A stretch of 45,722 nucleotides of DNA, taken from assembly GCA_009380095.1 (NCBI GenBank), contig WHSL01000019.1, forward strand, positions 1-45,722, read 5' to 3'. Shown piece by piece: positions 1 to 45,722 of the stretch. The stretch's first letter is position 1, and each line of letters starts with the position of its first letter. This DNA comes from Streptosporangiales bacterium. Its GTDB lineage: Bacteria; Actinomycetota; Actinomycetes; Streptosporangiales; Streptosporangiaceae. The notes beneath the pieces are model-generated. The model saw only the letters and a list, made by a program, of their open reading frames with translations. It was not told the DNA's origin and did not search any database. The translations under genes were made by a program, and so were the position numbers.

Positions 1-222
1 CATGACCAGCGTCGTCGTCCACCCCTTGGTGATCGACCCGACCTGGAAGACGGAGTCGGTCGTGGCCTCGACCCCGGTGGCCATGCTGAGCACGCCCGCG
101 GCGTGGTCGACGACCTCCCCGCCGGACGCCACCGCGATCGCGGCGCCGGGCACACCGTGCTCTTCGAGCAGGCCCGCGAACCAATCCCGCAACCACCCAT
201 CGATCTCATCGAGCTTCGCCAT
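1..222 (-). CDS. serine hydrolase, beta-lactamase/class C PBP family (5' part only)
   Basis: This is the N-terminal 74 codons of a leftward gene that runs off the window at base 1. The reading starts at ATG 222 (MAKLDEIDGWLRDWF) and continues through a stretch ending FQVGSITKGWTTTLVM. SITK is the SxxK motif that carries the acylated serine in class C beta-lactamases, DD-peptidases and related esterases, and it sits at about residue 65, as expected for a cytoplasmic member without a signal peptide. No strong ribosome binding site precedes the ATG. Substrate cannot be predicted, and the YxN and HxG motifs lie outside the window. The family call is firm; the function is open. Confidence 0.85.
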   Translation of the reverse strand, partial: MAKLDEIDGWLRDWFAGLLEEHGVPGAAIAVASGGEVVDHAAGVLSMATGVEATTDSVFQVGSITKGWTTTLVM

Positions 223-315
223 GAACCGACCGTAGAGCGGCCGCGCGTACCCGTATTCGTCCGGCGTGACGAGCCTCGGGCGCACGCGTCATCCGGACGC
301 ACAACCCCGGACAGG

Positions 316-354
316 CCGGAGGCGGGCCACCCGCGTGGGGCGGCCCGCCTCCGG
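316..354 (-). terminator. strong hairpin downstream of actP
   Basis: A perfect 13-bp inverted repeat (CCGGAGGCGGGCC at 316-328 against 342-354) lies about 30 bases beyond the actP stop. It has no T-run, as is common in high-GC actinobacteria. The copies of GTCCGTACGG between the hairpin and the stop (about 358-379) form a short direct repeat. Confidence 0.7.
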
Positions 355-381
355 TGGGTCCGTACGGGTCCGTACGGGACC

Positions 382-2064
382 TCAGTGCGCTCCGGCTCCG
401 GTGAGCGACCGCACCTCCAGCTCCGCGAACTTCCTGTCGTTGCGCTCCTTGGACAGCAGGGCGCCCAGGATCGCGCAGAGGAAGCTGAACGGGACCGACA
501 CCAGGCCCGGGTTCTCCAGCGGGAACCAGGCGAAGTCCACACCCAGTGGGAACAGCGACGCCGAGGCGCCGGTCACCGGGTCCACCTTGCCGGACACCAC
601 CGGCGAGAAGAACACCAGCACCACCGACGAGATCAGGCCGCCGTAGATGCCGGCGACCGCTCCCGCCGTGTTGAACCGCTTCCAGAACAGCGACAGCAGG
701 ATCGTCGGCAGGTTCGCCGAGGCAGCGATCGCGAACGCCAGCGCGACCAGGAACGCCACGTTCAGCCCCTGGGCGAAGATGGCCAGCACGATCGAGATGC
801 CGCCGATCACGAAGGCGGAGATCCGGGCGACCCGCACCTCCTCCTTCTCGCTGGCCTTACCGCGCTTGATGACGCTCGCGTAGAAGTCGTGCGCCAGCGA
901 CGACGAGGAGGCCAAGGTCAGGCCCGCCACCACCGCGAGGATGGTGGCGAAGGCGACCGCGGCGATCAACGCCAGCAGCACCGGTCCGCCGAGCGCCTCC
1001 GCCAGCTGTGGAGCCGCCGTATTGCCGGCCTTGTCCTGCGCCGTGATGGCGGCACTGCCGACGAGCGCGGCGGCCCCGAAGCCGAGCGCCAGGGTCATCA
1101 GGTAGAACGTGCCGATCAGGGCGATCGCCCAGTTGACCGAGGTACGCGCGGCACGCGCGGTGGGCACCGTGTAGAAGCGGATCAGGATGTGCGGCAGACC
1201 CGCGGTGCCGAGCACGAGCGCCAGGCCCAGGCTGACCAGGTCGAGCTTGCTGATCAGTGTCGCGGCCGCGTCGCCGGGGATGTCCTTGCCGTACCGCAGG
1301 CCCGGCTCCAGGAACTCCTGGCCCTTCCCGCTCGCCTCGGCGGCGGAGCCGAGCATCTCGGAGATGTTGAAGCCGAACTTGAACAGCACCAGCGCCGTCA
1401 TGATGAAGGCGCCGCCCATCAGCAGCACGGCCTTGACGATCTGCACCCAGGTGGTGCCCTTCATCCCGCCGAGAGTCACGTAGACGATCATCAGAATGCC
1501 GACCAGCACGATCGTCGCGATCTTGGCGCCGTCCGCAGACATGCCGAGGAACGACTGGCCCTCGGAGATGCCGAGCAACAGCGCGACGAGCGCGCCGGCG
1601 CCGACCATCTGCGCGAGCAGGTAGAAGATCGAGACGGTGACCGTCGACGCCGCGGCCGCGGTGCGCACCGGGCGCTGCCGCATCCGGTACGACAGCACGT
1701 CGGCCATCGTGTACCGGCCGGAGTTCCGCAGCAGCTCGGCCACCAGCAGCAGGGCGATGAGCCAGGCCACGAGGAAGCCGATCGAGTACAGGAAGCCGTC
1801 GTAGCCGAAGAGCGCGATGATGCCGGCGATGCCGAGGAACGACGCCGCGGACATGTAGTCGCCGCCGATGGCCAGGCCGTTCTGGATGCCGGAGAAGCTG
1901 CGGCCGCCCGCGTAGTAGTCGGTGGCGGTCTTGGTGTGCCGTCCCGCCCACACCGTGATCCCCAGCGTGGCGATCACCAGCACGACGAACAGCGAGAACG
2001 TGAGCGCGCGGTTGCCCGCGGCCGCCGGGGCGGCGAGCAGGAACTGGTGCGATGCGAGGTTCAT
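382..2064 (-). CDS. actP: cation/acetate symporter (sodium:solute symporter family)
   Basis: Predicted inner-membrane symporter that takes up acetate or another short monocarboxylate with a cation. The 560-residue protein begins MNLASHQFLLAAP and contains many hydrophobic segments. It carries SSS-family landmarks such as TDYYAGGRSFSGIQNGLAIG and GDYMSAASFLGIAG near residues 50-85. The start at 2064 is chosen because its ATG overlaps the stop of the upstream DUF485 gene (ATGA), the normal coupling for this pair; an upstream extension would enter that gene. A strong hairpin follows the stop. The ActP call rests on sequence character and the DUF485 partner; related pyruvate or propionate transporters look alike. 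Confidence 0.9.
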   Translation of the reverse strand: MNLASHQFLLAAPAAAGNRALTFSLFVVLVIATLGITVWAGRHTKTATDYYAGGRSFSGIQNGLAIGGDYMSAASFLGIAGIIALFGYDGFLYSIGFLVAWLIALLLVAELLRNSGRYTMADVLSYRMRQRPVRTAAAASTVTVSIFYLLAQMVGAGALVALLLGISEGQSFLGMSADGAKIATIVLVGILMIVYVTLGGMKGTTWVQIVKAVLLMGGAFIMTALVLFKFGFNISEMLGSAAEASGKGQEFLEPGLRYGKDIPGDAAATLISKLDLVSLGLALVLGTAGLPHILIRFYTVPTARAARTSVNWAIALIGTFYLMTLALGFGAAALVGSAAITAQDKAGNTAAPQLAEALGGPVLLALIAAVAFATILAVVAGLTLASSSSLAHDFYASVIKRGKASEKEEVRVARISAFVIGGISIVLAIFAQGLNVAFLVALAFAIAASANLPTILLSLFWKRFNTAGAVAGIYGGLISSVVLVFFSPVVSGKVDPVTGASASLFPLGVDFAWFPLENPGLVSVPFSFLCAILGALLSKERNDRKFAELEVRSLTGAGAH

Positions 2065-2417
2065 CGGGCGTCCTCCGGAGCTTCGAGCTCGGCGCGGATC
2101 TCGTCGGCGACCGGGTCGAGCTTGCGGGCAGCGAAGCGCGAGTACCACCAGGCGATCAGGAAGGTGGACACGAACTGGAGGATTCCGAAGACGAACGCGA
2201 CGTTGAGGTTCCCGGCCACCGGTGTCGCCATGAACTCGCGCGCGTAGGCGGACAACAGGACGTACAGCAGGTACCAGACAAGGAACGCCACGGTCATCGG
2301 GAACACGAAACCACGGAAGGCGCGACGCAGGCCGACGAAGCGAGGGTCCTCGCTCATCGCTACATAACGCCCATCTCCGTCTATTTCGACGGGTGTGGCA
2401 GGAGGATCGGAGGCCAC
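2061..2417 (-). CDS. DUF485 membrane protein, partner of ActP
   Basis: Small integral membrane protein of 118 residues with two hydrophobic helices (around FVFPMTVAFLVWYLLYVLL and VAFVFGILQFVSTFLIAWWY) and the family pattern FRGFVFPMTVAFLVWYLLYV. DUF485 proteins are typically encoded directly upstream of ActP-type acetate symporters and are thought to assist them (YjcH in Escherichia coli). The start is GTG 2417, preceded by a good AGGGG ribosome binding site. The stop overlaps the actP start, so the two are translationally coupled. The exact molecular role of the family is unknown. Confidence 0.88.
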   Translation of the reverse strand: MASDPPATPVEIDGDGRYVAMSEDPRFVGLRRAFRGFVFPMTVAFLVWYLLYVLLSAYAREFMATPVAGNLNVAFVFGILQFVSTFLIAWWYSRFAARKLDPVADEIRAELEAPEDAR

Positions 2418-2770
2418 GAGTTCCCCTCTCGGGTGACCGGTTTCAGGTAGGGATCAGCCCGACATGCTGGCCCTTGGCAAGACCGCACGCGAAGCGTCTG
2501 TCCGGAATAGGCCAACGGGTTAGTAGAGCGCTCCGCTGGGGAATGAGGAAAGGTTTGCCATAACTCGGCCAAATGATGGCCGGGCCGGTCAACGCCCCTA
2601 TGCCGTTGCCACATCGACACCCGATCGATGCCCGGATTTTATGATTCAGTCGGCGGCAGCGGACAGCTCGCCGGGGCCACCCGCCGCACGATCTCGTCCA
2701 GCGCGATGCGCACGTACGGCTCCCCCACCCACCGGATCGGGACGGCGACGCGCCCCCCGCGACGGCCCGC
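2418..2770. other. gene-free stretch upstream of the DUF485-actP pair
   Basis: No convincing gene is visible. The leftward strand must hold the promoter for the DUF485-actP pair, but I cannot place a clear -35/-10. After the stop of the 2771-3106 gene the same frame stays open for about 42 further codons and reads protein-like (WVGEPYVRIALDEIVRR), ending at a TAA near 2641. Confidence 0.5.
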
Positions 2771-3106
2771 TCAGTACCGCGGCGCGGAGCGCCCCCGCTG
2801 GACGCGCGGGCCGCGCCTCGACCGGCGTGCCCAGCAGGGCGAGTGCCAGTGCCTGCGGTCGTCCGCGCCGCCGAGGCCGGCGGCGGCGTCGGACCGCCAG
2901 GCCACCACGTGCGGCGTGCCGGGCCGGATCTCCTGGTCGCACCCCGGGCAACGATAGAGCTTCGTAGCGGCGGCGCCAGTGACTTGGCGAACGATCCACT
3001 CGCCGTCTTCTGCCTGCTCGGTGGCGTGGAAGACGCCCGCGGAGCCTTCAGCGTCACCGGACCCGGGGCGGGACCGGCGGCTGCTGCGGTTGCGGCGCGG
3101 GCTCAC
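2771..3106 (-). CDS. small conserved actinobacterial Cys-pair protein (often annotated ATP/GTP-binding)
   Basis: A 111-residue basic protein starting at GTG 3106 (MSPRRNRSSRRS). It has a positively charged N-terminus and a central conserved block, YRCPGCDQEIRPGTPHVVAW, followed by RHWHSPCW. The CPGC pair plus the later His and Cys look like a zinc ribbon. Similar proteins are widespread in actinomycetes under the label 'ATP/GTP-binding protein', but I see no nucleotide-binding loop here. It lies 13 bases downstream of the 3-hydroxyacyl-CoA dehydrogenase on the same strand and is probably co-transcribed. Function unknown. The GTG start is preferred because the extension upstream overlaps the neighbouring gene. 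Confidence 0.75.
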   Translation of the reverse strand: MSPRRNRSSRRSRPGSGDAEGSAGVFHATEQAEDGEWIVRQVTGAAATKLYRCPGCDQEIRPGTPHVVAWRSDAAAGLGGADDRRHWHSPCWARRSRRGPRVQRGRSAPRY

Positions 3107-3119
3107 GTCACGATCGTAT

Positions 3120-4649
3120 TCAGCGGCCCGGGACGACGTCACTCAGACCGTCGGCGCCGACGGCGACGAGCTCGGTGAGCAGCGCGGGCGGCGCGTAGCA
3201 GGACTCCGCGTGCCGCGTGTGCAGCAGCGACAGCGCGCCGCACACGTCCTCCAGGCCGATCTCGTCGAGCAGCTGCACCGGGCCGCTCGGGTAGCCGCAG
3301 CCGAGCCGCATGGCGGTGTCGATGTCGGCGGGGGTGGCGTAGCCGTCCTGCACCATCCGTACGGCGTCCGCCAGGTGCACCGAGAGCAGCGTCTCCAGCA
3401 GGAAGTCGGTACGGCCCACGACCACCGGCGGGCCCACCCGGGCGGCGAGCGCCCGGGCGTGCGCCAGCACCCCCGGCGCGGTCACCGCGGACGTCACGAC
3501 CTCCACCAGCCGGTCCTCCGAGACCCGCATGCCGACGACCTTCCGGGCGTCGCCGGCGACGGGCTCCAGCCCGGGCGGCCACTCGGTGATCACCAGGTCG
3601 CAGGCCAGCAGCTCGGCGTCCACCCGCTCGGGGTCCACCTCGGCGGACTCGACCTCGGCGGGCACGTACACGTCCACCCCGGTGGCGCGGCAGGCGGTGC
3701 TGAGCACCGCGGTGTCGTCGCCGATCACCGCGACCCGGCCCGGCAGGGCGGCCCGCGCGGCGGGCACCTCGCCGGCGGCGGCCGGCTGCGCCGGGTACGT
3801 GTAGAAGCCGCGGCCGGTCTTGCGGCCGAGCAGGCCCGCCGTGACCATCCGGCGCAGCAGCGGCGCGGCGGCGTACCGGGGGTCGCGGAACTCCTCCCAG
3901 AGCACGTCCATGATGGCCAGGGCCACGTCGAGCCCGACGAGGTCGAGCAGGGTGAGCGGCCCCATCGGCAGCCCGGCGCCGGCGGTCATGGTGGTGTCGA
4001 TGTCGTCCCGGGTGGCGATGCCGGTCTCGTACAGCCGTACGGCGTGGTTGAGGTACGGCACCAGCAGGGCGTTGGCCACGAACCCGGCGCGGTCCCCCAC
4101 GGTCACCGGGGTCTTGCCGATCCGTTCCGCCAGTGCGGCCACGGCTGCGGTGACCTCGGGCTCGGTGAGCACGGTGCCCACCACCTCGACGAGCCGCATG
4201 ACCGGCGCCGGGTTGAAGAAGTGCATGCCCACGACCCGTTCCGGGCGGGAGGTGAGCGCGGCGATCTCGGTGACCGAGAGCGAGGAGGTGTTGGTCGCGA
4301 GCACCACCCCGGGCCGGCTGACGCGGTCCAGGTCGGTGAAGACGTCGCGCTTCAGGTCCAGCCGCTCGGGCACGGCCTCGACGACCAGGTCGGCCTCGGC
4401 GAGCGCGCCCCGGTCGGTGCCCAGCGTCACCCGGGCGAGCAGCGCGTCGCGCTCCTCCTCGGTCATCCGCCCGCGCTTGACGGCCCGCCCCACGGACGAC
4501 TCCAGGTGGCCGCGGCCGCGCTCCAGCGCCGCGTCGTCGATCTCGATGCCGATCACCGTGAGCCCGGCCTTGGCGAAGACCTCGGCGATGCCGGCCCCCA
4601 TCGTGCCCAGCCCCACGACGCCGACGATCTGGATGTCCGCACTGCTCAT
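3120..4649 (-). CDS. 3-hydroxyacyl-CoA dehydrogenase, two-repeat form
   Basis: Oxidises (S)-3-hydroxyacyl-CoA to 3-ketoacyl-CoA with NAD in fatty-acid or phenylacetate-type catabolism. The 509-residue protein has the Rossmann motif GVVGLGTMGAGIAEVFAKAG near residues 10-30, ATNTSSLSVTEIA, the catalytic-region signature GMHFFNPAPVMRLVEVV, and a C-terminal helical domain (AGAGLPMGPLTLLDLVGLDV, GRKTGRGFYTYP). A second, weaker dehydrogenase-like half follows (VAVIGDDTAVL, later GCGYPSGPVQLLDEIGLEDV), giving the tandem arrangement seen in PaaH/FadB2-like enzymes. The start is ATG 4649 (MSSADIQIVGVVG), which has no ribosome binding site but sits 7 bases after a -10-like TAGGTT, so the message may be leaderless. 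The substrate cannot be assigned. Confidence 0.93.
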   Translation of the reverse strand: MSSADIQIVGVVGLGTMGAGIAEVFAKAGLTVIGIEIDDAALERGRGHLESSVGRAVKRGRMTEEERDALLARVTLGTDRGALAEADLVVEAVPERLDLKRDVFTDLDRVSRPGVVLATNTSSLSVTEIAALTSRPERVVGMHFFNPAPVMRLVEVVGTVLTEPEVTAAVAALAERIGKTPVTVGDRAGFVANALLVPYLNHAVRLYETGIATRDDIDTTMTAGAGLPMGPLTLLDLVGLDVALAIMDVLWEEFRDPRYAAAPLLRRMVTAGLLGRKTGRGFYTYPAQPAAAGEVPAARAALPGRVAVIGDDTAVLSTACRATGVDVYVPAEVESAEVDPERVDAELLACDLVITEWPPGLEPVAGDARKVVGMRVSEDRLVEVVTSAVTAPGVLAHARALAARVGPPVVVGRTDFLLETLLSVHLADAVRMVQDGYATPADIDTAMRLGCGYPSGPVQLLDEIGLEDVCGALSLLHTRHAESCYAPPALLTELVAVGADGLSDVVPGR

Positions 4650-4656
4650 AACGGCC

Positions 4657-4662
4657 AACCTA
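4657..4662 (-). promoter_or_regulatory. -10-like element of a probable leaderless promoter for the 3-hydroxyacyl-CoA dehydrogenase
   Basis: TAGGTT on the minus strand lies exactly 7 bases before the ATG at 4649, the spacing that places transcription start on the A of the start codon. No Shine-Dalgarno sequence is present and no good -35 is visible. Confidence 0.35.
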
Positions 4663-4711
4663 ATGCCTGTCGCGGTACGGGCCGAGCGCGGGCCCACGCC
4701 AGGATCGGGGG

Positions 4712-5737
4712 ATGCGGTTCGGGATCTTTCTGCTGGCGCCTCGGTTCCCCGGCCAGGACGAGGGGGAGGTGCTGGACGGGGCGGTGGCGGTCGCGCGGGC
4801 CGCCGAGCGGTACGGCTTCGACGACGTGTGGCTGGCGGAACACCACTTCATGGCGTACGGGATCTGCCCCTCCGCCCTCACGTTCGCCTCCTACCTGCTG
4901 GGCAACACCGCACGGATCGGGGTGGGCACGGCCGTCACCGTGCTGTCCGGCCGTCACCCGGTGGACGTGGCGGAGCAGACCGCGCTGCTGGACCGGCTGT
5001 CCGGCGGGCGGCTGCGGCTCGGCGTGGGCCGCGGCGGCCCGTGGCTGGAGCTGGAGGTGTTCGGCACAGGGCTGGAACGGTACGAGACCGGTTTCACCGA
5101 ATCGCTGGACCTGCTGCTCGCCGCGCTGGAACGGGACCGGGTGCGCGGCGACGGCCCGGCGTTCCGGTTCCGCGAGGTGCCGATGGTGCCGCGGCCGGCC
5201 ACCCGCCCGCGCCCGCCGGTGGTGGTGGCCTGCACCTCGGAGGCGACCCGCACGGTGGCCGCCGAGCGCGGCCTGCCGATGCTGCTCGGCATGCACGAGA
5301 CCGACGCGCAGCGGGCGGCGGCCGTGGCGCACTACGCCGCCGAGGCGGCGCGGCACGGACGGCCGCCGCACCCCGGGCACGTGGCGGCCGCCGTGGCGCA
5401 CGTGGCCGACGAGCCCGGCCGGGCCCGTGCCGAGCTGCTGGAGGCCCTGCCCCGCTGGCTCGGCCCCGGCCTGGCGGGCTACGTGGCCGTGGACGACCGG
5501 CCGCGCGCGCCGCGCGACCCGGCCGCGTACGCGGCGCACCTGTGCGACACGCACCCGGTCGGCACCCCGGCCGAGTGCGCGGACCGCATGATCGCCACGG
5601 TCCGGGCCACCGGCGTCCGGCACTTCATCCTGATGGTGGAGGGCATCGGCGACCCGGAACGGGCGGTGGACACGGTCCGCCGCCTCGGTGAGGATGTGCT
5701 CCCGGAGGTACGGTCGGCGGCCGGTGAGAAGCGCTAG
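4712..5737 (+). CDS. LLM-class flavin-dependent oxidoreductase
   Basis: A luciferase-like monooxygenase or reductase using reduced flavin (FMN or F420). The 341-residue protein starts MRFGIFLLAPRFPG and shows the family's beta-barrel features: YGFDDVWLAEHHFMAYG near residue 35, then RIGVGTAVTVLSGRHPVDVAEQ and LDRLSGGRLRLGVGRGG. The ATG at 4712 follows a purine run (CGGGGG). The gene is divergent from the dehydrogenase (62 bases between starts) and is followed after 9 bases by an epoxide-hydrolase-like gene, so the two probably form an operon. Substrate unknown; the neighbourhood of monooxygenase and P450 genes suggests oxidation of a lipid, terpene or xenobiotic. Confidence 0.9.
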   Translation: MRFGIFLLAPRFPGQDEGEVLDGAVAVARAAERYGFDDVWLAEHHFMAYGICPSALTFASYLLGNTARIGVGTAVTVLSGRHPVDVAEQTALLDRLSGGRLRLGVGRGGPWLELEVFGTGLERYETGFTESLDLLLAALERDRVRGDGPAFRFREVPMVPRPATRPRPPVVVACTSEATRTVAAERGLPMLLGMHETDAQRAAAVAHYAAEAARHGRPPHPGHVAAAVAHVADEPGRARAELLEALPRWLGPGLAGYVAVDDRPRAPRDPAAYAAHLCDTHPVGTPAECADRMIATVRATGVRHFILMVEGIGDPERAVDTVRRLGEDVLPEVRSAAGEKR

Positions 5738-5746
5738 CGTGGCCAC

Positions 5747-6172
5747 ATGTCCAACACCGACACCGTCCGGGCGTTCCTCACCGCCCTGGAGAGCCTGGAC
5801 ATCGATGACGCCCTCCGGCACGCGGCGCCGGGGATCGTCTATCAGAACGTGCCGCTCCCGCCGGCCCGCGGCATCAAGGCCTTCGAGCGGCAGATGCGCA
5901 CGATGGCGCAGTACGGCACCGGCTTCGAGGCCCGGATCCACCGCATCGCGGAGAACGGGCCGGTCGTGCTGACCGAGCGCACCGACGTCCTGGAGATCGG
6001 CGCCTGGCGCGCCGAGTTCTGGGTCTGCGGCACCTTCGAGGTGCACGACGACAAGATCACCCTCTGGCGGGACTACTTCGACTGGGCGACGGTCCTGGCG
6101 TCCGGCGGCAAGGGCCTGGTCAAGGTCGCTCTGACGGGACTCGCCCGGCGGCGGAGGACTCTGCCGAGCTGA
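5747..6172 (+). CDS. limonene-1,2-epoxide hydrolase-like protein (SnoaL/NTF2 fold)
   Basis: A 141-residue protein of the cone-shaped NTF2-like fold. The segment LTERTDVLEIGAW followed by ITLWRDYFDW matches the pattern of limonene-epoxide hydrolases, in which an Arg-Asp pair and a second Asp activate water; the R and D of ERTD and the D of WRDYFD are present. I therefore favour an epoxide hydrolase over a generic SnoaL cyclase. It begins at ATG 5747, 9 bases after the flavin oxidoreductase. Its last 53 bases overlap, convergently, the 3' end of the monooxygenase gene on the other strand. An oxygenase making an epoxide and a hydrolase opening it would be a sensible pair, but this is inference. 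Confidence 0.8.
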   Translation: MSNTDTVRAFLTALESLDIDDALRHAAPGIVYQNVPLPPARGIKAFERQMRTMAQYGTGFEARIHRIAENGPVVLTERTDVLEIGAWRAEFWVCGTFEVHDDKITLWRDYFDWATVLASGGKGLVKVALTGLARRRRTLPS

Positions 6173-7619
6173 ACCGCAGGTGGCCGTCGGCGACGCCGCC
6201 GCGCCGTACCAGCCTGCGGTCGGACCGGTAGTGGGTGGACGCCGCCCACGGAGCGACCGGGCCCTGCTTGGGCAGCTTGTCCAGGGAGCGCAGCACGTAC
6301 CCGGCCTGGAAGTCGAGGAGCGGGCGCTTCGGCAGGCCCGGGTCGGCGACCGGGCGGGCGGTGTCGTACCCGTGCGCGTCCATGTGCGCGAGCAGCTTGC
6401 AGAAGTACTCGCAGACGAGCCCCACCTTGAGCGTCCACGAGGCGTTCGTGTACCCGATGGCCAGCACGAAGTTGGGCACGCCGCTGAGCATCATGCCCTT
6501 GTACGCGAACCGCTCCCCCGGGTCGACCGGCTCCCCGTCCACCGCGAGCCCGACCCCGCCGAACAGCTTCAGGTCGAGGCCGGTCGCGGTGACGATGACG
6601 TCGGCGTCCAGGTGCTCGCCGGACTCCATCCGGACGCCCTCCGGCGTGAAGGCCTCGATGTGGCCGGTGACGACCGAGGCGCGCCCGTGCCGGATCGCCT
6701 GGAACAGGTCGCCGTCCGGGGCGATGCAGAGCCGCTGGTCCCAGGGGTCGTACGGCGGGTTGAAGTGCTCGTCGACCGGAAAGCCCTCGGGCAGCCGCCG
6801 GGCGTTGATCGAGCGGATCATCCGCCGTGCCGCCTTGGGGAAACGCCGACAGAACAGCCAGCTCCAGCGCTGCATGGCGACGTTCTTGCGGCGGACGATC
6901 CCGTACGAGCGCTCCTCGCCGAGCAGCCGCCGCAACACGCCCGCCAGCGGGTCCTGGGTGGGCAGCGGCAGGATGTACGTCGGCGTGCGCTGCACCATCG
7001 TGACGTGCGCGGCCGTCTCGGCCATGGCGGGGATGATCGTGACCGCGGTGGCCCCGCTGCCGATCACCACCACGCGCTTGCCCGCGTGGTCCAGGTCGTC
7101 GGGCCAGTGCTGGGGATGGACGACCGGGCCGGTGAACCGCTCCCGGCCCTCGAAACGCGGGCTGAAGCCCTGGTCGTAGGAGTAGTAGCCGGTGGCGCAG
7201 AAGAACCACCCGGCGGTGAACTCCCGCCGCTCCCCGGTCCGCGCGTCCTCCGCCTCGATCAGCCACCGCGCGTCCTCGCTGGACCAGGACGCCGCACGCA
7301 CCCGGTGGTGAAAGCGGATGTGCTCGTCGATGCCGTTCTCCGCGGAGACCTCGCGCACGTAGGCGAGGATCTTCTCGGCGGAGGCGATGGAGTCCTCGTC
7401 CGTCCACGGCTTGAACGCGTACCCGAAGGTGTAGAGGTCGGAGTCGGAGCGGATCCCTGGGTAGCGGAACAGGTCCCAGGTGCCGCCGGTGGCCCCGCGC
7501 GCCTCCAGGATCGTGAACGTCTTCGCCGGGTGCTCGGTCTTCAGGTAGCGGGCGGCGCCGATGCCGGATATGCCCGCCCCGACGATGAGGACGTCGAAGT
7601 GCTCGATGTCAGGCGACAC
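6120..7619 (-). CDS. flavin-containing/Baeyer-Villiger-type monooxygenase
   Basis: A 499-residue NAD(P)H- and FAD-dependent monooxygenase. It opens with the FAD-binding motif VLIVGAGISGIGAARYL near residues 10-27, has GGTWDLFRYPGIRSDSDLYTF, then the Baeyer-Villiger fingerprint FTGPVVHPQHWP near residue 162, directly followed by the NADP motif VVVIGSGATA. Length is normal for the family. The start is GTG 7619 (MSPDIEHFDVLIVG), which overlaps the tail of a P450 remnant upstream on the same strand, suggesting the two once formed an operon. The 3' end overlaps the convergent epoxide-hydrolase-like gene by 53 bases. The substrate (ketone, steroid or alkane derivative) cannot be inferred. Confidence 0.92.
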   Translation of the reverse strand: MSPDIEHFDVLIVGAGISGIGAARYLKTEHPAKTFTILEARGATGGTWDLFRYPGIRSDSDLYTFGYAFKPWTDEDSIASAEKILAYVREVSAENGIDEHIRFHHRVRAASWSSEDARWLIEAEDARTGERREFTAGWFFCATGYYSYDQGFSPRFEGRERFTGPVVHPQHWPDDLDHAGKRVVVIGSGATAVTIIPAMAETAAHVTMVQRTPTYILPLPTQDPLAGVLRRLLGEERSYGIVRRKNVAMQRWSWLFCRRFPKAARRMIRSINARRLPEGFPVDEHFNPPYDPWDQRLCIAPDGDLFQAIRHGRASVVTGHIEAFTPEGVRMESGEHLDADVIVTATGLDLKLFGGVGLAVDGEPVDPGERFAYKGMMLSGVPNFVLAIGYTNASWTLKVGLVCEYFCKLLAHMDAHGYDTARPVADPGLPKRPLLDFQAGYVLRSLDKLPKQGPVAPWAASTHYRSDRRLVRRGGVADGHLRFSSAESSAAGRVPSERP

Positions 7620-8058
7620 GCTCGCTCCCTACCTTGGCCGTCTGGGGCCGTCCTACCCCGGGACGCCGCCGTACGACGGCCCGCCCGCCCTTCGCGGGCG
7701 CGACGGCCACCCCTCGGAAGTGTCCCCGCTCGCCGGGACGGTCCGTCGGTTCGAGCGCGAAGTCGCGGAGCAGCGTCCGGAGCACGACGTGCATCTCCAT
7801 CGTGGCGAACGCGGCGCCGATGCAGCGCCGCCACCGCCATGCCGCACGGGATGGTCCACCGGCCCACGGTGAAGGTCTCCGCCAGCGCGTCGTCGCGCCG
7901 GTCCAGGTCGTCCGCGGCCAGCGTACGGTCGTGAGCAGCCTCCGCACCCGCCGGTGCGCGGACCCGGTGAGCGAGAACATCGAGCCCGGGCCGAGCACGT
8001 GGCCGAGCCGTCCCTCGAACTCGATCAGCGCGGAGTCGGCCAGGAATGCCTCCTGCCT
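7609..8058 (-). pseudogene. cytochrome P450 remnant with internal deletions
   Basis: Pieces of one P450 survive in order but in different frames. Near 8050-7935 the minus strand reads FLADSALIEFEGRLGHVLG followed by MFSLTGSAHRRVRRLLTT, typical of the B-C helix region. Near 7890-7815 a second frame reads ALAETFTVGRWTIPCGMAVA, the strand before the meander. At about 7830 the frame changes straight into RRCIGAAFATMEMHVVLRTL, which holds the haem cysteine and continues to EPTDRPGERGHFRGVAVAPA. The N-terminus, the whole I and K helices, and the FxxG part of the haem loop are missing. At least two internal deletions and a 5' loss are needed to explain this, so no functional P450 can be made. The tail overlaps the monooxygenase start. 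Confidence 0.85.
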
Positions 8059-8092
8059 TCAAGGGGCCGTACGAGGCCGTTTGGCTGGCGGC

Positions 8093-8584
8093 GTGACGAG
8101 TGTGGAGGTCGTGCGGGCAGGGCGGGCGCCCCGGAGCTTCCGGCACCGGCTCATCCAGGGCATGGCCGGCGCCATCCGCGAGCGCGGCTACCGCGACACC
8201 TCCATCGCGGACGTCGTACGGCACGCGGGCACCTCGAAGCGGACCTTCTATCAGCACTTCGAAGGCAAGCAGGAGTGCTTCGTCGCGCTGCAGGAGGAGC
8301 CCGCCCTCACGGTGTGCTGGATCCGGGACACTCCGGCGCTCGGGGCGGAGGCCCGGCGGGTGGAACGCGAGGTGATGGAGCGCTACGTCGCGCTGATCCG
8401 GAGCCTCGCGGACAACCCGGTGCTCAAGGCGGCGGGACTGGAGTCGCCGGGGCGCCCCGTCGTGATCATGCTGCTCGGCGGCCTCCGCGAGCTCATCGCG
8501 ACCACCATCGAGGACGGCGGCGACCTGAACGACCTCTACGACCTGATGGCCGAGAAGACGATGGCCCTGCTCGCGACGCCGTGA
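8093..8584 (+). CDS. TetR-family regulator, apparently shortened internally
   Basis: A 163-residue DNA-binding regulator. The helix-turn-helix is complete: GMAGAIRERGYRDTSIADVV followed by RHAGTSKRTFYQHFEGKQECF, roughly residues 22-62. Directly after FVALQEE the sequence jumps to PALTVCWIRDTPALGAEARR. Full-length relatives normally have about 35 residues between these blocks (first helices of the ligand domain), so an in-frame deletion is likely. The rest of the ligand domain to the stop is intact. The GTG at 8093 is the likely start; GTG 8102 is an alternative, and neither has a good ribosome binding site. It lies divergently from the P450 remnant and was presumably its regulator. Whether it still folds is uncertain. 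Confidence 0.8.
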   Translation: MTSVEVVRAGRAPRSFRHRLIQGMAGAIRERGYRDTSIADVVRHAGTSKRTFYQHFEGKQECFVALQEEPALTVCWIRDTPALGAEARRVEREVMERYVALIRSLADNPVLKAAGLESPGRPVVIMLLGGLRELIATTIEDGGDLNDLYDLMAEKTMALLATP

Positions 8585-8663
8585 CCGGGACGCGCCACGG
8601 GCGGCCGCCGCGCACTCGGCACGTGACGGCCGCCCCGGTGACGAGACGCTGCCGGCCGTACGG

Positions 8664-9050
8664 TCAGCAGTCGACGAGCTCCGGTGACTGGTTGAGCAGC
8701 TGGGCGCGCGGGGTGACGAAGTCCGCGTACGCCGCGTCGGCGCCGGGCCGGAAGACCGCGACGCGGTGGCAGTTCTGGAAGGCCAGCCGGATCCCGAAGT
8801 GACGCTCCAGGGTGGCGCGCATGGCGTCGCTGGCCATCGCGCGCAGCAGCTGGCCGCGGGCCTGCTCGTCCGGCGGGGGCACGAGGTTGTCCTCGAACTC
8901 CGCGTCCGACTCGCGGAGCCGCGCCGCGAGGCCGCTGATCAGCGACCAGGCGTACGGCAGGGATTCGCGGATGCAGTCGACGAAGGCCTGATCGTCGACG
9001 TCGTCCCGCTGGGCCTTCTCCAGGAGGTCGGTGGAGACCGTGAGCGACAT
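8664..9050 (-). CDS. SCO5389-family protein of unknown function
   Basis: A 128-residue soluble protein (MSLTVSTDLLEKAQRDDVDD) of a conserved actinomycete family named after Streptomyces coelicolor SCO5389. Recognisable family blocks are FVDCIRESLPYAWSLIS, NLVPPPDEQARGQLLRAMAS, RHFGIRLAFQNCHRVAVFRP and the C-terminal FVTPRAQLLNQSPELVDC. The ATG at 9050 is preceded by a purine-rich stretch (CGAAGGGAC). Nothing in it suggests a catalytic site or membrane segment. It is divergent from icd across a 247-base spacer that holds several inverted repeats, including a Zur-like palindrome, which may control it. Function unknown. Confidence 0.85.
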   Translation of the reverse strand: MSLTVSTDLLEKAQRDDVDDQAFVDCIRESLPYAWSLISGLAARLRESDAEFEDNLVPPPDEQARGQLLRAMASDAMRATLERHFGIRLAFQNCHRVAVFRPGADAAYADFVTPRAQLLNQSPELVDC

Positions 9051-9142
9051 GAAAGTCCCTTCGGTGGAGCGATCGCGCGGGTCCAGGACGCGGCCCGCCC
9101 TACGACCGCGTTTTGCACGACGTGTGTGACGCTATGTCCGGT

Positions 9143-9166
9143 TTCGAGGGTCGTCCAGCCCTCGAA
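9143..9166. repeat. inverted repeat TTCGAGGG-N8-CCCTCGAA
   Basis: A perfect 8-bp inverted repeat with an 8-base loop in the icd/SCO5389-family spacer. It could be a leader hairpin of the leftward gene or an operator. Confidence 0.6.
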
Positions 9167-9175
9167 TTCCACCGT

Positions 9176-9190
9176 TGAAAATAGTTTTCA
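9176..9190. promoter_or_regulatory. Zur-like operator TGAAAATAGTTTTCA
   Basis: A perfect palindrome (TGAAAA-TAG-TTTTCA), with a further TTTTCA half-site immediately after it at 9191-9196. It closely fits the actinobacterial zinc-uptake-regulator consensus (TGAAAAYGNTTTTCA) and stands out in very GC-rich DNA. It lies 126 bases upstream of the SCO5389-family start and 108 bases upstream of icd. Which gene it serves, and whether Zur or another regulator binds, is not decided by sequence. Confidence 0.5.
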
Positions 9191-9252
9191 TTTTCAGCTA
9201 TGTCCAGGCCGGCGCGCACGCCCGGGCCGAACCGCGGGCGGCCGCGAAGGGA

Positions 9253-9270
9253 TATCTTGACATCGAGCAT
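9253..9270. promoter_or_regulatory. CTTGACATCGAG element upstream of icd (TamR/MarR-like half palindrome, also a -35-like TTGACA)
   Basis: The core CTTGA-CA-TCGAG (9256-9267) is an imperfect palindrome. It resembles the inverted repeats bound by MarR-family regulators such as TamR, which in Streptomyces controls aconitase and isocitrate dehydrogenase. It also contains TTGACA (9257-9262), a consensus -35. Outer bases do not match well, so this is tentative. Confidence 0.3.
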
Positions 9271-9297
9271 TAATGCAGACGTGAAGCGGAGTAATCG

Positions 9298-11529
<2,232 letters not shown>

Positions 11530-11572
11530 GCAGCCATACGTCACAGCCACACAGCCACCACAGCCACGCGGC

Positions 11573-11608
11573 ACGGGGCGTCCGCCGGAGGATCGGCGGG
11601 CGCCCCGT
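11573..11608 (+). terminator. icd terminator hairpin
   Basis: A 14-bp stem (ACGGGGCGTCCGCC at 11573-11586 against 11595-11608, one G-U pair) with an 8-base loop lies 44 bases after the icd stop. There is no T-run. It is preceded by three copies of CAGCCAC (11545-11567). Confidence 0.75.
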
Positions 11609-11637
11609 CGCCGGTACGGGGCCGCTACGCTCGTCCC

Positions 11638-12300
11638 GTGCGTCTCGTCATCGCCCGGTGCAGCGTGGACTACGTCGGCCGGCTCACCGCCCACCTGCCC
11701 ATGGCCCCCCGCCTCGTGCTCATGAAGTCGGACGGTTCCGTCTCGATCCACGCGGACGACCGCGCGTACAAGCCGCTGAACTGGATGAACCCCCCCTGCA
11801 CGGCGCGCGAGGAGGAGGACGTCTGGACGGTCACGCACGACAAGTCCGGCGAGAAGCTGATCCTCACCATCGAGGAGATCCTGCACGACAGCTCCCATGA
11901 GCTCGGCGTGGATCCCGGCCTGGTCAAGGACGGCGTCGAGGCGCACCTGCAGGAGCTGCTCGCCGGGCACATCACCACGCTCGGCGACGGGTACACGCTG
12001 ATCCGCCGGGAGTTCCCGACGGCGATCGGGCCGGTGGACATCCTCTGCCGGGACGGTGCGGGCGGCACGGTCGCCGTGGAGATCAAGCGGCGCGGCGAGA
12101 TCGACGGGGTGGAGCAGCTCACGCGGTATCTGGAGCTGCTGAACCGGGATCCGATGCTCCGGCCGGTCCGCGGCATCTTCGCCGCACAGGAGATCAAGCC
12201 CCAGGCCAAGGTGCTCGCGCTGGACCGCGGCATCGGCTGCGTGACGCTCGACTACAACGGCCTGCGCGGCATCGAATCAGACGTCCCCACCCTCTTCTAA
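11638..12300 (+). CDS. nucS: mismatch-specific endonuclease NucS
   Basis: NucS cuts both strands at mismatches and provides the non-canonical mismatch repair used by actinobacteria that lack MutS/MutL. The 220-residue protein begins [16 protein letters not shown] and has an N-terminal DNA-binding beta domain. A C-terminal RecB-like nuclease domain follows, with the active-site series [19 protein letters not shown] (the ExK pair) and [10 protein letters not shown]. The extreme C-terminus ends PTLF, where NucS proteins carry a sliding-clamp contact. The start is GTG 11638; no strong ribosome binding site is visible. Length and motifs match the family, so the protein looks functional. Confidence 0.95.
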
Positions 12301-12332
12301 CCCCAAGATCAACGGGAGGGTCGAGCGCTGGG

Positions 12333-12348
12333 GTAACCGATGGGTTAC
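12333..12348. promoter_or_regulatory. inverted repeat GTAACC-N4-GGTTAC, candidate operator of the aldehyde dehydrogenase
   Basis: A perfect 6-bp inverted repeat with a 4-base spacer, 43 bases upstream of the aldehyde dehydrogenase start. A third GGTAACC copy occurs at 12372-12378. The symmetry suits a TetR- or GntR-type repressor; the regulator is unknown. Confidence 0.45.
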
Positions 12349-12390
12349 TCTGCGCCCAGAGCCTACGTTCCGGTAACCGAGGAGACGGCC

Positions 12391-13893
12391 ATGGCGACCG
12401 CTGTGCAGCCCGACGAGACCAGCACGTTCACGTCGCTCAACCCCGCGAACGGGGAGGTCGTCGGGGAGTTCCCGGCGATGGACGCGAGCGCGGTGCACGC
12501 CGCCGTGGACCGCGCGCACGAGGCGGCCACCTGGTGGTCCGGGCTCACCCCCAAGCAGCGGCGCTCCCGGCTGATGGCGTGGAAGGCCCGGCTCGTCCAG
12601 GGCATGGAGGAGCTCGCCGGGCTCGTCCACCGGGAGACCGGGAAGCCCGCCGAGGACGCGCTGCTGGAGATCATCCTGGCCGTCGTGCACCTCGACTGGG
12701 CGGCCAAGAACGCGCACCGGGTGCTGCGGTCGCGCCGCGTCCCCGGCGGCATTATCGCCATGAACATGAAGGCGACGGTGGAGTACCAGCCCCTCGGCGT
12801 GGTCGGCGTGATCGGGCCGTGGAACTACCCGGTCTTCACCCCGATGGGCTCGATCGCGTACGCGCTCGCGGCCGGCAACGCGGTGGTGTTCAAGCCGAGC
12901 GAGTACACCCCGGCGGTCGGGAAGTGGATCGTCGACTCCTTCGCCGACGCCACCGGCGGCCACCCGGTCCTGCAGCTCGTCACCGGCAAGGGCGCGACCG
13001 GCGCGGCGCTGGCCGGCGCGGACGTCGGCAAGATCGCCTTCACCGGCTCCGCCGCCACCGCCAAGAAGGTCATGGCGGCCTGCGCGGAGCGCCTCACCCC
13101 CATCGTCGCCGAGTGCGGCGGCAAGGACGCGTTCATCGTGGACGCCGACGCCGACCTCGACGCCGCCGCCGACGCGGCGGTCTGGGGCGCGATGTCCAAC
13201 GCGGGCCAGACCTGCGTGGGCGTGGAGCGGATCTACGTGGTGGAGGGCGTGTACGACGCGTTCGTCGCGAAGCTCACCGCGCAGGCCGAGCACCTCTCCC
13301 CCGGCGACGGCGAGCGGGCCAGCTACGGCCCGATCACCATGCCGTCCCAGCTCACCATCATCGAGCGGCACATCGACGACGCGCTCGCCCGGGGCGCCAC
13401 GGCGCTGGTCGGCGGGAAGGGCTCGGTACGGGCCCCGTACGTGGACCCGGTGGTCCTCGCCGACGTCCCCGAGGACTCCGCGGCCGTCACCGAGGAGACG
13501 TTCGGGCCCACCATCACGGTCGCGAAGGTCCGGGACGCCGACGAGGCGGTGCGCCGCGCGAACGCGGGCTCCTACGGCCTCGCGGGCACGGTCTTCGCCG
13601 GTCAGGCCCGCCGCGCCCGGGAGATCGCGCGCCGCATGCGCAGCGGCATGACCGCGATCAACTCGGTCATCTCGTTCGCCTCCATCCCGGCGCTGCCGTT
13701 CGGCGGCGTCGGCGAGTCGGGCTTCGGCCGCATCCACGGCGCGGACGGGCTGCGCGAGTTCACCCGCCCCAAGGCCATCAGCGCGCTCCGGTTCACGCTG
13801 CCGGGGACGAACCTGACGTCGTTCAACCGCGGCGCCGGGGACGTGAAGCGGGTCGTCGGCATGGTGCGGCTGCTGCACGGCCGGGGCCGCTGA
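12391..13893 (+). CDS. NAD(P)-dependent aldehyde dehydrogenase
   Basis: Oxidises an aldehyde to its carboxylate. The 500-residue protein shows the family series: VGVIGPWNYPVFTPMGSIAY for the catalytic Asn region, VVFKPSEYTP, the coenzyme loop IAFTGSAATAKKV, the general-base Glu in IVAECGGKDAF, and the nucleophilic Cys in NAGQTCVGVERIYV. Near the end, INSVISFASIPALPFGGVGESG is typical of class 3-like and succinate-semialdehyde-type enzymes. The ATG at 12391 is preceded by GGAGA at a 6-base spacing, which decides it over an upstream ATG at 12340. A GTAACC/GGTTAC palindrome precedes it. The natural aldehyde cannot be named from sequence. Confidence 0.94.
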   Translation: MATAVQPDETSTFTSLNPANGEVVGEFPAMDASAVHAAVDRAHEAATWWSGLTPKQRRSRLMAWKARLVQGMEELAGLVHRETGKPAEDALLEIILAVVHLDWAAKNAHRVLRSRRVPGGIIAMNMKATVEYQPLGVVGVIGPWNYPVFTPMGSIAYALAAGNAVVFKPSEYTPAVGKWIVDSFADATGGHPVLQLVTGKGATGAALAGADVGKIAFTGSAATAKKVMAACAERLTPIVAECGGKDAFIVDADADLDAAADAAVWGAMSNAGQTCVGVERIYVVEGVYDAFVAKLTAQAEHLSPGDGERASYGPITMPSQLTIIERHIDDALARGATALVGGKGSVRAPYVDPVVLADVPEDSAAVTEETFGPTITVAKVRDADEAVRRANAGSYGLAGTVFAGQARRAREIARRMRSGMTAINSVISFASIPALPFGGVGESGFGRIHGADGLREFTRPKAISALRFTLPGTNLTSFNRGAGDVKRVVGMVRLLHGRGR

Positions 13894-14001
13894 CGCGCTC
13901 CGTGACCGTTCGGTTTGCGCAGGTGACCGGCGAAGTTACTGTCCAGTGGTGGCCCCGTATGGCGACTTGTCTCCAGGCCCTCCTGCTGTAAGGCTCCGCG
14001 A

Positions 14002-14032
14002 GCATGCGGCCTCGAGGTCCGACGCCGCATGC
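14002..14032 (+). promoter_or_regulatory. hairpin in the leader of the M28 peptidase gene
   Basis: A perfect 9-bp inverted repeat (GCATGCGGC at 14002-14010 against GCCGCATGC at 14024-14032) with a 13-base loop lies 36 bases before the start codon and 23 bases before the AAGGAGG ribosome binding site. It may be a 5'-leader structure or a protein-binding site. I could not match it to a known riboswitch. Confidence 0.45.
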
Positions 14033-14068
14033 CCGTGAGTCGGGGGCACGCTTTCAAGGAGGCAGGTA

Positions 14069-15568
14069 GTGCGCAGGCTCGTCATCGGTTCGGCCGTCGT
14101 TCTGGCGGCCGGCCTCGTCGCGGCTCCGGCCGCGCAGGCAGCTGAGCCCAAGGCGAAGCTGCCGGGGCTGGTCACGCTCAAGAGCGTGCGCCAGCATCAG
14201 CAGGCTCTGCAGCGGATCAGCGATTTCAACGGCGGCAACCGGGCATCGGGACTCCCCGGATATGAGATCTCGGTCAAATACGTGGCCGACCAGCTCAAGC
14301 GGGCCGGCTACAAGCCGCAGGTCCAGGAGTTCGAGTTCCCGTTCTTCCGGGAGAACTCCCCCGCGGTGATGGAGCAGACCGCTCCCGGCGCCAAGACCTA
14401 CACCAACGCCACGGACGGCGACTTCCTGAACATGGAGTACTCCGGGCCCGGCGACGTGACCGCCGCGGCCACCGCGGTACGGCCCGGGGCCGCGGACAGC
14501 GGCTGCCAGGCCGCGGACTTCGCCGGCTTCCCGTCCGGGAACATCGCCATCGTCCGCCGCGGCACCTGCGACTTCATCGTCAAGGCGCAGAACGCGCGGG
14601 ACGCCGGCGCCCCGGCGGTGGTGATATTCAACGACGGCGCGTCGCCGGAGCGGACCGGCCCGATCGCCGGCACCCTCGGCGGGCCGATCGACATCCCGGT
14701 GATCGGCGCGAGCCACGCGGCCGGCAACGAGCTCGTACCGCTCGCCGACGCGGGCACGCTCCGGCTGCACGTGCGGAGCGACACGTTCAGCGAGCCGCGT
14801 ACGACGTGGAACGTGATCGCCGAGACCAAGGCCGGCCGGGCCGACAACGTGGTCGTCGTCGGCGCCCACCTGGACAGCGTCCAGGAGGGTGCGGGCATCA
14901 ACGACAACGGCAGCGGCACCGCCGCGATCCTGTCCACCGCCCAGCAGGTGAACAAGCTCGGCGGCAAGATCAAGAACAAGGTGCGGTTCGCGTTCTGGGG
15001 CGCCGAGGAGTCCGGCCTGCTCGGCTCCGAGCACTACGTCGCGAACCTGTCGGAGGCGGAGCGCGACAGGATCGCGCTGAACCTCAACTTCGACATGCTG
15101 GGCTCGCCGAACTACGTCCGGCTGGTCTACGACGGTGACGGTTCGGACGGCGGCCCGGCGGGCCCGGCCGGCTCCGGCGCCATCGAGAAGATCTTCAACG
15201 ATTACTACGCCGGGCGTGACCTGCCCACCGACCCGACCGAGTTCAGCGGCCGCTCCGACTACGGGCCGTTCATCGCGGTCGGCATCCCGGCCGGTGGCCT
15301 GTTCAGCGGCGCGGACGCGGTCAAGACCGAGCGTCAGGCGCAGATCTACGGCGGCACCGCGGGCCAGATCCTCGACCCGTGTTACCACCAGGCCTGCGAC
15401 GACATCGACAACACGGACCTGACGATCCTGGACGAGCTCACCGACGGTGTGGCGTTCGGGGTGGAGCGGTTCGCCAGGAGCACGCTCGAGGTCAACGGCG
15501 TGGCACGGACCCAGGCGGCGTTCAAGGCACCGGCGCGCGAGCGCGTCGGCGAGCACTGGGTGCGTTGA
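14069..15568 (+). CDS. secreted M28-family zinc aminopeptidase with PA domain
   Basis: An exported metallopeptidase that probably removes N-terminal residues from peptides outside the cell. The first 24 residues are a classical signal peptide ending AAQA. A protease-associated insert spans roughly residues 130-245 (GNIAIVRRGTCDFIVKAQNA, GAPAVVIFND). The zinc site is complete for the M28 pattern: GAHLDSVQEG (His, with the neighbouring Asp), INDNGSGTAA (bridging Asp), WGAEESGLLGSEHY (catalytic and ligand Glu), NFDMLG (Asp) and CYHQACDD (His). The protein has 499 residues. GTG 14069 is chosen because AAGGAGG lies just upstream. A very strong hairpin ends the gene, and a leader hairpin precedes it. 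Confidence 0.95.
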   Translation: MRRLVIGSAVVLAAGLVAAPAAQAAEPKAKLPGLVTLKSVRQHQQALQRISDFNGGNRASGLPGYEISVKYVADQLKRAGYKPQVQEFEFPFFRENSPAVMEQTAPGAKTYTNATDGDFLNMEYSGPGDVTAAATAVRPGAADSGCQAADFAGFPSGNIAIVRRGTCDFIVKAQNARDAGAPAVVIFNDGASPERTGPIAGTLGGPIDIPVIGASHAAGNELVPLADAGTLRLHVRSDTFSEPRTTWNVIAETKAGRADNVVVVGAHLDSVQEGAGINDNGSGTAAILSTAQQVNKLGGKIKNKVRFAFWGAEESGLLGSEHYVANLSEAERDRIALNLNFDMLGSPNYVRLVYDGDGSDGGPAGPAGSGAIEKIFNDYYAGRDLPTDPTEFSGRSDYGPFIAVGIPAGGLFSGADAVKTERQAQIYGGTAGQILDPCYHQACDDIDNTDLTILDELTDGVAFGVERFARSTLEVNGVARTQAAFKAPARERVGEHWVR

Positions 15569-15585
15569 CGGTATCTCCACCACGA

Positions 15586-15621
15586 GGAAGGGGGTGCGCC
15601 CGCAAGGGCGCACCCCCTTCC
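15586..15621 (+). terminator. terminator of the M28 peptidase gene
   Basis: A perfect 16-bp stem with a GCAA tetraloop (15586-15601 against 15606-15621) starts 18 bases after the stop codon. It is the strongest hairpin in the window and has no T-run. Confidence 0.85.
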
Positions 15622-15647
15622 GCCACGCCCCCGCTCGCCGGTAGTTC

Positions 15648-15662
15648 CCGAACTAAATTCGG
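15648..15662. promoter_or_regulatory. inverted repeat CCGAA-N5-TTCGG upstream of the acyl-CoA ligase
   Basis: A 5-bp perfect inverted repeat with an AT-rich CTAAA centre, 31 bases before the ligase start. It could be a TetR-type operator overlapping the promoter; no regulator is encoded nearby. Confidence 0.3.
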
Positions 15663-15693
15663 TTCACTTTCGGACCCGGGAGCCGGCTTCGTC

Positions 15694-17223
15694 ATGGATG
15701 ACTACCGCGTCGTGTCAAGTGTCCGGGAGCATGCGCGGGAGCGCGGCTCGAGCGCGGCGATCACCGCCGGCGGCCCTACGGTGACGTACGCGGAGCTCTC
15801 CGCGCGCGCCAGCCGCTTCGCCCAGGCCCTGCGCGCCGCCGGCGTCCAGCCCGGCGGCCGGGTCTGCTACGTCGGCAAGCCCATCCCCGAGTACGCGGAC
15901 GTGCTGTGCGGCGCGCCGCGCGTCGGCGCGGTCTGCACGCCGGTCAACTGGCGGCTCACCCCCGCGGAGATCGCGGCGATCATCACCGACGCCAAGGCGC
16001 TGGTCACCGTGGTGGACGCGGAGTTCGCCGAGCTGGCCGCGGAGCTGCCCGGCACGGTGATCGTGACCGGCGAGCCGTACGAGGGCTGGCTCGCCGGGCA
16101 CCCCGCCGAGGACCCGGGCTACACCGGCGACCCCGACGACGTGGTGGTCCAGCTCTACACCTCCGGGACCACCGGGGTGCCCAAGGGCGTCCAGCTCACC
16201 AACGTCAACCTCGGCGGCGGCTACGAGGCACCCAAGGAGCCCTGGACGATCGACGAGGACTCCTCGGTCATGGTGGCCGCGCCGGTGTTCCACATCGGCG
16301 GCACCGGGCTGCTGGTGATCGCCTTCCGCGCGGGCGCCCGCGTGGTCCTGCTGCGCGACGCGGTGCCCGCGGAGATGATCGACACGCTGGAGCGCGAGCG
16401 GGTCACCAACGCGTTCCTGGTGCCGGCCATGCTCCAGTTCATGTGCGACGTGCCGGGCGCCGCCGAGCGGGACTACTCCTCGCTGCGGGCCATCTCCTAC
16501 GGCGCCTCGCCGATCACCACCGAGGTGCTGAAGCGCTCGCTGACCACGTTCGGCGTCCCGCTGGCTCAGGTGTACGGGCTCACCGAGACCACCGGCTCGA
16601 TCACCCAGCTGCGGCCGGAGGACCACGACCCCGGCGGGCCGCGCGAGTACCTGCTGCGGTCGGCCGGGAAGCCGTTCCCGTGGGTGGAGCTCAAGATCGT
16701 GGACGCGGCGACCGGGGAGGTGCTGCCGGCCGGCGAGGTCGGTGAGGTGTGGGCCCGTACGCCGCAGAACACGCCCGGGTACTACAACCGGCCGACCGAG
16801 ACCGAACGGCTGCTGGCCGGGGACGGCTGGGTACGGTCCGGGGACGCCGGCTACCTCGACGACGACGGCTACCTGTTCATCACCGACCGGATCAAGGACA
16901 TGATCGTCAGCGGCGCGGAGAACGTGTACCCGATCGAGGTGGAGAACGTGCTCGCCGAGCATCCCGGCGTCGCCGACGTGGCGGTCATCGGGGTGCCGGA
17001 CGAGAAGTGGGGCGAGACCGTCAAGGCCGTGGTGGTCCGCGCCGAGGGCGACACCACCACCGAGGAGGAGCTGATCGCCTGGTCCCGGCCGCGGCTGGCC
17101 GGCTTCAAGCGCCCCCGCTCCGTCGACTTCGTTCCCGAGCTGCCCCGTAACCCCAGCGGCAAGATCCTCAAGAAGGAGCTCCGCCGCCCGTACTGGGAAG
17201 GCCGCTCGCGTAACGTCGGCTGA
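15694..17223 (+). CDS. fatty-acid/long-chain acyl-CoA ligase (AMP-binding)
   Basis: Activates a carboxylic acid through an acyl-AMP to the CoA thioester. The 509-residue protein has the adenylation-domain motifs in order: QLYTSGTTGVPKGVQLTN (P-loop-like AMP-binding motif, about residue 155), APVFHIGGTG, AISYGASPIT, QVYGLTETTG, the hinge region WVRSGDAGYLDDDGYLFITD with RIKDMIVSGAENVYPIEVEN, and the catalytic lysine segment PRNPSGKILKKELR at the C-terminus. The start is ATG 15694 with GGGAG 11 bases upstream. No partner gene adjoins it on this strand except the next cobalamin gene 38 bases on. Chain length or substrate cannot be told. Confidence 0.93.
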   Translation: MDDYRVVSSVREHARERGSSAAITAGGPTVTYAELSARASRFAQALRAAGVQPGGRVCYVGKPIPEYADVLCGAPRVGAVCTPVNWRLTPAEIAAIITDAKALVTVVDAEFAELAAELPGTVIVTGEPYEGWLAGHPAEDPGYTGDPDDVVVQLYTSGTTGVPKGVQLTNVNLGGGYEAPKEPWTIDEDSSVMVAAPVFHIGGTGLLVIAFRAGARVVLLRDAVPAEMIDTLERERVTNAFLVPAMLQFMCDVPGAAERDYSSLRAISYGASPITTEVLKRSLTTFGVPLAQVYGLTETTGSITQLRPEDHDPGGPREYLLRSAGKPFPWVELKIVDAATGEVLPAGEVGEVWARTPQNTPGYYNRPTETERLLAGDGWVRSGDAGYLDDDGYLFITDRIKDMIVSGAENVYPIEVENVLAEHPGVADVAVIGVPDEKWGETVKAVVVRAEGDTTTEEELIAWSRPRLAGFKRPRSVDFVPELPRNPSGKILKKELRRPYWEGRSRNVG

Positions 17224-17261
17224 CGAGCCCGCTGTCGGAGGCACCGTCTAGGGTGATCGGC

Positions 17262-17858
17262 ATGGCGCGTGACGATGACAAACCGGTGGTGCTCTCGCAG
17301 ATCTACACCCGGGTGGGCGACGACGGCACGACCGCGCTCGGGGACATGAGCCGCACCTCCAAGACCGACCCGCGGATCGCGGCGTACGCCGACGTCGAGG
17401 AGGCCAACGCCGCCATCGGCGTGGCGCTGGCCCTGGGCTCGCTGCCGCCGGAGATCGTGAGCCTGCTGCGCCGCGTGCAGAACGACTTGTTCGACGTGGG
17501 CGCGGACCTCAGCCACCCGATCCCGCCCGGCGAGGCGCCCAAGGGCCTCCGGGTCGACGTGTCGTACGTGGAGCGGCTGGAGGCGGCCTGCGACGAGTGG
17601 AATGCCACGCTGCGCACCCTGCGCAGCTTCATCCTGCCCGGGGGCACACCGGGCGCGGCGCTGCTGCACGTGGCGCGTACGGTCACCCGGCGCGCCGAGC
17701 GCAGCGCCTGGGTGGCCATCGAGGCGTACGGCGACGGCGTCAACGTGGTCGCCGCCAAGTACCTCAACCGCCTGTCCGACCTGCTGTTCATCCTCGGCCG
17801 CGTGGCCAACGACTCCGACGACGTGCTCTGGCGCCCCGGCGCCGAGTGGGACGTCTGA
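17262..17858 (+). CDS. cob(I)yrinic acid a,c-diamide adenosyltransferase, PduO type
   Basis: Transfers adenosyl from ATP to cob(I)alamin to form coenzyme B12. The 198-residue protein has the PduO-type pattern: IYTRVGDDGTTALGDMSRTS (ATP-binding N-terminus), IAAYADVEEANAAIGVALAL, VQNDLFDVGADLSHP, and the active-site helix FILPGGTPGAALLHVARTV with the RRAERSAW segment. The last part, KYLNRLSDLLFILGRVAND, is also diagnostic. ATG 17262 is preferred over GTG 17253, because AGGGTGAT supplies a ribosome binding site at a normal distance. It is followed 26 bases later by a thiamine-binding-type gene, likely in the same transcript. Confidence 0.95.
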   Translation: MARDDDKPVVLSQIYTRVGDDGTTALGDMSRTSKTDPRIAAYADVEEANAAIGVALALGSLPPEIVSLLRRVQNDLFDVGADLSHPIPPGEAPKGLRVDVSYVERLEAACDEWNATLRTLRSFILPGGTPGAALLHVARTVTRRAERSAWVAIEAYGDGVNVVAAKYLNRLSDLLFILGRVANDSDDVLWRPGAEWDV

Positions 17859-17884
17859 CCCAAGCCTGACCCAAGGAGGAAACT

Positions 17885-18175
17885 GTGATCGTCGCGTTCT
17901 CGGTCACCCCGCTCGGCGTGGGTGAGTCGGTCTCGGAGCCGGTCGCCGCGGCCGTGAAGGTCGTGCGGGAGAGCGGGCTGCCGAACCGTACGGACGCCAT
18001 GTTCACCAGCCTGGAAGGCGAGTGGGACGAGGTCATGGACGTGGTGAAGCGCGCCGTCGAGGCGGTCGCCGCGAGCGCGCCGCGGGTCAGCCTGGTGCTC
18101 AAGGCCGACGTCCGCGAAGGCGTCGAGGACGGCCTCACCACCAAGGTCGAAGCGGTGGAACGCCACCTCTCCTGA
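17885..18175 (+). CDS. MTH1187/YkoF-type thiamine-binding family protein (DUF77)
   Basis: A 96-residue cytoplasmic protein of the ferredoxin-like DUF77 family ([20 protein letters not shown]). Members bind thiamine or related ligands in some bacteria, but the physiological role is not settled. The pattern VTPLG near the start, [20 protein letters not shown] in the middle and KADVREG near the end fits the family well. It starts at GTG 17885 behind an excellent AAGGAGG site and closely follows the cobalamin adenosyltransferase, so co-transcription is likely. Confidence 0.88.
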
Positions 18176-18198
18176 GGCGGCGCGCCCCACGATCGCCC

Positions 18199-18614
18199 AT
18201 GACCGATGACGCGACGACGGGGCGCACCGAGGACTCCTCGACCTGGCTGCTCGGCGGGCCGCTGTCGCCCATCGGCTGGAACGTCGGGTTCATCGAGGCG
18301 CCGCTCGGCGTGGTGACCGGCGAGCTCCTCCGGTGGCGCAGGGGCCTCGGCCGGTGGTGCCGCGTGGACGGCGCCGCCGGTTCCTACCCCGGCTGTCTGC
18401 ACCGGCTCCGTTCCCCGCCGTCGGCTTCCTCAGCGATCGGCTGGACGTCCACGGTGTCATCGCGGCCCACCGGCCCATGACAAAGGCGGGACACGCCTCC
18501 ACTCAGCTCCAGCTGCTCGGGCCGGCCGGCGAACCACCGCTGCGCTACATCCGCACCGTGGCCGCCCACGCCGAGGACGGCCGGCACTGGCGACTGGACT
18601 CACGGCGGGGCTAG
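18199..18614 (+). pseudogene. frameshifted gene of unknown function
   Basis: The start is ATG 18199 (MTDDATTGRTEDSSTWLLGG), running through SPIGWNVGFIEAPLGVVTGE and LLRWRRGLGRW; then the frame loses protein character. A second frame, from about 18400, reads VGFLSDRLDVHGVIAAHRPM and ASTQLQLLGPAGEPPLRYIR and stops at TAG 18614. The two halves look like the ends of one conserved actinomycete protein with the middle shortened and out of frame. The final stop shares the palindromic CTAG (18611-18614) with the stop of the convergent DUF2550 gene. I do not know the function of the intact family. Confidence 0.6.
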
Positions 18615-19054
18615 AAGGTGGGGGTGCCGGGCGGGGAGGACTCGGCCCAGGCGAGGAAGCCGGTGAGCTCGAGGTCGCCCATGGCGAGCTCGACGGAGCG
18701 TCCGGTGGCCGGCCACCGGCAGTCCACCACGAGCACGTCGGAGGGCAGGTCGGACCGCTCGCTCTCGTCCGGCGGCCTGCGGCCGGATACGACGAGGCCG
18801 CGGCGCGAAACTGCCATGTTCGGCCGCGGCCTCAGGTCGAAGATGCGATACCAGCGGAGCTCGTCGCCGGCGTACCGGCCGAGCCCGATCCGCCAGTCGT
18901 CGCCGTCCCCGCGCCGCAGATGACACTCCACGGTGCCGCCACCCCGCTCGAGCAGGTAGCGGCGTACGGCGATGATGAGCAACGCGCCGATCGCACAGAG
19001 TACGAGGCCGAGGGCGAGCGTCTCCCCGATCGTGATGATCAGGTCAGCGCTCAC
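18611..19054 (-). CDS. DUF2550 family membrane-anchored protein
   Basis: A 147-residue protein with one N-terminal membrane helix (ETLALGLVLCAIGALLIIAV) and a soluble domain containing ECHLRRGDGDDWRIGLGRYA and LRWYRIFDLRPRP. DUF2550 proteins are found in actinobacteria directly after atpC, as here (21 bases downstream), so the gene is very probably the last member of the ATP synthase operon. The start is GTG 19054. The role is unknown; an association with the ATP synthase or the membrane is suggested only by position. Confidence 0.88.
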   Translation of the reverse strand: MSADLIITIGETLALGLVLCAIGALLIIAVRRYLLERGGGTVECHLRRGDGDDWRIGLGRYAGDELRWYRIFDLRPRPNMAVSRRGLVVSGRRPPDESERSDLPSDVLVVDCRWPATGRSVELAMGDLELTGFLAWAESSPPGTPTF

Positions 19055-19075
19055 TCCTCGGCCTCGTGACCCTGA

Positions 19076-19470
19076 TCAGGCCTCGTGCCCCGCGGCCCGC
19101 AACCGCGCCTTGGCGCGCTGGGCCTCGATCTTCGCGACCTCGTCCTCGTCGTTGGAGGCGAGCGCCCGCTCCAGCGCGGTCTTCGCCTCCTCGATGTCGA
19201 TCTCCCCGCCGAGCTCGGCCGCCTCGGCGAGGATGGACACCCGGTTCTCGGCGACGGAGAAGAACCCGCCGTAGACGGCGGCGTACAGGTCGCCATCCTC
19301 GACGCCCTTCAGCCGTACGACGCTGCCGTCGACGAGCGTGCCGAACACCGGGGCGTGCCGGGCCATGACGCCGACCTCGCCCTCGGGCGTCTTGGCGATC
19401 ACCATCTCGGCCTCGCCCGCCCACAGCCGGCGCTCCGGCGAGACCAGCTCGACCTGCAGCTTCGCAGCCA

Positions 19471-19471
<1 letters not shown>
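19076..19471 (-). CDS. atpC: F1Fo ATP synthase epsilon subunit
   Basis: Epsilon subunit of the central stalk, which couples rotation and can inhibit ATP hydrolysis. The 131-residue protein begins MAAKLQVELVSPERRLWAGE and has the N-terminal beta-sandwich (EGEVGVMARHAPVFGTLVDG, GGFFSVAENRVSILAEAAEL) and a C-terminal helical hairpin (EAKTALERALASNDEDEVAK). The ATG at 19471 shares its A with the atpD stop (TGATG), so translation is coupled to the beta subunit. Length is normal for actinobacteria. Confidence 0.97.
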
Positions 19472-21869
<2,398 letters not shown>

Positions 21870-21879
21870 GCTCGCCCGC

Positions 21880-23517
21880 CTACTTCTTCACGCGACGGGT
21901 GATCTTCTCCTGCTTGACATCCTCGTCCTCGAGCGCCTCGACGGGCTCGTCCTTGACGAGCAGTTCGCCGGAGGCGGTCTCGAAGCCCTTCTTGAACTCC
22001 GTGATGGCGTCCTTGAGGGTGGCCAGGGTGTCGTCGGAGAGCTTGCCCGTCTCGCGGATCGTGTCGTAGATGCCGTTGTGCTTGCGGGCCACGTAGTCGA
22101 GGAACTCGATCTCGAAGCGCCGCACGTCCTCCACCGGGACCTCGTCGAGCTCACCGGCGGTGCCGCTCCACACCGACACGACCTGGCGCTCGACCGGGAA
22201 CGGTTCGTACTGCCGCTGGATCAGCAGCTCGATCAGCCGGGCACCCCGCTCCAGCTGCGCCTTGGACGCGGCGTCCAGGTCACTGGCGAAGGCCGCGAAT
22301 GCCTCCAGGTCCCGGTACTGCGACAGGGAGAGCTTCAGCGTGCCGGCGACGGTCTTCATCGCCTTGATCTGCGCGTCGCCACCGACCCGGGAGACGGAGA
22401 TGCCGACGTTGATGGCCGGCCGCACGCCCTGGTTGAACAGGTCGGTCTCCAGGAAGCACTGGCCGTCGGTGATGGAGATGACGTTGGTCGGAATGTACGC
22501 CGAGACGTCGTTGCCCTTGGTCTCCACGATCGGCAGGCCGGTCATCGACCCGCCACCCAGGTCGTCGGAGAGCTTCGCGCACCGCTCCAGCAGCCGCGAG
22601 TGCAGGTAGAAGACGTCACCGGGGTACGCCTCGCGGCCCGGCGGGCGGCGCAGCAGCAGCGAGACCGCGCGGTAGGCCTCGGCCTGCTTGGACAGGTCGT
22701 CGAAGATGATCAGGACGTGCTTGCCCTGGTACATCCAGTGCTGGCCGATGGCCGAGCCGGTGTAGGGGGCGATGTACTTGAAGCCGGCCGGGTCGGACGC
22801 CGGGGCCGCGACGATCGTCGTGTACTCCATCGCGCCGCGCTCCTCGAGCACACCGCGAACGTTGGCGATCGTGGAGCCCTTCTGGCCGATGGCCACGTAG
22901 ACGCAGCGGACCTGCTTCTGCGGGTCGCCGCTGTCCCAGTTCTCCTTCTGGTTCAGGATCGTGTCGATCGCCAGCGCCGTCTTGCCGGTCTGCCGGTCAC
23001 CGATGATCAGCTGCCGCTGGCCTCGGCCGATCGGCGTCATCGCGTCGACGGCCTTCAGGCCGGTCTGCAGCGGCTCCTTGACGCTCTGCCGCTGGACGAC
23101 CGTGGGGGCCTGCAGCTCCAGCTCGCGGCGCTCGGTGGTCTCCACCGGGCCCTTGCCGTCGATCGGGTTGCCCAGGGGGTCGACCACGCGGCCGAGGTAC
23201 TCGTCGCCGACCGGCGCGGACAGCACCTCGCCGGTACGGCGGACCTGCTGGCCCTCCTCGATGCCGGCGAACTCGCCCAGGACGACGACACCGATCTCAC
23301 GGGGTTCGAGGTTGAGCGCGATGCCCCGGGTGCCGTCTTCGAACTCGAGCAGCTCGTTGGCCATCGCCGAGGGCAGGCCCTCCACGCGGGCGATGCCGTC
23401 GCCGCAGTAGACGACGGTCCCGACCTCCTCGCGTGCCGCGGTCGCCGGCTCGTACGACTCGACGAAGCGCTCCAGCGCCTCCCGGATCTCGTCCGGCCGG
23501 ATCGTCAGCTCCGCCAT
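21880..23517 (-). CDS. atpA: F1Fo ATP synthase alpha subunit
   Basis: Non-catalytic nucleotide-binding subunit of F1. The 545-residue protein begins [20 protein letters not shown], has the Walker A loop [20 protein letters not shown] and the alpha signature region around [20 protein letters not shown] with the arginine-finger segment downstream. The start at 23517 (ATG behind GGAGATCGAAGAA) is chosen over an in-frame start 11 codons upstream, because it gives the conserved N-terminus. The highly charged C-terminal tail ([20 protein letters not shown]) extends beyond the E. coli length, as in other actinobacteria. Confidence 0.98.
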
Positions 23518-23555
23518 TTCTTCGATCTCCGTCTCTGGTTGCCAGCCCACAGTGC

Positions 23556-24370
23556 TTACTGCAGGCGCCGGCGGACTTCTTCCAGCCGCCCCGCGATCGT
23601 CCCGTCGATGACCTCGTCGCCCACCTGAATCGACAGGCCTCCGACGACCGTGGGGTCGATCTCTACGTTGAGGTGAACCTCGTGCCCGTACGCCGTGGTC
23701 AGCACCCGGACCAGCCGCTCACGCTGTTCTTCGGTGAGCGGCCCGGCCACCCGGGCCAACGCCACCAGCCGCTGCCGCCGCTCGGCGACGAGCCTGCCGT
23801 ACGTGGCGAGACCCGCTTCCAGGCTACGTCCCCGCGGCCGTGCGACCACCGCCCCGATGAGCCGGCGGGTGAACGCGCTGGTCTTGCCGTCGAGCAGCCG
23901 CTCGACGAGCTCGACGCGCCGCTCCACCGGAGCGCCGACGTCGGTGAGCGCGGTCCGCAGCCGGGGCTCGGACTCGACGATCCGGGAGAACCGGAACAGC
24001 TCGTCCTCGAGCTCGTCCAGCTCCCCGGCCTGCTCCGCGGCGAGTGCCTCGGCGTAGACCGCCAGGCTCTCCAGAGCGTCGGTGAGGTCGCCGGAACGCG
24101 CCCAGCGGGCCTGCACGACCGCCGCGGCCACCTCGGCCGTGGGCGTGGAGACCTTGCCGTCGAGCACCGCGTGCACGGCGGCCGACTTGGCCTCCCCGGG
24201 ACGGGCCGGGTCGGCGAGCGCCCGCCGCAGCAGGTGCTCACGGTCGAAGAGATCCACCACGTCGAACAGCTCGCCCGCCAGCAGCGCCGGGTCACCGGCG
24301 GACACCGAGTCGAACCGCTCCCGCACCTCCGCCATGGAGGTACGGCTGACGCCCTGCATGCCCGCGACCA

Positions 24371-24371
<1 letters not shown>
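23556..24371 (-). CDS. atpH: F1Fo ATP synthase delta subunit
   Basis: Peripheral-stalk subunit that joins F1 to the b subunits. The 271-residue protein begins [20 protein letters not shown] and ends with the conserved C-terminal pattern [20 protein letters not shown]. It is about 90 residues longer than the E. coli subunit, the long actinobacterial delta form. ATG 24371 shares its A with the atpF stop (TGATG); the fifth codon is also ATG and could be used. Confidence 0.94.
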
Positions 24372-24979
<608 letters not shown>

Positions 24980-24993
24980 TCAGTGCCGTTCCG

Positions 24994-26131
<1,138 letters not shown>

Positions 26132-26450
26132 AGGCGGGCTCCTTCACGGTGACGCATGTCAAGCAACCTCGATGTGTCGGCGCGGGCCGGCCGCGCGGCG
26201 GCACGAACATGTACGGGGTCATGCGGACCCGGGCGGGCCGGCTTCGCGGAGCCGGAACCGTCCGGGGTGGTCAGTGGTGGGGCGGAGCGCCCGGCCGAGA
26301 CGCGATCGATCGCTGCGTGGGATGTGCGCCGCTGCGGCGCGGGAGTGCAGCGATCCGCGGTCCTCGGGGCCGGTGTCCGCCGTTGGTCGTGGCGATCCGG
26401 ACGATAGCAGGCGGTGACGACGGCCAGCATCTCCGGGGCGGCCGCGGGCC
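26132..26450 (-). other. gene-free leader between the atpI-like gene and atpB
   Basis: No open frame here looks coding. The stretch contains hairpins around 26238-26256 (CCGGCT-TCGCGG-AGCCGG) and 26328-26342 (GCGCCG-CTG-CGGCGC), plus CGATCGATCG near 26303. It ends with the atpB ribosome binding site. A promoter for the main ATP synthase operon could lie here, but no convincing -10/-35 pair can be assigned. Confidence 0.5.
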
Positions 26451-26918
26451 TCATGGCGCACCGTCCGGCCGGCGCGCCGCGCTCTTCGTGGACCCGGTCC
26501 TCTCCGGCACCCCCGGCGGCGTCGTGCCCGGCTCGACGTAGAAGATCCGCATGCGCTTCATCAGCCTGACCTCGGCGGTGATCCAGACCAGCGTGCAGGC
26601 CACGACCGCCCAGGCGAAGGCCCGGGTGTCGAGGAACGTCGCGTTGCCGAGCGCGATCACGAAGCCGAGCACCGCGAGCACCTTGAGCACGTAGCTCACC
26701 AGCGCGGCGAGCATCATCGTCTGCGGCGAGATGCGCGAGGCCCAGCTCACCACGAGCTGGCTGATGGAGAAGAAGATCACTACGACGACGGGGGCGAGGA
26801 CGGCCCCGATGGCCCCTTCGAGTCCGGAGACCACGGCGGAGACGATCACGGCGATCACACCGGCCACGGCCGTGGGGAGTGCGGCGCCGCGGATGAGCCG
26901 GGCGTCGTTGGCCTGCAT
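26451..26918 (-). CDS. AtpI-like membrane protein upstream of atpB
   Basis: A 155-residue protein with four hydrophobic segments (TAVAGVIAVIVSAVVSGLEG, AVLAPVVVVIFFSISQLVVS, MMLAALVSYVLKVLAVLGFV, AFAWAVVACTLVWITAEVRL) and a basic, Pro-rich C-terminal tail. A protein of this size and topology normally precedes atpB in actinobacteria, in the place of AtpI, which helps assemble the c ring in other bacteria. Sequence similarity to classical AtpI is weak by eye, so the role is inferred mainly from topology and position. The start is ATG 26918. Confidence 0.82.
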   Translation of the reverse strand: MQANDARLIRGAALPTAVAGVIAVIVSAVVSGLEGAIGAVLAPVVVVIFFSISQLVVSWASRISPQTMMLAALVSYVLKVLAVLGFVIALGNATFLDTRAFAWAVVACTLVWITAEVRLMKRMRIFYVEPGTTPPGVPERTGSTKSAARRPDGAP

Positions 26919-27054
26919 CAGCGCTCCGGAAGGGACGTCGTTGTCAGGGTGGTGCTGCTCGTGAAAGGTATCACAAGCTCTTTGACCACGCCTTTACCTG
27001 CGGGGTCAGATCGGAGATGGACGCACCCACATACTAATGCTGACCTGCACCGAC

Positions 27055-28188
27055 TTAGACCGATCCCATCTGGTCGGCGGTCCCCTGGGCGCCCGCGGCC
27101 CGCCGGGCCTTGATCCGGGGCAGCGTCATCAGCAGCACCGCTCCCCCGGCCACGAGGACCGCGACGCCGAGCACCACGAACGGCTGGTTGAAGATCGACA
27201 ACGTGACGGTGGCGAACGCGATGATCGCCGCCCACAGGTACATCAGCAGGACCGCGCGGCGGTGCGTGTGACCGATCTCCAGCAGCCGGTGGTGCAGGTG
27301 CTTCTTGTCCGGCGCGAACGGCGAGCGCCCGGCCGCCGTCCGCCGTACCACCGCCAACAGCAGGTCGAGGAACGGCAGCGCCAGCACCAGCAGCGGGAGC
27401 AGCAGCGGCAGCAGCACGATGATGCCGTTGAACTCGCGCGCCGTACGGATGTCGAACTGGCCGGTGATGGAGATCGTGGCCGAGGCCAGCAGCAGCCCGA
27501 TGAGCATCGACCCGGTGTCGCCCATGAAGATCCGCGCCGGGTTGAAGTTGTGCGGCAGGAAGCCCGCGCACATGCCCACCAGCAGGGCCGCGATCATCGC
27601 CGCGTCGACCTGCCGGTCATAGCCCTTGGCCACGGCGAAGACGTAGTAGTACGTGAAGAAGGCGGCCGCCGCGATGCCCACGATGCCGGCCGCCAGCCCG
27701 TCCAGCCCGTCCACGAAGTTGACCGCGTTGATGGTCACCACGATCAGCAGGATCGTGAGGAACACCAGCACCTCGCGGGGCAGCGCCCAGGTGCCGCCGG
27801 GCAGCGGCAGCCAGACCAGCTGCACGCCCTTCCACACCAGGATCCCGCTCGCGGCGACCTGGCCGGCGAACTTGGTGAACGCGTCCATCCCCCACCGGTC
27901 GTCGATCACCCCGACGACGGTGATCAGCGCCCCGGCCATCAGCAGCCCCTGCCACGTGGGGCCCTGGAAGACGTCCCGCAGGTAGCGCAGCTCGCTGGCG
28001 ACGAGCAGGCCCGCCGCCATGCCGGCGAACATCGCCAGCCCGCCGATCCGCGGCGTGGGGACGCTGTGCACGTCGCGCGCACGCACCGCGGTGATCGCCC
28101 CGAATTTGACCGCGAGGTTACGTACCAGCGGGGTCACCAGGTAGGTGACCGCCGCCGCGACCAGGAGGGTGAGCGCGTACTCCCGCAC
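27055..28188 (-). CDS. undecaprenyl-phosphate sugar-1-phosphate transferase (MraY/WecA family)
   Basis: An integral membrane enzyme that moves a sugar-1-phosphate (probably GlcNAc-1-P) from UDP-sugar to the lipid carrier, starting arabinogalactan- or teichoic-acid-type wall polymers. The 377-residue protein has about eleven membrane helices and the family's cytoplasmic motifs: RDVHSVPTPRIGGLAMFAG, VVGVIDDRWGMDAFTKFAGQ, INAVNFVDGLDGLAAGIVGI, ARIFMGDTGSMLIGLLLASA and DKKHLHHRLLEIGHTH (the HxxHH region that marks the WecA/TagO group rather than MraY). The start is GTG 28188. This gene next to atpI/atpB is a common actinobacterial arrangement. Confidence 0.92.
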   Translation of the reverse strand: MREYALTLLVAAAVTYLVTPLVRNLAVKFGAITAVRARDVHSVPTPRIGGLAMFAGMAAGLLVASELRYLRDVFQGPTWQGLLMAGALITVVGVIDDRWGMDAFTKFAGQVAASGILVWKGVQLVWLPLPGGTWALPREVLVFLTILLIVVTINAVNFVDGLDGLAAGIVGIAAAAFFTYYYVFAVAKGYDRQVDAAMIAALLVGMCAGFLPHNFNPARIFMGDTGSMLIGLLLASATISITGQFDIRTAREFNGIIVLLPLLLPLLVLALPFLDLLLAVVRRTAAGRSPFAPDKKHLHHRLLEIGHTHRRAVLLMYLWAAIIAFATVTLSIFNQPFVVLGVAVLVAGGAVLLMTLPRIKARRAAGAQGTADQMGSV

Positions 28189-28350
28189 TGATGAACTACT
28201 TCCCCGCTCGTGCCGGACCCGGGTGCCCCGGGGAACCCCGGAGATGTTGCCATGACGCTACCGCCGATGTCGGCCGCTCAGTAATCACGGCAATGCTTTT
28301 CGGTCACGATCATCTTCCGGACCGCCGCCGTTCACCGCGGGCGCGGCGGG

Positions 28351-29688
28351 TCAGGTCCCGTACGGCGGGTGCGCGCGGGCCAGCGCGGTGACCCGCTCCG
28401 CGAGCTCCTCCGGCGGCCCGCCGGTGCCCCGTACGGCGGCGGCGATCAGCTCGCCGACCTCCGCCATCTCGGCCGTGTCCATGCCCTGCGTGGTGACCGC
28501 GGGCGTGCCGATCCGGATGCCGGAGGCGGTCATCGGCGGTTCCGGGTCGTATGGGATCACGTTCTTGTTCAGCGTGATGCCCGCGGCGTCGCAGCGCGCC
28601 TCCGCCTCCGCCCCGGTGATGCCGAGGCCGCGCAGGTCGGCCAGGAGGAGGTGGCTGTCGGTGCCGTCGGAGACGAGCCGCATGCCGTGCCCGGCGAGCG
28701 CGCCGGCCAGCGCAACCGCGTTGTCCACCACGCGCCTGGCGTATCCGGCGAACTCCGGGCGCAGCGCCTCGCCGAGCGCGACCGCCTTCGCCGCGACGGC
28801 GTGCATCAGCGGCCCGCCCTGGGAGAACGGGAAGACCGCCTTGTCGACCCGCCGGGCCAGCTCCTCGGTGCAGAGGATCATCCCGCCGCGCGGGCCGCGC
28901 AGCACCTTGTGCGTGGTGAGCGTGACGATGTCCGCGTACGGCACCGGGGACGGGTAGGTCCCGCCCGCGACCAGCCCGATGAAGTGCGCGGCGTCCACCA
29001 TCAGCCGCGCCCCGGCCTCGTCCGCGATCTCCCGGAAGGCCGCGAAGTCGATGTGCCGGGGGTAGGAGGTGGCGCCACAGATGATCAGCTTGGGCTCGTG
29101 GGTGCGCGCGAGGTCGCGTACCTCGTCGTAGTCGATCCGCTCGGTGTCCCGCCGGACGCCGTAGGAGACCACGTCGAACCAGCGGCCGGAGAAGTTCACC
29201 CGGCTGCCGTGGGTGAGGTGGCCGCCGTGCGGGAGCGCCATGGCCAGCGCGGTGTCGCCCGGCTGCAGCAGGGCCGCGTACGCCGCCAGGTTCGCCGAGG
29301 TGCCGGAGTGCGGCTGCACGTTCGCGTGGTCCGCGCCGAACAGCTCGCGCGCCCGGTCCAGCGCGATCTCCTCGGCGCGGTCGACCACCTGGCAGCCGCC
29401 GTAGTAGCGACGCCCCGGATAGCCCTCCGCGTACTTGTTGGTCAGCGTCGAGCCCAGCGCGGCGAGCACCGCGGGGGAGGTGAAGTTCTCACTGGCGATC
29501 AGCTGCAGGCCGGTACGGACGCGGTCGAGCTCGTCGACGACCACGGCGGCGATCTCGGGGTCGGCCGTGCGGAGCGCGGCGAAGTCGGGCCCCCAGAACG
29601 GCACCTCGCCCTCGCCGGACCACGGCGCCTGGGCGGGCATGACTTCGGCACCCGGGAGCCCGGACCCCTTGAGGCCGGACGCGTCCAT
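28351..29688 (-). CDS. glyA: serine hydroxymethyltransferase
   Basis: A PLP enzyme interconverting serine and glycine with tetrahydrofolate. The 445-residue protein has the family series: [80 protein letters not shown], and the PLP lysine in [20 protein letters not shown]. An N-terminal extension of about 16 residues is present if ATG 29688 is used; ATG 29640 ([15 protein letters not shown]) would give a length closer to the family norm. Neither start has a strong ribosome binding site. Actinobacteria often have two GlyA paralogues, so this may be the second copy. Confidence 0.94.
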
Positions 29689-29799
29689 GATGACCTAGTG
29701 CCCCAAACCACCATGAATCAGTCACGCGGGCGCACGATCCACCAAGATCACTGTGCGTGTTCTCCTGCGTACTCGGGCGGAGCTCCGTACTCTGCTGAC

Positions 29800-30279
29800 G
29801 TGCGACGGATCGGTTTGTTCCTCGCGCTCGGCGGCGGGCTGCTCCCGCTTGCCGTCTCGGGCTGCATGCGCTCCTCCGACGCCTCGGTCGCGGAGGCGGG
29901 CAACGCCGTCGCGTCCGACGCCCGGGCCGCCCTCGAACGGGGCGCCCGCGAGCTCGGCGCCACCGGCCAGGCCCCGCGGCTCACCGGCGACACGATCAGC
30001 GACTGTGACGACGGCGGGCGGCGCCGTTCCGTGTACGGCCGCGCGGCCTTCCCGCCCGGGCCATACCTCGACGCCACACTGGATCGCGGGGTCGACTACT
30101 TCATCGCGCTCGCCTCCGAGCGTGGCTACCGGCTGGACCGGCCGCCGTCCGGCTCGGACGGCGTACGGCTCCGCCGCATCGTGCTGGCCCGGGACCGTCC
30201 CGCGGCCCACCTGGACCTACGGCTGCACGGGGGCCGGCGCCCGTACCTCGAAGTGCGCGGCCAGACCGACTGTCTCTAA
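29800..30279 (+). CDS. putative small lipoprotein
   Basis: A 159-residue protein starting at GTG 29800 (MRRIGLFLALGGGLLPLAVS followed by GC). The basic start, hydrophobic run and lipobox VSGC at residues 19-22 predict lipid attachment and export. The mature part has no recognisable domain; a motif SDCDDGGRR and a C-terminal Cys (GQTDCL) could form a disulfide. It is divergent from glyA across 111 bases. No clear ribosome binding site precedes the GTG, so the start is less certain than the frame. Function unknown. Confidence 0.65.
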   Translation: MRRIGLFLALGGGLLPLAVSGCMRSSDASVAEAGNAVASDARAALERGARELGATGQAPRLTGDTISDCDDGGRRRSVYGRAAFPPGPYLDATLDRGVDYFIALASERGYRLDRPPSGSDGVRLRRIVLARDRPAAHLDLRLHGGRRPYLEVRGQTDCL

Positions 30280-30324
30280 GCCGCCTCGGCCGGCCCGCGG
30301 CGACGCCATGCCCAGCACATCCGG

Positions 30325-31225
30325 GGGCTGCACGGCCGCCCCCCCCCCGCCGGAGGAGTCGCCGCCCGAGAAGCCTCCGCCGCTGAAACCGCCGCCGGTG
30401 AACCGCCGAAGCCGCCACCGCCTCCGAATCCGGCCGCGCCCCCGACCGGCGTCGTCTCGTTGCTCCAGTGCGAGGCGAAGAGCCCACCGGAGCCGTGGGC
30501 GAACGCGCCGGCCCCGGCCGGTCGCGCGACCGCCGCGGCCTCGAGCGCGTCGGAGACCCAGCCCGACCCGGCGAACGTGACCCCCGGAGACGACCTGCGC
30601 GGCCGGTACGAGCGGCACCGCGAAGAGGATCGGCACCCGGCGCAGCGGCCGGTTCCGCTTCACCCAGCCCTGCGCGGCGATGTCCAGCCAGATGTCGCGT
30701 CCCACCTGGGCGAGCGCGGCCGCCGACCCCCTCCCCAGCTCCCGCAGGCCGACCTCGTCACGCCCCGCCGAACAGCACGCTCAGCAGCCGGAACTCGTAC
30801 GCGCGCAGCCCCGCGGCCGGCCCTCCGGTACGGATCAGCCGCCAGGTCGCCTCGGCCGGCACCCATTCGAGCCGCAGCATCCCCCGCTCGGCGAGGTCGA
30901 ACACGGTGGCCGCCACGTGCTCCGGCTTCGCCCGCACCGCGTACACCGCGCCGGCCTGCCCGGGCAGCAGGCGAGGCGGCAGGCCAGGCGGCAGGCCGGG
31001 CGGCAGCGCCGCCGGCGACGGAGGCGTGCCGATCCGGCCCCCTCCTCCGGGTCCAGCCCGGTCTGGCGGAAGGTCACCGCGCCTGCCCCGTTCCGCTCGG
31101 TCCCGGTGCACGGTGTGGTGCCGTCCTGGGGCCCGGCGAAACACCGCGCGCCGCTCACCGAGGGGGCGATCACCTCCGCCCGTACCGAGTCGACCGGCAC
31201 GTCCCACTCGGTGCCGACGAGGTTT
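30325..31225 (-). pseudogene. DUF2207-type membrane protein, fragmented
   Basis: Pieces of a DUF2207 protein survive in several frames. From about 31220, one frame reads EWDVPVDSVRAEVIAPSVSG and TFRQTGLDPEEG, the end of the extracellular domain. From about 30975, another reads PGQAGAVYAVRAKPEHVAAT and GMLRLEWVPAEATWRLIRTG. Then GRDIWLDIAAQGWVKRNRPL, and a further frame ALEAAAVARPAGAGAFAHGS with FASHWSNETTPVGGAAGFGG. Finally GGGFSGGGFSGGDSSGGGGA appears in yet another frame. The signal peptide and first half of the extracellular domain are missing. A run of ten C bases (30339-30348) and a GGCAGGC-type repeat (30965-31010) lie inside. No single product is possible. Confidence 0.75.
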
Positions 31226-32267
31226 CAGCGGAAGGTGGTCCGCTCCCGCCTCCGCCGTGACCGCCGTCGCGGCCACCGCCGTGACCGCCGTCGTGCACGC
31301 CGCTGTGGCTCCCGCCGTCATGACCCACGTCGGGGCCGCTGCTCGCCCCGTCGCCGAAGGACACGTCGGGCGCGACGAACGCCAGGTCGCGGGCGAACCG
31401 CTCGTCAGTGCTCAGCGAGGCGCCCCCCACGGCCTCCTCGGCGCCGTCGGTGCCGTCGGTGCCGTCGAACTCCAGGAACGCGTCCCTGTGGACGTTCAGC
31501 GCGACCGCGTACGCGGGCAGCCCCGGCCGCCACTCCGCACGCGGCAGCCCCGCCAGATACGCCCGGTGGCCGCGCAGCCGCGCGTACGCCTCGACGCCCG
31601 CGGTGGTGTGCTGCGACCGGAGCCGCGCGGTGCCGGCGACGGCGAGGGCGGCGACGAGGAAGCCCCCGGCGATCCAGCCCGTACCGTCCAGCCGGATCAG
31701 GAAGGCGGCCGTGCCGCAGATCAGGAACCCGGCCGCCAGCAGGCAGTACGCGCCCGGCATCCGGCGAGACTCCGGGACGAGCCCGCGCGCGTACGCGTCC
31801 CGCCAGATGCCCCGCATGACCCGGTGCACGGCGGAGCCGAACCCGGCCCGGGCCGCGAGCGCGCGCACCGTGGTCGTGTTCCCGGTCGCGAACACGCTGC
31901 GCAGCAGGTCACCCTCGAACAGCCGCAGCTCCCGGACGGCGCCGCCGGTACGGGTGAGCAGCCAGGTGTCGCCCTCGGGGGAGGGCTCGATCCGCAGGTG
32001 GGCGCGGGCGGCGAGGTCGATGAGCGTGGCCGCGACGTGCTCGGGCCGTACGGTCCCCGCGTAGACCGCGCCGGCCACTCCCGGACGCAGCCGTGGCGGC
32101 GGGTCCGGCTGCGGCTGCACCCGTCTCAGCCGGCGGAGCAGCCGCGCGAGCGTGAGCCCGGCCGGGACCAGCCCGCCGAGCGCGGCGATGGCGCCGAGCA
32201 GCAGCGCGACGGTCGTGGGCGCACCGCGCTCGGCGGCCAGAAGCATGGCGGGGAACAGGGGGGACAT
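31170..32267 (-). CDS. TIGR04222-type membrane protein with altered C-terminus
   Basis: A 365-residue membrane protein. The N-terminus has a hydrophobic helix (TVALLLGAIAALGGLVPAGL), then the TIGR04222 block PGVAGAVYAGTVRPEHVAAT and LIDLAARAHLRIEPSPEGDT. Two further helices follow (AYCLLAAGFLICGTAAFLIR, WIAGGFLVAALAVAGTARLR). The tail is Gly/His-rich (HDGGHGGGRDGGHGGGG). Normal family members end in a Gly/Cys-rich tail; here the last 25 or so residues (SAETSSAPSGTCRSTRYGRR) look like out-of-frame reading of the neighbouring DUF2207 gene. A deletion has probably removed this gene's end and the neighbour's start. It may still be expressed; function of the family is unknown. Confidence 0.75.
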   Translation of the reverse strand: MSPLFPAMLLAAERGAPTTVALLLGAIAALGGLVPAGLTLARLLRRLRRVQPQPDPPPRLRPGVAGAVYAGTVRPEHVAATLIDLAARAHLRIEPSPEGDTWLLTRTGGAVRELRLFEGDLLRSVFATGNTTTVRALAARAGFGSAVHRVMRGIWRDAYARGLVPESRRMPGAYCLLAAGFLICGTAAFLIRLDGTGWIAGGFLVAALAVAGTARLRSQHTTAGVEAYARLRGHRAYLAGLPRAEWRPGLPAYAVALNVHRDAFLEFDGTDGTDGAEEAVGGASLSTDERFARDLAFVAPDVSFGDGASSGPDVGHDGGSHSGVHDGGHGGGRDGGHGGGGSGPPSAETSSAPSGTCRSTRYGRR

Positions 32268-32309
32268 ATCCGATGACGCTATCCGGCGTGACCGGCGGCC
32301 CCCAGACCC

Positions 32310-32335
32310 AAAAAGCTTCGCTGATGCGTAGCGAA
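32310..32335 (-). terminator. rho-independent terminator of the rpmE-prfA-prmC-sua5 operon
   Basis: On the minus strand TTCGCT-N7-AGCGAA is followed by GC and TTTTT, a classical stem plus U-run 21 bases after the sua5 stop. T-runs of this kind are rare in this GC-rich window. Confidence 0.75.
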
Positions 32336-32355
32336 CGCCGAGGTCAGCGGCCAGG

Positions 32356-33051
32356 TCAGGAGTCGGCGGGGCTCTCCTCGGCGCGCCGCTCGCCGTCGGT
32401 CTCGTCGTCGAGGCCGATCAGCGACCCGCACACCTCGCGCAGCCGGTCCTCCGACAGCGCGCCGGCCCGCAGCACCCGGGGCACCGGGTACGTGAGGTCC
32501 AGGATCGTGGACGGCACGTCGTCCGAGCACGGCCCGCCGTCCAGGTAGACCGCGACCTTCTCGCCGAGCTGGCCGTCCGCCTCGCTGACGTTCACGGCGG
32601 CCGCCACACCGCTGACGTTGGCGCTGCTCACCGCCATCGGCCCGGTCTCCTTGAGCAGCTCCAGGGCGATCTCCTGCAGCGGCATGCGCAGCGCCACCGT
32701 GCCCTTGGTGTCGCCGAGGTCCCAGGCCAGGCTGCGGTTGGCACGGCAGACCAGGGTGAGCGGCCCGGGCCAGAACTCGTCCACGAGATCCTGCCCGTAC
32801 GGCCCCAGGTCCTCGATCAGCGCGGCGGCGGCCCGTACGGACCCGACCAGCACCGGCGGCGGCATGTCCCGGCCGCGGCCCTTGGCGGTCAGCAGGGCGT
32901 GCACCGCGGTCGGGTTGAACGCGTCACAGCCGATGCCGTACACGGTGTCCGTGGGCAGCACCACGAGCTCGCCGCGGCGCACCGTGGAGGCCGCGTCGGC
33001 CAGCCCGTCCCGCCGCTGCTCGGGATCCGCACAGTCGTATCGACGACTCAC
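32356..33051 (-). CDS. L-threonylcarbamoyladenylate synthase (TsaC/Sua5 family)
   Basis: Makes threonylcarbamoyl-AMP from threonine, bicarbonate and ATP for the t6A modification of ANN-decoding tRNAs. The 231-residue protein contains RRGELVVLPTDTVYGIGCDA (substrate cleft, about residue 26), LTAKGRGRDMPPPVLV with the KxR motif, DLVDEFWPGPLTLVC, and AVSSANVSG. The start is GTG 33051 after a GGAAGGAAGG ribosome binding region. It is 43 bases downstream of prmC, in the standard order prfA-prmC-sua5, and followed by a T-run terminator. The acidic C-terminal tail (DETDGERRAEESPADS) is not part of the core fold. Confidence 0.95.
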   Translation of the reverse strand: MSRRYDCADPEQRRDGLADAASTVRRGELVVLPTDTVYGIGCDAFNPTAVHALLTAKGRGRDMPPPVLVGSVRAAAALIEDLGPYGQDLVDEFWPGPLTLVCRANRSLAWDLGDTKGTVALRMPLQEIALELLKETGPMAVSSANVSGVAAAVNVSEADGQLGEKVAVYLDGGPCSDDVPSTILDLTYPVPRVLRAGALSEDRLREVCGSLIGLDDETDGERRAEESPADS

Positions 33052-33094
33052 CGCTGCCTTCCTTCCGCGCGCGTAACAGGGGCGCGCGCTCGTG

Positions 33095-33952
33095 CTACTG
33101 CTCTTCGCGGCGCGCGGTGACGAACCGGTCCCGCCGCGTCAGGTCCTTGCGGTTCCGCTGATCGCGCCACCCGCGCTCCTCCGGGAACAGCCAGGGTACG
33201 TCCAGTCCCTGCCCGTCGCCGTGTTCCACGGCGACCCATCCGCCCTCGCGCAACAGGCGGGTCGCCACCCGCTCCACCACGCGGATGGCCTCCAGGCCGT
33301 CCTCCCCGGCCCACAGCGCGGGCGCGGGGTCGTAGTCGCGGGCCTCCGGCGCCATCACCGCGTGGTCGTGCCTGGGCACGTACGGCGGGTTGCTCACGAC
33401 CAGGTCGACCCCGCCGTTCAGCTCGGGCAGCGCGTCGGCCATGTCGACGGCGTGCAGCGTGACCCGCTCGGCGTGCCCGCTGGCCTTGATGTTGCGCTCC
33501 GCCCAGGCGCGGGCGTCGGCGTCCAGCTCGACCGCGTGCACCCGCGAGCGCGGCACCTCCTGCGCGATGGAGATGGCGATCGCGCCGGAGCCCGTACCGA
33601 GGTCGACGACCAGCGGGTCCGCGACGTCCATCGCGCGCAGCGTGTCGATGGCCCAGCCCGCCACGATCTCGGTCTCCGGGCGAGGCACGAACACGCCCGG
33701 CCCGACCTCGAGCTCCAGATACCGGAAGTACGCCCGGCCGGTGATGTGCTGCAGCGGCTCGCGGGCGGCGCGCCGCGCGACCGCCTCCCAGTACCGCGCG
33801 TCGAACTCGCCGTCGGGCACGTCGTGCAGCTCGCCGCGGCGCACCCCGTGCACGTGCGCGGCGAGATCCTCCGCGTCGTTGCGCGGTGAGGGCACGCCCG
33901 CCTCGGCCAGCCGCAGCGTCGCCCTGGCCACCTCGTCGAGGAGAAAGTTCAT
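33095..33952 (-). CDS. prmC: peptide chain release factor N5-glutamine methyltransferase
   Basis: Methylates the glutamine of the GGQ motif in release factors, using S-adenosylmethionine. The 285-residue protein has the N-terminal release-factor-binding domain, then [39 protein letters not shown], the SAM loop [20 protein letters not shown] and the catalytic NPPY in [13 protein letters not shown]. The ATG at 33952 overlaps the prfA stop (ATGA), so it is translationally coupled to its substrate protein RF1. Confidence 0.97.
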
Positions 33953-35097
33953 CGCCGGTCGGCTTCGCGAGAGGCGTGGGGGCGGTCCTGGGCCGCCGCG
34001 AGGCGTTCCGCGGTGTCGGCGTCGATCAACGCCTGCAGCACACCGCTCAGGTCACCATCCAGCACGTGATCGAGGTTATACGCCTTGTAACCGACCCGGT
34101 GGTCGGAGATGCGATTCTCGGGGAAGTTGTACGTGCGGACCCGCTCGGACCGGTCCACCGTACGGACCTGGCTGCGCCGCTCGGCGGCCAGCGCCGCGTC
34201 CGCCTCCTCCTGGGCGATGGCCAGCAGCCGGGCGCGCAGGATGCGCAGCGCCTGCTCCTTGTTCTGCAGCTGGCTCTTCTCGTTCTGGCAGGAGACCACG
34301 GTGCCCGTCGGCAGGTGCGTGATGCGTACGGCGGAGTCGGTGGTGTTCACGCTCTGTCCACCGGGCCCCGATGAGCGGTAGACGTCGATGCGGAGGTCGT
34401 TCGGGTCGATCCGCACGTCGACGTCCTCGGCCTCGGGGAGCACCAGCACCCCGACCGCGGAGGTGTGGATGCGGCCCTGGGACTCGGTGACCGGCACGCG
34501 CTGCACCCGGTGCACGCCGCCCTCGTACTTCAGCCGGGCCCAGACGCCCTCGCCGGGCGCCGCGTTGCCGCGCGTCTTGACGGCGACGGTGACGTCCTTG
34601 TAACCACCCAGCTCCGACTGCGTGGCGTCGAGGACCTCGGTCTTCCAGCCCTGGCGCTCCGCGTACCGCAGGTACATGCGGAGCAGGTCGCCCGCGAACA
34701 GCGCGGACTCCTCGCCGCCCTCGCCCGCCTTGACCTCGAGCAGGACGTCCTTGTCGTCGTCCGGGTCGCGCGGGATGAGCAGCCGCTCGATCTGCTCCTC
34801 GAGAGTCGAGGCACGCCCGGCGAGCTCGTCCGCCTCGACGGCGAAGGACGGGTCCTCCCCCGCCAGCTCGCGCGCCGCCTCCAGGTCGCTGCGCACCCCC
34901 TCGTACTCGCGGTACACGTTCACGATCGGGGTCAGCTCGGCATAGCGCTTGCCCAGCCTGCGGGCGCGCGCCTGGTCGGCGTGCACTTCGGGGTCGGCGA
35001 GCCGCCGCTCGATGTCGGCGTACTCCTCGATCAGGTCGTCGAGCCTCACGTCACGTTCCTCGTCCGACGCGGAGGCGAATCCGGGGCCGGACGCCAT
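33949..35097 (-). CDS. prfA: peptide chain release factor 1
   Basis: Terminates translation at UAA and UAG. The 382-residue protein contains the RF1-type anticodon-like tripeptide in [15 protein letters not shown] (PVT, as opposed to SPF in RF2), and the peptidyl-transferase GGQ motif in [18 protein letters not shown] 35097 is the first plausible start; GTG 35049 ([20 protein letters not shown]) would match the usual family N-terminus better and cannot be excluded. It is 55 bases downstream of rpmE and overlaps prmC. Confidence 0.96.
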
Positions 35098-35152
35098 GAC
35101 GCCGGCCGGGATCCGGCGCGGGCGCGCCGGTGGCCGACGCCGGAGTCGAATA

Positions 35153-35371
35153 TCAGCTGTTGCCGGCCTTCTTGCCGAACCGCTTCTCGAACCGGGCCAC
35201 GCGGCCACCGGTGTCGAGGATCTTCTGCTTGCCCGTGTAGAACGGGTGGCAGTTCGAGCAGACGTCGGCGTGGATGTTGCCGTTGCTGGCCGTGCTGCGG
35301 GTGGTGAAGGTCGCGCCACAGGTGCAGGTCACGGTCGTGACGACATAGTCAGGGTGGATCTCGGGCTTCAA
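35153..35371 (-). CDS. rpmE: 50S ribosomal protein L31, zinc-binding form
   Basis: A 72-residue ribosomal protein beginning [20 protein letters not shown]. It keeps the cysteines of the zinc-ribbon form (CTC near residue 16 and CSNC near residue 38), so it is the C+ paralogue that needs zinc rather than the C- substitute. The start is ATG 35371. A GGGAAT-N18-GTT promoter sits 94 bases upstream, matching the thiol-stress sigma factor SigR consensus. rpmE is a recognised SigR target in Streptomyces coelicolor. It heads the rpmE-prfA-prmC-sua5 gene group. Confidence 0.97.
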
Positions 35372-35464
35372 AGTCGCTCCTCGCGTTGGGCGGCGCCGGG
35401 TCGCTCTCCGAGGAGAGCGTGAACCGGTCCGCCGCGGTCGACTAACCAGTTTGCCAGACGTTGG

Positions 35465-35491
35465 AACACGATCCGTACGTATGGCATTCCC
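35465..35491 (-). promoter_or_regulatory. SigR-type promoter upstream of rpmE
   Basis: On the minus strand GGGAAT (35491-35486), an 18-base spacer and GTT (35467-35465) exactly fit the SigR/SigH consensus GGGAAT-N18-19-GTT. The expected transcript leader is about 85 bases before the rpmE ATG. Confidence 0.7.
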
Positions 35492-35512
35492 GCTGCGCGT
35501 CGCCCCTTCGGA

Positions 35513-35560
35513 GGGCCATCAGCGGGCCATCTGAGGGCCGCCTGAGGGCCGCCTGAGGGG
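35513..35560. repeat. short GGGCC-rich direct repeats
   Basis: Imperfect copies of an 11-base unit (GGGCCGCCTGA, with GGGCCATCTGA and GGGCCATCAGC variants) lie between the 3' end of the serine hydrolase and the rpmE promoter. Their role is unknown. Confidence 0.5.
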
Positions 35561-35566
35561 CCCGCG

Positions 35567-36772
35567 TCAGCCGTTCGCGGTGCCGCTCGGCACGCCGCAG
35601 AAGACCCGGAACGCGAACGCCTGCGCGGGAATCGTGGCGTCGGCGGCACTGACCGCCTGGAACAGCGCCACGCTGCGCTGTCCGTCCTCGTCCCGCATGG
35701 CCCAAGTGCGGTAGCCGGGGATGTTCCCGGAGTGCCACCAGATGACCTTGCCGCAGCTCAGCCGGGTGCGGAAGATCCCGAGCCCCCAGCCCTTGTCGGT
35801 GCCGAGGTCGCGGTCCGGCACCACGCGCCGCATCTCCTCCAGCTGCGCGGGCTTCAGCACCTTCCCGGACAGCAGCGCGTCGTAGAAGGTGTTGATGTCG
35901 GAGACCGTGGAGACGACCTGCGCGGTGCCGTACCAGCGGGTGGGGTTGAACTCGGTGACGTCCATGATCGGCCTGCCGGGCCCGCCCGCCAGGTAGGCGT
36001 GCATCACCGGCCTGGGCATGGCCGGGGTCATCGGGATGGAGGTCTCGGTGAGTCCGAGCGGTTCGATGATCCGCCGCCGCACCTCGTGGTCGTACCGGTT
36101 CCCGGTGACCCGTTCGATGATCATCGAGACGAGCACGAAGTTCGTGTTGGAGTACTCCGCGTCCGAGCCCGGCGCGAACGTCGGCCTGCCCTTGAGCCGG
36201 GCGACCTTGACCAGCGTGGACGGGCGGTACGCGCGGGTCCGCTCGCCCTTGCGCAGCACGCTCGGCATCGCCAGCGGGAAGTTGTACACGCCGCTGGTGT
36301 GGTTCATCAGCATCCGTACGGTGATCCGCCGGCCGCCGGCGACCTGCCGCGGCAGGTACTTCTCCACCGGGTCGTCGAGCCCCAGCCGGCCCTCGGCCAC
36401 CAGCTGCAGCGCCGTCGCGGCCACGAAGGTCTTGGACAGGCTGCCCACCCGGAAGTGCATGTTCGCGGTGGGCGGGCGGCCGGTCGTCTCGTCTGCGAGG
36501 CCGGCGGTGCCCTGCCAGACGTCGCCGTCGCCCGAGCCGTCGCCGCGGTCGCGTACCTCGGCGATGACCCCGTGGCTGCCCGCGGCCACCACGGCGTTCA
36601 GCGCCCGATGCAGATCGACGGGATCGGCGCGCTCACGCTCGTGCGCCGGCGCCTTCCCGCCGCGCAGCGGCAGCGGCAGACCGGACTCCGGCCTGAGGGC
36701 GACGATGCCGTACGTGGCCGCGCTGATGATCAACGCCAAGACCGCCAGGCCAGGCCAACCGAACGTCCGCAT
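35567..36772 (-). CDS. membrane-anchored serine hydrolase, beta-lactamase/DD-peptidase family
   Basis: A 401-residue class C-type serine hydrolase. One N-terminal hydrophobic helix (LAVLALIISAATYGIVAL) anchors or exports it. The active-site motifs are SLSK (nucleophilic Ser, in FRVGSLSKTFVAATAL near residue 115), YSN (in GSDAEYSNTNFVLVSM) and HSG (in VIWWHSGNIPGYRTW), the third standing for the KTG/HxG box. This set is typical of D-alanyl-D-alanine carboxypeptidases and esterases of the family rather than true resistance enzymes. ATG 36772 has GGAAGG 6 bases upstream, which decides it over GTG 36778. Substrate unknown. It lies between rho and rpmE on the same strand, downstream of the rho terminator. 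Confidence 0.92.
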   Translation of the reverse strand: MRTFGWPGLAVLALIISAATYGIVALRPESGLPLPLRGGKAPAHERERADPVDLHRALNAVVAAGSHGVIAEVRDRGDGSGDGDVWQGTAGLADETTGRPPTANMHFRVGSLSKTFVAATALQLVAEGRLGLDDPVEKYLPRQVAGGRRITVRMLMNHTSGVYNFPLAMPSVLRKGERTRAYRPSTLVKVARLKGRPTFAPGSDAEYSNTNFVLVSMIIERVTGNRYDHEVRRRIIEPLGLTETSIPMTPAMPRPVMHAYLAGGPGRPIMDVTEFNPTRWYGTAQVVSTVSDINTFYDALLSGKVLKPAQLEEMRRVVPDRDLGTDKGWGLGIFRTRLSCGKVIWWHSGNIPGYRTWAMRDEDGQRSVALFQAVSAADATIPAQAFAFRVFCGVPSGTANG

Positions 36773-36855
36773 CGGCACCCTTCCTCCGACGTTCCACGGA
36801 TCGGGGCGACGATAGTGGCAACGTAACGGAAGGGTGTAATCACAGCCGGCTTATC

Positions 36856-36899
36856 CGGTCTCCGGGCGCCCGGCTCAGCGGCGCGACGCCCGGAGACCG
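36856..36899 (-). terminator. hairpin downstream of rho
   Basis: A perfect 13-bp inverted repeat (CGGTCTCCGGGCG at 36856-36868 against 36887-36899) with an 18-base loop starts 7 bases after the rho stop. There is no T-run. Confidence 0.75.
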
Positions 36900-36905
36900 T
36901 ACGGC

Positions 36906-38864
36906 TCAGCGCTCTTCGGGACCGACCGTGGTCTTCTGCACCTGCAGCAGGAACTCGGCATTGCTCCCGGTCTCCTTCATCTTCTCGATGAGGAGCTCGA
37001 GCGCCTGCTGAGCGTCGAGCGCGTGCAGCACCCGCCGGAGCTTCCAGATGACCTGGAGCTCCTCGGAGGACATGAGGATCTCTTCCTTGCGGGTGCCCGA
37101 GGGGTCGACGTCGATGGCGGGGAACACCCGCTTGTCGGCGAGCTGACGGTTCAGCCGCAGCTCCATGTTGCCGGTGCCCTTGAACTCCTCGAAGATCACC
37201 TCGTCGGCGCGGGAGCCGGTCTCCACCAGCGCGGTGGCGAGGATCGTCAGCGAGCCGCCGTTCTCGATGTTGCGCGCCGCGCCGAAGAACCGCTTCGGCG
37301 GGTAGAGCGCGGTCGAGTCGACACCACCGGACATGATGCGCCCGCTCGCCGGGGCGGCCAGGTTGTACGCGCGGCCGAGCCGGGTGATCGAGTCGAGCAA
37401 CACGACCACGTCGTGGCCCATCTCGACCAGCCGCTTGGCCCGCTCGATGGCCAGCTCCGCGACGGTGGTGTGGTCCTCCGCGGGGCGGTCGAAGGTCGAG
37501 TGGATGACCTCGCCCTTCACCGACCGCTGCATGTCGGTGACCTCTTCGGGACGCTCGTCTACGAGCACGACCATGAGGTGGCACTCGGGGTTGTTCTTGG
37601 TGATGGCGTTGGCGATCGCCTGCATCACCATGGTCTTGCCGGCCTTGGGCGGCGACACGATCAGGCCGCGCTGGCCCTTGCCGATCGGCGCGACGAGGTC
37701 GATGATCCGCGTGGTCAGGATGTTCGGCTCGGTCTCCAGCCGCAGCCGCTCCTGCGGGTACAGCGGGACGAGCTTCGAGAAGTCCTGACGGCCCTTGGCC
37801 CGGTCCGGCTCCATGCCGTTGACCGTGTCGAGGCGGACCAGCGCGTTGAACTTCTCGCGCCGCTCGCCCTCGCGCGGCTGCCGTACGGCGCCGGTGATGA
37901 CATCGCCCTTGCGGAGCCCGTTGCGGCGCACCTGGGCGAGCGAGACGTACACGTCGTTGGGGCCCGGCAGGTAGCCGGTGGTCCGCACGAAGGCGTAGTT
38001 GTCCAGGATGTCGAGGATCCCGGCGACCGGGATCAGCACGTCGTCCTCGCTGACCACGGGCTCCGACTCGCCCATGCGCTCGCGCCCGCGGCGGTCGCGG
38101 TTGCGGAACCGGCCACGGCGCCTGCGGCCGCCGCCCGAACCGTCGCCGTCGTCGTCGCCGCCCTGCCGCTGGTCGCCGCCGCGGCCACCCTGGCGGGCGT
38201 CGCCGTCGCCGCGGTCGTCGCGGTCCCGGTCGCGGCCACGACGGTTGCGCCCGCGGTCACCCTGCCGGTCGCGGCCGCCCTCGGAGCGCTCGCGCTGCTC
38301 GCCGCGCTCGCCCCGGTCACCGCGCTCGCCGCGGTCCGTGCGCTCGCTCCGCTCGCCGCCGTCGCCGGAGGCGGCCCGGTCGGCCTGGTCCTCGCCGTTG
38401 CTCCGGCGCGACCGGCGGTCGCCCCGGGCCGGCGGATCGGCGGTGGTCGTGGTCGTGTTCTGCTCGGTGCCGTCGCTCACGGCGCCCTCCTTGGCGGTGC
38501 CCCCCGCGGAACCCGCCCCGTCCGCGGTGGTCTCCTTGCCGGACTGGCCGGTGCGCCCTGGCCCCGTCCGCGTGGTCGTCGCCCTGGCGTCGCCGCCACT
38601 GGACGGGCCGCCGCCCTGCTTCTCCCGGATGGCGTCGACGAGCTGGCTCTTGCGCATACGGCCGGTGCCCTTGATGCCAAGGCCCGAGGCCATGGCCTGA
38701 AGCTCCGCGAGCTTCATGGCGGAAAGGCCGGTACCCGAGCGGCTCCGCGACCGAGTGGTGGCGGCCTCCGGGGCAGCCCCATCGGTGGCTCCGCCGGACG
38801 CGGCGGGGGTGGTCTCTCGCGCCTGATGCGGTGCGTCCGAGAGGAGTTCGGTGCTATCGCTCAC
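36906..38864 (-). CDS. rho: transcription termination factor Rho
   Basis: An RNA-dependent ATPase helicase that ends transcription. The 652-residue protein is much longer than E. coli Rho (419). Residues about 45-85 hold a Rho N-terminal SAP-like segment ([20 protein letters not shown]). A low-complexity Arg/Gly/Asp-rich insert of about 190 residues follows ([20 protein letters not shown] and similar). Then come the RNA-binding domain ([20 protein letters not shown]) and the motor core with [20 protein letters not shown] (Walker A), [16 protein letters not shown] (Walker B) and [20 protein letters not shown]. Such inserts are typical of actinobacterial Rho. The start is GTG 38864 behind GGGAAGGA. 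Confidence 0.97.
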
Positions 38865-39103
38865 TAAGGGTCCTTCCCAGGGAGCGGGCGTCGGTCGTCA
38901 CGTGCGACCGTGCGACCCGGTGGTGCGATCCGGCGGGGGAGCCGAGATCTCTGCGCAGCCAGATGGTCGGAGCGGAGTTGAAATGCCACCCCTGCCTCGT
39001 GGACGGGGCCGGGCGCTCGGCCGGGTTGCATAGCCCGCGCGTGAAGCAAGGCGGCTGACGAGCACGTGCCCCGGGGAGGGGCATCTGGTGCGGCAACCAG
39101 CCT
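38865..39103 (-). promoter_or_regulatory. long 5' leader of rho
   Basis: About 240 bases separate the candidate promoter from the rho start. They contain no convincing open frame and several C-rich, weakly structured stretches. Rho genes are commonly autoregulated by termination within their own leader, which would fit, but nothing in the sequence proves it. Confidence 0.4.
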
Positions 39104-39130
39104 AACACCACCAAGGGCCACGGCTATTCC
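39104..39130 (-). promoter_or_regulatory. candidate SigR-type promoter upstream of rho
   Basis: On the minus strand GGAAT (39130-39126), a 19-base spacer and GTT (39106-39104) fit the SigR consensus in its shorter form. This short pattern can occur by chance, so the call is weaker than the one at rpmE. Confidence 0.35.
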
Positions 39131-39161
39131 TCTGACAGAGCGTGTGTCGCAAGTCGAGCGA

Positions 39162-40085
39162 TCACGAACCGGGGAGCTGAACGGGCGCCTGGACCTGCAG
39201 GCCGTCGAGGTCGGCGTCCAGCGGGTGTATGTGCCAACCAGTACCCGTGATACGACCGATTGAATCAGCCGTGGTCGCCGGGTTTCCCGCCTGGCCGAGG
39301 GCCAGTACGGACGGGCCCGCGCCGGAGATCACCGCCGGGACACCCACGTCCCGCAGCGCCTCGGTCAGCTCCAGCGCGGCCGGCATGGCGGGCCGCCGGT
39401 ACTCCTGGTGCAGCCGGTCCACGGTGGCGTCCATGAGCAACGCGGGGCTCCGGGTGAGCGCCACCACGAGCAGCGCGGCCCGGCCCGCGTTGAGCGCGGC
39501 GTCGCCGTACGGCACCGTGTCCGGCAGCAGGGCGCGTGCCCTCTCCGTGGAGACCCACCAGTCCGGCACGCAGATCACCGGGCGCAGCTCGGGGGACGGC
39601 GTGAGCCGGGTGGCCCGCCACTCCCCGTCCTGCGACCAGGCGATGGTCGCCCCGCCGTACGCGCACGGGGCGACGTTGTCGGGGTGCCCCTCGATCGTGG
39701 CCGCCGTACGGAACACGGCGTCCCGGTCCTCGGGGAGCCCGGCGAGCGCGCGCGCCGCGGCCACACCGGCCGTGATGGCGGCCGCCGAGGAGCCCAGCCC
39801 GCGGCTGTGCGGGATTCGGTTCACGCAGGTCAGCCGCAGCCCCGCCGGACGCGCGCCCATCGCGTCGAAGGTCGCGTGCATGGCTCGGACGACGAGGTGG
39901 CTCTCGTCGCGGCGTACATCTGCGGAGCCCTCACCGGCCACCTCGACATCGAGGCCACCATCGGCCACGCGCGCCTCGACCTCGTCGTACCGGGCGAGGG
40001 CGAGGCCGAGCGTGTCGAAGCCCGGGCCCAGGTTCGCGCTGGTGGCCGGCACGCGGACGCGCACCGGCCCGTCGATCCAGTCCAT
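39162..40085 (-). CDS. thrB: homoserine kinase
   Basis: Phosphorylates homoserine with ATP in threonine synthesis. The 307-residue GHMP kinase begins MDWIDGPVRVRVPATSANLG and has the ATP-binding loop RIPHSRGLGSSAAAITAGVA near residue 95. The C-terminal motif VPAVISGAGPSVLALG is motif 3 of the GHMP family. ATG 40085 lies 3 bases after the thrC stop, so the gene closes the nrtL-lysA-hom-thrC-thrB operon. No terminator hairpin is visible after its stop. Confidence 0.97.
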   Translation of the reverse strand: MDWIDGPVRVRVPATSANLGPGFDTLGLALARYDEVEARVADGGLDVEVAGEGSADVRRDESHLVVRAMHATFDAMGARPAGLRLTCVNRIPHSRGLGSSAAAITAGVAAARALAGLPEDRDAVFRTAATIEGHPDNVAPCAYGGATIAWSQDGEWRATRLTPSPELRPVICVPDWWVSTERARALLPDTVPYGDAALNAGRAALLVVALTRSPALLMDATVDRLHQEYRRPAMPAALELTEALRDVGVPAVISGAGPSVLALGQAGNPATTADSIGRITGTGWHIHPLDADLDGLQVQAPVQLPGS

Positions 40086-40088
40086 CGG

Positions 40089-41150
40089 CTACACCAGCTC
40101 GAGCGCGGACGCGGCGGTGTGGGCGTCGACCGGGACCACCACCGGCGCGGGCGCGCCGGACAGCGCCCAGTCCGGGTCCTTGAGGCCGTTGCCGGTCACC
40201 GTGCAGACCACGGTGGTGCCCGGCTCGATGCGGCCCTCCTCGCGGGCCTGCAGCAGGCCGGCGACGCTCGCCGCGGAGGCGAGCTCCACGAAGACCCCCT
40301 CCTCGCGGGCGAGCAGCCGGTACGCGGCGAGGATCCGCCGATCGGTGACCGCGTCGATGCGGCCGCCCGACTCCTCCCTGGCCCGCTCCGCGAGCGTCCA
40401 CGAGGCGGGGTTGCCGATCCGGATCGCGGTGGCGATGGTCTGCGGGTGCGGCACCGGCTCACCGCTCACCAGCGGCGCGGCGCCCGCGGCCTGGAAGCCG
40501 AACATCCGCGGCCGCTTCGTGCTCACGCCGTCCGCGGCGTACTCCTGGTAGCCCATCCAGTAGGCGGAGATGTTGCCCGCGTTGCCGACCGGCAGGCAGT
40601 GCACCTCGGGTGCGTCCCCGAGCGCGTCGACCACCTCGAAGGCCGCGGTCTTCTGGCCCTGCAGCCGGTACGGGTTCACCGAGTTGACCAGCGCCACCGG
40701 GTAGTCGACGGCGAGCTTGCGGGCGAGCTCGAGACAGTCGTCGAAGTTGCCGTCGACCTGGAGCAGCCGCGCCCCGTGGACCAGGGCCTGGGCCAGCTTG
40801 CCCATCGCGATCTTGCCGCGCGGCACCAGCACCGCGCAGGTCATGCCGGCGCGGACCGCGTACGCGGCCGCGCTCGCACTGGTGTTGCCGGTGGAGGCGC
40901 AGATGACGGCCTTGGCGCCCTCCTCCGCGGCCCGGCTGATGGCCATCGTCATGCCCCGGTCCTTGAAGGACCCGGTGGGGTTCAGGCCCTCCACCTTGAG
41001 GTGCACGATGCAGCCGGTCAGCGCGGAGACACGCGGCGCGGGCAGCAGCGGAGTGCCGCCCTCCAGCAGGGTCACCACGGGCGTCGTGTCCGTGACCGGG
41101 AGCCGCTCGCGGTACTCCTCGATCACGCCACGCCACGCTCTACCGCCCAC
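40089..41150 (-). CDS. thrC: threonine synthase
   Basis: A PLP enzyme that converts O-phosphohomoserine to threonine. The 353-residue protein has the PLP lysine in [20 protein letters not shown] near residue 60, the phosphate-binding [38 protein letters not shown] and the C-terminal [15 protein letters not shown]. It is the short, single-chain class common in actinobacteria. GTG 41150 has GGAGG 6 bases upstream. It sits between hom (50-base gap) and thrB (3-base gap). Confidence 0.97.
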
Positions 41151-41200
41151 GGGATGCCTCCGGAAATGGTTCTTGACCTGGGGTGAAAGTCTATCGGCCG

Positions 41201-42514
41201 TCAGTGCGCGGGCTCCGCCTCGGCCTCCACCCGCATCACGCTCGCCACGGCCCGTACGCTGTCCAGCCCGCGCAGCGCCTCCACGGTCGCGGCCAGCGCC
41301 GCGTCCCGCGCCCGGTGGGTGACGATGACCAGCTGCGCGTCGTCCCCGTGCCCCTCCTGGCGGACGTTCTTGATGGACACCTCATTGGAGGCGAACACCT
41401 CTGCCACCCGGGCCAGCACGCCCGGCCGGTCGGCGACGTCCAGCGCCACGTGGTAGCGGGTCACGGTGTCGCCCATCGGATGCACCCGGAGCCCGCTGTA
41501 CACCGACTCGCCGGGGCCGGAGCCGCCGTTCACCCGGTTGCGCGCGACGGCCACGAGGTCGCCGAGCACCGCGCTCGCGGTCGGCGCGCCACCCGCGCCG
41601 GCGCCGTAGAACATCAACCGGCCCGCCGACTCCGCCTCCACGAACACCGCGTTGTACGCCTCGCGCACGCCCGCCAGCGGGTGGTCGCGCGGGATCATCG
41701 CCGGGTGCACGCGCACACCGATGCCGGTGCCGTCCTCGCCGAGCTGACAGATGGCCAGCATCTTGACCACGCAGCCCATCGCCTGGGCGCTCGCGATGTC
41801 CGCGGCGCTGACGTCGACGATGCCCTCGCGATGCACCTCGGCGGCGCCCACCCGGGTGTGGAAGGCGATCCCGGCGAGGATCGCGGCCTTGGCGGCGGCG
41901 TCGAAGCCCTCGATGTCGGCCGTCGGGTCGGCCTCGGCGTAGCCCAGGGTCTGCGCCTCCTCCAGGGCCTCGCTGAAGCCGGCGCCGGAGGAGTCCATCC
42001 GGTCCAGGATGTAGTTCGTGGTGCCGTTCACGATGCCCAGCACGCGGCGCACCCGGTCCCCGGCCAGCGACTCGCGCAGCGGCCGCAGCAGCGGGATCGC
42101 GCCGGCCACGCTCGCCTCGTAGTAGAGGTCCACGCCGTACTCGGTGGCCGCGCCGTGCAGGGTCGCGCCGTCCTCGGCGAGCAGCGCCTTGTTGGCGGTG
42201 ATCACCGACTTGCCGGCCTTCATCGCGGCGAGCAGCAGCGGGCGGGCCGGTTCGAGGCCGCCCACGACCTCCACCACGATGTCCACGTCGTCGCTCGTCA
42301 CCAGGGACATCGCGTCCGTGGTGAGCAGGGCCGGGTCGATGCCCGGCCTGTCGCGGCCCGCGCGGCGCACCGCGATGCCCGCGACCTCGAGCGGCGTGCC
42401 CACCCGCGCCGCCATGTCGTCGCGCTGCTCCTGGAGCAGCCGTACGACCTGGGATCCGACGTTGCCACAGCCGAGTACGGCCACGCGCAGAGGTTTCAAT
42501 TCCACTCCGATCAC
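41201..42514 (-). CDS. hom: homoserine dehydrogenase
   Basis: Reduces aspartate semialdehyde to homoserine with NAD(P)H, the branch point to threonine and methionine. The 437-residue protein has the Rossmann start [60 protein letters not shown], and the family signature [20 protein letters not shown]. The C-terminal 75 residues form an ACT domain ([20 protein letters not shown]), which normally mediates threonine feedback. The start is GTG 42514, overlapping the lysA stop (GTGA); GTG 42505 is an alternative. Confidence 0.97.
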
Positions 42515-43896
42515 CCGACGTCCAGACGCAGCAGATCATCCTCGGTCTCCCGGCGGACGATCTCCCGGGCCGCCCCGTCGCGCACGGCCACCACCGCCGG
42601 GCGCGGGACGTGGTTGTAGTTGTTGGCCATCGACCGGCAGTAGGCCCCCGTGGCGGCCACCGCGACGAGGTCCCCCGGTGCCAGGTCCTCGGGGAGGTAC
42701 AGGTCCCGTACCACCACGTCGCCGGACTCGCAGTGCTTGCCGACGAGCCGGGAGAGCATCGGCTCGGCCTCCGACACGCGCGAGGCGACCCGGCAGGTGT
42801 AGTCGGCCCCGTACAGCGCGGTGCGGATGTTGTCGCTCATGCCGCCGTCCACGCTCACGTACGTGCGCAGGCCCTCGACGTTCTTGACCGTGCCGACCTC
42901 GTACAGCGTGACCCCGCCCGGGCCGACGATGCCCCGGCCCGGCTCGATGGTCAGCCGCGGCAGGTCGAGCCCTGCCGCCGCGCACTCCCGCGCCACGATG
43001 CCGCGGAGGTTCTCCGCGATGATCTTGATGTCCAGCGGATCGTCCGCCGATGTGTACGCGATGCCCAGGCCGCCGCCCAGGTCCATCTCGGGCAGCGCGA
43101 CGCCGTGCTCGGTCTTGATCTCCGCGAGCAGGCCGGCCACCCGGCGGGCCGCGACCTCGAAGCCCGCGGTGTCGAAGATCTGCGAGCCGATGTGGGAGTG
43201 CAGGCCGACCAGTTCCAGCTGCGGGAGCGCGAGCACGCGGCGGACGGCCTCGGCCGCGTCGCCCATGGCCAGGGAGAAGCCGAACTTCTGGTCGTCGTGC
43301 GCGGTCGCCACGTACTCGTGCGTGTGCGCCTCCACGCCGGCCGTGACGCGGATCTGCACCTTGGCCCGTACGCCGAGCTCCTGGGCGAGGAACCCGACGC
43401 GGGCGATCTCCTCGTACGAGTCCAGCACGATGCGGCCGACGCCCGCCTCCAGCGCCCGGCGCAGCTCGGGGACCGACTTGTTGTTGCCGTGCATCGTGAT
43501 CCGCTCGGCGGGGAACTCCGCGGCCAGCGCCACCGCCAGCTCACCCCCCGTGCACACGTCGAGGTTCAGGCCTTCTTCCTGGACCCAGCGGAGCACCGCC
43601 TTGGAGCAGAACGCCTTCGCCGCGTAGAACACGTCCGCGTCGCCGAAGGCCGTCTTGTAGTCGCGGCAGCGGGACCGGAAGTCCTCCTCGTCGAGCACGA
43701 TCAGCGCGGTGCCGTAGCGCTCGGTGAGCTCGCGGACGTCCACGCCGCCGATCGTGAGCACGCCGTCCTCGCGTTGCGCCGTACGCGGCCAGACCATCGG
43801 GTCGAGCGTGTTCAGATCGGCGGGCGGCCGGGGCGGATTCTCCTCGGGCAGCACGTCGGCGTGGCGGGAACCGGCAGGATGCGCGTAGCGGCTCAC
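42511..43896 (-). CDS. lysA: diaminopimelate decarboxylase
   Basis: A PLP enzyme of the alanine-racemase fold that decarboxylates meso-diaminopimelate to lysine. The 461-residue protein has the PLP lysine in [17 protein letters not shown] near residue 92, the HGNNKS segment, [36 protein letters not shown], and the Cys/Glu active-site segment [15 protein letters not shown]. The start is GTG 43896 behind AGGAAAG. It lies 44 bases after nrtL and overlaps hom. Confidence 0.97.
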
Positions 43897-43940
43897 GGTC
43901 TTTCCTCAGGTAGCGGGTCGGCGGAATCGGTTCGGCGGGC

Positions 43941-45071
43941 TCACATGCGGTCCGGCACCGCCACGCCGAGCATGGCGAGCCCGGCGGCCAACGTCGTTCG
44001 TACGGCCGCGGTGAGCAGGACGCGCGAACGGTGCATATCGGTCACGGGCTCGGGCCCGCGGGGCAGCACCCGGCCGGTGTCGGCCAGCCGGTGGTAGGCG
44101 GCGGCCGTCGTCTCGAGGTGCCGGGTGAGAACGGTGACGTCGCGGCGGCGGGCCGCCAGGGCGACCCGGTCCGGCAGCTCGGCGACGGCGGCCAGCACGG
44201 CGCGCTCGTGGGCGTCGGTGAAGCGGCCCGGTTCTGTCGTATCGGGGTCGACGCCGAGGTCGTGCGCGTGACGGAGGGTGAGGTGGGCGTGGGCGCAGGC
44301 GTACCTGACCTCGAACGCCGCCTCCCCCCGGACCCGCCGGCACCGCTCCTCGAGCTCGTTCGGCGCGCCCGGGTGCCGCTCAGCGAGCTCGCCCGGCGCG
44401 CGGGGTGGCTGCGCGACCGGCCCACGCCGGGCGGTGGCGGTCGATTCCGGCGCGCGCGTCAGCACGTACCGCAGCGCGGGTTCCTCCCCACGCGCCACAA
44501 AGGAACTCAAAGCAGTGCTGGCGGCCTCGGAAGCGGCGGATTCCTCGACCCGGGCGGCCCCGTCCCGAAGGACTTCCCCCGGATCCGGTTGGCCGGTCCA
44601 GGTGACGTGGGCGCCGGCGGCTTCGGCGATCCGGGCGAGGGCCTCGTCCTTGACGCGGCGGGCGGCGGTGGGCACGTCGGGCGCGGTGGCCAGATCGCCT
44701 GCGATCGACGCGGTCATGTGAGCGCCGTCCAGCGCGCGGCTCCGGCCGTACGCCGCGCCCGCCGCGACGACCGCGGCGGCCAGCGCGACCGTGTCGACGA
44801 GGGTGAGCGCCAGCACACCCCGCTCCCCGACCGCGGCCCGGCTGATGCCCGGCGTCGCGCCGAGCCGGGCCGCCAGCACCTCCGCCACCTCCTGGGCAGG
44901 CCGCGCGGCGGCCCCGGCCAGCTGCAGCGGCAACGCACACGTGTAGTCCCCGGCCCCCACCGCCACCGGCCGCAGCGCCAGGTCGGACGGCACGGGCAGC
45001 CCAAGCCCGCCGTCCGCGGGGGCCGCGGCCACGGCCTCCGCAACGGCGCCGGTCAGCGCGGCAGGGGTCAC
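43941..45071 (-). CDS. nrtL: ArgS-related anticodon-binding protein NrtL
   Basis: A 376-residue relative of arginyl-tRNA synthetase without the catalytic domain. The N-terminal 90 or so residues resemble the ArgRS N-terminal additional domain (YTCALPLQLAGAAARPAQEV), and the C-terminal 130 resemble its DALR anticodon-binding domain (FEVRYACAHAHLTLRHAHDL, and the ending AVRTTLAAGLAMLGVAVPDRM-like tail). HIGH and KMSKS motifs are absent. Actinomycetes carry such proteins directly upstream of lysA, as here. The role is unknown; binding tRNA-Arg or sensing amino-acid supply is inference. The start is GTG 45071. A Pro/Arg-rich linker lies near residues 215-240. Confidence 0.85.
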   Translation of the reverse strand: MTPAALTGAVAEAVAAAPADGGLGLPVPSDLALRPVAVGAGDYTCALPLQLAGAAARPAQEVAEVLAARLGATPGISRAAVGERGVLALTLVDTVALAAAVVAAGAAYGRSRALDGAHMTASIAGDLATAPDVPTAARRVKDEALARIAEAAGAHVTWTGQPDPGEVLRDGAARVEESAASEAASTALSSFVARGEEPALRYVLTRAPESTATARRGPVAQPPRAPGELAERHPGAPNELEERCRRVRGEAAFEVRYACAHAHLTLRHAHDLGVDPDTTEPGRFTDAHERAVLAAVAELPDRVALAARRRDVTVLTRHLETTAAAYHRLADTGRVLPRGPEPVTDMHRSRVLLTAAVRTTLAAGLAMLGVAVPDRM

Positions 45072-45169
45072 GTCAAACGAGGCTAGTCGAACCCACTGAC
45101 AGCCCGTTCACCCATATCAACTGCTGAGACACAACCCACCCCGGACAAACCGCTCCGGGCAGTACGGAT

Positions 45170-45202
45170 CGGCTCAACCAGCCGGCGGGACCGGCCGAGC
45201 CG
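45170..45202 (-). terminator. hairpin downstream of the SMP-30 remnant
   Basis: CGGCTC at 45170-45175 pairs with GAGCCG at 45197-45202, with an inner GCCGG/CCGGC stem. It lies 5 bases after the stop of the SMP-30 fragment, as its old terminator. A smaller CCCGGA/TCCGGG hairpin follows at about 45139-45159. Confidence 0.55.
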
Positions 45203-45207
45203 CGTCC

Positions 45208-45584
45208 TCAAACGCCCGGCGCGGGAGCCGGGAACGCCACGATCTGCCCGCTGGGTTCGGTCTGCTCGGGTCCGCCGTAGTTCTGGGCGACGACGTACAG
45301 CAGCGGGTCCTCTCCCCGGCTGAGCGCGCAGGCGAAGGCGCTCCGGTCCAGGTCGACCGTGGCCACCACCTCACCCCCCTCACGCACCCGCACACAGTGC
45401 CGATTGCCCACGTCCGCGTACCAGACCGCGCCCTCCGCGTCGACGCAGATCCCGTCCGGATGGTCCCCGGGCGTCTTGGCCCATACCTGCCGGCCACTTC
45501 CCGGACTGTGCCGTCCGGCGTGACGCGTACGACCAGGCCCGGCGCGAACTCACCGCCGGGGAAGTCGAAGCCGATGGTGTTGAC
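45208..45584 (-). pseudogene. SMP-30/gluconolactonase-type gene, truncated and deleted
   Basis: Fragments of a lactonase beta-propeller protein. From 45584 one frame reads VNTIGFDFPGGEFAPGLVVR and VTPDGTVREVAGR. At about 45485-45498 the frame changes and continues RQVWAKTPGDHPDGICVDAE, GAVWYADVGNRHCVRVREGG and EVVATVDLDRSAFACALSRG to the normal C-terminus (QIVAFPAPAPGV, stop 45208). Intact relatives have roughly 35-45 residues between the two blocks (the FPNGMAV...AESYGNRL region), so an internal deletion with frame loss has occurred. The first half or so of the gene is missing where insertion-sequence DNA begins at about 45585. It cannot be functional. Confidence 0.82.
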
Positions 45585-45722
45585 CTAGTACTACATAGCT
45601 AGATCTGGATGATCTGGAGTCGCAGGCGTCGCTTGAAGTGGTGTCTGCGCGCTGTGGCTTGGTGGGCTCGGCGGTGCTGGGACCAGTAAAGTCCCTGTTC
45701 AACGGTGTGGTCGGGTTGTCCG
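45585..45722 (-). mobile_element. end of an insertion sequence (continues beyond the window)
   Basis: The SMP-30 homology stops abruptly at about 45584, followed by CTAG and a sequence of clearly lower GC content. Inside, a reading frame enters from the right edge and ends at TAG 45599-45601, so this is the 3' end of a transposable element. The CTAG at the junction (45585-45588) could be the target-site duplication; 4-base YTAR targets are known for IS701-type elements. The outer terminal repeat would start at 45589. Confidence 0.65.
45599..45722 (-). CDS. transposase C-terminus (partial)
   Basis: Only the last 40 residues are in the window: GQPDHTVEQGLYWSQHRRAH, then QATARRHHFKRRLRLQIIQI and stop. 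The basic, aromatic tail with WSxHRRxHQA resembles the C-termini of IS701/IS4-type DDE transposases of actinomycetes. None of the catalytic residues are visible, so the family is tentative. The gene extends past the right window edge. Confidence 0.55.
   Translation of the reverse strand, partial: GQPDHTVEQGLYWSQHRRAHQATARRHHFKRRLRLQIIQI

Follow-up and report, generated by a model that had tools for sequence, protein, structure and literature searches.

The window, by which we mean the whole 45,722-nucleotide stretch of DNA analysed here, carries an nrtL-like gene at the head of a lysine and threonine biosynthesis operon. The nrtL-like gene (43941..45071, minus strand) is an intact open reading frame of 376 residues with a GTG start. 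Its stop lies 44 nt from the start of lysA, encoding diaminopimelate decarboxylase (42511..43896, minus strand; TIGR01048, 463 bits against a cut-off of 298), which overlaps by 4 nt with hom, encoding homoserine dehydrogenase (41201..42514, minus strand). Next come thrC, threonine synthase (40089..41150, minus strand; PALP domain), and thrB, homoserine kinase (39162..40085, minus strand; GHMP kinase domain), both named from their place in the operon. The transcription terminator gene rho (36906..38864) lies further downstream on the same strand. The order nrtL-lysA-hom-thrC-thrB is the same as in Streptomyces. An Rfam scan of positions 42000-45722, made to look for a riboswitch or T-box around nrtL and lysA, gave no match up to E 1.

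Upstream of nrtL, at 45208-45584 on the minus strand, lies the C-terminal portion of a gene resembling SMP-30/gluconolactonase (PF08450, 35.7 bits), which is spread over two frames and incomplete on the side facing the contig end. The last 140 or so bases of the contig resemble, by eye, the edge of a mobile element. There is no tRNA-Arg gene beside nrtL in the window; since only 651 nt of contig remain upstream, such a gene may lie outside it.

The encoded protein has both ends of an arginyl-tRNA synthetase (ArgRS) and lacks the catalytic middle. Its N-terminal D-loop-binding (or 'additional') domain covers residues 1 to about 110 (44742..45071, minus strand) and is recognized by profile, by fold and by a Pfam match slightly short of the cut-off (Arg_tRNA_synt_N, 18.9 bits against 21.5). 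The protein starts VTPAAL, where its lysA-linked ArgRS counterpart reads VTPADL. What is left of the Rossmann catalytic fold is one β-α-β unit (44592..44726, minus strand; strand 118-122, helix 133-151, strand 155-159), from which the HIGH motif is gone. A linker, partly predicted at low confidence (44358..44591, minus strand), then takes the place of some 255-295 core residues of ArgRS, KMSKS included. The helical C-terminal region (43944..44357, minus strand) contains the DALR anticodon-binding domain, matches Pfam DALR_1 well above the cut-off (50.6 bits against 22.3, residues 255-376) and ends ArgRS-like in PDRM.

A profile built from 86 ArgRSs encoded upstream of lysA in other genomes gives the same picture. 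Residues 1-157 of the window protein align with profile positions 16-176 and residues 244-376 with positions 433-567, and the intervening core is absent. At the HIGH positions, where the alignment is loose, V and T replace H and G, and the KMSKS segment falls in the missing part. The protein therefore has neither signature motif nor the complete class Ia core of an ArgRS enzyme.

NCBIfam has a name for such proteins. The model NF045898, 'ArgS-related anticodon-binding protein NrtL', is matched end to end (1-327 of 327) by the window protein, at 154 bits and E 6.4e-45, which is below the curated equivalog cut-off of 340. Score alone is a weak test of membership or architecture here, since a core-containing ArgRS from the same order as the window scores 295 bits against this model. 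The architecture does agree: the match is full-length, the N-terminal and DALR parts are present and the core is absent. So does the gene's place directly before lysA-hom-thrC-thrB, a criterion that we added ourselves. The window protein is 29-42% identical to the NrtLs with which we compared it. Length varies widely within its own family (f1), from 207-282 residues in several other genera to 359-463 in others; in the short forms the N-terminal domain, often trimmed, is joined almost straight to the DALR part.

Structure prediction, which the initial annotation had proposed as a check, shows the anticodon-binding bundle in place. The AlphaFold (AF2) model, made from an alignment of 40 of the 81 available sequences, has a mean pLDDT of 84.8 and a pTM of 0.78, and comprises the N-terminal domain, a single Rossmann β-α-β unit, the linker and the DALR helical bundle; pLDDT falls to blocks of 51-65 in the linker, over residues 161-180 and 211-250. 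The top structural hit is the tRNA-bound Pyrococcus ArgRS (PDB: 2zue; Z 22.1, rmsd 4.2 Å for 339 residues). Moreover, the best 15 matches are all ArgRSs, as are the best 24 from Foldseek. The N-terminal domain superposes on 3gdz with Z 10.0 (98 residues at 2.3 Å), and we accept this domain on the strength of that fold match despite its Pfam score. Whole-length Foldseek superposition on 2zue is poor (rmsd 13 Å), as expected for a protein that has lost its core. A profile of the NrtL family searched against solved structures matches Pyrococcus ArgRS residues 26-163 and 459-629 and leaves the stretch between them unmatched. The first description of the gene from the bare sequence, as a catalytically empty ArgRS relative that keeps the N-terminal and DALR parts and is co-directional with and close to lysA-hom-thrC-thrB, is thus borne out in each of these respects.

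We then asked what stands before lysA elsewhere. In a sample of 138 genomes of the class, the gene upstream of lysA could be read in 136 (one genome lacked lysA, and another had a weak lysA that was not fetched); these counts exclude two hand-added loci that did not belong to the sample (L196, L197). An ArgRS with its core lies upstream of lysA in 99 of the 136 genomes, within 300 nt in 94 of them and at 756-2070 nt in five; 16 of these 99 were incomplete in the retrieved stretch and were assigned by the visible core. An NrtL-like frame takes that position in 26 genomes, of which the weaker cases are G133 (26 bits), G172 (frame-broken) and G401 (1 kb from lysA). In four more genomes the upstream gene is cut by the end of the stretch or contig (two ArgRS-like, two NrtL-like). 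The remaining seven have neither: one contig ends there, one has nrtL about 9 kb off, one has a diverged frame, three encode ArgRS elsewhere and one has it further upstream. The usual gene order in the class is argS-lysA, as in Brevibacterium lactofermentum, for which Oguiza et al. described the cluster and its control by arginine in 1993 (cited in PMC7923171).

All 12 sampled Streptomycetaceae have an NrtL-like frame before lysA; in one of the 12 (G172; loci L020 and L075) it is broken into two frames, either because the copy is decaying or through an error in sequencing. Among the matches listed, which cover 80 of 393 named NrtL loci (77 of the 80 from Streptomyces or Actinacidiphila), lysA is adjacent to nrtL in all 80, with a spacing of 8-56 nt in 69. 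The nrtL-lysA neighbourhood, whose conservation the initial annotation had wished to see surveyed, is therefore conserved. In the genus g249 the two genes have come apart: nrtL is parted from lysA by one gene in G401 (L340) and by about 9 kb in G409 (L339), and is still open in both. A further variant occurs in family f6, where frames of 349 residues (L158, G133) and 277 residues (L179, G260) lie between a tRNA-Arg(CCG) gene and lysA. The first matches the ArgRS profile at 26 bits and the second not at all, although both have C-termini that look DALR-like by eye. They are possibly another, fast-evolving conversion to NrtL, and both genomes encode the second type of ArgRS described below.

The far neighbour of nrtL is shared with argS. 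A tRNA-Arg(CCG) gene lies upstream of 42 of 84 whole argS genes and of 6 of 21 whole nrtL genes (nine of the 15 misses had under 1 kb to inspect), and was found at 50 of the 56 named NrtL loci scanned, themselves part of the 80 listed of 393. It sits on the far side of both argS and nrtL, mostly in divergent orientation. We dropped the adjacent tRNA-Arg gene as a clue to NrtL function because argS with an intact core has the same neighbour.

Genomes with nrtL have a second ArgRS. The window genome encodes a separate, complete ArgRS on another contig (C142), in a stop-free frame of 581 residues (TIGR00456, 491 bits against a cut-off of 262). This enzyme represents a lineage that we call type B, with KILRTRAG at the KMSKS site; type A is the lysA-linked ArgRS, with a KMSKS motif of the MSKR type, and the two are about 30% identical. 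Calling type B at 50% identity or more and over 500 bits, we found it in 42 of 138 genomes: in 26 of 26 with an NrtL-like frame at lysA, compared with 10 of 99 with a type A ArgRS there. A second ArgRS beside NrtL is to be expected, because the first is dead. The stages can be seen side by side in family f94, which has genomes with type A only (for example G567, G620, G625, G595 and G610), with both types (G605), and with NrtL and type B (G590, G600 and G555). Both lineages also occur together in family f95 (7 of 12 sampled), G049 and G618, and G596 has two type B copies.

NrtL groups with type A. We built trees on 262 shared columns, one with all 161 rows and a more careful one with 46 of the 161 (bootstrap not settled), and in both the NrtLs branch inside type A, not type B, at more than one place. 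Descent of the window NrtL from its own genome's ArgRS is rejected (AU test, p 6e-11), as is a grouping of the window-family NrtLs with the type B enzymes of their own kind (p 1e-15). A single clade of all NrtLs is likewise rejected (p 1.6e-4), and so is a single clade of the three f94 NrtLs (p 1.4e-5). For a tree that puts the f1 NrtLs at the stem, alongside all type B enzymes, the rejection reaches only p 0.03; the deep placement of these long-branched sequences is sensitive to long branches. The NrtL of locus L023 (f11) also sits on a long branch.

The tree requires no fewer than five changes of state, a count that by itself does not separate loss from gain. We infer that the direction was loss of the core and not its regain, and this conversion appears to have taken place repeatedly among actinobacteria. 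A genome from another family of the window's order (G396) has a type A ArgRS as well as a type B match in a 504-residue frame, which suggests that the f1 and the Streptomyces NrtLs arose twice. The operon link of NrtL with lysA is inherited from argS. Because these neighbours were inherited, lysA-hom-thrC-thrB by themselves are no argument for a role of NrtL in lysine or threonine synthesis. The new link between tRNA charging and amino-acid synthesis that had been read from the locus thus comes down mostly to ancestry: the place before lysA was that of argS, and 99 of 136 genomes still keep an ArgRS with its core there.

The two retained domains have kept many, but not all, of the residues expected to touch tRNA. 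Residue numbers of E. coli ArgRS were placed on our alignment by way of what we take to be the E. coli sequence. The residues around A20 of tRNA-Arg in that enzyme are F36, Q40, A78, F82 and N84, according to a passage in PMC8975779. In the window protein F82 has become V and N84 has become A, so that the pocket has lost two of its residues. By contrast, Streptomyces NrtLs have the F82 equivalent in 18 of 18 cases and the N84 equivalent in 17 of 18, and both are kept in the three f94 NrtLs. Across the window's family the F82 equivalent is found in 22 of 28 and the N84 equivalent in about 5 of 28.

Type A has 52 DALR sites of 90% constancy, and the window protein retains 30 of them; in the N-terminal domain it retains 10 of 21 constant sites. 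On average, f1 and f3 NrtLs keep 63% and 66% of the constant DALR sites as against 18% and 13% at variable sites. One of the constant sites has changed in a consistent way: ArgRS model position 445, the glutamine of the VQYAHAR helix, is near-constant in both ArgRS types and is arginine in most NrtLs, namely in 30 of 32 from f1 and 16 of 18 from f3 (46 of 50 together, the window protein included). This parallel or shared change may mark a new function. Charge has changed too. The median pI of the last 137 residues, with duplicate loci counted, is 8.1 and 7.3 in NrtLs against 5.7 and 5.1 in ArgRSs, and that of the window protein is 8.9; over its full length the window protein is not basic, with a pI of 6.3 and a net charge of -4. 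The DALR part has thus shifted from acidic to neutral or basic, although drift towards arginine at high GC may be the sole cause.

From these residues NrtL would appear to be a retained but retuned tRNA-binding shell. The ligand is most likely still tRNA-Arg in Streptomyces, whereas reading of the D-loop appears to have been relaxed in the window's family. As a prediction tRNA-Arg remains the likely ligand overall, and it is least sure for the window protein, with Val and Ala in place of the Phe and Asn of the A20 pocket.

Is the gene under selection? Across 30 disjoint Streptomycetaceae pairs, dN/dS of nrtL ranges from 0.22 to 0.62 with a median of 0.41 and is under 1 in all 30; that of lysA is 0.11. 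Pooled by region, the value is 0.37 for the N-terminal domain, 0.55 for the middle and 0.35 for DALR, and DALR lies below the middle in 24 of 30 pairs. In the window's own family, across five genera, the median is 0.385 and 41 of 41 counted, non-independent pairs lie below 1 (lysA, 0.17); one of 42 pairs was dropped because its dS exceeded 1.5 (its dN/dS was 0.32). Neutral simulations at matching GC gave medians of 1.08-1.35 and a lowest value of 0.75, at a dS that reached only about 0.18 and so stayed below that of most real pairs. The single g249 pair (G401/G409), with nrtL away from lysA, gives 0.54. Since nrtL has a dN/dS two to four times that of lysA, the constraint is loose. Nevertheless, nrtL is not a dead gene, and its N-terminal D-loop and DALR domains are under purifying selection.

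We propose that NrtL is a decatalysed descendant of the actinobacterial argS that preceded lysA, and that it is now a putative non-enzymatic tRNA-binding protein, most likely for tRNA-Arg; on balance we favour this account, with modest confidence. Type B ArgRS would have taken over the charging of tRNA-Arg and thereby released type A from catalysis. The type A protein would then have lost its catalytic core, and its tRNA-holding shell, being useful, would have been retained. Gripping the anticodon stem and the D-arm, NrtL would serve as an adaptor, a chaperone or a sequestering factor. Without a core it would not cover the acceptor end of a bound tRNA, and that tRNA would stay available for charging, modification or storage. 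More tentatively, and as a conjecture in which we place less than even trust, a redundant ArgRS may repeatedly and independently have become a core-less, selected 'tRNA clamp' of D-loop and anticodon domains. Such proteins would form a convergent and undescribed class of tRNA-Arg accessory factors that steer how tRNA-Arg, possibly the neighbouring CCG isoacceptor, is used, modified or made available.

The main rival is that nrtL is a functionless relic. Its frame would stay open only because it comes first in an essential operon, where Rho-dependent polarity and translational coupling to lysA would tolerate in-frame shrinkage and nothing else. The tight spacing to lysA in the listed loci fits this idea, as do the rapid divergence of the frame and its reduction to 207-282 residues in several window-family genera, and the hardly recognizable frames that still occupy the slot in f6. 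However, a dN/dS of about 0.4, below 1 in every counted pair, differs from the 0.75 or more of every neutral simulation, and in Streptomycetaceae it is lower in both tRNA-contacting domains than in the middle. Moreover, the g249 genes remain open though apart from lysA, and in G172 the frame is broken ahead of lysA and lysA remains. We consider a relic unlikely, while taking it seriously.

A second alternative holds that NrtL is a regulatory subunit or sensor of the lysine/threonine pathway, or that it senses tRNA and so regulates the operon in which it lies. HisZ, the model for such a subunit, retains a catalytic-type fold and is without an anticodon domain; NrtL keeps the opposite parts. The constant adjacency of lysA in the 80 listed loci is what this alternative would predict, and there is a precedent in HisZ, a HisRS paralog and regulator of HisG, which demonstrates that a synthetase paralog may turn into a subunit of a biosynthetic enzyme (PMC9437257). 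A passage of PMC7923171 says that corynebacterial argS is induced by arginine and repressed by lysine. Yet the adjacency is older than NrtL and hence no evidence of a functional tie to lysA, the two genes are parted in g249, and the Rfam scan around nrtL and lysA was empty. A regulator of this kind is improbable.

It is also decidedly improbable that NrtL is a partner of type B ArgRS, binding tRNA-Arg or the enzyme and aiding its charging. NrtL never occurs in our sample without type B (26 of 26), but that dependence follows already from ArgRS being essential, and the 10 of 99 type A genomes that also hold type B have it without NrtL. Finally, the contig end 651 nt upstream, the fragment there split over two frames and the one broken Streptomyces copy elsewhere might suggest that nrtL is a normal argS ruined by pseudogenization, a frameshift or misassembly. 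The 376-residue frame is intact, however, many genera have homologues of this architecture, and selection is purifying, which makes such a reading scarcely credible.

A decatalysed tRNA-binding protein therefore remains our preferred reading, and the surprise that is left is the parallel, selected retention of both tRNA-holding domains without the enzyme. In place of the guessed metabolic link we suggest an evolutionary rule: in genomes that have a second ArgRS, the one linked to lysA may drop its core and keep its tRNA-holding shell. These parallel results suggest that the shell of the intact enzyme was already serving a further purpose, a point that would bear on the essential ArgRSs that are still in the operon.

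The open-licence literature yielded no paper on the function or description of NrtL, whose family name exists in NCBIfam; in the parts of the 2022 review PMC9437257 available to us, 'ArgRS' is absent and 'arginyl-tRNA synthetase' appears once. Four known systems allow comparison. With the NF045898 family the window protein shares its domain make-up, a full-length match and the Streptomyces gene order, and it differs in its score (154 against 340 bits), its identity of 29-42% and its loss of the A20-pocket Phe and Asn. With type A ArgRS, its parent lineage in the tree, NrtL shares the slot before lysA and the N- and C-terminal domains; unlike type A it has no core, HIGH or KMSKS and is not an enzyme. 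HisZ is similar in being a synthetase paralog tied to amino-acid biosynthesis, and opposite in the parts of the synthetase that it keeps.

The closest working parallel is vertebrate DALRD3. This core-less protein with a DALR domain binds tRNA-Arg-CCU and -UCU and brings in the methyltransferase METTL2, as set out in a section of PMC7237682. Like NrtL, it is catalytically empty and has the ArgRS DALR domain. The two differ at the other end, where the same section reports no recognizable motif in DALRD3 and NrtL keeps the D-loop domain of ArgRS.
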